The position numbers and the translations under genes are program-made. A stretch of 64,000 nucleotides of DNA from positions 2,217,001 through 2,281,000 of the forward strand of contig NZ_CP032152.1 in assembly GCF_003555505.1 (NCBI RefSeq), in the 5' to 3' direction. The notes below the pieces were generated by a model. The model was not told where the DNA came from and made no database searches. It saw only the letters and a list, made by a program, of their open reading frames with translations. Each line of letters opens with the position of its first letter. Within the stretch, counting starts at the first letter, position 1. The stretch is from Thermosynechococcus sichuanensis E542. GTDB taxonomy: Bacteria; Cyanobacteriota; Cyanobacteriia; Thermosynechococcales; Thermosynechococcaceae. Below are positions 1-64,000 of this stretch, piece after piece.

Positions 1-447
1 GTGGCGATCGCCCTGACGATTGCTGGTTATGGCATTGTCGGTGTGCCCTTCCTTGCCGGATTCCCCGCTAAGGCCTTGACCCTGAGTTACCTTGACCCGT
101 GGCAGCAGGGACTCCTCTATGGTGCTGGCTTTTTGACCGCCACAATTTACAGCAAATTCCTCTTTTTGCCCCGCTATCCTAGCAAGACCCTCATGCCCGT
201 GGGCTACAGTGCCGCCACTATGGTGCTCTTGGGTGGGCTAGTGCTGGCCAATGCGGGCTACATGGAAGCCTACAGTAGTGGCATGAGTGTGTTACGCGCC
301 GTTTTGCCCCCCTTGGTGGGCTGTGGCTTAGTGGCCTTGGGAGTCTCCCGCTGGGAGTCTGCTTGGCGAGGGGCTTGGGAACGCCTAGAGCATCTTCTAG
401 GGGTGATGCTGTTACTCTTACTTGGCTTGGTGGGGTTAGCCCTATGA
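1..447 (+). CDS. Mrp antiporter membrane subunit (NdhD/MrpD family), C-terminal fragment
   Basis: This is the C-terminal 148 residues of a proton-conducting membrane subunit; the gene runs off the left edge, and the GTG at base 1 is just an in-frame codon. The piece is almost all hydrophobic helix and carries a GVPFLAGFPAK segment, like the G-(I/V)-P-P-x-A-G-F motif of NuoN/NdhD/MrpD proteins. It overlaps the next gene (mrpE) by an ATGA, so it is the upstream member of the Mrp operon. The family moves H+ in exchange for Na+ across the plasma membrane. D-like is preferred over A-like because E, F and G follow, but the fragment alone cannot prove it. Confidence 0.75.
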   Translation: MAIALTIAGYGIVGVPFLAGFPAKALTLSYLDPWQQGLLYGAGFLTATIYSKFLFLPRYPSKTLMPVGYSAATMVLLGGLVLANAGYMEAYSSGMSVLRAVLPPLVGCGLVALGVSRWESAWRGAWERLEHLLGVMLLLLLGLVGLAL

Positions 448-833
448 ATTACTTGAACTTTGCCCTGCGCCTAACAATTTGGCTGCTGCTGACGGCGGAC
501 TTTGGTTTGGTCAATCTGGCGATTGGAATTCTGGTTTCGCTCCTGCTGCCCCAGGGGCAGGGGGGGGTAGCAACACTGCGGCAGTGGCTGAGTACCCTAA
601 GGAAAGTGGCGATGGCTGTTCCCCGAGCCTATATTGAAGCTATTGAAATGATGGTGCGTCCCCATCGTCATGAAGCGATCGTCCGTGAACCCGTTGATCC
701 TACTCGTGCCCCCGGTCTGATTTTTCTGGACATTTTTACGATTACCTTCACCCCCAAGACGATCGTGCTGCACTACGACGAGGAGGGCTGGTTTGAAGTG
801 CACCAACTAGTGGAGCGCAGACCCGAAAAATGA
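444..833 (+). CDS. mrpE: Na+/H+ antiporter subunit E (MrpE)
   Basis: The 129-residue protein has two hydrophobic segments near the N-terminus (NFALRLTIWLLLTADF, then LAIGILVSLLL) followed by a basic cytoplasmic part, the usual MrpE/MnhE plan and length. An open frame continues upstream to 363, but the ATG at 444 overlaps the stop of the preceding gene as ATGA and gives the family length, so it is chosen as the start. Position between a D-like subunit and MrpF fits the canonical D-E-F-G order. MrpE is a structural subunit of the multi-protein Na+(Li+)/H+ antiporter. Confidence 0.88.
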   Translation: MNYLNFALRLTIWLLLTADFGLVNLAIGILVSLLLPQGQGGVATLRQWLSTLRKVAMAVPRAYIEAIEMMVRPHRHEAIVREPVDPTRAPGLIFLDIFTITFTPKTIVLHYDEEGWFEVHQLVERRPEK

Positions 834-1090
834 CGGCCTTTTTAGTCATCATGCTGTTGATTCTAGGCATTCCCCTCTATGCTGCTTGGAAGGGGGAGCA
901 CATCTGGTCGAAGATGTTGGCCTTTGCCAGTATTGCCACAAAAGCAGCAATTATGATCTTGCTGGTGTCGGTGCAGCGGGATGATTGGATGATTGGCATT
1001 GTGGGGGTGATTATTCTTAGTGTGGGCAATGGTGCCCTGATGCTACTGGCGCAGATTTTGCGGCGACTACGGGATGTCGCCAATCTCTAG
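830..1090 (+). CDS. mrpF: Na+/H+ antiporter subunit F (MrpF)
   Basis: A small 86-residue protein with three hydrophobic helices, matching MrpF/MnhF in size and in operon position. Its ATG overlaps the mrpE stop by four bases, which points to translational coupling. The family is a small membrane subunit of the Mrp complex; bile-acid efflux has been described for some members, but nothing here indicates that role. Followed after 11 bases by mrpG. Confidence 0.85.
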   Translation: MTAFLVIMLLILGIPLYAAWKGEHIWSKMLAFASIATKAAIMILLVSVQRDDWMIGIVGVIILSVGNGALMLLAQILRRLRDVANL

Positions 1091-1101
1091 GGAGGGGGTC
1101 A

Positions 1102-1383
1102 GTGATTTTACAGTGGATCAGTTATGCCTGTATTAGTTTTGGTCTCTTTCTTTGGCTGTGGGGAACATGGCCGCTGGTGGGTCGGCGATCGCCCCTCTAT
1201 AAACTGCATTTTTTGTCAGTCTCCGATACCTTAGGTTCGATGGCGATCATGATCGGGGTATTACTCCGCATTCCCCGCGAATGGCCGCTCTTGGTCTTGG
1301 CATTGATCTCACTCGCCCTCTGGAACACCATTCTAGGCTACGTTTTGGCCTACTGCTCCCAAGGGGAGGACACCGATGGATAG
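1102..1383 (+). CDS. mrpG: Na+/H+ antiporter subunit G (MrpG)
   Basis: A 93-residue, three-helix protein. The motif WPLVGRRSPLYKLHFLSVSD followed by GSMAIMIG resembles the MrpG/MnhG core (R-x-P-D-x-Y-x-R-x-H, then T-L-G). The GTG start at 1102 is favoured because a strong ribosome-binding site (AGGGAGGGGG) ends four bases upstream. The 3' end overlaps the next gene by eight bases. It completes the E-F-G core of the antiporter. Confidence 0.85.
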   Translation: MILQWISYACISFGLFLWLWGTWPLVGRRSPLYKLHFLSVSDTLGSMAIMIGVLLRIPREWPLLVLALISLALWNTILGYVLAYCSQGEDTDG

Positions 1384-1906
1384 CTGGCTTATCGCTGTCA
1401 CTGCACTCTTGCCCCTAACGGCTCTCATGCTGGTGTTTCAGGAGAATCCCTACCACGCCCTTGTAATTCGCGGCATTATTGGTGCTGTGGCGGCCCTTCT
1501 CTATGCCATTCTCGGTGCTGCCGATGTGGCATTGACCGAAGCCCTTGTGGGAACGATGCTCTCAATTATGCTCTACGCCGTTGCAGTACGCTCTTCCTTG
1601 GTGCTGCGATTGGGCATCTTAGCTTCGGCACTCTCCACCGATAGCTTGGATCACTTGCTGGCAGCCATTCGTGAAGCCGTTGCCCCCTATCATTTGCGCG
1701 TTGAATTAATCATCTATCCCACGTTTGAGCAACTCAAAATAGCGCTCCGCGATCGCGAGATCCACGCCCTATGCGCTGAAGAAACCACTCAATTATTAAC
1801 AATGACCCGTGTGGCACGCCTCTACACCATCCTCAAGCCCCACCTCACCAGTCTCACAGAACTCGTTTATTACCCCTTGCCCAGTGAAGAGGAGTCAGCG
1901 GCATGA
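1376..1906 (+). CDS. MrpA C-terminal-like / MbhD-type antiporter subunit (DUF4040)
   Basis: A 176-residue protein whose first half (about residues 5-85) is hydrophobic and contains the GAADVALTEALVG segment typical of the DUF4040/MbhD domain. In two-gene Mrp systems this domain is fused to the end of MrpA; here it is a separate gene, as in hydrogenase-type and cyanobacterial Mrp clusters. The hydrophilic C-terminal half (about 90-176) is not something I recognise and may be cytoplasmic. It overlaps mrpG upstream and mrpB downstream (ATGA), so translation is probably coupled. Confidence 0.8.
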   Translation: MDSWLIAVTALLPLTALMLVFQENPYHALVIRGIIGAVAALLYAILGAADVALTEALVGTMLSIMLYAVAVRSSLVLRLGILASALSTDSLDHLLAAIREAVAPYHLRVELIIYPTFEQLKIALRDREIHALCAEETTQLLTMTRVARLYTILKPHLTSLTELVYYPLPSEEESAA

Positions 1907-2562
1907 TTTGGCTCTATGGCATTGCGGCAGTGCTACTGCTGGTGAAAATGCTGATGATCCCCACCCTACCTGCGGTACCAACGATTCCCATTGTCGAAAC
2001 CCTTGTTAACCAAAGTGCGATTCCCAATGCCGTGACCGCCGTGATTTTGCGCAATCGCCTGTACGACACCATTTTTGAAGTGGTGGTATTCACCCTTGCC
2101 ATCATGGGGGCGCAGTATCTACTCAGCAATGAAAAACCCCTTGGCCACGTTAGCCGCTTTAATGATCAGCCCTCGATTGTTTTGGCAAGATTTGGCGCCA
2201 CCATTTGCTCCCTTGTGTGTATTGAGTTGGCCCTGCGGGGGCACCTGAGTCCGGGGGGCGGATTTGCGGCTGGCGTTGCTGGTGGGACGGCGATCGGTCT
2301 TGTGGCTATTACCTCAGCGCCAGAGTGGCTAGAGAGCATTTATCGTCGCTTCCATGCCGCCACATGGGAAAAAATCTCCGTGATTGTTTTTATTCTCTGC
2401 GGTGCCAGCCTGTTGATGGGAGCGGCACTGCCTGCGGGACGATTTGGTACGCTCCTCAGTGGTGGCTGGATTCCTTGGTTGAATATCCTCATTGCCCTGA
2501 AAGTGGCCTTGGGGTCGTGGGCAGCAGTGCTGACCTTTATTCGCTATCGTGGCCTGCTCTAA
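1903..2562 (+). CDS. mrpB: Na+/H+ antiporter subunit B (MrpB)
   Basis: The 219-residue membrane protein contains LRGHLSPGGGFAAGVAGG, the family hallmark of MrpB/MnhB (R-G-H-x-x-P-G-G-G-F), followed by further helices. It is the last gene of the Mrp operon in this window and starts inside the stop of the preceding gene. It is longer than a minimal MrpB (about 140 residues) because of an N-terminal hydrophobic extension of about 60 residues, which may correspond to the end of MrpA. The operon is expected to serve Na+ extrusion and pH homeostasis. Confidence 0.88.
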   Translation: MIWLYGIAAVLLLVKMLMIPTLPAVPTIPIVETLVNQSAIPNAVTAVILRNRLYDTIFEVVVFTLAIMGAQYLLSNEKPLGHVSRFNDQPSIVLARFGATICSLVCIELALRGHLSPGGGFAAGVAGGTAIGLVAITSAPEWLESIYRRFHAATWEKISVIVFILCGASLLMGAALPAGRFGTLLSGGWIPWLNILIALKVALGSWAAVLTFIRYRGLL

Positions 2563-2570
2563 TCCAGAAG

Positions 2571-2624
2571 TGATTCGCAGTTATTGTGCTGGATAATGTC
2601 TTATTCTTTATTAGAATAGCTATA
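2571..2624 (+). repeat. 54-bp dispersed repeat, likely fragment of an IS630-type transposase
   Basis: These 54 bases recur at 50109-50162 with 49 identities by eye. Read from 2574, both copies give a peptide of the form F-A-x-(I/V)-V-L-D-N-V-x-F, which resembles the second catalytic aspartate region (V-L-D-N-x-x-F-H) of IS630-family transposases. No other part of a transposase is present here. The copy fills the gap between the mrpB and hisH stop codons. ATTCT and AGAAT inside it can form a weak hairpin, so a role as a bidirectional terminator is an alternative. Confidence 0.5.
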
Positions 2625-3254
2625 CTAATGCGTGACCAGAGTGACAAAGTTGCGCAGTAGTTGCAGGCCGATCTTGCCCGACTTTTCCGGGTGAAATTGA
2701 CAAGCAAAGACATTCTTGTGGGCGATCGCGGCTGTGACAGTTTGCTGACCATGACGGACGGTTGCGGCTCCTAGCGCTGGATCCTCAGGGGCAACAAAGT
2801 AGGAGTGGACAAAATAGACCCAAGGGGTTGGTGGTAAATGCTGCCAGAGAGGACAGTCAGGTTGTGTTAGGGTGAGTTGGTTCCAGCCCATGTGGGGGAT
2901 TGTGAGGCCGGGTTCAGACTGAAAGCGTTTGACTTTGCCCGCAAAAATACCAAGGCCGGGTTCTGTTCCCTCTTCGCTGCATTCAAAGAGGACTTGCAAA
3001 CCAAGGCAAATTCCCAAAAAGGGCATCCCCTGCTGAATCACCTGCTGAATGACAGGCACCAGTTCCCGCTCGTGGAGATGGGTCATGGCTGGGTCAAAGG
3101 CACCCACACCGGGCAGTACCACGGCATCAGCAGCACAAATCTCACTGGGGCGATCGCTGACTAAGGGTCTTGCCCCTACCACATCAAGGGCTTTACTAAC
3201 GGAATGTAAGTTGCCCATATCGTAGTCAATAATGGCGATCGCTAGTGCGCTCAC
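2625..3254 (-). CDS. hisH: Imidazole glycerol phosphate synthase, glutamine amidotransferase subunit HisH
   Basis: HisH hydrolyses glutamine and delivers ammonia to HisF for imidazole glycerol phosphate formation in histidine synthesis. The sequence has IIDYDMGNLHSV at the N-terminus, the oxyanion segment PGVGAF, the nucleophile in GICLGLQ (Cys83) and the catalytic His-Glu in FHPEKSG near residue 190. The frame opens at a TTG at 3269, but a GTG at 3254 has GGGGAAG six bases upstream and is preferred, giving 209 residues. hisF is not in this window; hisB lies far away at 60.2 kb. Confidence 0.93.
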   Translation of the reverse strand: MSALAIAIIDYDMGNLHSVSKALDVVGARPLVSDRPSEICAADAVVLPGVGAFDPAMTHLHERELVPVIQQVIQQGMPFLGICLGLQVLFECSEEGTEPGLGIFAGKVKRFQSEPGLTIPHMGWNQLTLTQPDCPLWQHLPPTPWVYFVHSYFVAPEDPALGAATVRHGQQTVTAAIAHKNVFACQFHPEKSGKIGLQLLRNFVTLVTH

Positions 3255-3281
3255 AGCAGACTTCCCCAAAAGTAACCCTAC

Positions 3282-3893
3282 TCATTCTACAGGGGTGTTC
3301 ATCACCGCTTGCTTTGCATCCCGCACAATGCGAATCCCTCCCCAGAACACAAGGCTAGCAATGCCAAACCCCACAATCAAGTCAGGATAAGGGGACTGCA
3401 AGAGGGCAACCAGCCCGCCGGCAATAATCACACTGACATTGGCAATCACGTCATTTTGGGTAAAAATCCAACTGGCGCGCATATGCACTTCCCCTCGCCG
3501 ATGTTTAGCAATCCGGTAAAGGCAGTAGCCATTGGCCACCAGTCCTAGAAAAGCGATCGCCATCATCCAATCAGCCTCTGGTGCACTACCTGCTACAAGG
3601 CGACGAATCACGTCCCCCAAAATTAAAACTGCAAGGGTCATCTGAAAAAGACCACTCAGAGCTGCCGCACGGGTTTTCTGCTTTGGAGAACGCCCCACGG
3701 CATAAAGGGAAAGGCTATAAACGAGAGCATCGGCAAGCATATCCAGAGAATCAGCAATCAACGCTGTGGAATGGGCAAGAATGCCACTACCCAACTCCAC
3801 TAGAAACATCCCTAAATTCACAAGAAGTACGATGCGCAGGGTTTTGCGCTCCGCTGCATTTTTTGCTTCAATATGGCAACCGCAATCGGACAT
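3282..3893 (-). CDS. Cation diffusion facilitator family transporter, short form
   Basis: A 203-residue membrane protein with about six hydrophobic segments. The metal-site pattern is visible: DSLDMLAD in the second helix (D-x3-D) and NDVIAN in the fifth, in the positions of the H/D-x3-D pairs of CDF zinc/manganese/iron exporters. A CGCH motif near the N-terminus could bind metal. It ends directly after the sixth helix, so the usual cytoplasmic ferredoxin-like dimer domain (about 80 residues) is absent. The substrate cannot be told. It lies 27 bases upstream of hisH on the same strand, and AT-rich ATTATTCGG direct repeats occur just upstream of its start (3918-3935). Confidence 0.8.
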   Translation of the reverse strand: MSDCGCHIEAKNAAERKTLRIVLLVNLGMFLVELGSGILAHSTALIADSLDMLADALVYSLSLYAVGRSPKQKTRAAALSGLFQMTLAVLILGDVIRRLVAGSAPEADWMMAIAFLGLVANGYCLYRIAKHRRGEVHMRASWIFTQNDVIANVSVIIAGGLVALLQSPYPDLIVGFGIASLVFWGGIRIVRDAKQAVMNTPVE

Positions 3894-3997
3894 TTGCTTT
3901 CCCCAAATACTTTTAGGATATTATTCGGATTATTCGGAAGATCGCAGCTCGCAGAGCAACAGGCGTTGATTTTTACTCCTTGGTTTGCTCAATCTGA

Positions 3998-5401
3998 ATG
4001 ACCACTGCAACACGCATAGAATACGATTCCCTAGGTGCCATTGAGGTGCCAGCGGACTGCTATTGGGGTGCCCAGACAGCGCGTTCCCTCAAGTATTTTC
4101 CCATTGGTGGCCTGCGGATGCCCCTAGAGGTGATCCATGCCATGGCGCGACTAAAAAAGGCGGCAGCGATCGCCAACCGCGATTTAGGGGTTTTAGATGC
4201 CGACAAAGCGGCATGGATTATTCAAGCCGCCACTGAGGTGATGGAGGGACGCTGGGATGATCAGTTTCCCCTCTCCATCTGGCAGACGGGCAGCGGTACC
4301 CAAACCAATATGAATGTGAATGAGGTGATTGCCAACCGTGCCATTGAACTGGCGGGGGGCGTTAAGGGGAGCAAAACTCCAATCCACCCCAATGATCATG
4401 TGAACTGTAGCCAGTCCTCGAATGACACGTTTCCGACGGCGATGCATATTGCCACGGTGATTGAGCTTCAGGAGCGACTGCTGCCGATGCTGCGGCGGCT
4501 ACTGGCGGTATTGCAGGACAAAGTAACGGCCTTTGCAGACATTATTAAAATCGGGCGCACCCACTTAATGGATGCGGTGCCCCTCACCCTTGGCCAAGAA
4601 TTCTCGGGTTACGCCAGTCAAATCGCTGCCTGCCAAACCCATATTGAGTATGCATTACAGCATCTCTATCCCCTTGCCATTGGTGGTACGGCAGTGGGTA
4701 CGGGTCTGAATGCTCCCCCCGGCTTTGGCGATCGCGTGGCAGCAGAATTGGCAGAGATGACGGGGTATCCCTTTTGCAAGGCAGAGAATTCCTTTGCCGC
4801 CTTGGCCGCCCATGATCCCTTAGTAATGCTCAGTGGTGCCCTAAAAACATTAGCCGCAGCGATGATGAAAATGGCCAATGATATTCGTTGGTTGGCCTCA
4901 GGCCCCCGCTGTGGGTTAGGGGAATTAATTTTGCCCGCTAATGAACCGGGGTCTTCGATTATGCCCGGCAAGGTGAACCCCACCCAATGTGAAGCCCTGA
5001 CGATGGTGTGTGTGCAGGTGATGGGTAACGACGCAGCAGTAGGCATCGCCGGTAGTCAAGGGAATTTTGAACTGAATGTCTTTAAGCCCCTGATCATTCA
5101 CAATGTGCTGCGCTCGATTGAACTTCTCAGTGATGCCGGGGAAGCCTTTACGCAGTTTTGCCTTGTGGGGATTGAACCCAATCGGGAGCAAATTCAGGTT
5201 CACTTGGAGCGATCGCTGATGTTGGTGACGGCCTTGAACCCCCACATTGGCTACGACAAGGCGGCAGCCGTCGCGAAAAAGGCCTATAGCGAAGGTAAAA
5301 CCCTCAAGGAAGCGGCGGTGGAATTGGGGTACCTCACGGCGGAGGAATTTGATCAGTGGGTGCGGCCAGAGTTGATGCTGGGCGAAAAGGGCACCAACTG
5401 A
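3998..5401 (+). CDS. fumC: Fumarate hydratase, class II
   Basis: The 467-residue protein catalyses reversible hydration of fumarate to malate. It carries the fumarase/aspartase signature [11 protein letters not shown] at about residues 317-327, the [10 protein letters not shown] segment and the [10 protein letters not shown] segment that form the active site, at the usual length for the oxygen-stable homotetrameric enzyme. The ATG at 3998 gives the normal N-terminus ([12 protein letters not shown]). Its last 49 bases overlap the end of the convergent dihydroorotase-like gene. Confidence 0.97.
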
Positions 5402-6618
5402 CCCCGTAGGGATTGCTGCCAAAAGGGTGTATTGCTGGCGCGCGATCGCAGGCTTTGGTGCGTCACTGTCCAAGTCGCCGTCGGATCAAAAAGAACAAAG
5501 TTGCGACTGCTCAGTTCAAGGCGGGGTGGCTCAATGCCCAAAATCCGCGCCGGTGCTGTACTGAGGGCATGCCACAGATCAAGAGCACTCAAGTATTCCT
5601 TGACAACCAGTTCCTGCCAGAGGGCAGGTAGGGCTAATTCAAGGCCAATGGCGCCGGGGAGGGCTTCAGCAAAGGAAACCATTTTTTCTTCGTAGAGTAG
5701 AGGGGTATGGTCAATGGCGATCGCCTCAATGACCCCTGTTTTGAGTCCTGCAATCAACGCTTGGCGATCGCTAGCCGTTCCTAGGGGAGGGTCTAGGCGC
5801 AGATTCGGATCGTAATTGGCTAAATCCTCAACCGCAAAGAGCAAATGCAACCACGAGACACTGGCACTCACGTGCTCCGGCTTCTCTTTAGCGAGAATCT
5901 CGACACTGCGAGCCGTTGACAGGCGCATGAGGTGAATCGGCGTTGAGGCGGTGCGTGCCAGTTCCAAAATCGCCAATAGGGGAATGGTTTCACAGCAGAC
6001 CAGTTGCTCCACCAATCCTAAACGGATTGCCACTCCACTTTGCCGCGCCACCCCATTCGCCGCCAAGGCCGGATCAAAAGGCCAAAGGGCAACGGGTTTC
6101 CCGAGGGGCTGGAGATAAGTGAGTGCCCGCTGCACCAAGGGCCAATGGGTCAATCCCCGGTCATCACAAAAACCGACCACACCACTGGCCGCCAGTTTCG
6201 CTAAATCCGTGAGCGCTGTTCCCTTACATCCTTGGGTGAGTGCACCCCAAACCCGCACCTGTGACCAAGCGGTGGGCGGTATCTGCCGTTGTAAGGCTTG
6301 CCAAAGGGCAGGATCATCAATCACGGGTTCGGTGGTGGGCAAGAGGGTTAAATGCTGCACTCCTCCCGCAGCAGCAGCGGCCAAAAGGCTGTCTAGGGTT
6401 TCTCGCGCTTCATAGCCCGGTTGACCACTGTGGCTGTAGAGATCCACCAAGGGCGGCGCCAAAACCCAATCGGCTGCTGGAATGATTTCCGCGTCAGCGG
6501 GCACCGCCACTGGGGCGATCGCCACCAGTTGATCCTCTGCTAGCAGCACATCCGCGCGTTGATCTTGGCGGTTGACCGGATCCAGTAGCCGCACCTGTTG
6601 CAACAGTCGCCACACCAT
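5353..6618 (-). CDS. Dihydroorotase-like protein with degenerate metal site
   Basis: A 421-residue member of the type I dihydroorotase/cyclic amidohydrolase family, recognisable from [20 protein letters not shown] and [12 protein letters not shown]. Several residues that bind the two metals in active enzymes are changed: the first His of H-x-H is Tyr61 (YSH), the H-x-E-D segment reads W-P-F-D at 179-182, and the later His of H-x-S-T is Arg232. Asp303 is kept. It is therefore probably inactive as a hydrolase and may act structurally, as PyrC' does in some aspartate transcarbamoylase complexes (inference). It starts three bases after the upstream phosphatase gene, so the two are likely cotranscribed. 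Confidence 0.8.
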
Positions 6619-6621
6619 GGC

Positions 6622-8028
6622 CTATAAGGCTCCCGCCGCTGTCCGATCCAGCACGCCCCCCAAATGGGTAGTGATATTCACTGCCTGCAATCGCGGCAGA
6701 CCACCCTTGAGGGGATAGTCAATCACCGTAACACTGCCATTGCCCTGCTTAAAGAGCCAGAAGTTGTCAATGCCGAGACCAACAATGTGGCAGAGCAAGA
6801 CCTTATTGGTGGCATCGTGAGCCACGACCAAGACATTGTGGGGGGTGGGGGGATTGGTTTTCCAGCGCTTTAGCCACACTTCCCACGCCTTCACTACGCG
6901 ATCGCGCACCTGTTCGAGGTTTTCCCCGTTGGGCATTTGCACAAGGGCAGGGGTCGTCCGCCAGCGTTCCAGTTCCCCCGGATAGGCCGCCTCCACCTCC
7001 GGTTCAAACTTGCCCTCCCAATCACCGTGGCTAATCTCTGCAAGGGCTGGTTCTAGCTCTAGCGCTACATCAGGGTGGTACTGCAAAATCGCCAAGGCCG
7101 TATCCTTGGGACGCAGGAGGGGACTACTCAAGGCATGGTGGAAAGGCACCTCCTTGAGGAACTCGGCCACCGCCGCCGCTTGGGCACGGCCATTTTCATT
7201 GAGGGGCACATCAATTTGCCCTTGGAAGCGTCCCTCGCGATTCCAGTCCGTTTCACCGTGGCGAACCAGAAAGATGCGCAGCGTTTGCTCCTTGAAGCGG
7301 GGCTGGGGAAAGGGATCATTGAGATGGCTAGTGAGATTAAGAGCTTCCAGTTGCGCTGGTTGCCGCAAGCCGTTGCTGAAATTTAAGACACTGATGCCGC
7401 CGTTGGCCTGCTGGAGCCGCAAATAGCCCTTGACCCCCAAGCCGAGAGCCGTGCAGATGAGGGCACGGTTCATGCCGCTGTGGCCAACAATGACAATCGT
7501 TTCATTTTCGTGAGCCGCTAGTAGCGCTTCCAAAACCATACCCGCGCGATCGTAGAGATCCAATAGCGGGAAAAACTCCTTGGTTTGGCCACTTTCGGTG
7601 GTGATTGTCATCATCAAGGTTTCTGGGGCTTCCTGCCAGCGGCGATAGTCCTCTGGGAATCGGGCCTTCACTTCGGCAAAGGGCAGATCTTCCCAAGCAG
7701 GCAGGGCAATCTCTTTGAGCAAATCAAGGGAGTGGGGTGGTTTAAGTTCCGGATCTTGGAGTTGGGCATGAATGCCCGCTGCGGTTTCCTTTGCCCGTTT
7801 CAGGGGGCTGGTGTAAATCTTGCGGATGGGAATGTCCCTTAGAGCGAGACCCACTTGGGCAGCCATCCAACGACCGCGCTCCGTCAGGGAAGAGGCATCA
7901 CTATGACCTTGCACTCGCTCTTGGACATTAAACGTGCTTTCACCGTGGCGGACAATAATGACTCGGGTACTCAGAGGTTTCTCCTTAGCGATTGACAGAC
8001 AACAACCTTGGCCGTCCCACCGTGCCAT
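6622..8028 (-). CDS. Tandem histidine-phosphatase / phosphoglycerate mutase-like protein
   Basis: The protein has two complete branches of the histidine phosphatase superfamily: the first begins with VIIVRHGEST at about residue 23, the second with IFLVRHGETDW at about residue 250. Each has the RHG catalytic motif and a later G-H-S-G or A-H-D-A segment. Such double proteins are common in cyanobacteria and are annotated as phosphoglycerate mutases, but the substrate is not proven. The ATG at 8028 adds about 18 residues before the conserved start; an AAGGAG lies six bases before a CTG codon at the conserved N-terminus (about 7971), so the true start is uncertain. Confidence 0.85.
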   Translation of the reverse strand: MARWDGQGCCLSIAKEKPLSTRVIIVRHGESTFNVQERVQGHSDASSLTERGRWMAAQVGLALRDIPIRKIYTSPLKRAKETAAGIHAQLQDPELKPPHSLDLLKEIALPAWEDLPFAEVKARFPEDYRRWQEAPETLMMTITTESGQTKEFFPLLDLYDRAGMVLEALLAAHENETIVIVGHSGMNRALICTALGLGVKGYLRLQQANGGISVLNFSNGLRQPAQLEALNLTSHLNDPFPQPRFKEQTLRIFLVRHGETDWNREGRFQGQIDVPLNENGRAQAAAVAEFLKEVPFHHALSSPLLRPKDTALAILQYHPDVALELEPALAEISHGDWEGKFEPEVEAAYPGELERWRTTPALVQMPNGENLEQVRDRVVKAWEVWLKRWKTNPPTPHNVLVVAHDATNKVLLCHIVGLGIDNFWLFKQGNGSVTVIDYPLKGGLPRLQAVNITTHLGGVLDRTAAGAL

Positions 8029-8113
8029 AAAGACTCTACCAGAAACCGTGGCTGCGGGAGCGAAAGATTTAGGAATCAGCAGGCATCATCCCCCTGAACA
8101 TTAGAGAAAAATC

Positions 8114-8139
8114 AAAAAACCGACCGCAGGGGCGATCGG
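8114..8139 (-). terminator. Rho-independent terminator after psbB-psbT
   Basis: On the minus strand CCGATCG, a six-base loop and CGGTCGG form a stem that is followed directly by six T. It lies about 37 bases past the psbT stop, the right place to end the psbB-psbT transcript. Confidence 0.8.
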
Positions 8140-8175
8140 CACGTATGAAAGACCGATTTGGTGATGGGTCAGAGG

Positions 8176-8274
8176 CTACTTCTTGGTGATCCGAGGAGGC
8201 TCACGGAAGAAGATGGCAAAGAAGAACAGCGCGATGATACAGGCAAAGATGAAAACGTAGGTGATGGTTTCCAT
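8176..8274 (-). CDS. psbT: Photosystem II protein PsbT
   Basis: A 32-residue single-helix protein starting METITYVFIF and ending FREPPRITKK, the classical PsbT sequence. It lies at the PSII dimer interface next to CP47 and supports repair and dimer stability. The gene sits 19 bases downstream of psbB on the same strand, the universal cyanobacterial and chloroplast arrangement, and shares its transcript and terminator. Confidence 0.98.
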   Translation of the reverse strand: METITYVFIFACIIALFFFAIFFREPPRITKK

Positions 8275-8293
8275 AGTTGTTCCCTAGGAATGA

Positions 8294-9826
8294 TTAGACA
8301 GCTTCTTTGCGACGTGTAGTGACATCGCCCACCTTTTGGTAGTAGCCCCATTCCACTTGCTCCGGCGAAAGTTCGGGATCAATCCCAGAGAAGACATCGC
8401 GGAACAGCGTGCGGGCACCATGCCAAATGTGACCAAAGAAGAAGAGCAGGGCAAATACGGCGTGGCCGAAGGTAAACCAGCCACGGGGACTGGTGCGGAA
8501 AATCCCGTCGGAGTTGAGGGTTTCCTTATCGAATTCAAAGATCTCACCGAAGATAGCTTTACGGGCATAGCTCTTGACGGTGGGTGGATCGGTGAAGGTT
8601 TGGCCGTTCAATTCACCACCGTAGAAGCTGACGGTAACCCCTTGTTGCTCAAAACTATACTTCGACTCAGCACGACGGAAGGGAATGTCGGCTTTGACAA
8701 CGCCATTCTTGTCGGTGAGGATGACGGGGAAGCTTTCAAAGAAGTTGGGCATGCGACGGACAAAGAGTTCTTCACCCTCTTTGTTACGGAAAACAGCATG
8801 GCCTTTCCAAGCTTGGGCAATCCCATCCCCTTTGTTCATCGGGCCAGTACGGAACAGACCCCCTTTAGCGGGGTTATTGCCAATGTAATCGTAGAAGGCC
8901 AGTTTCTCTGGAATCGCTGACCAAGCCTCTTCAAGGGTGGCGCCACTGGCGAGGGAGGCCTGCACGCGGCGGTTAATTTCCTGCTGGAAGTAGCCACTGT
9001 CCCACTGATAGCGAGTCGGCCCAAAGAGTTCAATCGGGGTGGTGGCACTGCCATACCACATCGTGCCGGCCACGACAAAGGCAGCAAAGAAGACGGCGGC
9101 AATACTGCTGGAGAGTACTGTTTCGATATTCCCCATGCGCAGAGCTTTGTAGAGCCGTTGGGGTGGACGCACCAGCAGGTGGAATAGACCAGCAATAATA
9201 CCGACAATACCTGCAGCGATATGGTGAGCCACCACACCACCGGGGTTGTAGGGGTTAAAGCCATCTGGTCCCCATTCCGGTGCAACCGGCTGAACACTGC
9301 CTGTCAGGCCATAGGGGTCAGAGACCCACATCCCAGGACCAAAGAGACCCGTCAGGTGGAAAGCACCAAAGCCAAAGCAGAGTAAACCGGCAAGGAACAG
9401 GTGAATGCCAAACATTTTCGGCAAGTCGAGGGCAGGCTCACCGGTGCGAGGATCGCGGAAGAGTTCGAGATCCCAATAGACCCAGTGCCAGCAGGCCGCC
9501 AAGAACAACAGACCTGAGAGGACAATGTGGGCTAGGGCAACCCCCTCAAAGCTCCAGAAACCGGGGTCAATCCCCGTTTCACCAGTAATACTCCAACCGC
9601 TCCAAGACCCCGTGACCCCCAACCGTGCCATGAAGGGCAACACAAACATTCCCTGCCGCCACATTGGGTTGAGAACGGGATCACTGGGATCAAAAATAGC
9701 TAGCTCATAAAGAGCCATCGACCCTGCCCAACCGGCGACCAATGCCGTGTGCATCAGGTGGGCCGCAATCAACCGCCCTGGATCGTTGATCAGGACAGTG
9801 TGGACTCGGTACCAAGGTAGTCCCAT
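8294..9826 (-). CDS. psbB: Photosystem II CP47 chlorophyll-binding core antenna
   Basis: The 510-residue inner antenna protein starts [11 protein letters not shown] and has six transmembrane helices with many conserved histidines that ligate chlorophyll (for example [39 protein letters not shown]) and the large lumenal loop between helices five and six. It passes excitation energy to the D1/D2 reaction centre. From memory it differs from the T. elongatus protein at only a few positions. It heads the psbB-psbT unit; the 189-base gap to the divergent ferredoxin must hold both promoters. Confidence 0.99.
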
Positions 9827-10015
9827 TGACTACGCTCCTCCTATACAAAAATTTAGCGTTTGCATGAACAAATTTTATTAAGCAGCCAGATCACGGTAAC
9901 AACCGCTTCCCTACTAAGAGTTTAACGGCCAATTTACCCGTAACTTCAGCTACGGTTGGGCAGTTTTTCTGCCAAAATGAGAATGTATTAAGAATGGTAA
10001 CTAGCGTAGGTTCCT

Positions 10016-10342
10016 ATGGCAAGCAAAGCTGAATTTGTGGCCACAAATATTAAGTTTGTTAACGAAAACAAAGAAATGGTTGCTGCCAACGGCGCGAATC
10101 TGCGCTTAAAAGCAATGGAAGCGGGGGTTGACCTTTATACCCTCAAGGGCAAGCTCTTTAATTGTGGGGGCTATGGCCAGTGTGGCACCTGTATTGTTGA
10201 GATTGTCGAGGGCATGGAAAACCTCTCCCCCCGCACGCCAGTGGAAGAGCGCAAGCTCCGCCGTAAGCCAGAAAATTATCGCTTGGCTTGCCAAACCCTT
10301 GTCAATGGACCAGTGTGTGTGAAGACAAAGCCGAAGGGCTAG
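10016..10342 (+). CDS. 2Fe-2S ferredoxin divergent to psbB
   Basis: A 108-residue ferredoxin with cluster ligands Cys50, Cys56, Cys59 and Cys92 (C-x5-C-x2-C-x32-C). The x5 spacing is like adrenodoxin/Isc-type ferredoxins rather than the photosynthetic C-x4-C type, so a role in a specialised redox or assembly step is more likely than bulk electron transport from PSI. It is transcribed away from psbB; ferredoxin-psbB neighbourhood is conserved in cyanobacteria as far as I recall, which suggests a link with PSII assembly or biogenesis (inference). Confidence 0.9.
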
Positions 10343-10346
10343 ATCA

Positions 10347-11474
10347 TCAGACAGCCCCTTTCAGAGCCTGTAGGACACTAGCGGCCTGCTCTAGCCATTT
10401 GAGCAACTGAGAATCATCAATGCTGTGGGGAATACTGAGGAGGGCTTGCAGGGAGTCGGGCGATCGCCCCGTTGCGGTCTGCCATGCTTGCATGAGTTCT
10501 GAATCCCTAGGCAGATGGTGAGGATTGGCGGCAAGGCCGAGCTGGTGAGCTAAGTCATAGCGAAAGCGATCTTGAAGTTGTTCGAGGACAAACTGCCGCT
10601 GCTGTGCTCGCTCAAGAACGCCTGCGAGGGCTTCAATGTAGGCAGCACTATTACTGGTGACGGGTTCTTTTTCCAATAGGGGTGGGCCAAAACGTTGACT
10701 TTGCTGCCATAGCAAAAAGAGAAGCAAGAGGGCGAATTGCAACCCCACAGCTAACCAAGGGGTACGACTAAAGTAGTCGAAGAGGGTTTGAGGCACCGTC
10801 TCACTGACCACATCCTCTGGCGTGCGTTGGCGATACCCGTGGAGCCATTCATCAAAGTATATCGTTGCCCCCGGTTCAGCTACCTCCTGCAAGAGCTGAG
10901 CCACAACCGCAAAGTTGGCAAGACCGCTTTCGCCGCCATAGACGTTGGCCACTAACCAAGGATAGACGCCAAGGATACGCTGCTCATGGTTATGGGGACT
11001 ATTAGAGCGTCTAAGATAGACAATCAAACCGTGATCATCGGCAAGGAGAGGGCGATCGCCCTGCTGAACGGGGACACGGCGGCGCGTTTCAACTAACACA
11101 TTACCTTGAGGTGTTGAGAGACGCTCTGCAAAGGGGGCTGCCGTGGGTTCACCATGCCAGTAGAAGCGCACCAACGTATTGCCCTGAGCTAGCCACTCCA
11201 CAAGGGACGGTGGCCAACCGATAGGACGACCACTCATTTGAAGGAGAACGTGCCCTTTGCCCCTGAGGTTGTTATAGTTCCGCTGCCAACGCTCCACCCG
11301 AAACCCCTGCTGCTCTAGGTAGGTGTAAAACTGTTGCGTGCCCCAAGGGGAGGAATCAAAGGAAGAACCAGCGCGACTGCTGGGAGCCACCACTAGAATC
11401 AGGAGGCCGACTACCAATAGCACCAAGACAGCAAAGCTAAGAAAAACCCACTGGCGGCGATTGCTCGCAATCAT
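10347..11474 (-). CDS. DUF4350 domain membrane-anchored protein
   Basis: The 375-residue protein has an N-terminal membrane anchor (about residues 10-30), a DUF4350-like region beginning SPWGTQQFYTYLEQQGF, and a second membrane helix near residues 245-260 followed by a soluble tail. DUF4350 proteins usually go with DUF4129, MoxR ATPase and DUF58 genes. Here the ATG overlaps the stop of a DUF4129 gene (ATGA), and a Usp gene lies upstream; MoxR and DUF58 are not in the window. Function unknown. Confidence 0.75.
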   Translation of the reverse strand: MIASNRRQWVFLSFAVLVLLVVGLLILVVAPSSRAGSSFDSSPWGTQQFYTYLEQQGFRVERWQRNYNNLRGKGHVLLQMSGRPIGWPPSLVEWLAQGNTLVRFYWHGEPTAAPFAERLSTPQGNVLVETRRRVPVQQGDRPLLADDHGLIVYLRRSNSPHNHEQRILGVYPWLVANVYGGESGLANFAVVAQLLQEVAEPGATIYFDEWLHGYRQRTPEDVVSETVPQTLFDYFSRTPWLAVGLQFALLLLFLLWQQSQRFGPPLLEKEPVTSNSAAYIEALAGVLERAQQRQFVLEQLQDRFRYDLAHQLGLAANPHHLPRDSELMQAWQTATGRSPDSLQALLSIPHSIDDSQLLKWLEQAASVLQALKGAV

Positions 11475-12094
11475 GGCTGGGACTCCCGCAGGAAGGGTTC
11501 CACCTCAAAATAGGCCGCTTGACAAGTGGCTAGAGTTTGAGCATCTACTGCCTCGGCACCATAGTAACTGCGACTGTGAACTTGAAAGAGATGCTGAATA
11601 CTCCGCCGCACGGCTGGCGATCGCTCCCCCAGTTGAAACAGGCGCTCCAATTCCCGCAGATAGTCACCATTAGTCCAGTGGGCTTGCACTCGCAGCCAGC
11701 CCGCCTCCTGCAACCGATAGAGCAAGGCCATGTAAAGAGCACGGCAGGCTCCCCGGTAATCCCCCGCCAATTGTAAGTTTTGGGCGAGTTCCAACCATTC
11801 CCGCACGGGTCTGGGGCGCTCCTCAAGGGTAGAAATAGCTGTGGGGGAGAAAGCGCGCGATCGCCGTTGCCACCATCGCCACAGGCTCCGCCCTAGGAAA
11901 TACAGAACGAATCCAAGGCCAACGAGCAAGACCCCCTGAAAGAACCAGCGTAGCCATGCCTCTGAGGGGGGAGGTTCCTCCCCAAATGGCTCCGTTTGCT
12001 GGCGAAAGAGTTGAAGAAAAGTGTACTCAAGAGCTTCGCTCCATTGCCGCCACTGGCGATCGCCCTGCCAGCGCAAATGATCGAAAAAGGTCAC
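11471..12094 (-). CDS. DUF4129 domain protein
   Basis: A 207-residue protein with one membrane helix at about residues 53-72 (FQGVLLVGLGFVLYFLG) and a C-terminal soluble DUF4129 domain that contains ALYMALLYRLQEAGW and a later YYGAEAVD stretch. It overlaps the DUF4350 gene by four bases and starts 15 bases after the Usp gene, so the three form an operon. In MoxR-type clusters DUF4129 proteins are thought to act at the membrane, sometimes linked to transglutaminase-like partners; no enzymatic motif is visible here. Confidence 0.75.
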   Translation of the reverse strand: MTFFDHLRWQGDRQWRQWSEALEYTFLQLFRQQTEPFGEEPPPSEAWLRWFFQGVLLVGLGFVLYFLGRSLWRWWQRRSRAFSPTAISTLEERPRPVREWLELAQNLQLAGDYRGACRALYMALLYRLQEAGWLRVQAHWTNGDYLRELERLFQLGERSPAVRRSIQHLFQVHSRSYYGAEAVDAQTLATCQAAYFEVEPFLRESQP

Positions 12095-12109
12095 CGCCGC
12101 CAGACCAGA

Positions 12110-12964
12110 CTAGGCCTCCGATTGTCGCACAAAGAGCACAGGGCACTCGGCATAAACCCGCACATAGTCAGAAAGGGAAGTACCCAAAAGGCGATCCAAG
12201 TCGGGTAAACTGCGGGCGATCGAGGGACGCCGATCCGGGGAACCCAGCACAAGGAGATCGGCATTGGTGTCGGTAGCAATGCGGCAGATTTCCTCACCAG
12301 GTTTACCTGTAGTCAGCACGCACTGGTACTCCACACCCCGCTGTTTGGCCACCGTTGCGGCTTCGGCAAGAATTGGATCCTTTTCGGCAGCGGCGCTGGG
12401 GGTATCGGCATGTCCCTTCAGGTCTGGATTGACGTGGGCAAGAATGAGTTTACCGCCTTTGACCCCCTCGATAAGGCGCACCGCTAAATCCAAGGAGGCT
12501 TTGGCTGCCGCCGAATGATTGAGCGCCACCATAATGCGATTAATTTTCTTGACAAAGAGGTCATCGCGCACCAGCAACATCGGTCGGGAAGACAGTTGAA
12601 ACACGTATTGGCTGACGGAGTTTTCGAGAATGGATTGCAGGCGCTTCAGACCCCGCGATCCCATAATGATCAAGTCGGCATTGATTTCATCGGCCACATG
12701 CAACACAGTATCTTTGGGATCTCCCTCCCGCAGCATGGTGTTGACGCTAATGACAGGATCAAGGTGCAATCGAGCAACCGCTTCCGCTAGGAGTTTGGCA
12801 GCCGCTTGACGTTGCTCGGCCATCTCCTCGGCAGTAATTTTCGGTGGAATCACGTGCAACACTGTGACGGCAGCCCGTTGAATCGCTGGCAGCTCCATCA
12901 GCGACTTGAGCATTTGTTCGGATTGTCCAGTTCCAGAGTCTGCCAATAGAATATTTTCAATCAT
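12110..12964 (-). CDS. Tandem-domain universal stress protein
   Basis: The 284-residue protein has two UspA folds, about 1-148 and 150-284. The first has IIMGSRGLKRL and the second LLVLGSPDRRP followed by DYVRVYAECPVLFVR, the typical fifth strand. The nucleotide loops (G-x2-G-x9-G-S/T) are imperfect in both halves, so ATP binding is uncertain. First gene of the Usp-DUF4129-DUF4350 operon. Usp proteins respond to starvation, redox or light stress; the specific cue is not visible. Confidence 0.88.
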   Translation of the reverse strand: MIENILLADSGTGQSEQMLKSLMELPAIQRAAVTVLHVIPPKITAEEMAEQRQAAAKLLAEAVARLHLDPVISVNTMLREGDPKDTVLHVADEINADLIIMGSRGLKRLQSILENSVSQYVFQLSSRPMLLVRDDLFVKKINRIMVALNHSAAAKASLDLAVRLIEGVKGGKLILAHVNPDLKGHADTPSAAAEKDPILAEAATVAKQRGVEYQCVLTTGKPGEEICRIATDTNADLLVLGSPDRRPSIARSLPDLDRLLGTSLSDYVRVYAECPVLFVRQSEA

Positions 12965-13081
12965 AAATCTTAAACTCCCAAGTTCTGCTGAGCATCACGG
13001 CACGGATGGCTACTACGATCATCTTAGGTCTGGGTTAGGGGCTTCTTGGCGGAATGCTACAAATCTTAGGCATTGACGAGA

Positions 13082-13117
13082 AGTGCGATCGCTGGTGGTA
13101 GTGCGATCGCTGGTGGT
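13082..13117. repeat. 18-bp direct repeat, two copies, containing HIP1
   Basis: Two exact tandem copies of an 18-base unit (AGTGCGATCGCTGGTGGT) lie 42 bases before the ycf3 start. Each contains the HIP1 core GCGATCGC. It may be a slippage product in the ycf3 leader; no hairpin with a T-run is associated. Confidence 0.85.
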
Positions 13118-13158
13118 GCTTTTGATACACTAAGCAAGAGACCGTTCAGGAAACCCCT

Positions 13159-13680
13159 ATGCCGCGATCGCAACGGAACGACAATTTTATTGACAAAACC
13201 TTTACGGTCATGGCTGACCTCATTCTCAAGGTCTTGCCCACCAGTTCCCAGTCAAAAACCGCCTTTGCCTATTATCGCGATGGCATGTCTGCCCAAGCAG
13301 ACGGCGAATATGCTGAGGCGCTAGAGAACTACCAAGCAGCCCTAGAGCTAGAGGAAGACCCCAACGATCGCAGCTACATTCTTTACAACATTGGCCTGAT
13401 CCACGCCAGCAATGGCGATCATGAGAAGGCGCTCGAGTATTATCACCAAGCCCTTGAACTCAACCCCCGCATGCCTCAAGCCCTTAACAATATCGCCGTG
13501 ATCTACCACTACTTGGGGACACAGGCAGAGGAGCAACAACGGTCAGAGGAGGCTGAACAACTCTTTGATCGTGCCGCAGACTACTGGAAACGGGCGATTC
13601 AACTGGCGCCGAATAACTATATTGAGGCGCAAAACTGGCTGAAGACCACAGGTCGTTCCAGTATGGATGTGTACTTCTAA
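13159..13680 (+). CDS. ycf3: Photosystem I assembly protein Ycf3
   Basis: The 173-residue protein starts [15 protein letters not shown], a strongly conserved Ycf3 N-terminus, and contains three TPR units (about residues 35-68, 72-105 and 120-155; for example [20 protein letters not shown] and [19 protein letters not shown]). Ycf3 is a thylakoid-associated chaperone needed to assemble PsaA/PsaB. gatC follows after ten bases and an ExbD-like gene after that, probably as one operon. Confidence 0.97.
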
Positions 13681-13690
13681 AGGATTACGC

Positions 13691-13984
13691 ATGGCAACAA
13701 AAGTGATTACGGCAGAGGATGTACGTAAAGTCGCCCATTTAGCGCGCTTGGCTATTGATGAAAGCGAGATTGAAGCCCTGACACAGCAACTAGATAGCAT
13801 CCTTGATTATGTGAATCAACTGAGCGAACTGGATGTGACTGATATTCCGCCGACGACGCGCGCAATTGAAGTCAGTAATGTCACCCGTCCCGACGTGTTG
13901 GAACCTTGGCCAAATCGGGAGGATCTACTGGCGATCGCCCCGGATCGCGAGGATGACTTTTTCCGTGTACCCAAAATCATGTAA
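13691..13984 (+). CDS. gatC: Aspartyl/glutamyl-tRNA amidotransferase subunit C
   Basis: A 97-residue GatC with the typical start [19 protein letters not shown] and the later [11 protein letters not shown] and [13 protein letters not shown] segments. GatCAB amidates Glu-tRNA(Gln), which cyanobacteria need because they lack GlnRS. The frame is open from 13667, but the ATG at 13691 follows an AAGGAT ribosome-binding site and gives the family length. gatA and gatB are not in the window. Confidence 0.95.
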
Positions 13985-13995
13985 GGCAGCAGGCT

Positions 13996-14466
13996 GTGCG
14001 ACGGCGTCAGTCCCACCCTCCGCAACTCGATCTCTTTCCCTTTCTCTCAATCTTGGCCTGCACCATTGGCACGCTGATCCTGCTGGTTGTGGTGATTAGT
14101 GCCAGTAGCCTTGGGCGAGAACGCACCAATGTGCAAATTTTGGCACGGGAAAATGCCCAAAATGAGGGGCGCACCCCCCGCTATCTAGAGTGTCGTCGCG
14201 AGGGGGTCATCATCCATCCCGAAAAGGTGTTAGTCCGCGAAGCAGACCTCGGCAAGCCGACCTCAACACTGGCCATTTTACTAGCCAACCTCCGTCGTCA
14301 GGGCGATCGCGAGTACATTATTATTGCCGTCCGCCCCGATGGCTTTGACTGCTTTGAGGAGGTGCGCTACCAAGCGGAACGCGCGGGGGTTGCTTTGGGC
14401 TATGAACCCTTTAATGCTGAGTGGGAGTTGTGTGTGCCTGCTCCAGGGCGCAGCAATTGCCCCTAG
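13996..14466 (+). CDS. ExbD/TolR-like single-helix membrane protein
   Basis: A 156-residue protein with a short basic N-terminus, one membrane helix (LDLFPFLSILACTIGTLILL, about residues 11-35) and a periplasmic-type C-terminal domain. The L-D-x-x-P-F-L opening resembles the ExbD/TolR helix, where an Asp couples proton flow, but ExbB/TolQ is not adjacent and the C-terminal part is divergent. GTG start 11 bases after gatC. Often called a conserved cyanobacterial hypothetical; function unknown. Confidence 0.6.
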   Translation: MRRRQSHPPQLDLFPFLSILACTIGTLILLVVVISASSLGRERTNVQILARENAQNEGRTPRYLECRREGVIIHPEKVLVREADLGKPTSTLAILLANLRRQGDREYIIIAVRPDGFDCFEEVRYQAERAGVALGYEPFNAEWELCVPAPGRSNCP

Positions 14467-15434
14467 AACCCTAGCTCATCATCCCAAAAGTGGTGGCGGG
14501 GCTTAGATTGAGCAATTTTAGTGGGAAAAGCGCTCAGGTGCACCACCCGCTCCTTGGCCACAAGGGCACTACCAATGACTTCGGGATGGGTGAGCCGTAC
14601 ATCTGTACCTTCGGCAAGGGCATCAAAGGTTTCCATTGTTGCCGCCGCCACCGTGGTCAAAAAGGCCTTGGCATCAGCAGTTGTGACCCCTGACCGCTGA
14701 GAACGGGACGGTTTGAGGGCTTCAAGGCCGTAGCTGCGGCTGAATTTGGGGAGCAGTTTGCCAAAGGTAGCAGGGAAGTCCAAGAGTTCCAGTCCGAAAA
14801 TTTGACCGTGCACGACAAACAGCGCGCCAATTTGGTGGGCGATCGCCTGAAAGGCACCCACATATTCATTCAGGGAGTGGGAAGTTTTTTCATAGACATC
14901 GGCAAGGGCAGCCGTGGCTGACTCACACGCAAACGCCATGAGATGCTCGTCCACATCGGCCCACACTTCCCCTTGGTTGGCATGGCGACTGCCCATTCGC
15001 TTCAGAGATTCCGTAACATGGCGAGTTTTTTTGGCACGACCTGTGGGGTGGTAGGCGCGATCGGCAACGGCAAACTCATAGGAGTTGTAGTGCCAGCGAC
15101 CCCGCTCAACACAGGAAACAGGAATTTTGAGATCCGTGTGGGCAGGTACCAGGATCGTCAGGTTGAGGATACGGTTTTGCTTAGCCCCCACCAATTCTTC
15201 GCCATCCAAGAGCAGCACCGAGCGATCGCTCAAGTTACGGCACAGGAGTTCGGGCACATGACCGCCTGCGGATACCTCAGTAATCTTCAGCAGGTTTTGG
15301 TTCATTGCTTCTGTCAGCGTCCAATAGTCGGGTTCTGCTGAGATCGGGCGCAGCAGGGGAAACAGCGTCATGCCACCAAAGGTTTGGGGGGTGCCAATTT
15401 CAACGGTTTGTAGGAGTTCTTGGAGAAGATTCAT
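14463..15434 (-). CDS. DUF6569 (ARPP-1-like) conserved protein
   Basis: The 323-residue soluble protein begins QTFGGMTLFPLLRP and has LLLDGEELVGAKQNRILN and PVSCVERGRWHY, a pattern I associate with the ARPP-1/DUF6569 family found next to ADP-ribose or rhodanese genes in some bacteria. No signal peptide or membrane helix is seen. Convergent with the ExbD-like gene (4-base overlap). Biochemical function unknown; the family name is from memory. Confidence 0.65.
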   Translation of the reverse strand: MNLLQELLQTVEIGTPQTFGGMTLFPLLRPISAEPDYWTLTEAMNQNLLKITEVSAGGHVPELLCRNLSDRSVLLLDGEELVGAKQNRILNLTILVPAHTDLKIPVSCVERGRWHYNSYEFAVADRAYHPTGRAKKTRHVTESLKRMGSRHANQGEVWADVDEHLMAFACESATAALADVYEKTSHSLNEYVGAFQAIAHQIGALFVVHGQIFGLELLDFPATFGKLLPKFSRSYGLEALKPSRSQRSGVTTADAKAFLTTVAAATMETFDALAEGTDVRLTHPEVIGSALVAKERVVHLSAFPTKIAQSKPRHHFWDDELGF

Positions 15435-15616
15435 ACGCTCACCTCGCAGGGGTGTACATCTTGTTATCCATTGCTGTTGTTAGGGATATGCACCCACCCA
15501 GAAAATTGGCGATCGCCCCGCAAGACTATCCTAATGAACTATCCTAATGAAGCCGTGCCTTTATCCTTAGAAATAGCTGATGCTCAGGGTGAATTCTCGA
15601 GGGGTTCCTTAAAATC

Positions 15617-16413
15617 ATGCTCCCAGTCGCAATCGCTTCCCTACTCTTTGGCTTTGCCACCAATATGGATAACTTTAGCGTGGCAGTTAGCTATGGTCTG
15701 CGCCGCTATCGCATGGGTTGGCTGGGTAATGTCCTGATTGCCGCTCTTTCGGGTGGCAGTACCTTTTTGGCCATGGGGTTGGGGGAGTGGGTGCAGCAGT
15801 ATGTGCCGTTGATTTGGGCACAGCGCTTTGGCAGTGGTTTGCTGATGGTCATGGGGGCATCAGCACTGACCCGATGCGCGGCAAGCCCCGCCGTTCAGGG
15901 CGGGGAAGGATAGCGCGGACTTTGTTGCCTTTCTTGTCTTTGGGTTTCAGTGTGGAGTATAATTAAGATCAACATCCTTTCTCGCGGGATGCAAAAACTG
16001 CGAGACGAAGGGCGGGACACGCTGAACGCTTTCAGCGGGACGGCGCAAGCCGTCAGCCCGGATGGCCTGTGGATCGAACCGCACTGGCGGTCGGAAGCAG
16101 GAACCCACCGAAGCGAATCAGGGGCGGCTCAATGCCGTGTCTGAGCGCCGTAGGAATCCCTGTCCTTTAGGGCAGGGAGGATGTCAACCTCACGAACTTT
16201 GCCACAGGGGTAGCTGCGGGCTTGGCACAGTTACCGATCGCTAGCGCCGTTATCGCGAGTACAGTAACCAGTTGGGTCGGCATTGGCAGTGGCTTTTGGT
16301 TGGGGCAGCAACTCCGCGAACAAACCCCCTTGCGCTTTGGCCCTTACTTAGAGGGCTTGGCGAGTCTTTTTCTCATAGCGATTGGTGTCCTCGAGTGGTT
16401 TGAGTCCCCCTAG
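15617..16413 (+). pseudogene. MntP/YtaF-type membrane exporter, split by a mini element
   Basis: The first half (15617-15870) encodes about 85 residues with the family opening (SLLFGFATNMDNFSVAVSYGL) up to VMGASALT. The reading then enters element sequence and stops at 15913. The second half resumes at about 16189 with LTNFATGVAAG and runs to 16413 ending IAIGVLEWF. Together they give about 160 residues against roughly 190 for the family, so about 30 residues around the junction seem to be missing as well. The family exports Mn2+ or related cations. As it stands the gene should be inactive. Confidence 0.85.
15871..16187 (+). mobile_element. IS605/TnpB-derived mini element, copy 1 (317 bp)
   Basis: The element has a left-end hairpin (CCCCGCC 15886-15892, GGCGGGG 15899-15905) and a right-end hairpin (CCCTGTCC 16158-16165, GGGCAGGG 16170-16177), ending GATGTCAA. 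Both ends recur in copy 2 (22920-23159). The host bases just before it are TGAC in both copies, a candidate target motif; there are no direct target duplications, as expected for IS200/IS605 transposons. A promoter-like TTGTCT (15934-15939), 18 bases, TATAAT (15958-15963) lies inside. No intact tnpA or tnpB remains; the 16.0-16.1 kb part may be the decayed end of tnpB. Confidence 0.75.
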
Positions 16414-17252
16414 GGCGATCGCCAGAGCACATCGGCCATCCGACACACTTGCACCATTGCGGCCACATCATGGACGCGCACCATCTCGACCCCTTGGGCA
16501 ATGGCATGGCAGCAAACCGCTGCGGTACCCCAAACCCGGTCTTTAGGATTGGGCAGGTTCAGGACATCACCAATGAAGCGTTTGCGTGACGGGCCGATTA
16601 AAAGGGGATAGCCAAGATCGCGAAACCGCTGTAGCTCTCTGAGCAGTGTGAGGTTCTGGGGGGTGGTTTTGGCAAAGCCAATACCGGGATCAATCATCAA
16701 GTGTTCGGGGGGAATGCCGCTGGCGATCGCCCGCTGCGTTTGTTCTTGAAAATAGCAAAGCAAATCCTCAATCAAATCTTCATAGTCCGTTAATTGCTGC
16801 ATTGTGGCTGGCGTTCCCCGCCGATGCATCAGGATATAGGGCACCCCCAGTGCGGCGACTGTGGCAAACATTTCGGGATCCGCTTGCCCGCCTGAGACAT
16901 CATTGACAATATTCGCACCTGCTGCCACCGCTGCCTGAGCAACCACCGCATGGGTCGTATCAATGGAAATGGGAATCTGCGACTGCTGGCGAATGCCCTC
17001 AATCACAGGCAATACCCGCGCTAACTCAGCACTAATGGGCACTTCACTGGCTCCCGGACGGGTGGACTCACCGCCAACATCAATAACATCAACTCCAGCG
17101 GCCACCATCTCAAGGGCATGGGCAACAGCACTAGCGGGATTAAAAAAGTCACCGCCATCGCTAAAACTGTCGGGGGTGATATTCAAGATCCCCATGATGT
17201 AGGTGCGCTCTCCCCAAACAAAGGCGCGATCGCCCACATGCCAGCCCTTCAT
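16410..17252 (-). CDS. folP: Dihydropteroate synthase
   Basis: The 280-residue enzyme joins p-aminobenzoate to the pterin pyrophosphate in folate synthesis. It shows GILNITPDSFSDGG, DVGGESTRPGA, PISIDTTHA, NDVSGG and GPSRKRFIG, the full set of TIM-barrel substrate loops. Its start overlaps the stop of the GPH transporter gene by four bases; three genes (phosphohexomutase, transporter, folP) are head to tail. Its stop overlaps the broken mntP gene from the other strand by four bases. Confidence 0.96.
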   Translation of the reverse strand: MKGWHVGDRAFVWGERTYIMGILNITPDSFSDGGDFFNPASAVAHALEMVAAGVDVIDVGGESTRPGASEVPISAELARVLPVIEGIRQQSQIPISIDTTHAVVAQAAVAAGANIVNDVSGGQADPEMFATVAALGVPYILMHRRGTPATMQQLTDYEDLIEDLLCYFQEQTQRAIASGIPPEHLMIDPGIGFAKTTPQNLTLLRELQRFRDLGYPLLIGPSRKRFIGDVLNLPNPKDRVWGTAAVCCHAIAQGVEMVRVHDVAAMVQVCRMADVLWRSP

Positions 17253-18682
17253 GCGCCCGCCTCTCCTTGCCGTTTAGCGTGCAGCTTTAAGAGAATCTCT
17301 TGGTGTACCGCTTGCGTAATCGGATAGAGATAGGCCAAAACAATGCCAATGATGAGAAACAAAGTCGGTAGCGGTCCAATGGCAATGCGGATTGCCAACA
17401 GTGCTGAGGGGGGCTGAACAGGCTGTGGTTCACCGGCAACGCTGGAGAGGTAGCCTGCCCACTGCAAGGCCTGACCCACTAGAAAAAGCCCCAAGGCAAG
17501 GCCAATTTTTTGCAGTAGCACCATAAAGGCATAAAAGACCCCCTCCCGCCGCTGGCCACTATTGAGTTCGTCAAGATCAATCACATCGGGAATCATTGAC
17601 CAAGGGACAAGATAGGCCGTGGAAACCCCAAACCCCGCCACAATTGCGCAGACATAGACCAGCGTTGTTTGTCCCGGCTGCAACAAAAACAAGCCAGCTT
17701 GGGCAATCATCCACAGGGCCATGCCCATGTAATACACCGCTTTTTTACCAATACGCCGACTCACGGCACTCCAGACAAAGAGCATGATCATCGCGGTTGA
17801 TTGAACTGCTAGCGCCACTTGCGTATATTCGGCCGGAGACATTTGCAACCAATCGCCAATAAAAAAGGGAATCAGCGCGGCCGTAATTTGCACTGCTAGC
17901 CAGGAGCAGAGGTAAATCCCCATGACAAACAGGAAGGGACGATTGCTAAAGACCAAGCGCAGTTGTGTTTTCAGAGGTAAAGGGTTTTGGCCACTGCTGG
18001 GGGTATGCCCTTCAAATTCCCGTACCCGTTGCCGTGTGCCCCAGACACACCCATAGATGGGCAGCACAGATAATACAGCAGCAATGCCCCCCAGAACAAT
18101 GTACTGAGTTTTGGGTTCCTTAATGACTTGGAAGAGAATTTGTGCCAACAGCAGCGAGCCAATACTGCCGCCAATGGAAAAGGCAAAGCGAAAACTATTG
18201 AGACTGGTGCGTTCGTTGTAGTCCTCCGTCAGCTCTGGTGTCAGGGCACTGTAGGGCAGGTTGACTGCGGTGTAAAACGTGTTGAACAAAAGACCAATCA
18301 GGACATAGTAGTAAAACAGGAGCGATTGATCTATCGGTGGTATCCACCAATTCAAGAAAAAGCTAAGCCCAAAGGGAACCGCTGCTGAGATCATCCAAAT
18401 GTGGCGGCGTCCCCACTTGCCCACGGGGGTGCGATCGCTGAGGTAGCCGATGATCGGATCATTGATGGCATCCCAGATTTTGCCAATCATCAGCACACTA
18501 CCCGCCAAGCCAGCATTCAGTCCAGCCACATTGGTCAAGAACACCATCAGAAAAAACACCTGTAAATTGGCAGTGATGGCGGTTCCGAGATCACCGGCGC
18601 CAAAGGCCACTTTTGTCCATAGGGAAAGGGGTGGACGGGCACTGGTGGCAGCAGAATTTGGGCTGGATGGGTCTAGTGGCAT
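17249..18682 (-). CDS. MFS transporter of the GPH (MelB-like) family
   Basis: A 477-residue protein with about twelve membrane helices. SLWTKVAFGAGDLG at the N-terminus and DAINDPIIGYLSDRT (the cation/substrate-site region, with DRTPVGKWGRRHIW) identify the glycoside-pentoside-hexuronide:cation symporter family. The transported compound is unknown; in cyanobacteria such proteins are found near folate genes and could carry a small anion or sugar derivative. It begins 34 bases after the phosphohexomutase gene and overlaps folP. Confidence 0.85.
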   Translation of the reverse strand: MPLDPSSPNSAATSARPPLSLWTKVAFGAGDLGTAITANLQVFFLMVFLTNVAGLNAGLAGSVLMIGKIWDAINDPIIGYLSDRTPVGKWGRRHIWMISAAVPFGLSFFLNWWIPPIDQSLLFYYYVLIGLLFNTFYTAVNLPYSALTPELTEDYNERTSLNSFRFAFSIGGSIGSLLLAQILFQVIKEPKTQYIVLGGIAAVLSVLPIYGCVWGTRQRVREFEGHTPSSGQNPLPLKTQLRLVFSNRPFLFVMGIYLCSWLAVQITAALIPFFIGDWLQMSPAEYTQVALAVQSTAMIMLFVWSAVSRRIGKKAVYYMGMALWMIAQAGLFLLQPGQTTLVYVCAIVAGFGVSTAYLVPWSMIPDVIDLDELNSGQRREGVFYAFMVLLQKIGLALGLFLVGQALQWAGYLSSVAGEPQPVQPPSALLAIRIAIGPLPTLFLIIGIVLAYLYPITQAVHQEILLKLHAKRQGEAGA

Positions 18683-18716
18683 GATGCTTTGTCCATTGCG
18701 ATTGTTTTTTTAACGA

Positions 18717-20195
18717 TTAGCCAGCCACTGCGACTGCCCATTGACTTGCCCATTCTAAAATGTCCTTCACCTGTTCAGGCGTTTTCCCTTGGCAGTAGAG
18801 GCGCAGCAGGGGTTCCGTGCCACTAAAGCGAATCAGTAACCAACCGCCATCGGCTAGATGAAACTTGTAGCCGTCAATGCTCTCCCAGTGGCTCACAGGG
18901 CTATCCAAAATCTGGGTAAAGGGATGCTCTGCTAGGATTGCTTCTAGTTTTTGTCGCTGTGCCAAGGAGGCGAGGGTGAGATCAACGCGATCGTAGGCAC
19001 TGTAAAAGTTCATGGTTTTTTGCAACTGCTGATAGTATTCCCCTATGCTTAAGCCGGAGGTCACCAGAGCCTGTAGTAGGTACAGTGCCGAAAGGAGGGC
19101 ATCCCGTTCCGGAAGATGGTGGCCATAGCCAATTCCTCCGGATTCTTCAGCGCCTAACAGGACAGCTTCCCCTGCCAGCATGCGATCGCCAATGTACTTA
19201 AAGCCAATGGGCGTTTCAATCACTGCTAAACCATGGTGAGCGGCCACTCGTGCCACCAGATCTGAACTGCTAATGGACTTGATTACAGCTCCGCGGTAAG
19301 GACTGTGCCGTGCCAGATGATCAATCAAGATGGGAATAATTTCTTGGGCGGTGTACAGCACCCCCTTGCCATCAATGACCGCTAGGCGATCGGCATCACC
19401 GTCAAAGACTAAACACACTGTCGGGGTAGCACTATGTTGCTGCCGCAGTTGCTCTTGAGTTGCGGTTAAATAACGGCCAATGGGTTCAGGGGCACCCCCA
19501 CCAAAGAGGGGATCGCGATCGCGCCGAAACTCTCGTATCGGGACTTCTAATAACCGCTCTAATCCGCCGGCGGCCACCCCATGCATAACATCGGCACAGA
19601 CTTGCAGCTGACCGCTGGCGATCGCCTCCCGAATGGGTCTTGGATCAACATGAGTGCGCAAGGCCCCACAATAGCTAGGCCAGGGATCAAAGGCTTGATA
19701 GTCTGTTTTTGCTGGACCCACAGGTGGCGGGTCTCCCTGAGCGAGCTGTGCTTCAATGGCTTGGGTAACCGTCGTTGGTACTGAGCCGCCAAAGGCGCCT
19801 TTCACCTTCAGCCCGGCATAGATACCGGGATTGTGACTTGCCGTGATCACCAACCCACCAATGGCTGCCTCTGCCTTAACCGCCCAACTAAAGGCGGGGG
19901 TCGGTGCCGCACAATTTGAAAGCCACACTTGGTAGCCTTGGCTGGCGAGCAATTGGGCAACGGCGGCGGCAAACTGTTCCGCCAAAAACCGGCGATCGTA
20001 GCCGACAATAATGCGAGGCGTTATGCCCTTGCCATAGGTCCGATGGAGCACTGCCGCCGCTGCCTTGGCTGCCCGCAGCAGACGATTAAAAGTAAACTCA
20101 GCGCCAATGATGCCGCGCCAGCCATCGGTACCAAAGCGAATGGGGGCATCCTCAGGAATAGAAACCTGCTCTAGGCGCAGGATAGAACCAACCAT
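18717..20195 (-). CDS. Phosphoglucomutase/phosphomannomutase family protein
   Basis: The protein (492 residues from the ATG at 20195; 504 if the ATG at 20231 is used) interconverts hexose 1- and 6-phosphates. The four domain signatures are visible: GTDGWRGIIG, the phosphoserine loop ITASHNPGIYAG, the metal loop DGDADRLAVID, and the phosphate-binding loop SGTEPLLRLY. Several members use both glucose and mannose, so the substrate is not fixed. First gene of the transporter-folP unit. Confidence 0.9.
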   Translation of the reverse strand: MVGSILRLEQVSIPEDAPIRFGTDGWRGIIGAEFTFNRLLRAAKAAAAVLHRTYGKGITPRIIVGYDRRFLAEQFAAAVAQLLASQGYQVWLSNCAAPTPAFSWAVKAEAAIGGLVITASHNPGIYAGLKVKGAFGGSVPTTVTQAIEAQLAQGDPPPVGPAKTDYQAFDPWPSYCGALRTHVDPRPIREAIASGQLQVCADVMHGVAAGGLERLLEVPIREFRRDRDPLFGGGAPEPIGRYLTATQEQLRQQHSATPTVCLVFDGDADRLAVIDGKGVLYTAQEIIPILIDHLARHSPYRGAVIKSISSSDLVARVAAHHGLAVIETPIGFKYIGDRMLAGEAVLLGAEESGGIGYGHHLPERDALLSALYLLQALVTSGLSIGEYYQQLQKTMNFYSAYDRVDLTLASLAQRQKLEAILAEHPFTQILDSPVSHWESIDGYKFHLADGGWLLIRFSGTEPLLRLYCQGKTPEQVKDILEWASQWAVAVAG

Positions 20196-20271
20196 AGAGT
20201 GCAAAACCCAACCCCCCTCTGAACATATCATGGAGTTATACCGTCCTTTTCCGAAGTGGAAATGAGGATGA

Positions 20272-20326
20272 TATAATTATTGCGAATTGTTAATTAGGCA
20301 ACGGGCACTGCTGCTGAGTGCCTTTT
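20272..20326 (+). promoter_or_regulatory. sodB promoter -10 and terminator-like leader hairpin
   Basis: A perfect TATAAT is at 20272-20277, about 110 bases before the sodB ATG; no good -35 is seen. Downstream, GGCACT (20304-20309), a seven-base loop and AGTGCC (20317-20322) form a hairpin followed by TTTT (20323-20326). If transcription starts near 20284, this hairpin lies in the 5' leader and could attenuate sodB. Confidence 0.5.
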
Positions 20327-20385
20327 GGAAGTAATCAGCCCCTAGGAGCCTAGACCTGCATCACTTTAGAGAGGTATTGAACACT

Positions 20386-20988
20386 ATGGCATTTGTACAA
20401 GAACCCCTTCCCTTTGATCCGGGTGCCCTTGAACCCTATGGGATGTCTGCGAAAACCTTTGAATTTCACTATGGCAAGCACCATAAAGCCTACGTGGACA
20501 ACCTCAATAAACTAACCCAAGATACTGAACTGGCTGATAAATCCCTAGAAGATGTGATTCGCATAACCTATGGCGATGCTGCCAAGGTGGGCATCTTCAA
20601 CAACGCCGCTCAAGTGTGGAATCACACCTTCTTCTGGAATAGCCTCAAGCCCGGTGGCGGTGGCGCTCCGACAGGTGATGTGGCGGCTCGCATTAACAGT
20701 GCCTTTGGGAGCTACGACGAGTTCAAATCCCAGTTCAAAAATGCGGCGGCAACCCAATTTGGCAGTGGTTGGGCATGGTTGGTGCTCGAAGCTGGTACGC
20801 TGAAAGTGACTAAAACCCCCAATGCCGAAAATCCCTTGGTTCATGGTCAAGTGCCCCTGCTGACCCTTGATGTGTGGGAGCACGCCTATTATCTCGACTA
20901 CCAAAACCGTCGTCCGGACTTTATTGATAACTTCCTCAATCAACTGGTGAACTGGGACTTTGTTGCCAAAAATCTAGCGGCTGCCTAA
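20386..20988 (+). CDS. sodB: Superoxide dismutase, Fe type
   Basis: The 200-residue enzyme has the four metal ligands of Fe/Mn SOD: His in [13 protein letters not shown], His in VWNHTFFW, and Asp and His in [11 protein letters not shown]. The [13 protein letters not shown] segment, with Gln in the AAQ position, marks the iron form. No signal peptide, so it is cytosolic. The ATG at 20386 gives the usual N-terminus ([11 protein letters not shown]); an in-frame TTG three codons upstream is less likely. A strong terminator follows. Confidence 0.97.
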
Positions 20989-21031
20989 GGTTGCCAATTT
21001 TATTCTGCGGTTACTCAATTGCTTCCCTGAA

Positions 21032-21058
21032 CCCCGTTCCGCTCGAGCGGGGTTTTTT
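21032..21058 (+). terminator. Rho-independent terminator of sodB
   Basis: CCCCG pairs with CGGGG around a GC-rich loop, extended by two or three more pairs, and is followed by six T. It lies 44 bases after the sodB stop. Confidence 0.85.
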
Positions 21059-21188
21059 GCTGCTAATTCGTGAGTCAACCACAGCGATACAATATGGTTA
21101 AGTTAAAATTAAGATGAAAGTAAGCTTGGTTAATAAACGTTAATTTAAGAGTGGTATTCCTTTGGGCGTTAAGCAGGGAGGGGGTCTT

Positions 21189-22178
21189 ATGGAAACCCTA
21201 GGGCATATCGCGTACGCTGCTTTTGAAAAGTACTACCGCAAAATTAGCAAACATGAACCGGGAGTGATTCGCGATCGCGACGTTGAGGCGATTCACCAAA
21301 TGCGGGTGGGCTTGCGCCGTCTGCGCACGGCTCTGGAGGTGTTTTGTAATACGGTGCGTTTGCCGAAGGGGGTTTCGATTCAGCGGGTACGGGCGATCGC
21401 GGGCAGCCTTAGTCCCGTGCGCGATTTGGATGTGATGATGCTAGCGCTCAAAGAACAGTATTACCCTCACCTACCTCGCCCTGAGCAACAACAACTAGCA
21501 AAACTCATCAAAAAACTCGAAAAACAACGCACAGAACTGCTGCAAAAAGCCCTCCAATTGCTGCGGAGCGATCGCTATCGCAAATTGCAACAGGGGCTAG
21601 AAGAATGGCTAGCGGCTCCTCAATATCGTGAGATTGCTAACTTACCGACGGAACTGATTGCGCCAGATATTTTATTGCCCTTGGTGTGTCAACTTCTGCT
21701 ACATCCGGGCTGGCAAGTGGCCATTGAATGGCAGGGCGATCGCCCCCTCTTCCTTGCGGTCAGCAACCCACCCCAGTGGCTGCAAAATGCCGGTGAAGAT
21801 CTCCACGATTTGCGCAAGCAAACAAAGCGGGTACGCTACCAAATGGAACTCTTCAGCAGTGTCTATGGTGATGCCTTCAGTGAGCAGGTGGATGCCTTTG
21901 CCCAGTTGCAGGAACTCCTAGGTACTCTTCACGACGGCGTTGTCCTCCATGAGTTTTTCCGTACCCAACTCGGACTCAATCTTCGCCAAGCCTCTCCTTG
22001 CCTTGCAGAAATGATTGCGCTTGAGCAAACACGCCAGTGGCAAATTTGGCGCAGCCTTCAGCAGGAATACCTCAGCCCGGAAAAACGCCATCAAGTACGC
22101 TCTCTGCTCCTGATGCCACCGATGACAATGAATGCTAACGGGAACCTTAGTCATCAGATCGTCTCCTCTGCTAACTGA
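21189..22178 (+). CDS. CHAD domain protein
   Basis: A 329-residue, charged, helical protein. VEAIHQMRVGLRRLRTALEVF and the later DLHDLRKQTKRVRYQMELF are the two halves of the CHAD repeat, whose conserved His and Lys/Arg residues bind polyphosphate. The ATG at 21189 follows a GGGAGGGGG ribosome-binding site by four bases, so it is preferred to the TTG at 21162. CHAD proteins often localise to polyphosphate granules and are sometimes fused to CYTH; no CYTH domain is present here. Function is inferred only at the family level. Confidence 0.88.
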   Translation: METLGHIAYAAFEKYYRKISKHEPGVIRDRDVEAIHQMRVGLRRLRTALEVFCNTVRLPKGVSIQRVRAIAGSLSPVRDLDVMMLALKEQYYPHLPRPEQQQLAKLIKKLEKQRTELLQKALQLLRSDRYRKLQQGLEEWLAAPQYREIANLPTELIAPDILLPLVCQLLLHPGWQVAIEWQGDRPLFLAVSNPPQWLQNAGEDLHDLRKQTKRVRYQMELFSSVYGDAFSEQVDAFAQLQELLGTLHDGVVLHEFFRTQLGLNLRQASPCLAEMIALEQTRQWQIWRSLQQEYLSPEKRHQVRSLLLMPPMTMNANGNLSHQIVSSAN

Positions 22179-22297
22179 TAGAGAGCGGGTCGTAATGGTA
22201 ACAATTGCTTTTCAATTGTCCTAGGGCGATCGCCCTTGCCGATCCGTATGCGACGATAAAAATAAAACCCCTGCCAGTCGAGGAGAACAAGAAACGA

Positions 22298-22543
22298 ATG
22301 AGCGTCATGGAGCAACAAGCCTTAAGTGTCGGTCTGCGGGTGCGCGTCAAGACCTCCACCATTGTCTATCACCATCCCGATCACCGTAACGAACCCTTTG
22401 ACATTCAGGGCATGGAGGGGGAGATTTTCGCCATTCTCAGCGACTGGCAAGGCCGTCCCATTAGCCCCAACTACCCAATTCAGGTGCGCTTTGGTCCCAA
22501 GTTCATTGCCCATTTGCACCCCGACGAGCTGGAAGTGATTTAG
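22298..22543 (+). CDS. ftrV: Ferredoxin-thioredoxin reductase variable chain
   Basis: An 81-residue protein with the SH3-like fold of the FTR alpha chain: VGLRVRVKTSTIVYHHPDH, then FDIQGMEGEI and WQGRPISPNYPIQVRF. With the catalytic chain it passes electrons from ferredoxin to thioredoxin and so links light to enzyme activation. ATG at 22298 is chosen because a GAGGAG lies upstream; ATG at 22307 is an alternative. The family is short, so longer upstream readings are unlikely. A small membrane protein gene follows after 11 bases. Confidence 0.95.
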   Translation: MSVMEQQALSVGLRVRVKTSTIVYHHPDHRNEPFDIQGMEGEIFAILSDWQGRPISPNYPIQVRFGPKFIAHLHPDELEVI

Positions 22544-22554
22544 GTACGCCCGAT

Positions 22555-22794
22555 ATGCCTCCCCGTTGGCCGCGTAAGCCCGATCGCCGTGATCCGCGCT
22601 ATCGTCGCTTGGACGATCGCATGAATTTTGCTGTCCATGTTGCCCTCTTTGCTGCTTTTAATTCCGGTGGCTGGTTTTGGCATCAGGTACAACCCACAGC
22701 GGTGCCCTTTATACCGACAGTAACCCTCCTGTGGTTGACATTGTTGGCAGGTCATGCTCTTTATGTCTTCGCGATCGCTCGTTATGCTGACTAA
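22555..22794 (+). CDS. Small 2TM-domain protein
   Basis: A 79-residue protein with a very basic, Arg/Pro-rich N-terminus (about 22 residues) and two hydrophobic helices (about 25-40 and 53-75), ending in IARYAD. It resembles the cyanobacterial 2TM domain family of unknown function. It probably shares a transcript with ftrV. Confidence 0.7.
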   Translation: MPPRWPRKPDRRDPRYRRLDDRMNFAVHVALFAAFNSGGWFWHQVQPTAVPFIPTVTLLWLTLLAGHALYVFAIARYAD

Positions 22795-22919
22795 AAGCAA
22801 TCCGCGCTCCTCTCCATGGCTGCAACGATTGACACGAATAAAACGCTCTTCAGGCACAGCCTCCCCCAAAGTTTAGGAACAACATAGGGACTAGGAAAAG
22901 ACACTTTCCTACCCTTGAC

Positions 22920-23159
22920 TCGGTGCGCGGCAAGCCCCGCCGTTCAGGGCGGGGAAGGATAGCGCGGACGGCGCAGCCGTGCTATAATCAAATTGCCATT
23001 TATGGCCTACGGCAGGACATGCCGGAAGTTACGCCTGAGGAGACACGAGCAGCGGTTGCGCGCTCGGCCCAGGAACCCACCGAAGCGAATCAGGGGCGGC
23101 TCAATGCCGTGCCTGAGCGCCGTAGGAACCCCTGTCCTTTAGGGCAGGGAGGATGTCAA
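22920..23159 (+). mobile_element. IS605/TnpB-derived mini element, copy 2 (240 bp)
   Basis: It has the same ends as the element at 15871-16187: left hairpin CCCCGCC 22935-22941 and GGCGGGG 22948-22954, right hairpin CCCTGTCC 23130-23137 and GGGCAGGG 23142-23149, ending GATGTCAA. The host flank is again TGAC (22916-22919). The central part differs from copy 1 and is shorter, with a TATAAT at 22983-22988. It inserted about 70 bases before cofG, between that gene and the ftrV pair, and disrupts no visible gene. Confidence 0.75.
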
Positions 23160-23228
23160 TGTCGCCTAGGCAATAACCGTCTTGAACGCAGTGGCGCTGA
23201 GGTCAGGGCACCCTTTCGCTACTCTCCT

Positions 23229-24197
23229 ATGAGCGATCGCACCATCACCTATAGTCCCGCTTTTACCCTTGTGCCCACGTACGAGTGCTTTAATCGCTGT
23301 ACCTACTGCAACTTCCGTCAGGATATTGGCACGAGGGGTTGGCTGAGTTTAGAGGCGGCGGCTCAACAGTTGGCAGAGCTTAATCCGCAACAGGTACGCG
23401 AAATTCTCATTCTCAGTGGTGAAGTTGCCCCCAACAGTCCCCAGCGTTCCCAATGGTTAGAGCGTCTCTACAATCTAGCCGCCCTAGCGTTGAATCAGGG
23501 ATTTTTGCCCCACACTAATGCGGGACCCCTGAGTCGAGCAGAAATGGCCTACCTTAAGCAAGTAAATGTCTCGATGGGACTAATGCTCGAGCAATTAACA
23601 CCGAAGTTGTTGCAAAGCGTCCATCGCCATGCCCCCAGCAAAGATCCCCAACTTCGTTTACACCAACTGGAGCAAGCTGGGGAACTGGGCATTCCCTTCA
23701 CCACAGGACTGCTCTTGGGGATTGGTGAAGCACCGCAGGATTGGGCAGAAACTCTCACGGCCATTGCTGAGTGTCATCGGCGGTGGGGACATATTCAGGA
23801 GGTGATTTTACAGCCCCACAGTCCCGGCCAGCAACAGGAGGCAGCGTTGCCTCCCTTTGATCTGAGGCAATTACCGAACGTGGTACGGTTAGCGCGATCG
23901 CTCTTGCCCGCGGAGATTACCATTCAAATTCCGGCAAATCTCGTCACAGATGCAGAGGTCTTGCAGGCGTGCCTAGAAGCGGGTGCTCGCGACTTGGGGG
24001 GCATCGTCCCCTTGGATCATGTTAATCCAGACTATCCCCATAGGGATGTAGCAGCGTTAAGGGAACAATTACAGGCTTGGGGGTGGGAGTTAGTGCCACG
24101 CCTGCCGGTCTATCCCCAGTTTGTGGATTGGCTGCCGCCACCCTTAAGGGGATGCCTGTTTAAGTTGGAGTCCCAGTTGATAGATGTCGCGCCGTGA
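23229..24197 (+). CDS. cofG: 7,8-didemethyl-8-hydroxy-5-deazariboflavin (FO) synthase, CofG subunit
   Basis: The 322-residue radical-SAM enzyme has its 4Fe-4S ligands at Cys20, Cys24 and Cys27 (C-x3-C-x2-C in ECFNRCTYCNFR). CofG and CofH make FO, the deazaflavin antenna of some cyanobacterial photolyases and precursor of F420. The frame is open back to 22923, but that extension translates the mobile element; the ATG at 23229 gives the family start. cofH is not in the window. Its last 54 bases overlap rsmI on the other strand. Confidence 0.94.
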   Translation: MSDRTITYSPAFTLVPTYECFNRCTYCNFRQDIGTRGWLSLEAAAQQLAELNPQQVREILILSGEVAPNSPQRSQWLERLYNLAALALNQGFLPHTNAGPLSRAEMAYLKQVNVSMGLMLEQLTPKLLQSVHRHAPSKDPQLRLHQLEQAGELGIPFTTGLLLGIGEAPQDWAETLTAIAECHRRWGHIQEVILQPHSPGQQQEAALPPFDLRQLPNVVRLARSLLPAEITIQIPANLVTDAEVLQACLEAGARDLGGIVPLDHVNPDYPHRDVAALREQLQAWGWELVPRLPVYPQFVDWLPPPLRGCLFKLESQLIDVAP

Positions 24198-24989
24198 AAG
24201 CCCTGTAAGTTCAGCCAGTTGACGGCTGGCTTGGGTGAGGGAGAGGCCTTGGCTGAGGAGCACGGCTAATTCCTCAGCTAGATGATCGGGATTCACAGCT
24301 ACCGAGTGTTCAGGAGCGCCGCCTAAAACTAGGGTGTATTCGCCGCGGGGGGGATGCTCCTGTAAATAAGTGCAGGCAGTGCCAAGGGTTCCCCGCCAAA
24401 ATTCTTCATGGCGCTTTGTCAGTTCGCGGGCAAGGACGAGGGGGCGATCGCTCCCCAAGATTTCACATAACTCTGTTACCGTTTGTAGCAAGCGGTGGGG
24501 GGCTTCATAGAGCAGAATGGTGCGAGTTTCCTGTTGCAGTGCTGCTAATCGCTGCTGGCGATCGCGCCCCTTGGTCGGTAAAAACCCCTCGAAACAAAAA
24601 CGATTCATGGGTAAGCCAGAGGCCATGAGGGCGGTTAGGGCAGCATTCGCACCGGGAATCGGGGTCACCGGAATGGCAGCGGCAATACAGGCGGTAATTA
24701 ATTCATAGCCGGGATCGGACACCCCCGGTAAGCCCGCATCACTAACCAAGGCAATCTGTTGACCCGCCTCTAGACGCTGCAGGAGTTGGGGCACGCGCTG
24801 TTGGGTATTGTGCTCATGGAGGCTAATTTGTGGTGTGACAATGCTGAAGTGCTGTAAGAGGCGACCAGTGTGGCGCGTATCCTCGGCAGCAATCAGATCG
24901 ACCTCCTTGAGAATGCGCAGAGCACGAGCGCTCATGTCCTCCAGGTTACCAATGGGGGTACCTACCACCCACAATTGTCCGATGCCCAT
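24144..24989 (-). CDS. rsmI: 16S rRNA 2'-O-ribose methyltransferase RsmI
   Basis: The 281-residue protein has GQLWVVGTPIGNLEDMS, EDTRHTGRLL, LVSDAGLPGVSDPGYEL and FEGFLPTKGRDR, all RsmI hallmarks of the tetrapyrrole-methylase fold. It methylates C1402 of 16S rRNA with S-adenosylmethionine. Its ATG shares one base with the cbiT stop, so the two are coupled. Confidence 0.96.
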   Translation of the reverse strand: MGIGQLWVVGTPIGNLEDMSARALRILKEVDLIAAEDTRHTGRLLQHFSIVTPQISLHEHNTQQRVPQLLQRLEAGQQIALVSDAGLPGVSDPGYELITACIAAAIPVTPIPGANAALTALMASGLPMNRFCFEGFLPTKGRDRQQRLAALQQETRTILLYEAPHRLLQTVTELCEILGSDRPLVLARELTKRHEEFWRGTLGTACTYLQEHPPRGEYTLVLGGAPEHSVAVNPDHLAEELAVLLSQGLSLTQASRQLAELTGLSRRDIYQLGLQLKQASP

Positions 24990-25591
24990 CAGGAAATTTT
25001 TTCGCCACTGAGAATGAAGATGGGTTCCACCGCTGCAAAAATTTGGTGGCCACCCCGCGTTTCCAGACGGTTGATGACCGATTGCACCACTTCTAAGCTG
25101 CGGGCTTGTACTGTCGCGAAACCCTCAGAGAGGGCATAGAGATTTTCTAAACTGCTGGCGATCGCCACCAAGCGGCCACCGGGGGCAAGATACTCCCATG
25201 CTTGGAGCAAAACTTCCTTAATTGGGCGACCCCCTTCAAGACAAATGCGCTGCGGTGTGGGGTGTAACTGAGGGAAGCAGTCTGGGGCAGAACCAGCAAC
25301 AATCTGTACATTCTTAACGCCAAAGCGATCGCAATTGCGCTGGATCAGATCAACCACTTCCTCGTCCCGTTCAATCGCAATCACCTGTCCCCGCTTTGCT
25401 AAGCGTGCTGCCTCAACAGCAATCGTACCCGTCCCTGCTCCCACATCCCAAAGGCAGGAGTCTGGCTCAAGCCGCAGATAGGAGAGCATCAATAACCGCG
25501 TTTCCCGTTGGGTGAGGGGAATACCTGGTAGTCGCTCAAAAAGGTCATCGGGGATACCCGGAGTCACAAATGGCCAGGGATCCGCCGCCAT
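24989..25591 (-). CDS. cbiT: Precorrin-6B C15 methyltransferase/decarboxylase subunit CbiT
   Basis: A 200-residue Rossmann methyltransferase with the SAM loop LWDVGAGTGTIAVEAA and the acidic VIAIERDEEVV. PGIPDDLFERLPGIPLTQRETR is the characteristic CbiT N-terminus. It acts in corrin ring (cobalamin) synthesis; the methylating partner CbiE is not fused or adjacent. It lies between the RNA-binding-protein gene (18-base gap) and rsmI. Confidence 0.9.
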   Translation of the reverse strand: MAADPWPFVTPGIPDDLFERLPGIPLTQRETRLLMLSYLRLEPDSCLWDVGAGTGTIAVEAARLAKRGQVIAIERDEEVVDLIQRNCDRFGVKNVQIVAGSAPDCFPQLHPTPQRICLEGGRPIKEVLLQAWEYLAPGGRLVAIASSLENLYALSEGFATVQARSLEVVQSVINRLETRGGHQIFAAVEPIFILSGEKIS

Positions 25592-25609
25592 AGAAACTGC
25601 CTAAACTAC

Positions 25610-26089
25610 TTAAGCGTTACTGCTTTGAGCGAGGAGCCGTTCCTTGAGCTGTGCTAAAGCATCTGCCCAGCGGGGATCTGGTTCAGCAGCTTCCGCATCC
25701 ATGGAGCTGTGTTCAATCGGCGCCGAATTGGCTTGGGTACGTCGTCCATTATTTTTATTGTTTTTACGATTGTTGCTGCGGTTGCTGGCAGTGGTTTTTT
25801 CCGCTGCTGCTTCTTCTTTTTCTTTAGCTTCAGACTTGGGCTTGTCGTTGGCCTTTTCAATCTTGAGGGGATTGTCCTTAAAGGTGTAGCCGTTGAGTTT
25901 CTCAATCACCTGATCCGCCACTTCTTCAGATTCAACGGTGACAAAGCCAAACCCGCGGCACTTACCCGTCTTGCGATCGGTAATCAGTTTGGTGGTACCC
26001 ACTTCCCCCACTTCTTGATGAAATAGGGCTTCTAGCTCTTCGCGGCTCAGTTCACGCGGCAGATTGCCCACATATAAACGCACAGACAT
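25610..26089 (-). CDS. RRM-type RNA-binding protein (Rbp family)
   Basis: A 159-residue protein with one RRM in the first 80 residues: RNP2 RLYVGNLP and RNP1 KCRGFGFVTV. The C-terminal part is low complexity: a Lys/Glu-rich stretch, then Asn/Arg-rich (NRSNNRKNNKNNGRR). Many cyanobacterial Rbp proteins are cold-induced or target mRNAs to thylakoids. The ATG at 26089 is preceded by GGGAGG at good spacing; the longer frame to 26182 is rejected. It has an upstream leader whose extent cannot be fixed. Confidence 0.92.
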   Translation of the reverse strand: MSVRLYVGNLPRELSREELEALFHQEVGEVGTTKLITDRKTGKCRGFGFVTVESEEVADQVIEKLNGYTFKDNPLKIEKANDKPKSEAKEKEEAAAEKTTASNRSNNRKNNKNNGRRTQANSAPIEHSSMDAEAAEPDPRWADALAQLKERLLAQSSNA

Positions 26090-26430
26090 AAAAAAACCTC
26101 CCTTATGCAGCTTAAAAACAACACGATTCAAAAATGGACAGTCGGGCGTGAGAAACCGCTCGCAACTGAGGCGTACGTCCAATAATGGAACGTAAAGCCC
26201 CCGCCTCTATTAGTGGTGTAGAATGACCAGCTTGGTTCACAGCGATTGTTGCTAATTGAGAACCTTGATAGATGGAGTAGAGCAAAGGCAGTAGCCGCCC
26301 TTAGCTCTTGAGTTATCCCTATTTAGGCTACCACGCTTTCTCCACCTAGGGCTAGGATTTTGCGGCAAAATTTTGCTGTGGCAGCGCAAACGCGATGTGG
26401 CACAATAATCAATGCTGTTTTTGCGATGGG
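26090..26430. other. 341-bp divergent region between rbp and chlI
   Basis: This stretch must hold the promoters of rbp (minus strand) and chlI (plus strand). GTAGCC (26291-26296) and GGCTAC (26325-26330) are an inverted pair about 28 bases apart. No convincing sigma-70 pair, terminator or gene is seen. Confidence 0.5.
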
Positions 26431-27498
26431 ATGCCTGTGACTGCGACTGCTGTACCTCGTCGGCCTGTCTTTCCCTTTGCGGCGATTGTCGGTCAAGACG
26501 AAATGAAACTGTCATTGTTGCTCAATGTGATTGACCCCAAAATTGGTGGGGTGATGATCATGGGCGATCGCGGTACGGGCAAATCAACCACAATTCGCGC
26601 CCTAGCCGATCTGCTCCCAGAAATCGAGGTGGTGGCCGATGACCCTTTTAATAGTCACCCCAGCGATCCCGATTTGATGAGCGATGCCGTGAAGGTGGCC
26701 GTAGCAGCGGGTGAGCCGATTCACACCATCAAGAAAAAAGTGCCCATGGTGGATCTACCCTTGGGGGCGACAGAGGATCGGGTGTGCGGCACGATTGACA
26801 TTGAAAAAGCCCTTGCTGAGGGGGTGAAAGCCTTTGAACCGGGACTCTTGGCCAAGGCAAATCGCGGCATCCTTTATGTGGATGAGGTCAACCTACTTGA
26901 TGATCACTTAGTGGATGTTCTCCTCGATGCCGCTGCCTCTGGCTGGAATACCGTTGAGCGGGAGGGCATTTCCATTCGTCACCCAGCACGCTTTGTCTTG
27001 GTTGGCTCTGGTAACCCCGAAGAGGGGGAGCTGCGGCCGCAACTGCTGGATCGCTTTGGTATGCACGCTGAGATTCGCACGGTGAAAGATCCAACGCTGC
27101 GGGTGGAAATTGTGGAGCAGCGATCGCAATTTGATCAAAATCCCGAAGCCTTTTTGGCCAAATACCAACCCCAACAGGAAGCCCTTCAAGCCAAGCTAGT
27201 TGCCGCCCAAGCCCTATTGCCGAGGGTCACCATTGATCATGAACTGCGGGTAAAAATTTCCCAAGTGTGTGCTGAGCTAGATGTGGATGGCCTGCGGGGA
27301 GACATTGTCACTAACCGCGCTGCCAAGGCCTTGGCTGCCTTTGAGGGACGCACCGATGTTACCGTTGACGATATTGCGCGGGTGATTGTCCTGTGTCTGC
27401 GGCACCGACTGCGCAAGGATCCGCTTGAATCCATTGACTCCGGCTACAAAGTGGGCAAAGTCTTCCAAGAGGTCTTTGGTGTGGAGATTGCTGCCTAA
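26431..27498 (+). CDS. chlI: Magnesium chelatase ATPase subunit I
   Basis: The 355-residue AAA+ protein has Walker [10 protein letters not shown], Walker [11 protein letters not shown], sensor [19 protein letters not shown] and the C-terminal helical lid. ChlI and ChlD drive Mg2+ insertion into protoporphyrin IX by ChlH, the first step specific to chlorophyll. The frame extends 12 residues upstream to 26395, but starting at the ATG at 26431 gives the normal family length. It stands alone, convergent with the CARF-HEPN gene whose stop directly abuts it. Confidence 0.97.
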
Positions 27499-29004
27499 TT
27501 ACTTCAGTTGCTCTAGTCCCCACTCGTAGAGCGATCGCGCCACCCCTTTTTCTGGCATTTGTTTTTGATGGAGAACTTGGCAAAGGACATTTAACAGCCC
27601 TTGATGAATTTCTGCTGGGTCTGCCTCTAGGGAAACATCGGCCAACTGAGTCAACTCTTTACGGCTGATCGCTCGATTGCGGTGAACAACGCCATTGCGA
27701 TATTCATTGACGTTCGCCAGTTTTTTGACGAAGGAATCATCCGGCGATCGCTGCTCCACTTTTGCCCATGCCCGCCACAGGATCCCCAATGTCGGATCGC
27801 GATAGTTACCTTCCTGCAAGAATTCCTCACCTAAATGCCCCTGAGTACGCCAATCTTCCTTTTCCGATCGCCAAAACAGGAGCCGTTCAAGCATCTGGGC
27901 AAATTGCATAAAGGCTAGGGTGTAGTTCTCCTGCTGTAAGCTCAGATCAATCAATAGCTCAAATTCCCAAATTTTCAAGAACTTGCTAGTGGCCGTTTCG
28001 CTATTGGGACAGCGATTAACTGTTGCTTCACACCACTGCTGCCGTTGAGCTTTGTGGGTCACTGTTCGGGTAGGTTTTTGATCTAGCCAGCCTTCTCCCT
28101 GAATGCCCTTGAGAAAATCTTGAATACTCCAGTTAGTGGCTATGGCAAGGCGATCGGCCAACTGATAAAGCGCCTCATGGCGATCGCGATGGGCTTCAAG
28201 GAGTACCTTGGCAGCAGTAAAGTCACCCCGTTTCCATGCTGTGGCAATTCGCTGGCGCTCCAGTGGCCAAAAGACTTCACCTAAAGACACCACTTCAAAA
28301 GATTCAGCACTGCGGGCAGACTGATTGCTTGAATCAAAGAACGGTTTTGGCTCTGTCGGGATAATTTTGCTAACGGGATACTGCCGCATGAGAACTGCTG
28401 CAATCAGGTTTAGAGCGTCTGCAATTTGAGGGACAGACCCCTTCGTTTGAATTTGCAACTGCCAATGACCAGCAGCGTTCTCTGGTAAACTCTCAATATA
28501 TTGCTCTAACTGCTTTTCTGTTAAGTCCCACAGGGCTTGCTTGTCATTCACATCAACTGGACAGTCCCAAACCGTGACCTTGAGGTGGGGGTAGCGCTGC
28601 TGAATCGCTCCTGCCATTAACTTCGCCAACCAGCAAGTATCCATCGCGTAAAATTGCCAGCCAACTGATTCTGGCTGATCCGTTCCCCAGAGGATGACTT
28701 CTGCGGCTTCCGTTGGCGTGGCATAGTGCTCCGCCAAGATTTTCTCATCTAGCAGCAAAACCACTCGCGAAAAGTCATTCTTGGCTTGACAATGCTGATG
28801 AACAATCTCGCTTAAATAGCGCACATTGTAGCGGTACTTGCCCTCAGAATCATAGCAACCGCGTTCGACGCCAAATTCCCGATACAGTTCGTCAAGATGA
28901 GGAGGCTCCTTGCGACTGCCATCCGCTCCAAAACTGCGCACAATACCGTCATTACACTGCCAGCCCACCTGTCGGTTGCCCACAGTAATAATCAGTGTTT
29001 TCAT
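27499..29004 (-). CDS. Candidate CARF-HEPN RNase (Csm6/Csx1-like), no CRISPR genes nearby
   Basis: The 501-residue protein opens with KTLIITVGNRQVGW, a Rossmann-type strand and ligand loop as in CARF domains. Residues 185-205 (Q-T-K-G-S, then ALNLIAAVL) resemble the CARF T-K-G/S helix that contacts cyclic oligoadenylate. The C-terminus has NEYRNGVVH, i.e. R436-x4-H441, the HEPN RNase motif R-x4-6-H. The frame is open to 29175, but the ATG at 29004 starts the conserved strand and avoids overlap with ylqF. If right, cyclic oligoadenylate from a type III CRISPR system elsewhere would activate it. A CRISPR-unrelated HEPN nuclease is the main alternative. Confidence 0.6.
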   Translation of the reverse strand: MKTLIITVGNRQVGWQCNDGIVRSFGADGSRKEPPHLDELYREFGVERGCYDSEGKYRYNVRYLSEIVHQHCQAKNDFSRVVLLLDEKILAEHYATPTEAAEVILWGTDQPESVGWQFYAMDTCWLAKLMAGAIQQRYPHLKVTVWDCPVDVNDKQALWDLTEKQLEQYIESLPENAAGHWQLQIQTKGSVPQIADALNLIAAVLMRQYPVSKIIPTEPKPFFDSSNQSARSAESFEVVSLGEVFWPLERQRIATAWKRGDFTAAKVLLEAHRDRHEALYQLADRLAIATNWSIQDFLKGIQGEGWLDQKPTRTVTHKAQRQQWCEATVNRCPNSETATSKFLKIWEFELLIDLSLQQENYTLAFMQFAQMLERLLFWRSEKEDWRTQGHLGEEFLQEGNYRDPTLGILWRAWAKVEQRSPDDSFVKKLANVNEYRNGVVHRNRAISRKELTQLADVSLEADPAEIHQGLLNVLCQVLHQKQMPEKGVARSLYEWGLEQLK

Positions 29005-29032
29005 AGCACAGCAATTAAAGTTGCAGAAATAC

Positions 29033-29881
29033 CTAAATGTTATCTTGCCAAGGGGGATGCTCAAGGGCGATCGCCCCCAAGTAACCTCGGCGGTAGTCCT
29101 GCAACAGTTGTCGTGCCGCCCGTTCCAAGTCGCCGTGGTAGCGGTTAGTGGCGAGATCATGAAGATAGGTTTCACCCGTGTCGGTGACGGCTAAACCATA
29201 GCGATCGCTTAGGCGATCGGCGTGTCCCAACTGGTGCAGTAGCTCAACAAGAATCGGTGCCACCCGGCAAGGATCGTAGGCCGCTTGGCCAATGTCATCA
29301 CAAATGGCTAGTTTTACTGCCGCCTCTTGATTCTTGAAATTCATCGGTAAGACACCGGGGGCATCCAAAAGTTCCAAGGTGGGAGACAAACGCACCCAAC
29401 GCAGTTGCCGCGTCACCCCTGGCCGAGCGGCACTCTCGACGACCCGTTGCTGCAACAAGCGATTAATCAGTGCTGACTTGCCCACATTGGGAAACCCCAG
29501 AACCACAGCTCGCACGGCTCGCATTTGCATACCCCGCTGTTGACGGCGTTGATTCATGGCAGCCCCTGCCCGCACCGCCGCCTGTTGGAGTCGGCGAATC
29601 CCTTCACCCCGCTGTGCATTGGTGAAAAAGACGGTTTCTCCTTGGGTCTCAAACCATGTCAGCCACTGCTGGCGATCGCGATCGCTAATTCTGTCCATAC
29701 CATTGAGCACCAAAAGACGGTGTTTGCCACTCGCCCACTGACGAATCTGGGGATGGCAACTGGCAAGGGGAATCCGCGCATCCCGCACTTCAAAAATCAC
29801 ATCCACCTGTTTCAGTTGTTCCTTCAGGGCGCGTTCTGCCTTGGCAATGTGGCCGGGATACCATTGAATAATCGGACTCAT
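29033..29881 (-). CDS. ylqF: Ribosome biogenesis GTPase YlqF/RbgA
   Basis: A 282-residue circularly permuted GTPase: the G4-type LLVLNGMD comes first (about residue 60), then G1 GFPNVGKSALINRL at about 130 and G3 LLDAPGVLP at about 175. The N-terminal QWYPGHIAKAERAL is typical. RbgA helps late 50S assembly. The G4 motif reads N-G-M-D rather than N-K-x-D. The CARF-HEPN gene follows 28 bases downstream on the same strand. Confidence 0.94.
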   Translation of the reverse strand: MSPIIQWYPGHIAKAERALKEQLKQVDVIFEVRDARIPLASCHPQIRQWASGKHRLLVLNGMDRISDRDRQQWLTWFETQGETVFFTNAQRGEGIRRLQQAAVRAGAAMNQRRQQRGMQMRAVRAVVLGFPNVGKSALINRLLQQRVVESAARPGVTRQLRWVRLSPTLELLDAPGVLPMNFKNQEAAVKLAICDDIGQAAYDPCRVAPILVELLHQLGHADRLSDRYGLAVTDTGETYLHDLATNRYHGDLERAARQLLQDYRRGYLGAIALEHPPWQDNI

Positions 29882-30293
29882 AGAAATTCCACCCCCTTTT
29901 TTTCAAAAACAATAGAGCGATCGCCCCCCGTAAGGGTCATTAAATTGATTACAGATAATCATCGGGTCTATTTGAATAGATAGAAGGCTATAGTTATGTA
30001 CTTCCGATTAGCAACCTATAAACAACTCTAAAGATTGATAACCCAAACCTATAGAATAATTAAGAATCTCCAAAGCAAAAGTTATTGCATTGGGTATCAA
30101 CTAAGCTGATGCTTAAGCATAAGACCTACGACGATATCACAGGCTTGCGGATGGTTGCATCATCTCGCTGAGTTTTGCACTGCTCAATGTTGCCCCATTT
30201 TGGGGAATCGTAGCGTTCACACTACCCATTGCAAAGGTTGCCCATAGAGATTGCTCTATTCGGCACAGTAACTGTTAAAGAGGAAAAACGTCT
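29882..30293 (+). promoter_or_regulatory. Upstream control region of rbcLXS (412 bp, also ylqF promoter)
   Basis: The gap between ylqF and rbcL is AT-rich and non-coding. It contains a perfect 12-bp palindrome (30109-30120), an inverted ACAGT-A-ACTGT (30265-30275) near the start, and an AGAGG ribosome-binding site at 30279-30283. LysR-type RbcR/CcmR control of RuBisCO genes is known in cyanobacteria; which site is used here is not shown. Confidence 0.6.
30109..30120. promoter_or_regulatory. 12-bp perfect palindrome upstream of rbcL
   Basis: ATGCTTAAGCAT equals its own reverse complement. It lies 174 bases before the rbcL ATG. Such a short dyad in this position could be an operator, perhaps for a LysR-type regulator; chance occurrence cannot be excluded. 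Confidence 0.4.
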
Positions 30294-31721
30294 ATGGCCT
30301 ACACGCAATCGAAATCCCAGAAAGCTGGGTATCAGGCAGGGGTAAAAGACTACCGCCTGACCTACTACACCCCTGATTACACCCCCAAAGATACCGATAT
30401 TCTAGCGGCCTTTCGTGTGACCCCGCAGCCGGGGGTGCCCTTTGAGGAAGCCGCTGCCGCCGTTGCCGCCGAATCCTCCACTGGGACATGGACTACCGTG
30501 TGGACCGACCTGCTGACCGACTTGGATCGCTACAAAGGTCGCTGCTACGACATTGAACCCCTGCCCGGTGAAGACAACCAGTTCATTGCCTACATTGCCT
30601 ATCCGCTGGATCTCTTTGAAGAAGGCTCTGTCACTAACATGCTCACCTCCATTGTGGGGAACGTGTTTGGTTTCAAAGCCCTCAAAGCTTTGCGCCTTGA
30701 AGACCTGCGGATTCCTGTGGCTTACCTGAAAACCTTCCAAGGGCCACCCCACGGTATCCAAGTGGAACGCGACAAATTGAATAAATACGGTCGTCCCCTC
30801 TTGGGCTGCACGATTAAGCCGAAACTGGGGTTGTCGGCAAAAAACTATGGCCGTGCCGTTTACGAATGCTTGCGCGGTGGTCTGGACTTCACCAAGGATG
30901 ACGAAAACATCAACTCCCAGCCTTTCCAACGCTGGCGCGATCGCTTCCTGTTTGTGGCTGATGCCATTCACAAAGCCCAAGCAGAAACCGGTGAAATCAA
31001 AGGCCACTACCTGAACGTAACTGCTGCTACCTGCGAAGAAATGCTGAAACGGGCAGAGTTCGCCAAAGAACTGGAAATGCCCATCATCATGCACGACTTC
31101 CTCACCGCTGGCTTCACTGCCAACACCACCCTTGCTAAATGGTGTCGGGACAATGGCATGCTGCTGCACATTCACCGCGCCATGCACGCTGTGATTGACC
31201 GTCAGAAGAACCATGGTATTCACTTCCGAGTACTGGCCAAGTGTCTGCGGATGTCCGGCGGTGACCACATCCACACCGGTACCGTGGTCGGCAAGCTCGA
31301 AGGGGATAAAGCTGTCACCCTCGGCTTTGTGGATCTACTGCGGGAAAACTATATTGAGCAAGATCGCTCCCGTGGCATTTACTTCACCCAAGACTGGGCC
31401 TCGATGCCGGGTGTGATGGCCGTGGCCTCCGGTGGAATTCACGTCTGGCACATGCCTGCCCTTGTGGACATCTTTGGGGATGATGCCGTGCTGCAATTCG
31501 GTGGTGGTACTTTGGGTCACCCCTGGGGGAATGCACCGGGTGCAACTGCCAACCGCGTTGCCCTTGAAGCCTGTATCCAAGCTCGCAACGAAGGTCGTGA
31601 CCTCATGCGCGAAGGCGGTGACATCATCCGTGAAGCGGCTCGTTGGAGTCCAGAACTGGCCGCTGCCTGCGAACTCTGGAAAGAAATCAAGTTCGAGTTT
31701 GAAGCGCAGGACACGATCTAG
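30294..31721 (+). CDS. rbcL: Ribulose-bisphosphate carboxylase large chain (form IB)
   Basis: The 475-residue large subunit catalyses CO2 fixation. Signature [10 protein letters not shown] carries the Lys carbamylation site and Asp/Glu metal ligands; [22 protein letters not shown] (loop 6 region follows) and [10 protein letters not shown] are all present. N-terminal [10 protein letters not shown]-like start confirms form IB. First gene of rbcLXS; RuBisCO is packed into carboxysomes in cyanobacteria. Confidence 0.99.
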
Positions 31722-31774
31722 GTGGTGCAGTTGGGGTTCAATCGGAGCGATGGCAACGATTTCCCCGTAGGTCT

Positions 31775-32155
31775 ATGGATGTCAAGCACATTGCTAAGCA
31801 AACCACCAAAACCCTGATGAGTTATCTCACCTATCAGGCGGTGCGAACCGTGATTGGGCAACTGGCCGAAACCGATCCACCGCGATCGCTCTGGTTACAC
31901 CAGTTCACAAGTCAAGAAAGTGTCCAAGATGGCGAGCGCTATTTGGAAGCCCTCTTTCGCGAACAGCCCGATCTCGGTTTTCGCATTCTCACGGTACGCG
32001 AACATCTCGCGGAAATGGTGGCGGACTACCTACCGGAAATGCTCCGTGCGGGCATCCAGCAGGCCAATCTGCAACAACGCTGTCAACAACTGGAGCGGAT
32101 GACCCAAGTGTCGGAAGCCAATGTTGAGAGCAGCAACCCCGAAACCCCTGAATAA
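31775..32155 (+). CDS. rbcX: RuBisCO assembly chaperone RbcX
   Basis: A 126-residue all-helical protein beginning MDVKHIAKQTTKTLMSYLTYQAV, typical of RbcX. The dimer clamps the C-terminal peptide of RbcL ([10 protein letters not shown]-like end) during L8 assembly before RbcS replaces it. Sits 53 bases after rbcL and 30 bases before rbcS, the standard cyanobacterial order. Confidence 0.97.
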   Translation: MDVKHIAKQTTKTLMSYLTYQAVRTVIGQLAETDPPRSLWLHQFTSQESVQDGERYLEALFREQPDLGFRILTVREHLAEMVADYLPEMLRAGIQQANLQQRCQQLERMTQVSEANVESSNPETPE

Positions 32156-32185
32156 TTTATTGACTGTGAACCAATTGAGGAACCT

Positions 32186-32542
32186 ATGAAAACACTGCCC
32201 AAAGAGCGTCGTTACGAAACCTTCTCCTACCTGCCTCCCCTCAGCGATGCCCAAATTGCTCGCCAAATCCAGTACGCCATTGATCAGGGCTACCACCCCT
32301 GCGTGGAGTTCAACGAAAGCTCTGATGCGGAAGTCCGTTACTGGACAATGTGGAAGCTGCCGCTGTTTAATTGCACCAATGCCCAAGAGGTGCTCAACGA
32401 GGTGCAGCAGTGCCGCTCGGAATATCCCAACTGCTTCATCCGCGTGGTGGCCTTTGACAATATCAAGCAGTGCCAAGTGATGAGCTTTATTGTCTATAAG
32501 CCCAATCAGACCAACAGTGGCTACAGCGGCTATCGCTACTAA
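32186..32542 (+). CDS. rbcS: Ribulose-bisphosphate carboxylase small chain
   Basis: The 118-residue small subunit starts [21 protein letters not shown], with [13 protein letters not shown] and [16 protein letters not shown], all conserved. Eight copies cap the L8 core. A strong terminator lies 40 bases after the stop. Confidence 0.98.
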
Positions 32543-32582
32543 GGCTGAGATCTTCTCAGTTCATTGCAGTTGAATTGCAGTT

Positions 32583-32610
32583 TAGGGGGGTCGTTTCCCC
32601 CCTATTTTTT
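32583..32610 (+). terminator. Rho-independent terminator of rbcLXS
   Basis: TAGGGGGG, a six-base loop and CCCCCCTA form a perfect eight-pair stem followed by six T. It ends the RuBisCO operon. Confidence 0.92.
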
Positions 32611-32653
32611 GCCTGGGTATTATTTGATTTTGAGCCGCTCGTCAGGATTGGGT

Positions 32654-35383
32654 TTAGGCATGGGCACTCAGGGATTGGAGTCGGCGCTCAATAATCGTCA
32701 GTTGCTGTTGGGCAGCAGTGAGTTGGGCTTGAGCCGTAGCCACCACCTCTGGTTGGGCTTTGTTGACAAAGTTTGGGTTACTGAGGCGAGCTGTTAAAGA
32801 TTGAATGTCTTTGGTCAGGCGATCGCCCTCCTTCTGAAGTTTCGTGACCAAGGCCTCCACATCCACGACCCCCGCAAGGGGAATCAGCACCTCGCTCTGG
32901 CCAACCACACCACTAAAGACCTGCTGGGGAATTGGCAGTCCAGTGCCAATGGTGAGCGACTCAAGACGCGCCAAGTGTTGAATATCCGCCGCCCCAGCCT
33001 CAAAGATCGGGGCTTCCTCAGCACTGGCCTCAATTAGGGCGGTAATATACAGCCCCGGTTTAATCCCCGCCTCTGCCCGCAGATTGCGAATCGTGCGAAT
33101 GGTTTCAATCAGAAGACTAAATTGGGCTTCAAGGTCGGGGTCAATGGCACGGCGGTTCACTTTCGGGTAGGGTTGCACCGCTAAAACGTCACTCTCTCCC
33201 ACCTGATGCAGCGTGTGCCAAATTTCCTCTGTGATGTGGGGCATGAAAGGATGGAGTAGCTTCAGGATGCCATCGAGAACCGTGGCTAGCACCTGTTGCG
33301 CAACGCGCTTACCTTTAGCGTTGTCCCCTTGCAAACGGGGCTTCACCAGTTCAATGTACCAGTCGCAAAAATCCCCCCAGATAAATTCATAGAGTCCCTT
33401 GGCTGCCTCCCCAAGGCCATAGCTTTCAATGCGTTCGCGGGTGGTTTGGACAGCGGTGTGGTAGCGACTGAGAATCCAGCGATCGCTGGCCGCTAAGTCC
33501 CGCCGCTGCGGTGTTCCCAACTGGGCGGGGGTTTGTCCCTCCAAATTCAGCAGTACAAAGCGAGAGGCATTCCAGAGCTTGTTGGCAAAGTTGCGTGCCG
33601 CCTCGACGGTGGCTGATTCATCGGTTTTGCGGTTGTAGGCCAAGCGAATATCCTGACCAGCACCCACCACTTCCTTGACCAAGCTATAGCGCAGGGCATC
33701 GGTGCCGTATTTTTCAATTAAGATCAGCGGGTCAATGCCATTGTTGGCGGATTTGGACATTTTCTTGTTGTTTTCATCCCGCACCAAACCGTGGATATAG
33801 ACATCGCGGAAGGGGATTTTACCCGTGAAGTACTGCCCCATCATGGTCATCCGCGCCACCCAGAAAAAGATAATGTCAAACCCGGTCACAAGGGTGTTGT
33901 TGGGGTAATAGCAGCGATAGTCTGGCGTATCATCAGGCCAGCCCAGTGTGGAAAAAGGCCATAGGCCGGAGGAAAACCACGTATCTAGGACGTCCTGATC
34001 CTGCTGGAGTTGAATCTCCTCGCCGAATTGGGCGATCGCCTTGGCACGCGCCTCCGTTGCATTCATTGCCACCACAAAGGGGGTCTCATCGCGCACTTCG
34101 CCATTGGTTTCACTGACCACATACCAAGCGGGAATTTGATGCCCCCACCACAGTTGCCGTGAAATACACCAATCTCGTAAGTTTACCAGCCAATCGCGAT
34201 AGACCTTTGTCCAGCGATCGGGGATAAAGCGGGGGGAATGCTTTTTATCCAGTGCCTTGAGGGTGGCATCCGCGAGGGGACGAATTTTCACGAACCATTG
34301 AGTAGAGAGGAGGGGTTCAATGGGGACTTTGCCGCGATCGCTATAGGGAACGGTGTGTTTATAGTCCTCCACCCGCACCAAAAAGCCCTCTGCCTCTAGG
34401 CGAGCCACCACCTGTTTACGCGCCACAAAGCGATCCAGACCGGCAAACTCGCCAGCATTTTCATTGAGGGTGCCATCCTTATTCATCAGGTTAATCATCG
34501 GCAGGTGATGGCGTTGCCCCATGACAAAATCATTGGGATCGTGGGCTGGGGTCACTTTTACACAGCCGGTGCCAAAGGTGGGATCTACTAAGGGATCGCC
34601 AATAATCGGAATTTCCCGATTCATCAGGGGCAGGCGCAGGGTTTTGCCAATTAAATGGCGATAGCGATCGTCCTCAGGGTGAACCGCCACCGCTGTATCC
34701 CCCAGCATCGTTTCCGGACGGGTGGTTGCCACCTCTAGATATCCTGAACCATCCGTGAGGGGATAGCGAAAATGCCAGAGATGCCCTTGGACTTCGCGGT
34801 TTTCCACCTCCAAATCTGAGACTGCCGATTGACTGGCGGGGCACCAGTTCACCAAATACTTACCGCGATAGATTAGCCCTGCTTCATAGAGGCGATTAAA
34901 AGCGGTCAGCACCGCCCGCGACAGCCCCTCGTCCATGGTGAAGCGTTCGCGCGACCAATCCACCGACAGTCCCAAACGACGAATTTGGCTAACAATCGTA
35001 TTGCCCGAGGACTCTTTCCACGCCCAAGCCCGCTGGAGATAGGCGTCTCGTCCCAAGGCAAAGCGGTTGGTGCCCTCTGCCTGCAACTGTTGATCCAAAA
35101 TCGTGCTAACGGCAATACTGGCATGGTCTGTCCCCGGCAGCCAGAGAACGTTGCGGCCAATCATGCGGTGATAGCGAATCAGCACATCAATCAGGGCGTG
35201 CTCAAAGGCGTGCCCCATGTGCAAACTGCCGGTGACATTCGGCGGCGGAATGACAATGCAATAGGGTTTGCCGGGGTGGTTGGGGTCAGCGTGAAAGACA
35301 CCACTGCTTTCCCAAAGCTGTTGCCACTTGGCCTCCGTTTGCTTGGGATCGTATTGACTGGGGAGGGTAATCGCGTCGGTCAT
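32654..35383 (-). CDS. valS: Valyl-tRNA synthetase
   Basis: A class I synthetase of about 909 residues with the HIGH-type motif [15 protein letters not shown] near residue 50, KMSKSANNG near residue 550, an editing (CP1) domain between, and a C-terminal coiled-coil arm ([21 protein letters not shown]). The ATG at 35383 starts [12 protein letters not shown]; a GTG at 35395 would add four residues, and neither has an ideal ribosome-binding site. It follows fabG on the same strand, so the two are likely cotranscribed. Confidence 0.97.
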
Positions 35384-35408
35384 GGGTTGCTGCACTACTC
35401 CAAGGCGC

Positions 35409-36158
<750 letters not shown>

Positions 36159-36274
36159 CTAAGGGCAAAAATGCTGCGCGTATGGATAATCCATCACAAA
36201 TTTTAACAGTGGATGTTACCCCTCTTGGTGCTAGGGCATGTCATCCGAATAGATCAACAATCAAGGCAGTATTC

Positions 36275-36515
36275 TTAGGTGGAGCGATCGAGCCACGCAG
36301 ACACTTCCTCCTTTGTGCGAGTACGCTCTGCCAGCATCCGTGCTGCGGTTGGCATCTCTGTCTCTGGTAACGTCGTAATTGGCGATGGGGATAAATAACC
36401 ACGGCTTGCCAATCAGAGAAGGTCTGGCGATACAGACGCAAGTAAAGAAAGATTTCAGCAAAGAAGCGTTCGTAGACTGGGCAAACAGTTGATAAAAGAG
36501 GGAGTCGCAGTACAT
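36275..36515 (-). pseudogene. Remnant of a Rpn/DUF2887-type nuclease gene
   Basis: The start MYCDSLFYQLF resembles the N-terminus of cyanobacterial Rpn/DUF2887 proteins. In another frame follow ERFFAEIFLYLRLYRQ and DWQAVVIYP, the mid-protein signature, and a third frame ends LAERTRTKEEVSAWL then a stop. The order matches the family, but more than 100 residues between the first two parts are missing and two frame changes are needed, so the gene is dead. The rest of the 36147-36637 gap contains nothing recognisable apart from the ycf54 leader. Confidence 0.55.
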
Positions 36516-36637
36516 GGGCAAGGTGGAGCGATCGCTCCCACCAGAAACTTCAGAACTAGAGCGTTATGGAGGCAGGGGTTCCCCCTATGGTAAGCTGAGG
36601 ACTGTATAGAATATGTTGTGGCTTTGCATAGATCCCT

Positions 36638-36958
36638 ATGGCGACGTACTATTACATTCTCGCAAGCAAAAAGTTTTTGACGGAGGAAGAACCCCTTGAA
36701 GAAGTGTTTCGCGAGCGACAGCGTCATTATCGGGAGCAAGGTAAAGAGATTGATTTTTGGCTGGTGTCAGAACCTGCCTTTTTAGAGCAGCCCCAGTTTG
36801 CTGAACAGAAAGCGCGTTGTCCACAGCCCGCCGCAGCCATTATCTCCACCAACCAGCAATTTATCCAGTGGCTGAAGCTGCGCTTGGAGTATGTGCTAAT
36901 GGGGCAATTCACCAGCGAGGAGGTTCCGAATCCGCTTGCTTCCCTTGCAAGCGTTTAG
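36638..36958 (+). CDS. ycf54: Ycf54 (Mg-protoporphyrin IX monomethyl ester cyclase factor)
   Basis: A 106-residue protein starting TYYYILASKKFLTEEEP with HYREQGKEIDFWLV and the later FIQWLKLRLEYV, a close match to the Ycf54/DUF2488 family. Ycf54 is needed for the aerobic cyclase step that forms the E ring of chlorophyll. The stop shares four bases with the end of the convergent AAA-WD40 gene. Confidence 0.93.
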   Translation: MATYYYILASKKFLTEEEPLEEVFRERQRHYREQGKEIDFWLVSEPAFLEQPQFAEQKARCPQPAAAIISTNQQFIQWLKLRLEYVLMGQFTSEEVPNPLASLASV

Positions 36959-39900
36959 GGACAGGCTTGAGCAACAGCGGGATTTTGTTGACGGTAGTCT
37001 TTGAGCCAGTCACAGGCGCTGTTTAGTAACTGTCCTAGGGTAGCCAGCGGGCTAATCAAGACTTCGTCATCCTCGGTACCGATCGCCACATAAAGTTCCC
37101 CTTGGCCACTCACGTCAACGCTGTAGGGAATGGCAGAAATGCGATCAATGAGTGTAATGAGCTGGCCTTTTTGGTTCCAAACCCGCACACTGCGATCGGG
37201 AGAGGCGGTGGCAATCATTTCACCATTCGGGCTAAGACCCAGACTGACAATACTCCGCTGGTGAGCACGAAACAGACGGGGATTACTGGGGGCATTTTTG
37301 CCGTGAATTGACCACAAATAGACGGAACCACTTTCGCCAGCCGCCGCTAGAAATTGGCCATTGGCACTAAATTCAAGACTGGTAAGCCATCCTGCATCTG
37401 GATTTAAGCGGTAGGCAGGGCGATCGCCCTCAAAATTCCAGACCTCAATTGTGCCCGCAGACCCCGTACTCGCGAGGAGGGGGAGTTTCGGATGGAAGCT
37501 GAGGCTCCAAATTTCCCCTTCCGTTTTGCGTTTTTGAATTTTCTCGGGTCGCTGAAGATCAACGAGATAAATCGTGCCTTTTTCATCCCCGGCCGCCAAG
37601 TACCGCTGTTGTGGATCCATGGCCACGGCGTATAGAGGCGCCTCAATGGGGAGTTGCCATGTTTGTTGGGACTGATCCTTAAGATTCCAGAGGACGAGTT
37701 TGCCCCCTTTGGTGGCGATCGCCACCCGTTGACCGCTGGGACTAAAGAGCACTTGGTTGATGCCTTGAGGATCGAGAACTGGGGTTGTTGAAAGGAGCGT
37801 ACCATCCCGTCGCCAGTGCTTGACGCGACCATCTTTGCCCCCTGTGACTACTGTGGCTGCTTGGGGATCTAAGGCCACTGTCCAAATACTTTCTTGATCG
37901 GCAAGCCAGTGTTCTGTGCGGTGATGATCGAGGTACCACAACGTCATCTGCCCCCCGCGATCGCTACTGAGAAGCACTGATCCCGTTGCATTAAAACTCA
38001 CTGTATTGATCAGGCGTTCATGACCCCTTAACTCAGCAATCAGCTCACCCGTTGGCTGCCACAGACGCATGGTGTTATCGGTGCTCAGGGTCAATAGCCG
38101 ATAGCCCACAGGAGACGTACCCACAAAATAAACGGGAGCAGCACTGACGCGCCATTGATTAATTTGTTGCCCCTTAGCGTTCCAAAGGCGAAGGGTACCA
38201 TCTTTGCCTACCGTGGCCAGTTGGCCATTACTGAGATAGGTCAAACTGGTTTGAGGAACGGGAAGATCGGCTTGAACTTGCCATGCTTGGAGCAGTTCCC
38301 CCTGACGCGACCAAACTCGAATCCAGCCTTCTTCATCGGCAGTGGCTAAGCGATCGCCCCTGATGGCATAACTCAAGCTATTGATACTCTGGCTGGGGGT
38401 GCGAATCGTGGCCAGCAATTCCCCCTCAAGGCTCCAACGCAGCATATCCCCCGTCGTTGTGGTGGCCGTCAACTCCTGCCCCTCTGGGCTAAAGCGAAAG
38501 TTGTTGATGGGTAGGGCAGGCAAGCGCCGCTCAAGGACAAGTTTTTGTGACTCGACACGCCACAGGGAAATTTCACCTCTGTCATTGAGCAAACCCACGC
38601 GATCGCCCGCCAGAGTGATGCGTGCCAGTTTAACATTGCCAATCTCCAAAGACTGGGCACTAAGTCGCTCGCCATTCACTCGCCAAAACTCCACAAGGCC
38701 GCTTTCACTAATGCTGAGTTGCTGGCCATCAACCGTCAAAAAGGCCGCCATCAGGGGAGTATTTTCACTCTGCCATTGGTTGCGGGCTTGAATGTGATCG
38801 AGGAAAAAATTAAGCACAAAGAGGGGGCGTGTGGTTGGGTACTGACTCAGGGGGCGATCGCCCACCAAGCGTTTTAAGTCACGTCCTGCCTGAATACCTG
38901 CCAAAAGAGCAGGCAACTCTTGGCTTTGAAACTGCTCTAGGAGATCATTGCTGGTTTGCTCAAGGGCTAAACTGGCTTGGCTGGCCTGCAAATCAGCATA
39001 GGTCTTTGCCAAAATCGCAGCTACCCCCAAGGAAATGACAGAAACAATACCCAGTGCCATCAGTGCCCGCTGAGTTAGACGACTGGCTTTGCGGCGAGCT
39101 GCCTCCAGAATTCGATTGGCCGCGCTGATGGCTTCTTTTTCTTGGCGCTCTAAGAGGAGAGTATCTTGAATTGCCTTTTGGTTTGCCTCTTGACTCGCAG
39201 AGAGGTACTGATAATCCAGATCACTGAGACTTTTGCCACTCGCCCAGAGTAGCGCTTCCTCAAGCGCCTGTCCCCGCAGGAGCCGGGAGCTATCACTCCC
39301 CCCAGAGCGTAACCATGCTTGGAATTCTTCACTGTAAGGGCGCAGTTGTGCCAACTGTTGCTCAACCCACTGGGCATTAAAAACTTGGGCATAGATGGGG
39401 TTAAACACCTGCAACTTCCCTTGACGCTGGCACACCAATCCCGTCAAAGCTAGGGCACGCTGCTCACTACTGCCATCAAGGGGAATACCCCCCGTTTCTA
39501 AAACGCGCTGATAGAGACCCAAGAGACGACCAATGCGCTGTTCATCCGCCAGCAAGCGATTGCGGATAGTTTTCAAGTGTTCGGGTTCATCTTGGCGTTC
39601 CCAATCTTGAAGGATATGCGCTTGGACAAACTGGGATAACTGCTGGGAGAGCATTGAGGCTGGCATGAATGACCCATGCTGTTGCAGCAGGCGACAGAGT
39701 TTCTGGGTCAAGAAGGGTTGGCCGCCTGTCCAGTTGAGAATTTCCGCCAAGAGTTGATCGGGGTTGTCGCTGAGATGGGCAATGCCCTTGAGCAGGGGGG
39801 TGGCTTCCGCAAGGGTAAATCCCTGTAAATCAATGGCACAGCCAATGTTAAAGGGAGTGCGCTGCTTATCTTGAATCAGTTGATCGGGGGTGGCCACGCC

Positions 39901-40446
39901 AAAGAGGGCAAAGGTTAAGCGCTGATATTCCGGACGATCTGCCCGTTGGTTGTAACAAGCGCGGATCCAAGCAAAAAAATCGTCGGTGGAAAAGGGCAAA
40001 CTCAACAAACTATCAATTTCATCAATGAAAATCACAAGGGGTTCACGGGTGTAGGCAAGGAGCACCGTTTCTACAAATTCACTGAGGCGTTGAATGGGTG
40101 ACACTAGCTGGCGATCGCGCCACCAAGAGCGCAACGAGACCACATCAGTTAACTGAAATCCCTGAATGAGGGCACCAACAAAGCTGGCATACCACTGCTC
40201 GGGGTGAATATTTTGGCTGCCAATTTTGGTAATGTCGAGGGCAGCACAGCGATACCCCATGGTCATCAATTGCTGCGTCACCTGCACCCGCAAGCTAGAT
40301 TTGCCCATTTGCCGCGAATTGAGAATATAGCAAAACTCGCCAGCGGTGAGGGCAGCCAGCAGATCTGCATCCGCTTGCCGTCGGACATAGACTGCCGATG
40401 TGGTGGGTAAACTGCCCCCCACTTGATAGGTGATTGCTCCATCCAT
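36955..40446 (-). CDS. AAA-like NTPase fused to a WD40 beta-propeller array
   Basis: The protein (1163 residues) opens with YQVGGSLPTTSAVYVRRQAD and Walker A NSRQMGKSS (Lys49-Ser50), then Walker B VIFIDEIDSLL near 135: the AAA_35/STAND-type domain seen in cyanobacterial multi-domain proteins. A coiled segment and a hydrophobic stretch (GIVSVISLGVAAILA) near residue 490 follow, and then about fourteen WD40-like repeats to the end. The ATG at 40446 is chosen as it leaves a ten-base gap to the rodZ-like gene. STAND proteins act as sensors or scaffolds; no effector domain is visible. Confidence 0.85.
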   Translation of the reverse strand: MDGAITYQVGGSLPTTSAVYVRRQADADLLAALTAGEFCYILNSRQMGKSSLRVQVTQQLMTMGYRCAALDITKIGSQNIHPEQWYASFVGALIQGFQLTDVVSLRSWWRDRQLVSPIQRLSEFVETVLLAYTREPLVIFIDEIDSLLSLPFSTDDFFAWIRACYNQRADRPEYQRLTFALFGVATPDQLIQDKQRTPFNIGCAIDLQGFTLAEATPLLKGIAHLSDNPDQLLAEILNWTGGQPFLTQKLCRLLQQHGSFMPASMLSQQLSQFVQAHILQDWERQDEPEHLKTIRNRLLADEQRIGRLLGLYQRVLETGGIPLDGSSEQRALALTGLVCQRQGKLQVFNPIYAQVFNAQWVEQQLAQLRPYSEEFQAWLRSGGSDSSRLLRGQALEEALLWASGKSLSDLDYQYLSASQEANQKAIQDTLLLERQEKEAISAANRILEAARRKASRLTQRALMALGIVSVISLGVAAILAKTYADLQASQASLALEQTSNDLLEQFQSQELPALLAGIQAGRDLKRLVGDRPLSQYPTTRPLFVLNFFLDHIQARNQWQSENTPLMAAFLTVDGQQLSISESGLVEFWRVNGERLSAQSLEIGNVKLARITLAGDRVGLLNDRGEISLWRVESQKLVLERRLPALPINNFRFSPEGQELTATTTTGDMLRWSLEGELLATIRTPSQSINSLSYAIRGDRLATADEEGWIRVWSRQGELLQAWQVQADLPVPQTSLTYLSNGQLATVGKDGTLRLWNAKGQQINQWRVSAAPVYFVGTSPVGYRLLTLSTDNTMRLWQPTGELIAELRGHERLINTVSFNATGSVLLSSDRGGQMTLWYLDHHRTEHWLADQESIWTVALDPQAATVVTGGKDGRVKHWRRDGTLLSTTPVLDPQGINQVLFSPSGQRVAIATKGGKLVLWNLKDQSQQTWQLPIEAPLYAVAMDPQQRYLAAGDEKGTIYLVDLQRPEKIQKRKTEGEIWSLSFHPKLPLLASTGSAGTIEVWNFEGDRPAYRLNPDAGWLTSLEFSANGQFLAAAGESGSVYLWSIHGKNAPSNPRLFRAHQRSIVSLGLSPNGEMIATASPDRSVRVWNQKGQLITLIDRISAIPYSVDVSGQGELYVAIGTEDDEVLISPLATLGQLLNSACDWLKDYRQQNPAVAQACP

Positions 40447-40456
40447 TGAAGGCGAC

Positions 40457-41263
40457 CTAGTTGGAGACGGTACGCTCAGGGACTGTTGACGTGGTTGTGG
40501 TCTCGGAAGTGGCCTGACTGGCAAGAAATTCTTTTTCTGTGACTTCGCCGGGTTGCCCCATGGGTTGGGACGGGCCATTATTGACACTCACTTTGACAGC
40601 GCCCGCATTGCCCGTGCGGACAATCAAGCGTTCCTTAGCTTGCCAACTGCGCTCTGTCCCCGACTCCAGAATGCCGGCATAGACAACTCGACCATCGGCC
40701 TCCACCTCTAGCCACGCAGCATCGGAGAGGGACAATTTGACCTCGACCGTTTCAGGGATAGTGGGACTGGGTGTCGGTGTTGCCGCTACGGTGGGGGTGG
40801 GTGTTGGGCTGGGGGATGCTGTAGGGGTAGGTGTGGGGGTTAAATCAGTAATGCTTTGGGGTTGGGGGCGAAAGAGATAGGCCAACGCAGCCACTGCTGC
40901 TGCGACAAGGGCAAAGTACATCAAGTACAGGTGAATTGGGCGCAACTGCCAACCCATACCGCCCCTAGAGACACTAGGTTTATCGGGGTGCTCCGCAGGC
41001 TCAACCACCGTGGGAAAATTGGCAGCAATACTTTTGCCATCAAGACCAAGGGCATCGGCAAAACGGCGAATAAATCCTTGGGTATAGACCGGTTCGGGCA
41101 ACTCCTCTAGGCTGGCGTTCTCAATGGCTGCAAGGATGGACTGGCGCACCAACGTTTTGGCGGCTAACTCTTCAAGACTCAGACCGAGTTCGAGTCGCTT
41201 GTCGCGCAGGAAGGCACCAATCTCTGCTAGTTTTTCTGCCTGTTGATCACTGAGGTGAGGCAT
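40457..41263 (-). CDS. RodZ-like HTH membrane protein
   Basis: The 268-residue protein has an N-terminal helix-turn-helix (about 11-75: LRDKRLELGLSLEELAAKT and YTQGFIRRFADALG), one membrane helix at about 112-130, a Pro/Thr-rich linker of repeated TPTP units and a C-terminal DUF4115 domain (VEVKLSLSDAAWLEVEADG). This is the plan of RodZ, which links MreB to the cell wall machinery. It is followed by the AAA-WD40 gene on the same transcript by spacing. Confidence 0.85.
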   Translation of the reverse strand: MPHLSDQQAEKLAEIGAFLRDKRLELGLSLEELAAKTLVRQSILAAIENASLEELPEPVYTQGFIRRFADALGLDGKSIAANFPTVVEPAEHPDKPSVSRGGMGWQLRPIHLYLMYFALVAAAVAALAYLFRPQPQSITDLTPTPTPTASPSPTPTPTVAATPTPSPTIPETVEVKLSLSDAAWLEVEADGRVVYAGILESGTERSWQAKERLIVRTGNAGAVKVSVNNGPSQPMGQPGEVTEKEFLASQATSETTTTSTVPERTVSN

Positions 41264-41404
41264 CGCTATCTATCTCCTGCCGTCAGTCTATGCCAATTTG
41301 CCGAAGAGGGGTTTAGCCATTGGGATTATCCTATAGCAAGCTGCTGTGGATTGGGGGACTGCCTTTGCTAGGCTAGATTTGGTTTTTAGACATACCTCTT
41401 CTTT

Positions 41405-42136
41405 ATGACTCAGTTTTCTCCCTTGTACGAAGGCAAGGCAAAGATTATTTATGCCACATCGGATCCAGACATCTTGCTGGCGGAGTTCAAGGATGATGCC
41501 ACCGCCTTTAATGCTCAAAAGCGCGGCTCGATCCAAAACAAGGGAGTGATGAACTGCGCGATCGCCAGCCATTTGTTTCAGTATCTGGCAGCTCAGGGCA
41601 TCCCCAACCATTTTATTGCCCAAGTGGCGCCAAACAAGATGCACATGCGGCGAGTAGAGATTATTCCCCTTGAGGTGGTGGTGCGTAATCGGGCGGCGGG
41701 AAGCCTCTGTCGGCAGACGGGCTTGCCTTTGGGATTAGAACTTAATCCCCCCTTGGTGGAGTTTTACCTCAAGAATGATGATCTTGGTGATCCGCTGCTC
41801 ACAGGCGATCGCCTGCGCCTATTGCAAATTGCCACGGATGAGGAAGTCGCAAAGATCAGGGAAATGGCCTTGGCTGTCAATACCCATCTCAGTCGTTTTT
41901 TTGCCGAGTGTGGCATTACCCTTGTGGACTTTAAGCTGGAGTTTGGCCGCAGTCGCAGTGGGGAGATTCTCTTAGCCGATGAAATTAGCCCCGACAGTTG
42001 CCGCCTCTGGAATCAAGATGAAAGTGATCCTGAGAAGCGCATTCTCGATAAAGATCGTTTTCGCCAAGATTTGGGGGCGATCGAGGATGCCTACGCCCTC
42101 GTGATGCAGCGAGTGTTAGCCCATAGCGTCCGTTAG
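41405..42136 (+). CDS. purC: SAICAR synthetase
   Basis: The 243-residue enzyme joins aspartate to CAIR in purine synthesis. It has LYEGKAKIIYAT, the nucleotide loop, RVEIIPLEVVVRNRAAGSL and LADEISPDSCRLW. Length is typical for bacterial PurC. glk begins 13 bases later. Confidence 0.97.
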   Translation: MTQFSPLYEGKAKIIYATSDPDILLAEFKDDATAFNAQKRGSIQNKGVMNCAIASHLFQYLAAQGIPNHFIAQVAPNKMHMRRVEIIPLEVVVRNRAAGSLCRQTGLPLGLELNPPLVEFYLKNDDLGDPLLTGDRLRLLQIATDEEVAKIREMALAVNTHLSRFFAECGITLVDFKLEFGRSRSGEILLADEISPDSCRLWNQDESDPEKRILDKDRFRQDLGAIEDAYALVMQRVLAHSVR

Positions 42137-42149
42137 CAAGGGGTGGGTA

Positions 42150-43133
42150 ATGACGGTTGTGCTCGGTGCCGATGTGGGTGGCACAAAAACGCTCGTCGAG
42201 TTGTGGGAGGTGGTGGGCAGTGATTGGCATTTGCTCCACAGGGCTAAATACGCCAGCCGCGATTTCCCTGACTTGACAGCTCTTTTGCAAACCTTCCTCA
42301 AGGAGAGTTCTGCCCATCCACAGCGGGCTTGTTTGGGGATTCCAGGACCTGTGATTGACCAGGTGGCTCAGGTCACCAATCTGGGCTGGCGGGTTAGTGG
42401 TGCCGAATTAGAGGTAGCATTGCAAATCCCTTGCGTGACGCTGCTGAATGATTTTGCCGCCGTGGCCTATGGTGCGTTGGTGTTACCGCCGACGGATTTT
42501 GTGATTCTTCAGGAGCGGCCGCGGCGTCCCCAAGCCCCTATTGCCCTCTTGGGAGCGGGTACTGGATTAGGAGAAGCGCTAATGATTTGGCAGGGCGATC
42601 GCTACCAAGTAATGCCCCTTGAGGGCGGTCACACCGACTTTCCACCGCGCAATGAACAGGAAATGGGTCTATTGCGCTATCTCTGGCAAACCTACCAACG
42701 CGTCTCTGTGGAGCGGGTGGTCTCTGGTGCAGGGCTAGTGGCGATTTACGACTATCTCAAGAGTATCCACTTTGCTCCCGAATCACCAGTGGTTGCAGCA
42801 GCCATGGCAGAGGTGAAGGATCGTGCCACTGTAGTCAGTCAATACGGCCTAGAGGGAGATCCCTTGTGTGCGGAAGCTCTGCGAATGTTTGTAGATGCCT
42901 ATGGAGCAGAGGCTGGCAACCTTGCCCTGAAAAGCTTGCCCTTGGGGGGGGTGCTGATTGCCGGAGGAATTGCCCCCAAAATCCTACCGAAAATGACCGA
43001 TGGCACGTTTCTGCAAGGGTTTGTGAATAAGGGACGATTTCGCCCCCTGATGGAGCAGTTGTACGTTGCAGTCATTACAAATCCGGAGGTGGGATTACGG
43101 GGCGCCGTACATTTGGCCGCTCAGGGGGTCTAG
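42150..43133 (+). CDS. glk: Glucokinase
   Basis: The 327-residue protein has VLGADVGGTKTLVELW (phosphate-binding loop), GIPGPVIDQ, LLNDFAAVAYG and LLGAGTGLGEA, typical of Glk-type ATP glucokinases. It makes glucose 6-phosphate from glucose in the cytosol. Likely in one operon with purC by spacing. Confidence 0.94.
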   Translation: MTVVLGADVGGTKTLVELWEVVGSDWHLLHRAKYASRDFPDLTALLQTFLKESSAHPQRACLGIPGPVIDQVAQVTNLGWRVSGAELEVALQIPCVTLLNDFAAVAYGALVLPPTDFVILQERPRRPQAPIALLGAGTGLGEALMIWQGDRYQVMPLEGGHTDFPPRNEQEMGLLRYLWQTYQRVSVERVVSGAGLVAIYDYLKSIHFAPESPVVAAAMAEVKDRATVVSQYGLEGDPLCAEALRMFVDAYGAEAGNLALKSLPLGGVLIAGGIAPKILPKMTDGTFLQGFVNKGRFRPLMEQLYVAVITNPEVGLRGAVHLAAQGV

Positions 43134-43137
43134 GGGG

Positions 43138-44073
43138 TTAGAGGTGCTTCAGTTGGGGATAGGCCATTAGCAACTCATCGGCAGTGAGGGTGTCACCAAT
43201 TGCCTGAGGTTGCCAGAGCAATTCGACTGCCAGCAGGCGATCGCTACCAATGCCCCCCAACTGTTGCAACGCTTGTCGCAGTTCTAGGTCATTATTGACG
43301 GCGGGCAGTTTCAAGCGGCCAGTGGCAGCCACCACCAAAGTTACGACAATATATTCACCCACATCATTGCTCACCACAGGGGCGATCGCCGTCTGTTTAA
43401 TCTCACGACGGTAGTTAGAGAGGGTTTCCGCGCTGAGTTTGCTGCGCTCCGCAAGAGCCAGTTGGTTAAAGGCGGTTTCCGCTTGCAGCAGTTTCGTTTC
43501 TTGGCTGCTGGCGTGGGCATAGACCCAGTATTGGGGATGGCGCAGCAGGGCAAGGGTTGCCTCTTGTAGCACTTTCGTTAGACCCTCGGGACTTTGGGTA
43601 TCGGCGGTGAGCGCCAGTTGATTTAGTTCCTCTTGGAGTTCCCGAGCTTGAGCTAGGAGTCCCACCTGCAGCGTATGCAACGAGACCACAGGGTTGTCTT
43701 GATAGATCTCTGAGTCATCGCCGCTGTTGCGGAAGTTGCGGAAAGTGGAGATCAAGACATTGGCCAGCACACCAATCATGATGATCGTGAATAGGCCACC
43801 AAAGCCACCGCCAAAACCAAAGAAGGGAATGAGGAAGGGAAAGCCAAAGCCACCGCCATAGACGGGAACCGGCTGAGCATAGCCGCCGTAATCACTGCGG
43901 GGGGCACGGTAGGAACGGGTGGGCGCCGGACGACTAAAGGAGCCACCCCCGACACGTCCACCACTGCGGGCTGCCCATGCGGCACCACTGTCAAGGACAA
44001 GATGGGCAATCAATACCCCCACTGCCACAATTGCTGTCACAGATTTGAGACGTTGCCAAAACGTTTTCATCAT
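43138..44073 (-). CDS. DUF1517 membrane protein
   Basis: A 311-residue protein with an N-terminal signal or anchor (ending near GAAWAARSGG), a Gly/Ser/Arg/Tyr-rich low-complexity region with GGRVGGGSFSRP, a second hydrophobic Gly/Phe-rich segment (about 75-108), and a C-terminal DUF1517 domain. Plant homologues of DUF1517 are thylakoid or envelope proteins involved in light acclimation, as I recall. ATG at 44073 starts the signal; a frame to 44088 is less likely. Function in cyanobacteria unclear. Confidence 0.85.
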   Translation of the reverse strand: MMKTFWQRLKSVTAIVAVGVLIAHLVLDSGAAWAARSGGRVGGGSFSRPAPTRSYRAPRSDYGGYAQPVPVYGGGFGFPFLIPFFGFGGGFGGLFTIIMIGVLANVLISTFRNFRNSGDDSEIYQDNPVVSLHTLQVGLLAQARELQEELNQLALTADTQSPEGLTKVLQEATLALLRHPQYWVYAHASSQETKLLQAETAFNQLALAERSKLSAETLSNYRREIKQTAIAPVVSNDVGEYIVVTLVVAATGRLKLPAVNNDLELRQALQQLGGIGSDRLLAVELLWQPQAIGDTLTADELLMAYPQLKHL

Positions 44074-44322
44074 AAATTGTGTTCCCAAGGATTGACATAC
44101 CGAAGGAAATGTCCTGCTCTCAGTCTAACGTTTTGTTATTTCTAGAACAGATGGGGAAACCCTACAGCCCTTTTCGCAGGGATGGAACACGCTGGCAACC
44201 GTCAAATGCGAGAGGCGCCCGCCCCCTTGGTGTAGGCCATATTTTAGAAAACGGCTGTATTACGATATGAAAAGCAAACTTTTGATCAATGCTTTGCCTG
44301 CCGAGTTCTGTTCACGAAAACA

Positions 44323-44790
44323 ATGATTGAAATTCCTGAGCCTCTTAAGCCGGTGATCACCTTTGCCCACCCGGTGCTGATGTGGATTCTTTTTGCGCTC
44401 ACGCTCTATGCCATGTATTTAGGGATTCAAACCCGTCGCCTACGCTCCCTCAGCGGCGAGGAAAAAAAGGCACTGATCCAATCCAAGGTCAATATCAAAC
44501 ACCACCAAGTTGGCGCCATCCTATTGGCTTTGATGGTCATGGGTACGATTGGCGGGATGGCGGTCACCTACATCAATAATGGCAAGCTCTTTGTCGGGCC
44601 GCACTTGATTGTTGGGCTAACGATGACGGCCTTAATTGCGATTTCTGCCAGCTTGACCCCCTTTATGCAAAAGGGAAGCGAGGCCGCCCGTGCCCTGCAC
44701 ATGACCCTGAATCTGTTTCTCGTCATTCTCTTTGGCTGGCAAGCAGTGACGGGTCTGCAAATTGTGCAGCGAATTCTCAATGCCAGCTAA
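44323..44790 (+). CDS. DUF4079 four-helix membrane protein
   Basis: The 155-residue protein has four hydrophobic helices (about 12-33, 62-82, 90-110, 125-150) with a KHHQVGA and a HMTLN segment whose His residues recall cytochrome b561-like heme sites. It fits the DUF4079 family, found in cyanobacteria and plastids; function unknown. Nothing else recognisable lies in the 250 bases before it. Confidence 0.8.
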   Translation: MIEIPEPLKPVITFAHPVLMWILFALTLYAMYLGIQTRRLRSLSGEEKKALIQSKVNIKHHQVGAILLALMVMGTIGGMAVTYINNGKLFVGPHLIVGLTMTALIAISASLTPFMQKGSEAARALHMTLNLFLVILFGWQAVTGLQIVQRILNAS

Positions 44791-44870
44791 GTGAGGAGGG
44801 CAACCTAGGAAGCGATTGTAGCAATTGCAAAATCTCTGCAACAAGCGAGAACTTTTGTGCCAGAATATGA

Positions 44871-44915
44871 GGAGCACTAATTACTGCAAATAATTCCCAA
44901 TGCAGTGAGTGCTCC
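44871..44915 (+). promoter_or_regulatory. Long inverted repeat in the leader of the iron-type ABC ATPase gene
   Basis: GGAGCACT (44871-44878) pairs with AGTGCTCC (44908-44915), and ACTGCA (44883-44888) pairs with TGCAGT (44901-44906), with a 12-base loop. The structure is 41 bases before the ATG at 44957. There is no good T-run after it, so it is more like an operator or leader structure than a terminator of the DUF4079 gene. Confidence 0.55.
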
Positions 44916-44956
44916 TTTGCTTTATTGATTGCAGACGGTTCGCTTTCTGGGTGATC

Positions 44957-46027
44957 ATGACCACACTTTCCCTGATGCCAACGCTTAAAACAGCCGTCCG
45001 GGTTGAGCACTTACGTAAATCCTTTGGTCGCTTTGCTGCGATTTGTGATGTTAGCCTCTGTGTCCATGAGGGGGAAATTCTGGGGCTGTTGGGGCCTTCG
45101 GGTTGCGGTAAGACAACATTACTGCGCTTAATTGCGGGTCTAGACACGCCAGATGCTGGGGAAATTAGGGTCGGCGATCGCTGTGTGGCAGCGGCAAATG
45201 TTTTTGTGCCCCCTGAGCAGCGGTCTTTGGGCATGGTCTTTCAGGACTTTGCCCTGTTTCCCCATTTGACAGTCGCCGAAAATATTGCCTTTGGCTTGCA
45301 ACAACAACGGCTCAGCAAGCAGCAAATTCAGGAGCGAGTGGCAGCAGTTTTGGCCTTGGTGCACCTAGAGGGGATGCAAAAGCGTTATCCCCATGAGTTG
45401 TCGGGAGGGCAGCAGCAGCGGGTAGCCCTAGCACGGGCGATCGCCCCTCAACCCGCCGTAATTCTCCTTGATGAACCCCTGAGTAATCTCGATGCCCAAG
45501 TGCGCCTACAACTGCGGGAGGAATTACGCACGATTCTTAAGGGTACACAGACAACAGCAATTTTTGTCACTCATGATCAGGAGGAAGCCCTAAGTCTGTC
45601 GGATCGCCTAGCAGTCATGCGCCAAGGCAAAATTGAGCAGGTGGGTACCCCCCAAGAAATTTATTGCCAGCCAGCCTCGCGATTTGTGGCGGAGTTTATT
45701 ACCCAAGCGAACTTTTTGCCGGCCTGTGCGGAAGGGTCTCAGGTGCGCACGGATGTTGGCACGTTTCCCCTGTTGGAAGCTTCAGCTAGAGGGGAAGGGG
45801 AAGTAATGATCCGCGAAGAGGATCTCCAGTTGCAGCCAGACACAGAAGCCACCAGTTGCTTTGTGATTCGCGATCGCCAGTTTCTCGGTCGGGAGTATCG
45901 CTACTGTATTCAACTCCCCTGTGGCAAGGAACTCCATGCCCGTCAGCCCCTCGCGGTGGATATCCCCATTGGTACTGCTGTGAAGGTAGCGGCTGAAGCG
46001 GTGCGCTTTTTCCCAAAAGAAAACTAA
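44957..46027 (+). CDS. ABC transporter ATP-binding protein, Fe(3+)-type (FutC/FbpC-like)
   Basis: A 356-residue ABC ATPase with Walker A GPSGCGKTT, signature LSGGQQQRVALARA, Walker B VILLDEPLSNLD and the His-loop FVTHDQ. A C-terminal region of about 110 residues (TOBE-like) follows, as in the FbpC/PotA/ModC group. FutC is suggested by overall resemblance; the substrate (iron, sulfate, polyamine) is not decided by the sequence. No permease or binding protein gene is nearby. ATG at 44957 is chosen over an upstream TTG/ATG reading. Confidence 0.85.
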   Translation: MTTLSLMPTLKTAVRVEHLRKSFGRFAAICDVSLCVHEGEILGLLGPSGCGKTTLLRLIAGLDTPDAGEIRVGDRCVAAANVFVPPEQRSLGMVFQDFALFPHLTVAENIAFGLQQQRLSKQQIQERVAAVLALVHLEGMQKRYPHELSGGQQQRVALARAIAPQPAVILLDEPLSNLDAQVRLQLREELRTILKGTQTTAIFVTHDQEEALSLSDRLAVMRQGKIEQVGTPQEIYCQPASRFVAEFITQANFLPACAEGSQVRTDVGTFPLLEASARGEGEVMIREEDLQLQPDTEATSCFVIRDRQFLGREYRYCIQLPCGKELHARQPLAVDIPIGTAVKVAAEAVRFFPKEN

Positions 46028-48258
46028 TCTAGGGCACGCCCCATATACTCACCCCACAGGGCGGCAGCCAGACCACTACTGCCTTGGGTAGGGCTATTGT
46101 CGTCATTACCAAGCCAAATACCGGTGAGGACATCGGCAGTGGGCACATAGCCAATAAACCAAAGATCGCGACCATCATTTGTAGTGCCGGTCTTACCCGC
46201 GACTGCACGGCCAATAGCAGCGGCACGACCCGTTCCCCGGCTGACAACAGCGGTGAGGAGATGGGTCATTTCATTGGCGATCGCTGGGTCGAGAACCCGT
46301 TGGGGTGTTTCCTCCCTCGCGGCATAGATGAGGCGACAGGTTTGCCAGTCGTTTGCCCTTTTACAATCACCGCCATCGCGTACTGCAACAATGGCATGGG
46401 GCGGAATGCGCTGTCCCTCATTGGCGAGCACAGCGAAGGCACCACTCATTTCGAGAAGGGTCACCTCACTTTGCCCCAAGACAAGGCCAGGCACCGCTTG
46501 TAGAGGGGTAGTAATTCCCATCGCCCTTGCCAATTGAATCGTGGCTTGCAACCCAACGGTTTGGGCTAGGCGCAAAGCAATCGGATTTTCAGAAAGGGCT
46601 AACGCTGTGGCCAAATCCATGGCACCACTCCCCCCACGACAGCCCGCGAATTGTTGCCCTTGCCAGAAAACTGGTTCACAGGAGAAGGTTTCACCGGCTG
46701 TGTGGCCTTTCAAGAGGGCTTCAGTATAGACAAACACCTTAAAGGTAGACCCCGGTTGGCGCAGGGCAAGGGTGGCACGATTAAACTGGCTTTTTTGGTA
46801 GTCCACCCCCCCCACGAGGGCAAGAATCAGACCGCTACTGGGCTGGAGGGTAATCAATGCCCCTTGACTAACCCCATAGCCGCTGCCGGTGCTGCTGATA
46901 AAATTGCGTAGGCTTGCTTCCGCCAGTTCTTGCCAACGGGGGTCTAGGCCGGTTTCCACAATCAGGTTGCCCTCTTGAGCAAGACCCTCACCGAGGAGTT
47001 GGGCAAGCTCCTGATAGACATGATCTGTGTAGTAGGGAAAGCGCTGCGAAGTGAGCAATTCCCGCGCCTTGGGACTAATTTCAATGCGGGAGCGGCGGGC
47101 GCGATCGCCCTCTTCTTTGCTGATGTAGCCCTGCTGCACCATGCGCAAAATGACACGATTGCGATAATCCACGGCAGCATCGTAGTCGCGCACCGGATTA
47201 AAACGGTTGGGGGCGGGTAGAATCCCCACCAGCGTAGCAGCCTCATTGAGGGTCAGGTCTTTGGCGGGTTTATCAAAGTAGAATTGAGCTGCATCCTCAA
47301 AACCGCGATTCCCCATGCCCAAATAGACACGGTTGAGGTAGGCCAAGAGCAACTCTTCTTTGCTGTAGAAAAATTCCAACTTAAGGGCAACCGCCATTTC
47401 GCGCCACTTGCGGCCTAGGCTCTCATCCATCCCCACATGGGAACGAAAGAGGGTGCGTGCGAGTTGTTGGGAGAGGGTACTCGCCCCTTCGCGGGTTTGG
47501 CGGGTTAGTAAGTTGGTCACTACCGCTCGCACCATGCCCAGAGGATCAACACCGAAGTGCCAGTAGTAACGCGCATCCTCCGAGGCCAAGACCCCATGGA
47601 CTAAGTAAGGGGAAAACTCATTCAGCCGTTGCAGTTCGCGGTGGGGGCGATCTTCCACTGGATTGATCAGTTCCCCTTGGCGATCGAGGAGAATAATCGG
47701 CCCTTGCTCAATCGGTGGCAGGGGACGCACCGCCACTTTGCTAGCTTCAGCAGTGAGTAATCCCATTACAAGGCCGCTGATGCTGATCGCTCCCCAAATG
47801 CTGTAGCTGAGAACCTGAACCCAAGGGGGGGGTGGATTGTGGAAGCGGAGGGTAACGGCGCCTTTGACCTCTGGAGGGCCAAGGGTAATTACATCGCCGT
47901 GGTGCAGTTCACTCGTTTTCAGGCGCCGCCGTTGGCGATAGATGCCGTTGGTGGAGTCTAAGTCTTGGATTTGAAAGACGCCTGTGGGGGTGAGCCGTTT
48001 TAGGCGGGCGTGGGTGCCACTGACAATCTCTGCGTCAATAAGAATATCGGCGCGACTCTGACTACGACCAAGAATGTAGCGATCGCCAACCAAGGGAAAG
48101 ACTTGACGTTGGCCTTTGAACTCCACCCATAGTTCTGGCGTGCGAGCATTTTCCTTGAGGGAGACCTGTTGCCAATCAAAGCGAGAGTGTACCGTTTGCA
48201 CCGCTTGGGTGACGGTCTGAGTCATGGACTGCCAAAAATCTCGGGCAGGATTAGGCAT
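46024..48258 (-). CDS. Class A penicillin-binding protein with N-terminal FHA domain
   Basis: The 744-residue protein starts with an FHA domain (about 50-140; YILGRSQSRADILI, then SGTHARLKRL and STNGIYRQ), then a membrane helix (about 150-172), a GT51 transglycosylase (EDARYYWHFGVDPLG near 225) and a transpeptidase with SxxK in PGSTFKVF, SEN and KTGT. It builds peptidoglycan. The FHA domain suggests control by Ser/Thr phosphorylation. The stop overlaps the convergent ABC gene by four bases. Confidence 0.95.
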   Translation of the reverse strand: MPNPARDFWQSMTQTVTQAVQTVHSRFDWQQVSLKENARTPELWVEFKGQRQVFPLVGDRYILGRSQSRADILIDAEIVSGTHARLKRLTPTGVFQIQDLDSTNGIYRQRRRLKTSELHHGDVITLGPPEVKGAVTLRFHNPPPPWVQVLSYSIWGAISISGLVMGLLTAEASKVAVRPLPPIEQGPIILLDRQGELINPVEDRPHRELQRLNEFSPYLVHGVLASEDARYYWHFGVDPLGMVRAVVTNLLTRQTREGASTLSQQLARTLFRSHVGMDESLGRKWREMAVALKLEFFYSKEELLLAYLNRVYLGMGNRGFEDAAQFYFDKPAKDLTLNEAATLVGILPAPNRFNPVRDYDAAVDYRNRVILRMVQQGYISKEEGDRARRSRIEISPKARELLTSQRFPYYTDHVYQELAQLLGEGLAQEGNLIVETGLDPRWQELAEASLRNFISSTGSGYGVSQGALITLQPSSGLILALVGGVDYQKSQFNRATLALRQPGSTFKVFVYTEALLKGHTAGETFSCEPVFWQGQQFAGCRGGSGAMDLATALALSENPIALRLAQTVGLQATIQLARAMGITTPLQAVPGLVLGQSEVTLLEMSGAFAVLANEGQRIPPHAIVAVRDGGDCKRANDWQTCRLIYAAREETPQRVLDPAIANEMTHLLTAVVSRGTGRAAAIGRAVAGKTGTTNDGRDLWFIGYVPTADVLTGIWLGNDDNSPTQGSSGLAAALWGEYMGRALD

Positions 48259-48312
48259 GGCAGCAGCGATAGGGACAATGGTATTGGACGCACTGGTAAC
48301 CAGATTGTATCC

Positions 48313-48675
48313 CTACATTTCTGGCACATAGCCCGCTGGCACGGCACTCGGATCCGTATCCCGCTTGGAACTAAGGATATCCATGCGCTCAACCAAAATG
48401 ACTGGTGAGGAGCGATCGGCGCCCGTGTTGCGGTCTTGCCAGCGATCAAACTTCAGACTGCCCTTGATACCCAACAGCGCCCCTTTGCGCACATAATCAG
48501 CAGCCACCTGAGCCGTTTTGCCCCAAATTTCCAAGTTAAACCAATCGGGTTGATCATCCTTAGTCGGACGATTCACTGCCAACGTCAGCCGACACTTTAC
48601 ACTCCCCGACTCAAAATAACGCACGTCGGGATCACTGCCGACACGACCCACTAGATGAACCACGTTTAGACTCAT
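48313..48675 (-). CDS. ssb: Single-strand DNA-binding protein, short form
   Basis: A 120-residue OB-fold SSB: NVVHLVGRVGSDPDVRYF, then WFNLEIWGKTAQVAADYVRKG and GSLKFDRWQD. The C-terminus (AVPAGYVPEM) has no acidic DDDIPF-type tail, which in other SSBs recruits repair proteins. It follows the PBP gene's upstream side on the same strand with a 54-base gap. Confidence 0.9.
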   Translation of the reverse strand: MSLNVVHLVGRVGSDPDVRYFESGSVKCRLTLAVNRPTKDDQPDWFNLEIWGKTAQVAADYVRKGALLGIKGSLKFDRWQDRNTGADRSSPVILVERMDILSSKRDTDPSAVPAGYVPEM

Positions 48676-48813
48676 GACCGACTGCCTCAGATTGCACTTC
48701 GCTTGATTGTATATTGTTTGATTCTACTTCCCTAAAGCAAGAGGAGTATCCATATAGCTTCTCCCTGCGTGGATTGCAACCCACTGTTCTCGGGGCTAAT
48801 TCAGGGTTTGTAG

Positions 48814-49809
48814 CTAGTTTGATACAGGTTTTGCGCGATCGCCCACCTTGAGACCTTGACCACTCAAGACCCGACCAACTGCAGAAACATCATCCACTTC
48901 TGTGATTTGAATTCGACCGATGGGCTGAGTATCCAAGCGCAACGTCCTACCAGTCGTTGGATCTTTGATCTCCTTGAGCACCCGTTCAATCGAGAAGAAC
49001 ATCCCCGGCCGCAAGCCATCTCTACTCCCTTTATTCAGGATCACTCGTCCTGCGGAGACATCGGCCACCACAGCCACAACATTGGGAAGCACCGGTGCAA
49101 GGGCAGCCAAGGTAGGTTCTAGCCGAACTATTCCCTCAACCAGTTCGTTCACCGCTTGCTCAGCCGCTGCTGATAGGAGTGGATCAGCCGCCTCACCAAA
49201 ACTGCTTGCCCCCGTTCCCAAAACACTCGCACCACCGGTCTTCTTCTCTGCGCTTCCTCGTCCTTCAGTGGCCGCTAAAATTTCGCCAGTGGTAGTGTTC
49301 ACAATCCGAGCGGTCAACTGTACATTGGCTTTCTGGCGGCGATTGTCAACACTAATGCCAAAAAAGCCAACATTGACATCCGATCCCGATCGCTCCAAAT
49401 TGAACTGAGTAATTGAGCCAATAATCACCGCATCCGCTCCCAGCAGTCGGCCAATTTGTGCTGCCGTTGAAGGATCAATCCGTCCCGAAGCTCCAAGGTT
49501 CTGCTCAGCGAGAATTTGGTTGATTCGACTGCGCTCGACCAATGTAAATCTGCCTGTTTGGGCAAGGCGATTCGTCAGCAAGTCACTCACTCCCTTGGCA
49601 GGGCCAACCTCACCATAGAGCCCCAAACCTGTCAGCCCTGTACTGGCGAACTCAAAATCCAACACCGCAATTCGTTTTTTAGTCTGGGGTTGGATCTGGG
49701 CAATCTGTATAGTTTCGGCAGTTGCTTGTGGCAGCACCACAAAAGGCAGGGCACTAAGGAGACCAAACCCCACAACCCCCAGAACCATCTTCATTGATTT
49801 GCGACTCAT
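48814..49809 (-). CDS. CsgG/FlgT-like secreted protein
   Basis: A 331-residue protein with an N-terminal signal (hydrophobic about 8-25, ending PQATA), a CsgG-family core (RIAVLDFEF, then ERSRINQILAEQNL and LLGADAVIIGSI) and a C-terminal beta-rich domain (about 230-331; GMFFSIERVLKEI) like FlgT-C. CsgG forms outer-membrane export channels; many relatives are lipoproteins, but no lipobox is seen here. The frame opens at 49827; ATG at 49809 is chosen for a good signal peptide. Confidence 0.8.
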   Translation of the reverse strand: MSRKSMKMVLGVVGFGLLSALPFVVLPQATAETIQIAQIQPQTKKRIAVLDFEFASTGLTGLGLYGEVGPAKGVSDLLTNRLAQTGRFTLVERSRINQILAEQNLGASGRIDPSTAAQIGRLLGADAVIIGSITQFNLERSGSDVNVGFFGISVDNRRQKANVQLTARIVNTTTGEILAATEGRGSAEKKTGGASVLGTGASSFGEAADPLLSAAAEQAVNELVEGIVRLEPTLAALAPVLPNVVAVVADVSAGRVILNKGSRDGLRPGMFFSIERVLKEIKDPTTGRTLRLDTQPIGRIQITEVDDVSAVGRVLSGQGLKVGDRAKPVSN

Positions 49810-49946
49810 AAACCTATAGGCTGACATTTTTAGTCGTCAATGATAGCACAGTTTCTCTGCATCTTTTTCCTGATGCTCTTACTCCTATAGCTATTTCGAA
49901 AGGGAGTGAGATATTCTCAAGAGGGATAGGCTATCCTCAAAGAGCT

Positions 49947-50186
49947 ATGAATGTCACTCAAGAATATGACCTATAGCTTGGACTGACGAGAGCGGGTTGG
50001 CAAGGGGGCAAAATCAGTGAAGCAATCTTTCAGGTCAGTCGCGTCACCATTTTTGTGCGCTGAAGCAAGCGCGGATGTATGCAGGGTCAAACAGTTCGAT
50101 TGATGCGGTGATTCGCAACTGTTGTGCTGGATAATGTCTCATTCTTTATTGGAATAGCTATAACTAAAAGATTAAGTCAAATTTAG
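49947..50186 (+). pseudogene. IS630-type transposase fossil
   Basis: A single frame from the ATG at 49947 reads through three stops (49974, 50061, 50109). N-terminal YDL-x-L-x-x-RA and GGKISEAIFQVSRVTIF match the IS630/Tc1-mariner HTH region; FATVVLDNVSF at 50112-50144 matches the catalytic V-L-D-N. Most of the protein between is gone. The last 54 bases of the catalytic part are repeated at 2571-2624. It sits between the CsgG-like gene and a ferredoxin; the remaining 49828-49946 shows only short repeated CTCAAGA/CTATAGC words. Confidence 0.65.
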
Positions 50187-50498
50187 TAGGTTATCTTCTT
50201 CGTGGGTTGAGATCACACAATCGGATGTGGGATAGGCCGCACACAGCAGCACAAATCCAGCATCCAACTCCTTGGGCTTCAAAAAGGAGTGATCCGACTG
50301 ATCCACCGTGCCCTTGATAATGCGACCCGCACAGTTGACGCAGGCACCCGCGCGACAGGAGTAGGGCAGAGCGATGCCTTGGGCTTCGGCGGCATCAAGA
50401 ATGTACTCGTCGGCATGAACGCGAATGGTTTTATTCAGGCCTTTTGCTTCGTTAACGAGTGTTACACTATAAACTTTGCTATGATCCCGCTTTGTCAT
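50172..50498 (-). CDS. 2Fe-2S ferredoxin, plant type
   Basis: The 108-residue ferredoxin has ligands Cys48, Cys53, Cys56 and Cys86 (C-x4-C-x2-C-x29-C) in the order of PetF-like proteins, and an N-terminal extension of about 8 residues before VTLVNE. The RBS AGGAG is seven bases before the ATG at 50498. It lacks some acidic residues of the main photosynthetic PetF, so it may serve a specialised pathway. A 208-base gap to the FHA gene has an AT-rich part but no clear promoter. Confidence 0.93.
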
Positions 50499-50706
50499 TC
50501 AAGTTCTCCTAAAACTTGCTTTTGAAATGCCTGTATGTTTGTCCGCTTAACTGATGACTTTAGAGCGATCGCAACGCCACAGGCAGTTGTAGAACGCATT
50601 CCATCGTTGATTTTATTTTAGCAAAGGGACTCAGGGGAGCGACTGTTATACGGGATTGTTTATACTTTGAAACTATTTATTAAAGCGATGAAGGATCTCG
50701 GTTGAG

Positions 50707-51447
50707 CTAGTTGCGGGTTTGAGTGGCAGGTGGCGTACCCTGTGGTTGACTGGGGGAGAAACCCGATCGCCAGACTGCTCCTGCGATAATGGCAACAACC
50801 ACAAGGGCGATCGCCCCTAGACCGAAGAGGCTAGGTTTTGAGCCTTGGCTCTCTTTTTCATGCACCGTTTCTTTGTTGTTCCCCTGCGGCTTGCTGTCGC
50901 GCTCACTGGCCAAGGTTTCTTTTGCAGGTTCGACTTCAGGGTGCAACTGGGTGGCGCCGGCTGCCACCAATTCACGGTTCGGGGTTCGCCGCAGTTCGCC
51001 ACTTAGCTCCATCCCCACAAGGGTTTCCTTGGCACCCCGCAGATCGGATTTAATGCTTTGGAAGGCAATGGATTGCAGATATTGGCTAAACTCGGTGTCC
51101 GCCATCGAGAGCATGAGATAGGAAGCCTTGGCTTTACGCCCAAAGAGAATCACATCGCCGTGCTGCAATTCATGGCTACTGATGCGCTTGCCATTGACAA
51201 AGGTGCCGTTGGTGCTGGGCTTACCATTGGCATTGCCATCCACAAGGCGGTAGCGATAGCTGGTGGTGCCGGGGACAGGTACCCGCAGGAGAATGGCGTG
51301 CTGGCGGGAAACCGTTTCAAAATCAATAACAATGGCATTACTCTCATCACGCCCAAGGGAATAGGCCGCTGCCTCAAGGGCGATCGCCCGCCGTCCACCA
51401 ACGGTATTCAAAATCAAGACGTGACGTTCCTGTTGCAGGCTATTCAT
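50707..51447 (-). CDS. FHA domain membrane protein
   Basis: A 246-residue protein with an FHA domain (about 18-110: YSLGRDESNAIVIDFETVSRQH, then STNGTFVNGKRIS and ELQHGDVILFG), a charged linker rich in Glu/Lys and one membrane helix near the C-terminus (LGAIALVVVAIIAGAVW). FHA binds phospho-threonine peptides. The ATG at 51447 starts NSLQQERHVLIL; a longer frame to 51522 has no support. Ser/Thr kinase partner genes are not in the window. Confidence 0.85.
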   Translation of the reverse strand: MNSLQQERHVLILNTVGGRRAIALEAAAYSLGRDESNAIVIDFETVSRQHAILLRVPVPGTTSYRYRLVDGNANGKPSTNGTFVNGKRISSHELQHGDVILFGRKAKASYLMLSMADTEFSQYLQSIAFQSIKSDLRGAKETLVGMELSGELRRTPNRELVAAGATQLHPEVEPAKETLASERDSKPQGNNKETVHEKESQGSKPSLFGLGAIALVVVAIIAGAVWRSGFSPSQPQGTPPATQTRN

Positions 51448-51763
51448 TATATCTATCCCCCGTGTTTCAACAGCCCTCACGAAATCATCCCCTCTGCAAA
51501 TCTGAATACTACCTGCCTTCATCTTGAGTTAGGGCAGGAGCAACGTTACAAAACGTGACACTCCAACAAGTGGTCTAGGCTGTGTGCTTACTTCTACCTT
51601 TGCCTGTTTCCTTTGGGGTTGCTGTGATATTGATCACATTTAGGGGGGTTTTTAGGGAGCGCCACAAATCGTAACAAGTCGTCATCCTTAACCCCACGGC
51701 CAGAAAAGCAGCCTAAAATTAATTTGGTTACTGTGGATTCAATGGTGCTTGGAGTTTATTCCT
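51448..51763. other. 316-bp divergent region with a CRP-type site
   Basis: Separates the FHA gene (minus) from the 45-residue PSII-type gene (plus). It holds the CRP-type dyad described separately, a CTTTGG/TAGGGGGG GC-rich stretch and a GGAG ribosome-binding site at 51751-51754. No coding potential is seen. Confidence 0.6.
51623..51638. promoter_or_regulatory. Perfect CRP-type site (TGTGA-N6-TCACA)
   Basis: TGTGA (51623-51627), six bases and TCACA (51634-51638) match the full consensus used by E. coli CRP and by cyanobacterial SyCRP1. It lies 126 bases before the small protein gene and 176 bases before the FHA gene, so either could be controlled by cAMP. Binding is not shown. Confidence 0.65.
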
Positions 51764-51901
51764 ATGGCCACGGATTTTAATCGCGGCATTATGAAGTTTG
51801 ATGATGCTGACAGCCCCGCAATGATCGCGATTTCTGCCGTTTTGATTCTTGGTTTCATTGCAGCGTTGATTTGGTGGGCACTTCACACGGCCTACGCCTA
51901 A
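51764..51901 (+). CDS. 45-residue single-helix protein, possibly Psb35 (Ssl2148-like)
   Basis: Too short for usual gene calling, but the ATG at 51764 follows GGAG at nine bases. The polar N-terminus (MATDFNRGIMKFDDADSPA) leads into one membrane helix (about 20-40) and ends HTAYA. From memory this resembles a small family kept across cyanobacteria that includes Ssl2148, named Psb35, a CP47-associated factor that stabilises assembly intermediates. The name is tentative. Its last four bases overlap the convergent SbcC-like gene. Confidence 0.65.
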   Translation: MATDFNRGIMKFDDADSPAMIAISAVLILGFIAALIWWALHTAYA

Positions 51902-54660
51902 GGGAGCGATCGCTCCAGATGGATCGTGTGCTCGGTGAGGGCTTCAAAGGTTTCATCGTGGCTAATGACAAAGAGTTGATGAAAACTTCTGAGGTTGCTC
52001 AGGCTCTCGGCCAGTTGTTGGCGGCGCATCTGATCCAGATTGGTGGTCGGCTCATCAAAAAAGGCAATGTCGGTGTTCACGAGGACCCGCAGTAGGGCAA
52101 GGCGCACCGCAAGGGCAGCACACATTTGCTCACCACCGGAGAGGCTTTTGAAGGGTCGCCAGTAGCCTCCTTCATTCACTTGAATTTCGTAGTCCGATGT
52201 CCACCGCAGCGCCACATCAGGACGGTTGAGGAGTTCGCGCAATAGGCGATCGGCTTCGGCAGAAACCGTGTGCAAATAGGCTTCACTGACGCGAGGACCG
52301 CTCCTTTTGAAAATGTCGCGGGCGGTTTCAATGAGATAGTGGTGTTTTTGGGCCGCGACCAGCCTTTGTAGCGTCTTTTGCTTTTCGGCGGCGACTTCAT
52401 CAAGACGCTGGAGGGTGGCAAGACAGTTTTGGTACTGCTTTTCCTTTTCGGGAATTGCACCAAGGAGCCGTTGATACTCACGGTGCAGGCTCTCGTAGCG
52501 ATCGCGCACGGCTTTCAGAGCAGCTAAATCCACCCCCTGCTCTTGGGCTTTGTACTCGGCTTGGGCTTTGGCAAGGTCGGCTTGCAACTTTTGGGCGTCT
52601 TGGGTCGCTGTTCGCAGGGCAGCTTCATAGCTCTCTACTTGGGCGGCCTGCTGTTGGTGTTGGAGATAGGTGTCATAGCTGGGGCGTAGGCGAGCGAGTT
52701 CATCGCTAAGCTGTTGCCGCTGTTCTTCGAGGGTGGCGTAGTGTTGGCGCTGTTCATACAGAGGGGTAAGGCGAGCTTCTAGGCTGGCCTGTTCGCTGCA
52801 CAAACGCCCGTAGTCCGCTTCCAGTTGGGGGGCTGCTGCCTGCTGCTTCAGTAACAGTTGCCGTTGGGCGTGGGGTTGACCAAGATCGGCTCGTTCTTGG
52901 CGTAATTTTTGCAGGCGGCGTTCGAGAGTTGTCAGTTCTTGGCTGAGGGGTTCTAAGGCTTGCTGGCGATCGCCCAACTGCCTCAGCTCTACTTCTAGAC
53001 GGTTGCGTTCCTCCTCAAGGGCGTGAGCTTGCAAGAGGGATCGCTCTGCGGCGGCAGCTAGGGCAATATCGGCTTCTAACTGTTCCAAGGTGCGACTGAG
53101 GGCAGGAATAGCTGCGGGATCGCTGAGGGTTTGGCGCAGCGCCGTGAGCTGATCCAACAGCCAGTGATAATTCTGCTGAAGCTGTTGGAGTGCTTCTAGC
53201 CCCTCTTGAATAGCGGTGGCCACAAGGGAAAATTGCTGCGCCGCTGTGAGGCTTGTCATGGCCGCTGTGACACGGGGATCCGTTGCCGTGGCTTGGCTTT
53301 GGGCGGTATTGAGGATGGGATCAAGGGTGGCGGCAAAGGCATGGGCAGCGGTGGCGTGGCTAAGTTGGGCTTGCAGTCGCTCCCGTTCTGCTTGTTTGGC
53401 ACTCAAGGTGGCAGCTAGGGGACGCTGTTGCTCTAGGGCTTGCACCTGTTGAGCAATTTCCTCTAAGCGGGCTTGCAGGGTTGCCGCTTGCTGCTTGAGG
53501 TGGCGCAGTTCTTGATCCGCCTGCTGGGCTTGCTGGTAGCGCGCCTCAAGGGGGGCAATTTCGGCATCGAGGGTGTCGGCGGCAGCAATTTGGGGTTCAA
53601 GGGCTGCGAGTTGGCTGGCAATGGTGGCGATCGCTTGGCGTTGGCTTTCAATACTGGCTAATCGGGTGGCCAGCCTTTGTTGCTGCTGCTCGAGCTTACG
53701 AATGTTCTGCTCAAGGGCGGCGCGTCCGCGCAGTTGCTGCTCGAGTTTCCGGTAGCGATCCTCCTGCTGCCGATAGCGATCGTAGTCGGCTTGCAATTGC
53801 TGGCACTGGGCTTGGCTTTCGCGGGCAGCACTCAACTGCTGTTGGCGATCGCGACACAGTTTTTCCTGCTGACGGAGTTGGGCTTCAAGGCGTTGGCAGG
53901 TTTGCGCAAGGCGGTTCAGCGTTTCAACGGCAGCTTCATATTGCTGTTTTTCAGCGGCCAAGGCCTGACATTGTTGTTGTAATTCCTCGCACTGCTGGCG
54001 ATCGCGCGCTAGCTCGGTTGCTAAGGCGGTTGCCTGTTGTTCATATTGCGATCGCATGGCCAGCTCCTGTTTTTGGACAGCCAACTGCCGCTCCAGGGAC
54101 ACTATCTGCTCTTGGGAAAAATTCACGAGGGCAAGGGCATTCTCAAAGGCTTGGCGATAATCACTCACCTGCAAAATTGGTTCAAAAACTTGGCGCCGCT
54201 GGGCGGGTGCCTTGAGAAAATCCGCCGTGATCATCCCCTGGGGAATGCCAATGATCTGCTCAAAGAGATCCCGAAGTGGAAAGGCATTGCGGATACCAAG
54301 GTGCTCCTGCAACCATAGCTGAACCTCTTCACGTAAGGAAAGACCAAGGTCTCCCACTTGGGGGTCAAAAATCGTGTACCCCGTTTGTGTATTGCGCCGC
54401 ACTACATAGGAGCGACCATCCACTGCTGAGATAAACTGGACGGTTGCTTCGGCACGATTAGCGCCCTTACGAATGATGGCCTTATTAAAGCCACTGCCAT
54501 ACCCCGACGTGGCGTCAAAGAGAACCCAAGCAATCGCTTCAAAAATACTGGTTTTGCCCGCACCATTCTCACCGCAAATGACATTCACCCCCGGCAGAAA
54601 CTCAAAGGTGCGATCTTGGTGGGTCTTAAAGTTTTTCAGGGTGAGTCGCTGAATTTCCAC
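51898..54660 (-). CDS. SbcC/Rad50-like SMC-family ATPase without zinc hook
   Basis: The 920-residue protein has Walker A CGENGAGKTS near residue 35, two long coiled coils rich in Gln/Leu/Glu, and a C-terminal LSGGEQMCAALAVR signature with Walker B FFDEPTTNLD. That is the SbcC/Rad50 plan, for DNA end processing with SbcD/Mre11. The usual central C-x-x-C zinc hook is absent; the middle has only a Thr/Ala/Pro-containing loop near residues 420-460. The GTG start at 54660 follows GGAG. sbcD is not adjacent. Confidence 0.85.
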   Translation of the reverse strand: MEIQRLTLKNFKTHQDRTFEFLPGVNVICGENGAGKTSIFEAIAWVLFDATSGYGSGFNKAIIRKGANRAEATVQFISAVDGRSYVVRRNTQTGYTIFDPQVGDLGLSLREEVQLWLQEHLGIRNAFPLRDLFEQIIGIPQGMITADFLKAPAQRRQVFEPILQVSDYRQAFENALALVNFSQEQIVSLERQLAVQKQELAMRSQYEQQATALATELARDRQQCEELQQQCQALAAEKQQYEAAVETLNRLAQTCQRLEAQLRQQEKLCRDRQQQLSAARESQAQCQQLQADYDRYRQQEDRYRKLEQQLRGRAALEQNIRKLEQQQQRLATRLASIESQRQAIATIASQLAALEPQIAAADTLDAEIAPLEARYQQAQQADQELRHLKQQAATLQARLEEIAQQVQALEQQRPLAATLSAKQAERERLQAQLSHATAAHAFAATLDPILNTAQSQATATDPRVTAAMTSLTAAQQFSLVATAIQEGLEALQQLQQNYHWLLDQLTALRQTLSDPAAIPALSRTLEQLEADIALAAAAERSLLQAHALEEERNRLEVELRQLGDRQQALEPLSQELTTLERRLQKLRQERADLGQPHAQRQLLLKQQAAAPQLEADYGRLCSEQASLEARLTPLYEQRQHYATLEEQRQQLSDELARLRPSYDTYLQHQQQAAQVESYEAALRTATQDAQKLQADLAKAQAEYKAQEQGVDLAALKAVRDRYESLHREYQRLLGAIPEKEKQYQNCLATLQRLDEVAAEKQKTLQRLVAAQKHHYLIETARDIFKRSGPRVSEAYLHTVSAEADRLLRELLNRPDVALRWTSDYEIQVNEGGYWRPFKSLSGGEQMCAALAVRLALLRVLVNTDIAFFDEPTTNLDQMRRQQLAESLSNLRSFHQLFVISHDETFEALTEHTIHLERSLP

Positions 54661-55061
54661 TGCGTATCTCCAAAGCTAGGGCACGTTGGTAAATAGCTTA
54701 ATAAAATCTGGAGATTGGATTGACAGTCTAGACGTGGCTTTTACATCTATAGGAATGACACATATTTTTACAAAAATTTACTCGGTCTTAAGTCTTCTTG
54801 AAAAAGTTGCCATTGACCGCTGACTTTTCTTAGGCTGGGTTTATAGTTCTATCTCTGTTTCCAACGCCAATAGTAACCTATTTGGCAGGCTTGATCTCAG
54901 CACTCTAGGCTCTTAAAACTGGGTAGCCTACGCTTGGGAGAAGTGCTTGCTTCTTCAAGAATATTTCCAGTGCCTAGGGTTGATGCTGTCTAACACCACT
55001 ATTTTCCCCAAAGGCAGTTGAGTTGACAACTACAGCATTCCACCGCGAGAGGATTTGACCC
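54661..55061. other. 401-bp non-coding stretch before the 119-residue protein gene
   Basis: This gap separates divergent genes. CTTG-GG-AGAAG (54933-54943) and CTTCT-T-CAAG (54950-54959) can form a hairpin with a six-base loop, with no following T-run. No gene, clear promoter or repeat is otherwise recognised. Confidence 0.5.
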
Positions 55062-55421
55062 GTGGATTTATTACATAAGCAGATTCTGGTTCTGAGTAAC
55101 AAAATTGATGCCCTGTACCAGATCGTTGAACAACTCAACCAAAAGGTTTCTAAGGCCTTAGAGGAAGGGCGACTCAAGCCTCTGCCGGCAACCCCTGCTG
55201 AGCAGAATCCCCTGCCAAAACCTCCCCCTTTGGTGAGTACCCCAGAACACAAGGATATTCTTGTGGATGATGACTATAGTCAGATACGCAATCTCAGTGG
55301 CGATCGCCCCCTGAGTCCAGAGATTCAAATTCAACGGCTCACGGCCCAACTCACCGCGGCCTATAACCAGATTGCGGCCCTTGAGGAGCAGTTGCTTTCC
55401 CACCACAGCCATAGCCACTGA
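55062..55421 (+). CDS. Conserved small coiled-coil protein of unknown function
   Basis: A 119-residue hydrophilic protein: a heptad-like N-terminus (LLHKQILVLSNKIDALYQIV), a Pro-rich middle (about 40-65), a second predicted coil (about 85-110) and a His/Ser tail (SHHSHSH) that might bind metal. GTG start at 55062 with GAGAGGA eight bases upstream. No family is recognised. Confidence 0.65.
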   Translation: MDLLHKQILVLSNKIDALYQIVEQLNQKVSKALEEGRLKPLPATPAEQNPLPKPPPLVSTPEHKDILVDDDYSQIRNLSGDRPLSPEIQIQRLTAQLTAAYNQIAALEEQLLSHHSHSH

Positions 55422-55432
55422 AGTCCCAAAAC

Positions 55433-57121
55433 TCAGCCGCCAAGATGAGCGAGTACCTGCTGTCGCCATTGGGCATTCTGGTGGCGATCGCTCCTAAATT
55501 CCAACAGCCGTATCTTTGGCCAAGGAGTCTGGCGAAGTTGTGCCTCGACATCAGCCCAGTCCTTAAAACAGTGATAGGGAATGCCGTAGGCGGCGGCAAG
55601 GCAACTAAAATCCACCGGCTGTGGCGTAGCAAAGAAGGCTTCAAAGGGCGGATCAAACTGGCGAATGGGCAGATGCTCAAAAATACCGCCACCTTGGTTA
55701 TTGATCAACAAGACGGTGAGACAGCCTTGAAACTGGGGGGTGATCAGCCAGCCATTGGTATCGTGCAAGCAGGCCAGATCCCCGCTGATCAAGAGGGTGG
55801 GCTGACCGCGATGGGCAACCCCCAAGGCACTGGACAATGTGCCATCAATACCGTTGGCACCGCGATTAAAGTAGAAGCGATGGGAGCGATCCCTCGCCCG
55901 CCAAACACTCTCAACATCCCGCACGGGCATACTACTGGCCACAAAAATTGCGGTTTGCGGCGGTAACCACTCTGGTAGGTGGTAAATCAGCTTGACCTCA
56001 CAGAACCAATCTATGGCCTCAAACACCTGTTGCAGTTGCTCCCGCAGCCGTTGATCATGGTCTTGCCAGTCCTTGAGGTAGGGATTGGGGGGCAGGGGGT
56101 CGGGGGGGCAGTCCACAGCCTGGGGAGCGATCGCCAACGTCTGACAACGGCCATGAATGGGATTGTTGTTCTCGCCCGTGGGGTCAAGACACCAGATCAG
56201 GGGATCGCAGGCACTCAGCCACTCCCGCAGGGCTTTACTTGTGGGCAGCGGTCCCAGTTGAATCACGGCTTCAGGACGCAAGGATTCCCGTAGGTGGGCA
56301 TTTCGCAGCAGCAGATCGTAATGGGTAATGCCGTGGGGCAGTCCCCGAGCTGAAGAGAGGGCATCCGCAAGCACTGGCCACTGGAGAAACCGACTCAGGC
56401 AATCAATCGCGGCAGCTTCGGCCACAGGATTCACTGCATGACTGGGTCCGGCAATAATTAGCCCTCGCTGGATTTGTTGCCATGTTAACCAAGGTAAAGG
56501 GGTCACGATGCGAGGTTGGACAAAAGGCTGCACTTGGTCAAAGAAGTTCTCAGGTAGCGTCACCTGAAAATTGGCTGCCGCACGTAGGTCAAGGGGATCC
56601 CGCAGGGGAATATTCAAATGTACTGGCCCTGGATCTGGCCAGAGGGCAATTTGCCAGCTATGGCAGAGGGTCTGCCGCAGATAAGGCAGCAAAGCAAGTT
56701 CGGGCAGACTCAATTCGCGATAGTGACGCACAGCATGGCCGTAGAGATGCACCTGATCAATGGCTTGCCCCGCTTGACAAAAGCGCAATTCGGGGGGGCG
56801 ATCGGCGGTCAGAACAATTAGCGGTAAATGACTGAGGCTTGCTTCAATAATCGCAGGATAGAAATTGGCAGCCGCAGTGCCGGAAGTACAGACAAGGGCA
56901 ACAGGTCGTCCCTGCTGTTGGACAAGGCCAAGGGCAAAAAAAGCTGCCGAGCGTTCGTCAAGAATCGGCACAGCTTCAAGATGGGGATGGGCAGCCGCTG
57001 CGATCGCCAACGGTCCAGAACGCGATCCCGGCGAGACAACCACGGTTCGCAATCCCAAGCGATAGAGGGTTTCAAAGAGGACGCTCGCCCAGAGGACATT
57101 GAGATTTTCAGTGAGAATCAT
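55433..57121 (-). CDS. menD: SEPHCHC synthase MenD
   Basis: The 562-residue ThDP enzyme joins 2-oxoglutarate and isochorismate in phylloquinone synthesis, the PSI quinone. It shows VVSPGSRSGPLAIAA, DERSAAFFALG (catalytic Glu), ALVCTSGTAAANFYPA and the ThDP-binding SGDLACLHD followed by INNQGGG. The ATG at 57121 starts ILTENLNVLWASVLFE. Convergent with the small coiled-coil gene, 11 bases away. Confidence 0.96.
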   Translation of the reverse strand: MILTENLNVLWASVLFETLYRLGLRTVVVSPGSRSGPLAIAAAAHPHLEAVPILDERSAAFFALGLVQQQGRPVALVCTSGTAAANFYPAIIEASLSHLPLIVLTADRPPELRFCQAGQAIDQVHLYGHAVRHYRELSLPELALLPYLRQTLCHSWQIALWPDPGPVHLNIPLRDPLDLRAAANFQVTLPENFFDQVQPFVQPRIVTPLPWLTWQQIQRGLIIAGPSHAVNPVAEAAAIDCLSRFLQWPVLADALSSARGLPHGITHYDLLLRNAHLRESLRPEAVIQLGPLPTSKALREWLSACDPLIWCLDPTGENNNPIHGRCQTLAIAPQAVDCPPDPLPPNPYLKDWQDHDQRLREQLQQVFEAIDWFCEVKLIYHLPEWLPPQTAIFVASSMPVRDVESVWRARDRSHRFYFNRGANGIDGTLSSALGVAHRGQPTLLISGDLACLHDTNGWLITPQFQGCLTVLLINNQGGGIFEHLPIRQFDPPFEAFFATPQPVDFSCLAAAYGIPYHCFKDWADVEAQLRQTPWPKIRLLEFRSDRHQNAQWRQQVLAHLGG

Positions 57122-57283
57122 TCATCCATCCAGAAGCACTATCCTCGCCTATGTAGCTGAGCCATAGGCCACCAATAGAATAGGGTTCTAAATCCAATTT
57201 GCCCTTATTTTGAGACTATGAAAGAGTATCCCAGCGTCTCTGCAATACCCGAAAATGCTGGTTCTCAGAGGACTTAAGTCTTA

Positions 57284-57354
57284 AGCGGGCAGCGGGAATC
57301 GAACCCGCGTCTCTAGCTTGGAAGGCTAGGGTTTTACCATTAAACCATGCCCGC
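57284..57354 (-). tRNA. tRNA-Gly (anticodon TCC)
   Basis: The 71-nt gene folds into a full cloverleaf on the minus strand: acceptor GCGGGCA/TGCCCGC, D arm with TGG...GGTAAAA, anticodon stem CTAGC/GCTAG around CTTCCAA with anticodon TCC, and T loop GGTTCGAATCC. Discriminator base U fits tRNA-Gly. CCA is not encoded. It lies between ftsH and menD. Confidence 0.97.
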
Positions 57355-57409
57355 ACTCCCAAGGAATACTACATTAGCACGACCCTTGGGGCGATCGCAA
57401 AGGGCAATG

Positions 57410-59248
57410 CTAGGGAATCGTTGCCATCTTCACGTCGTTGCGATCCAAGATGCTTTGGAGTTCCTCAGCATCGATCGTCTCTTTTTCAATCAGCACTTGG
57501 GCAATTTGGTCAAGGACGTGGCGGTTGTTCACCAAGACCTCTTTGGCGCGGCGATAGGCTTGCTCGACAAGATTGCGTACTTCGTCATCAATCGTGGCAG
57601 CCGTTTCCTCAGAGAAGTCCCGCTCCGCCATAATGTCGCGTCCCAAAAAGACATTCCCTGTTTGTCGTCCCAAAGCCACAGGCCCTAGGCGATCGCTCAT
57701 GCCAAAGCGAGTAACCATTTGCCGCGCCACCCGTGCCACCTGTTGCAGGTCGTTTGAGGCACCCGTTGTCACCTCATCTTCACCAAAGACAATTTCTTCA
57801 GCAATGCGGCCGCCAAGGGCAACGGCCATTTGGTTTTGCAAGTAAGCACGGCTATAGAGACCTGAATCCATCTGATCTTCGTTGGGAGTAAACCACGTCA
57901 GACCACCTGCCCGTCCCCGTGGAATGATGCTCACTTTCTGGACAGGATCGTAGTCCGGCATCAGGGCACCCACAAGGGCATGACCCGCCTCATGGTAGGC
58001 GACCAACTTCTTGCGGCGATCGCTCATGACACGGTCTTTTTTCTCCGGTCCAGCGAGGACGCGATCGATGGCGTCGTTAATCTCATCCATGGAGATTTCC
58101 GTGAGGTTACGGCGAGCCGCCAGAATGGCCGCTTCATTGAGCAGGTTCGCGAGATCCGCACCGGTAAAGCCAGGCGTTCGCCGCGCAATTTTATCGAGAT
58201 CTACATCCTTAGCGAGGGTTTTGCCACGGGCATGGACTTTGAGAATATCGAGGCGACCTTTGTAATCAGGACGATCCACCACTACTTGGCGGTCAAAACG
58301 CCCCGGACGCAACAGCGCTGCATCCAACACATCCGGACGGTTCGTCGCCGCAATAATAATGATGCCCGTATTCCCCTCAAAGCCATCCATTTCCGTCAAG
58401 AGTTGGTTGAGGGTTTGCTCCCGTTCATCATTGCCCCCCCCCAGACCAGCACCGCGCTGGCGACCAACGGCATCAATCTCATCAATGAAAACAATACAGG
58501 GGGCATTGGCTTTGGCCTGCTCAAAGAGGTCGCGCACCCGTGAGGCACCGACCCCAACGAACATTTCCACAAACTCAGAACCGGAAATCGAGAAGAAGGG
58601 AACGCCCGCTTCACCAGCCACTGCCCGCGCAAGCAGGGTTTTACCCGTTCCAGGAGGCCCCACAAGGAGAACCCCCTTGGGAATTTTGGCGCCCACTTCG
58701 GTAAAGCGATCGGCATACTTGAGGAATTCCACCACTTCACCCAATTCCAGCTTGGCCTGATCAATCCCCGCCACATCGTTAAAGGTCACTTGGGTTTGGG
58801 GTTCCATCTGTACCCGTGCCCGTGACTTGCCAAAGTTCATTGCTTGGTTGCCAGGACCCACTTGGGCACGCCGCAGTAGGAAAAAGAGCAACACCAACAG
58901 ACCAATGGGCACCAGCAAACTGCTCAGGGCGCGGAACCAGAAGCCATCATTGCTTTGGGGCAAGACAGCAATATCAACATTGTTGCTTGTGAGAATGTTG
59001 AGGAGTTCAGGGTCATTGGGCAGGTTCACCAGTACCCGCGTGCCATCTTGGGTAATGGCTTGGGCTTGGGAGCGGTCAGGGGTGATACTAACTTTAGTGA
59101 TTTGCTTATTTTCGACCTGTTGGATGAACTCACTGTAGGGCCATGTTTGTTTGGTCGTGGGTTGGCGATCAAAAAAGGCCGTGGCCAAGGCCAGCACCAC
59201 GATTGCAAGAAGTACATATAAACCAGCGTTTCGCCATTGTTTATTCAC
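57410..59248 (-). CDS. ftsH: ATP-dependent zinc metalloprotease FtsH
   Basis: A 612-residue membrane protease: N-terminal helix (about 8-25), periplasmic or lumenal domain, second helix ([18 protein letters not shown] about 108-125), AAA module with GPPGTGKT and VFIDEID, SRH region, and zinc site HEAGH. In cyanobacteria FtsH hetero-hexamers degrade damaged D1 in PSII repair. Which of the four paralogues this is cannot be told. Confidence 0.97.
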
Positions 59249-59376
59249 CGATCGCCATCCTCCGCTAGGAAAAGTGAAAAGTCTTTACATAAGTTCATAC
59301 TAACGCATTCTTTCGCAACCCTAGGTGAGCAGTCCCGTGGTTAAGATCATCAATATCCATGATAAGCCGTCAGAAA

Positions 59377-60192
59377 ATGCTCGATTTAGACACCTGTTAC
59401 CGGGTACTGGAGTTGGAGCCAGGGGCAACCCTCGAGGAAGTGAACCGAGCTTATCGGGATTTGGTGTTTATTTGGCATCCCGATCGCATCCCGAAGGACA
59501 ACACACGGCTCATCGAGAAGGCACACGAGAAAATTAAGCAATTTAATGAAGCGCGGGATCAACTGCGGCAGCATATTACCCGACACGGCAGCCAAACCTC
59601 CCAGCGGGCAACGAGCCAGCAGCAAACCTATCGTTCCTCACCCCCGCCCCCACGCTATCAATCCAATCCCTATACCTATCGCAGCTATCATGCGCCCCGT
59701 GAGCGGCAGCAAACCACACAGCACACCTACACCTATAGTCAACACCACAACCACCCCTACGGCACCTATCAACGCCAACGGACTGCTGCTCCACCGCCCC
59801 CAGAGCCACCGCGCACGACGCCGCCCCCCAAGGATATGTCAGGGGTCAATTTACAGGGAGCCAACCTTAGCGAAAAGGACTTTGAAGGCCGCAACCTCAG
59901 CCATGCCAATCTCAGCTATGCCGATCTCAGTGATGCCTTTTTGCACCGCGTGATTCTCCACCGTGCCAACTTACGCCACGCTAATCTCTTTCGTGCCAAT
60001 TTGCTGCAAGCGGATCTCAGCTATGCCGACCTACAAGAGGCCAATCTCATTGGTGCGGACTTGAGTGGTGCCGATCTGCGGGGTGCCGATCTGCGAGGAG
60101 CCAAGATGAGCCAAGGCAATCGCCTTCTAGTGAAACTGACTGGAGCACGCCTCACGGGAGCAATTATGCCCGATGGGCACGTCCACACCTAG
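59377..60192 (+). CDS. J-domain protein with pentapeptide-repeat C-terminus
   Basis: A 271-residue protein: J-like domain in the first 70 residues with the HPD motif in WHPDRIP; a His/Tyr/Gln/Thr/Pro-rich linker (about 75-155) with many YxYxx and PPPP elements; then a right-handed pentapeptide helix with about 18 A-(N/D)-L-x-x units. The J-domain should recruit DnaK; the partner fold is a scaffold. The frame opens at 59359; ATG at 59377 starts [13 protein letters not shown] and is preferred. Confidence 0.88.
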
Positions 60193-60821
60193 GCTTGGAT
60201 CACACCCTTAGAACTGGGAATTTGCTGACTGCGGCGCGGGTCAATGGCGATCGCCATGCGTAGGGCACGGGCAAAGGCTTTGAATGTCGCTTCAATAATG
60301 TGGTGGGAGTTAATGCCTTCCAATTGGCGAATATGCAGCGTCATGCGACTATGGTTTACCAAAGCAACGAAAAACTCCCGCACCAGTTGCGTATCGTAGG
60401 TGCCCACCCGCTGCGTGGGAATCTGCAACCCGTAGCTGAGGTGGGGACGCCCCGAAAAGTCTAGGACAACTTCCACCAAACTCTCATCTAGGGGCGCAAC
60501 AAAGTGGCCAAAACGATGAATTCCGCGGCGATCGCCCAAGGCTTGATCGAGTGCCATCCCCAAGGTAATGCCCACATCCTCATTGGTGTGGTGGTCGTCA
60601 ATATGGGTATCACCACTGGCCTGCACCCGCAAATCCACAAGGCCGTGGGAGCAAAGCTGATCCAGCATGTGATCGAGAAAGGGAATCCCCGTGTGATTGT
60701 CCGCTAGACCATTACCATCTAAGGTCAGTTCAACGTGAACCTTGGTTTCTTTGGTCTGGCGATCAACGGTAGCTTGGCGCAACAGAGGCGCATGGCCATT
60801 ACTGAGGAGAGAGTCATTCAT
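60189..60821 (-). CDS. hisB: Imidazoleglycerol-phosphate dehydratase
   Basis: A 210-residue monofunctional HisB with manganese-site segments [13 protein letters not shown] and [11 protein letters not shown], plus [16 protein letters not shown] near the end. It acts in the sixth histidine step. Lies 6 bases after the upstream hypothetical gene on the same strand. Stop overlaps the J-domain gene's stop by four bases. Confidence 0.96.
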
Positions 60822-60827
60822 GCAGAG

Positions 60828-61448
60828 TTACTGACGGGGTTGGGGATTGGCAGAGGTGGCTGGCGGTGGACTCGGTGCAGGCGTTGCGGAAGGAATTGCC
60901 CCCGTACGCGGAAAGGGCACATCCACAAAACCTAATTCTAGCAATTGCTGATAGGCCTTTTGTCCCAGTTCGCGGGTGGGGTTTTGGCTGCGGATAATTT
61001 CCACCAAAAGAGGCACAGCAAGTTCAGGTTGGTTATTGGCACGATAGACCAAGGCCAGTTGAAAAGTTGCTTGATCTCGCAATTGTGCTGCTTCTAAGGC
61101 ACGGCGACGGTTACTATCGGCAGCCGCAGTATCAATCCCCAAAAAGCTAGAGTTGAGGGACTGGTAAAAGTTCGAGAGTTGGTTCATCACCGTGCGGGCT
61201 TCCAGTAGCTTGCGAGCAGCAACGGCATAATTTTGGCTATTGACTGCGGCGGCAGCCTCATCCATCAAGCGCTTGCCCCCTTCGAGGGTATAGATTGAAG
61301 AGCTAGGTGGGGGTGTGGGATTCACAATTTGGACATTGGGGCTAGAAGATTGATTCTGAGCAAACACTGCCCGAGGGAGTACCCCCAGCAGTAACATCCC
61401 AAGGAGCAGCGATGATCTTGACCAGTAAGCAAATGTATTCAGGGGCAT
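60828..61448 (-). CDS. Secreted TPR-like protein of unknown function
   Basis: The 206-residue protein has a signal peptide (hydrophobic about 13-28, ending AVFA-QNQ), then helical repeats (GGKRLMDEAAAAVNSQNYAVAA and AQLRDQATFQLALVYRANN) and a Pro/Ser/Ala-rich tail. No lipobox is clear. It is probably cotranscribed with hisB. No known family is recognised beyond a weak TPR resemblance. Confidence 0.6.
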   Translation of the reverse strand: MPLNTFAYWSRSSLLLGMLLLGVLPRAVFAQNQSSSPNVQIVNPTPPPSSSIYTLEGGKRLMDEAAAAVNSQNYAVAARKLLEARTVMNQLSNFYQSLNSSFLGIDTAAADSNRRRALEAAQLRDQATFQLALVYRANNQPELAVPLLVEIIRSQNPTRELGQKAYQQLLELGFVDVPFPRTGAIPSATPAPSPPPATSANPQPRQ

Positions 61449-61575
61449 GGTGCGAAGCCTTTACTAAGATAGAGGCAGTCAAGCAGACAATCAACATCGC
61501 GTATCTTACACCAAGTTAATGACAGCCCGTGCAGGATCATAAGTTCCAATTTTCCTCCCCACTGAGGTTGTGGCC

Positions 61576-62490
61576 ATGGTAAATCTCCCCCCGCAGGAGA
61601 CAACTACCTATGATGCCATTCGGGAACGGCGCCGCCAATTGCAAAGTAAACGCCGCTGGCGGCAACTGGCAGGGCTTTGGCGTACCAGTGTCCTTTTGGC
61701 CTTAACGGGGGGGCTGGTCTGGGGGCTAACGCTACCGGACTGGATGATCCGCCGCCCTGAGCAAGTGGTGATTCGTGGTAATCAACTGCTGAAGACAGAA
61801 GCGTTGCAGGCACAACTGCCCCTTGAGTATCCGGAGTCGCTGCTGCGTTTGCGGCCACAGGAGATCATTCATGCCCTAGAAACCACCCTGCCTTTACAAC
61901 GGGTGACGATCGCCCGCCAACTCTTTCCACCGACGCTGATTGTTGAAGTCCAAGAACGCAAACCCGTGGCGGTAGCCACCTGCAATCAATGCTGGGTAAT
62001 GAGTGCAACGGGGCAGCTTCAAGGGCCTGCCAGTCGCTGGTTGGTGGATGGTCTCGGCTTTGTTGCCCCCTTGGGTAGCTATCAGGCCAGTGCCCTGAAG
62101 CCAATGCCCCCCCTCCAGTTACAGGGGTATTTTGTCCCCGTCAAGGATCCGCCGCGTCCACAAACATTGGCCGTGGATGGCGATCGCCAGCAGCAGTGGC
62201 AGCAAATTCACCAGATTCTACAGCAGCAGGATTTACCCATTACGGGTTTAGATTGGCGCAATGAACAAAATCTGATTGTCCAAACTCCCCTCGCACCGGT
62301 TCACCTGGGGGTCGTGCAGTGGAATAGTCCTACATTCAGGAAACAACTCAGTGCCCTAGCCAGCCTCAAGCAGTTACCCCAGTATCTGGATCCGCAGCAA
62401 ATTGTCTTCGTTGATCTGGTGAACCCGGATGAACCCTTGGTGCAACTGCGGCAACAACCCAGCCAGCAACCACTTCCCCGCAGCAATTAA
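61576..62490 (+). CDS. ftsQ: Cell division protein FtsQ/DivIB-like
   Basis: The 304-residue protein has a basic N-terminus, one membrane helix ([16 protein letters not shown] about 35-55), a POTRA domain ([22 protein letters not shown]) and an FtsQ region ([27 protein letters not shown]). FtsQ couples FtsB/L to the division machinery in the periplasm. Start at ATG 61576 is chosen over a GTG at 61570. ftsZ is not within the window. Confidence 0.85.
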
Positions 62491-62539
62491 GGGGCAAGGG
62501 CACGGCATAATAGAACGGTTAGCTTGGAGTGGCTGGTCA

Positions 62540-63271
62540 ATGAAATCCCTGAAGTTCGGCACGAGATTGCCCCAATTTCTGCCACGGTTGGTGATGGTGC
62601 TCAGTGTCCTTCTGCTGGTGAGTTGCGCGTCACTCTCGTCGGTGGCTGACACTAGTTCAATTCCAGGAGCACAAAGCCCAACCCCTATGGCCAATTTACC
62701 TCGACTCAATGGCGATGCAACGGTCGTGCTGACGGTCAACGATCGCCCGATTACGATTCAAGTGAAGGGGGATGCTGCCCCGATTACCGCTGGCAATTTT
62801 GTGGATTTAGTCAATCGCGGGGTCTATGATGGCACCATTTTTCACCGCGTGGTGCGTGAACCGCGACCCTTTGTGGTTCAAGGGGGGGATCCCCAAACCA
62901 AAGACCCCAGCGTGTCGCCGCAACTCTACGGCACCGGTTCATTTATTGACCCAGCAACGAATCGCCCCCGCTACATTCCCCTAGAAATTTTGGGGCAGGG
63001 TAGTGACACCCCCACCTATAGCCAGGCAGGCAAAGTCTCACCCGTCTTGACTCATACGCGCGGTGCCGTGGCCATGGCGCGATCGCAACTCCCCGATTCG
63101 GCCTCAGCCCAGTTTTACATTGCCCTTGATCAACTGGATTTCCTCGATGGCAATTATGCTGTCTTTGGCTATGTCACCGATGGCATGGATGTGGTGGACA
63201 CAATCCAGCAGGGCGATCGCCTGCAATCCGCTAAGGTTGTGGCCGGTTTAGAAAACTTACAGCAGCCATAG
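62540..63271 (+). CDS. Cyclophilin-type peptidyl-prolyl isomerase, lipoprotein
   Basis: A 243-residue precursor with a signal and lipobox (LLVSC, Cys near 28) followed by a cyclophilin domain: [28 protein letters not shown] and [19 protein letters not shown]-like segments. The catalytic Arg is in FHRV. As a lipoprotein it is probably on the periplasmic or lumenal side. ATG 62540 is chosen; a frame opens to 62429 inside ftsQ. Last 41 bases overlap the DUF2062 gene. Confidence 0.92.
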
Positions 63272-63767
63272 CAGAGCGCCGCCGAAAGCGTTGCCGCAGG
63301 GTGGGTAGCAGCCGCAAGCACAGAGCGTAAGTGAGGAGTCCGGCAATCACGCCCACCCAAACACTGCCAAAAATTAGAATCATGGCCATTTGCCCCCCCT
63401 GTGCGAGAAGCTTTTCCCAAGATTGCCATTCGCCAAAGGACAGGGAGGGTTGTCCCATCAGCCACCAGCCCACCTGAAAGTTAAACCAAAACAAGGGCAC
63501 ATAGGTAAAGGGATTGCTCACCCAAGTGGCAAGGGCAGCCAAGGGTTTATTTCCGCGCACGAGGAGCGCTACTGTGACGGCAATGAGCATCTGACCACCA
63601 AAGAGGGGGAGCATCCCCGCAAAGACCCCTGCCCCGAGACCACGGGCAATACTCTCGGTACTACTGTGGGAGCGCATCAGGCGTAAATAGTGATAGCGGA
63701 GCGATCGTCGCCAAGAATGGAGCCAACGGGGCTGTCGAGAAGGCTGAGGAAAAGACAACCGCATCAT
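63231..63767 (-). CDS. DUF2062 membrane protein
   Basis: The 178-residue protein has a basic N-terminus rich in Arg, the motif [39 protein letters not shown] and a C-terminal helix pair, typical of DUF2062. The family is common in bacteria next to membrane or lipid genes; function unknown. Convergent with the cyclophilin gene. Confidence 0.88.
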
Positions 63768-63844
63768 AGGTGAGCTTCGAGAGTGTCCAAAGGTTGCAAA
63801 AATGGGTGAATGAAGGTCTTTGCTTAGCAGTTTGACATATTTTG

Positions 63845-64000
63845 TTAGAGAGTGCTAGGGGTCGCATCCTTGGGCTTGCCCAATCCCAGCGCCAAAAAGC
63901 CAAGGGCGATCGCCATCATCACACTACTTTGCCAAGCGGGTGCCACCCCCCCCCAGCGATCAAAGACCCATCCTGCCCATGCTGGGCCAGCAATGCCGGC
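63845..64000 (-). CDS. MFS transporter, C-terminal fragment
   Basis: The last 51 residues of a gene that runs off the right edge; the stop is at 63845-63847. AGIAGPAWAGWVFDRWG, then a hydrophobic helix (SVMMAIALGFLALGLG) and a short polar tail look like helices 11-12 of a major facilitator. The substrate cannot be told. Confidence 0.7.
   Translation of the reverse strand, partial: AGIAGPAWAGWVFDRWGGVAPAWQSSVMMAIALGFLALGLGKPKDATPSTL

What the first reader, a model, noticed from the sequence alone, without database searches (positions are those of the whole stretch)
27499..29004. Orphan CARF-HEPN-like gene in a housekeeping neighbourhood
The protein has an N-terminal Rossmann-type strand and T-K-G-S helix as in CARF sensors and a C-terminal R436-x4-H441 HEPN motif. 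Such proteins (Csm6, Csx1) are normally encoded with type III CRISPR genes and destroy RNA when cyclic oligoadenylate is made. Here it sits between chlI and ylqF with no cas gene or repeat array in 64 kb. It may be a stand-alone effector that senses the signal in trans, or a new non-CRISPR sensor-nuclease. The 180-residue middle part is unassigned.
Basis: partly seen in the sequence, partly recalled or inferred. Interest (0 to 1): 0.75.

Follow-up and report, generated by a model that had tools for sequence, protein, structure and literature searches.

The report
Relocated type III-B CRISPR RNase gene
A hot-spring cyanobacterium carries an RNA-cutting CRISPR alarm protein of a known family; it looks like an orphan only because its partner CRISPR genes lie about a million bases away, and the gene decays in relatives that have lost those partners.

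Summary
The ORF (27499-29004, minus, 501 aa) is a real CARF-HEPN protein: it matches PADLOC's CARF1--CARF_HEPN family full length (E 5e-154) and the Csx1/Csm6 profile (E 2e-27); R436, N437 and H441 are invariant in 24 of 24 aligned homologues. It is not a genome-level orphan. The same chromosome encodes a type III-B operon 1.07 Mb away (Cas10 with GGDD, Cmr3-5, a Cmr6-Cmr1 fusion) with no CARF gene beside it. Outside the genus, 23 of 30 homologue loci carry cmr genes within 10 kb. Among 11 genomes of the genus, intact copies occur exactly in the 4 with near-complete cas10 (one frameshifted); in the 7 where cas10 is absent or fragmentary the gene is broken or absent, on at least two, probably three branches. 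In one deep relative it sits 1.5 kb from an array of the III-B repeat type. Best reading: an ordinary Csx1-like, cOA-activated RNase of III-B, unlinked from its operon and acting in trans. The non-CRISPR reading is not supported. Fold and biochemistry are untested; the host genome has no array of that repeat type, so III-B would have to borrow crRNAs.

The parts
27499..29004 (-). CARF-HEPN (Csx1/Csm6-like) effector gene, 501 aa plus stop
   Evidence: PADLOC PDLC01805 E 5.4e-154 over residues 1-501 and PDLC01031 E 1.7e-27 over 1-452
28270..29004 (-). CARF region, about residues 1-245 (border approximate); conserved T7-x-G9-x-R11-Q12-x-G14-W15 and K188-G189
   Evidence: profile matches, conservation; fold not shown
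28438..28446 (-). T187-K188-G189, possible counterpart of the T-H-G of the Csx1 DxTHG ligand motif
   Evidence: the correspondence to DxTHG is my inference by eye from the motif as given in PMC9676260, not an alignment
27988..28269 (-). middle part, about residues 246-339, probably helical; W246, W257, G260, F262, L269, L282, A283, L286, W324 invariant
   Evidence: helices only in a very low-confidence model
27502..27987 (-). HEPN region, about residues 340-501 (border approximate)
   Evidence: sub-threshold PDB profile hit to Csm6' 8pcw, E 0.18, with the R-x4-H motifs aligned
27682..27699 (-). catalytic motif R436-N-G-V-V-H441
   Evidence: R436, N437, H441 in 24 of 24 homologues
26395..27498 (+). 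chlI, flanking gene, not part of the system
29033..29881 (-). ylqF-like GTPase gene, flanking, same strand, 28 bp upstream

Best explanation
The gene encodes the Csx1-like CARF-HEPN ribonuclease effector of the host's own type III-B (Cmr) CRISPR system, separated from the cmr operon in the genus Thermosynechococcus. Proposed working: when the Cmr complex meets a target RNA, Cas10 (GGDD palm motif present) makes cyclic oligoadenylate; this diffuses, binds the dimeric CARF part (the T-K-G and T-x-G-x-R-Q motifs perhaps lining the pocket) and switches on the HEPN pair, whose R436 and H441 cut RNA nonspecifically, slowing the phage and the cell. Shown here: family, motif conservation, the III-B operon in the genome, linkage to cmr genes in relatives, decay alongside cas10. 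Inferred: cOA binding, RNase activity, dimerisation, source of crRNAs.
For: Full-length match to PADLOC CARF1--CARF_HEPN and match to Csx1/Csm6. R436, N437, H441 in 24 of 24. III-B operon in the same genome: Cas10b (PDLC02052, E 0), Cmr3, Cmr4, Cmr5 (E 7.9e-59) and a 624-aa protein matching Cmr6 and then Cmr1, with GGDD at residue 827 of the 1058-aa Cas10 ORF; of the 10 proteins scanned there 5 are these and 5 are flanking genes, and none of the 10 matches a CARF model. Outside the genus, 23 of 30 homologue loci have cmr genes within 10 kb, the nearest on the same strand in 23 of 23; among the 17 loci with a (near) full-length homologue of at least 33% identity on a contig of at least 5.9 kb it is 17 of 17. 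In the genus, intact gene in 4 of 4 genomes with near-complete cas10 and in 0 of 7 with absent or fragmentary cas10 (Fisher p 0.003). A tree of flanking genes puts the losses on (G202,G168), (G030,G147,G044) and G092. G147 keeps cas1 but has no cas10 and only a remnant of the gene, so here loss follows cas10, not CRISPR in general. In G102 the intact gene lies 1.5 kb from a 6-copy array whose repeat differs by one base from the 27-copy array beside that genome's cas1 and cmr operon. dN/dS 0.16-0.24 among three intact orthologues (rbcL 0.01-0.03). Across 388 genomes of the class, Cas10 in 33 of 40 with a homologue versus 155 of 348 without.
Against: No structural support: AF2 without alignment failed (pLDDT 37.7), no PDB sequence match, profile match only E 0.18. 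The host genome G000 has no copy of the G102 III-B repeat at up to 3 of 36 mismatches (2 of 11 genus genomes do, G102 and G133), so the III-B complex must borrow crRNAs or is idle. G140's cas10 carries a one-base length difference in a C run that shifts the frame near the 5' end; counted as broken, the test weakens to p 0.024. Eleven genomes of one genus are related, so p-values overstate. G133 has III-B-type repeats but neither cas10 nor the gene. Seven of 30 loci outside the genus show no cmr gene within 10 kb on the stretch fetched. G365 has a full-length homologue and no Cas10 match, though in a draft of about 1110 contigs. The class-wide Cas10 profile also rang in E. coli among the control genomes, so some of its weak matches are probably not Cas10. 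In the genus the gene is unlinked from cmr in 4 of 4 intact cases.
Confidence: 0.88

Rival explanations
1. Relic effector: the protein is of this family, but the III-B system of the host is no longer functional (no array of its own), so the gene is a recent remnant on its way out, as in the BP-1- and NK55-sized genomes.
For: No III-B-type repeats in G000 at up to 3 mismatches and none under 12 in the stretches scanned loosely. PMC7005997 (passages read) judged the III-B system of CL-1 and SCTE542 partial and probably not functional. Broken or absent in 7 of 11 genus members.
Against: The two genes that paper names as missing, cmr5 and cmr1, are there, cmr1 as a fusion to cmr6. Cas10 and the effector are open from end to end, and dN/dS between G000 and G058 is 0.135 for Cas10 and 0.24 for the effector. 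Two other arrays (15 and 11 repeats) exist in the genome.
Confidence: 0.08
2. Stand-alone non-CRISPR sensor-nuclease: a CARF-HEPN protein answering a signal other than Cas10's cOA.
For: No Cas10, Cas1 or array found in the window. PMC4012209 (passages read) notes that each CARF family has genes not linked to CRISPR-Cas.
Against: 23 of 30 loci outside the genus are by cmr genes; intactness follows cas10 in the genus; in G102 it adjoins an array of the III-B repeat type.
Confidence: 0.03
3. CARF ring nuclease or decoy rather than an active RNase: it mainly removes cOA, and a second CARF-HEPN in the genome (1494259-1495524) is the real RNase.
For: A second CARF-HEPN protein of another subfamily (PDLC01806) exists. 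SyCsm6 of Synechocystis is a CARF protein without RNase activity in vitro that degrades cOA (PMC9676260, abstract and passages). K188 is conserved in 23 of 24; a lysine takes part in some CARF ring nucleases (recalled).
Against: R436/N437/H441 are invariant here. The second protein has no match in G058 and G102, which keep cas10 and this gene; those two genomes were not searched with the general Csx1/Csm6 profile, so other effectors there are not excluded.
Confidence: 0.05

Closest known systems
PADLOC PDLC01805 CARF1--CARF_HEPN
   Same: Matches over residues 1-501 (profile 1-481 of 482), E 5.4e-154; this is the family itself.
   Different: Nothing seen in the protein; only its genomic place, away from the cmr operon.
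Csx1/Csm6 effectors of type III systems (for example SyCsx1 of Synechocystis 6803, a cA4-dependent RNase, PMC9676260, abstract and passages)
   Same: Profile match over CARF and HEPN parts, HEPN R-x4-H, type III system in the genome.
   Different: Reads IQTKGS where Csx1 is said to have DxTHG (placed by eye); unlinked from the operon; activity and ligand unknown.
Second CARF-HEPN of the same genome (PDLC01806, 1494259-1495524)
   Same: Also a stand-alone CARF-HEPN gene far from cmr, with R-x4-H (RNNVVH).
   Different: Different subfamily, 422 aa; intact in only 2 of 11 genus genomes.
Csm6-2 (PMC13187428, passages read)
   Same: CARF-HEPN effector of a type III system.
   Different: [quoted passage not shown] here there is one of each by profile match.

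Membership tests
Csx1/Csm6-type CARF-HEPN effector | sequence match to CARF-HEPN family profiles | tested here: met
   PDLC01805 E 5.4e-154, PDLC01031 E 1.7e-27; no Pfam family over its cut-off and no NCBIfam family
Csx1/Csm6-type CARF-HEPN effector | HEPN R-x4-6-H motif conserved in homologues | tested here: met
   R436, N437, H441 in 24 of 24
Csx1/Csm6-type CARF-HEPN effector | CARF Rossmann core and HEPN helical fold | tested here: inconclusive
   single-sequence AF2 mean pLDDT 37.7; PDB profile hit to Csm6' only E 0.18
Csx1/Csm6-type CARF-HEPN effector | association with type III CRISPR-Cas | tested here: met
   23 of 30 homologue loci outside the genus within 10 kb of cmr genes; III-B operon in the own genome; not linked in the window itself
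Csx1/Csm6-type CARF-HEPN effector | cOA-activated RNase activity | not testable with these tools
   needs purified protein
Functional type III-B (Cmr) partner system in the same genome | Cas10 with GGDD cyclase motif | tested here: met
   GGDD at residue 827 of the 1058-aa ORF
Functional type III-B (Cmr) partner system in the same genome | Cmr1, Cmr3, Cmr4, Cmr5, Cmr6 subunits | tested here: met
   all matched, Cmr6 and Cmr1 in one 624-aa ORF
Functional type III-B (Cmr) partner system in the same genome | own CRISPR array of the III-B repeat type | tested here: not met
   0 matches to the G102 repeat in G000 at up to 3 of 36 mismatches; arrays of another repeat at 2004988 and 4433; no array-like repeat in the 35 kb around the operon

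The most novel reading that the evidence does not exclude
A type III immune system scattered over the chromosome and run wholly in trans: a III-B core without an array of its relatives' III-B repeat type takes guide RNAs from other arrays (26 repeats of another kind, 0.83 Mb or more from the core) and signals by cOA to two unlinked CARF-HEPN RNases, one of them this protein. The system is older than the clade that shares the chlI-ylqF site and has been lost repeatedly as one unit although its parts are unlinked.
Probability: 0.45. Interest if true: 0.45.

Novelty: new member of a known kind. Interest (0 to 1): 0.3.

Why it matters
It shows that a CARF-HEPN gene that looks orphaned in a housekeeping neighbourhood can be the effector of a distant type III system, recognisable by decay alongside cas10 in sister genomes. 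It also bears on a published view: PMC7005997 (passages read) held the III-B system of CL-1 and SCTE542 to be partial (without, for example, cmr1 and cmr5), probably not functional, and acquired by their common ancestor. Here both subunits are found, and remnants of the effector lie at the same chlI-ylqF site in the BP-1- and NK55-sized genomes, with cas10 pieces in two further genomes, which points to older presence and repeated loss.

Tried and rejected
Structure: AF2 on the single window sequence failed (mean pLDDT 37.7, pTM 0.22), so I ran no fold search on it. A scan of viral contigs with the family alignment found no relative, and genome contigs gave one fragment only (L002; its contig has the same length as G168:C20). 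Pfam hits over the 24 aligned members were few and weak (HEPN_RiboL-PSP in 8 of 24, best E 0.049; best single E 0.0031, MauJ in one member). In one search I translated 22 homologues from short loci; 11 of 22 came out on the wrong strand or frame and the set was replaced. L059 (G300) was left out of the alignment for lower coverage; its motif is RNAIVH. Partial and distant homologues (L042, L061-L063, L066, L067, L071-L074) were also left out. G039 had homologue pieces but its locus was not fetched. dN/dS for G140 Cas10 was invalid (frame), for the G000-G102 effector dS was not computable, and G000-G102 Cas10 has dS 1.85, near saturation. Paper searches for effectors encoded far from type III loci gave nothing to the point; Makarova 2020 and Shah 2019 are not held, so I cannot say whether they list this gene.

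Considered and rejected: chance R-x4-H motif (invariant in 24 of 24); non-CRISPR sensor (linkage, and decay alongside cas10); Csm6-2 membership (tandem architecture absent).

Full report
What is there. The ORF 27499-29004 (minus, 501 aa) is real and lies tail to tail with chlI and 28 bp downstream of ylqF. It has no Pfam match over cut-off, no NCBIfam match and no PDB match, but PADLOC's CARF1--CARF_HEPN model PDLC01805 covers it from end to end (E 5.4e-154) and the general Csx1/Csm6 model PDLC01031 covers residues 1-452 (E 1.7e-27). So a defence-system library already holds the family. In an alignment of 24 proteins (P0001 plus 23, 26-83% identical to it) R436, N437 and H441 are invariant; K188 and G189 of the T-K-G-S motif are in 23 of 24. 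The middle part is conserved in the family (W246, W257, W324 and others) and probably helical, but the only model is a single-sequence AF2 with mean pLDDT 37.7, which proves nothing. A profile search of the PDB gave a sub-threshold hit to Csm6' (8pcw, E 0.18) in which the R-x4-H motifs align.

The genome. The window is part of one 2,650,294-bp contig, the length given for strain PKUAC-SCTE542 (E542) in PMC9403480 (Table 1, passage read); by the same match of lengths G058 is CL-1, G030 BP-1 and G147 NK55. These identities rest on length alone. At 1.168-1.176 Mb the genome has Cas10b (GGDD at residue 827 of the ORF), Cmr3, Cmr4, Cmr5 and a 624-aa ORF matching Cmr6 then Cmr1. Of 10 proteins scanned there, 5 are these and 5 flank them; none of the 10 matches a CARF model, and the flanks include serA-like, prmA-like and lpxB-like proteins (my reading of the translations). 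A second CARF-HEPN gene stands alone at 1494259-1495524. cas1 is at 2003350 with 15 repeats beside it, and 11 similar repeats lie at 4433-5181. I take the former to be the type I system reported for this strain (PMC9403480, passage); I did not type it.

Relatives outside the genus. In a draw of 388 genomes of the class, 40 have a match. For 39 of these 40 I fetched wider loci or had the window; G039 was not fetched. Outside the genus this gives 30 loci in 29 genomes. cmr genes lie within 10 kb in 23 of 30, the nearest always on the same strand; in six loci the nearest is cmr6-1 at 21-216 bp (L045, L046, L048, L054, L057, L061). The seven without are two full-length or nearly full-length genes on contigs under 4 kb (L052, L059), a 26%-identical protein (L065), a contig-end piece (L066), a 134-aa stretch (L067), and two distant partial matches (L072, L074; for L074 Cas10 lies about 9.5 kb away just outside the stretch). 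Five plasmid records of cyanobacteria carry full-length relatives annotated as hypothetical proteins. Cas10 is found in 33 of the 40 genomes with a homologue and 155 of the 348 without. The seven without Cas10 are four genus members with a broken gene (G030, G044, G147, G168), G136 (a remnant), G277 (cmr4-6 on the same contig) and G365 (a full-length gene on a 3.9-kb contig of a fragmented draft). Control: the Cas10 profile also rang in E. coli among 14 named genomes, so weak matches may be other GGDEF-like proteins.

The genus. Eleven genomes were searched with the host's Cas10 and with this protein. Cas10 is near complete in G000, G058, G102 and G140; fragmentary in G092 and G202; absent in G030, G044, G133, G147 and G168. 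The effector is intact in exactly the first four and broken or absent in the other seven. Nine genomes share the chlI-ylqF site, so the remnants are at the same place; in G102 and G133 chlI has no ylqF in the 10 kb fetched around it. A tree of five flanking genes (only chlI for G102 and G133) places the losses on (G202,G168), (G030,G147,G044) and G092; the grouping of intact G000 with (G202,G168) has support 97, that of intact G140 with the BP-1 group 73, and the place of G092 rests on 59 and 81. If intact is ancestral, that is at least two, probably three losses, each alongside cas10. The lesions differ: in the BP-1-sized genome a group II intron in antisense orientation splits the gene, in G168 an IS200-type transposase gene lies where the CARF part would be, and in G044 and G147 only the two ends remain. 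G147 keeps cas1, so there the loss tracks cas10 rather than CRISPR in general. Against this, G140's cas10 has a one-base length difference in a C run that shifts its frame near the 5' end, perhaps an assembly error; counted as broken, Fisher's p moves from 0.003 to 0.024, and neither corrects for relatedness. The second CARF-HEPN is likewise intact only in cas10 genomes (G000, G140) and in pieces in five others, but it has no match in G058 and G102.

The link in G102. There the effector sits at another place, 1.5 kb from a six-copy array whose repeat differs by one base from that of the 27-copy array next to the same genome's cas1 and cmr operon. This ties a detached copy to the III-B repeat type directly. 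Nine of the 11 genomes, all but G102 and G133, have no such repeat at up to 3 of 36 mismatches. A looser scan of chosen stretches finds one 7-mismatch copy near cas10 in G140 and nothing below 12 mismatches in the G000 and G058 stretches (shuffled sequences gave 11 to 17).

How it probably works. As a Csx1-type effector: Cas10 makes cyclic oligoadenylate upon target binding, CARF binds it, HEPN cuts RNA. A diffusible messenger needs no linkage, which may be why separation is tolerated. cA4 activation is known for SyCsx1 of Synechocystis (PMC9676260, abstract and passages), but which cOA acts here is unknown. Purifying selection (dN/dS 0.16-0.24 for the effector among G000, G058 and G140; 0.135 for Cas10 between G000 and G058; rbcL 0.01-0.03) suggests use in lineages without an array of this repeat type, hence borrowed crRNAs; that step is inference.

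Against the literature. PMC7005997 (passages read) called the III-B system of CL-1 and SCTE542 partial, naming cmr1 and cmr5 among the missing genes, probably not functional, and acquired in their common ancestor. One search finds Cmr5 and a Cmr6-Cmr1 fusion in G000, and one search finds matches to both over nearly their full length in G058, G102 and G140; the remnants argue for older presence with repeated loss. The main texts of the two Thermosynechococcus papers do not contain 'CARF' or 'HEPN'. The listings of searches, which cover open-licence papers only, show no paper on this gene.

Verdict. Interest is moderate to low.

Noticed in passing
L118:12260-13525 (G000:C1:1494259-1495524): Second stand-alone CARF-HEPN gene of another subfamily (PDLC01806) with RNNVVH; intact in 2 of 11 genus genomes, pieces in 5, no match in 4.
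   Followed up: partly
L064:10014-11127: In the BP-1-sized genome the effector remnant is split by a group II intron in antisense orientation.
   Followed up: partly
L070:10043-11213 (contig of the same length as that of L002): In G168 the CARF half is missing and an IS200-type transposase gene and a frame that looks like a TnpB-type protein (my reading; no Pfam hit) lie there.
   Followed up: partly
L124, near the 5' end of cas10: G140 cas10 shows a frame change in a run of C; real lesion or assembly error undecided. A lone 7-mismatch repeat lies a few hundred bases upstream.
   Followed up: partly
L039:6970-7388 and 7540-8682: G102: six-copy CRISPR array and a DUF559-like gene beside the detached effector.
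   Followed up: partly
G133:C1:269224, 703223, 1995769: G133 keeps three small arrays (4, 8 and 3 copies at up to 3 mismatches) of the III-B repeat type although cas1, cas10 and the effector are not found.
   Followed up: no
L041:8807-10351 and 15614-17248: G237 has two CARF-HEPN copies of this family in one cmr locus.
   Followed up: no
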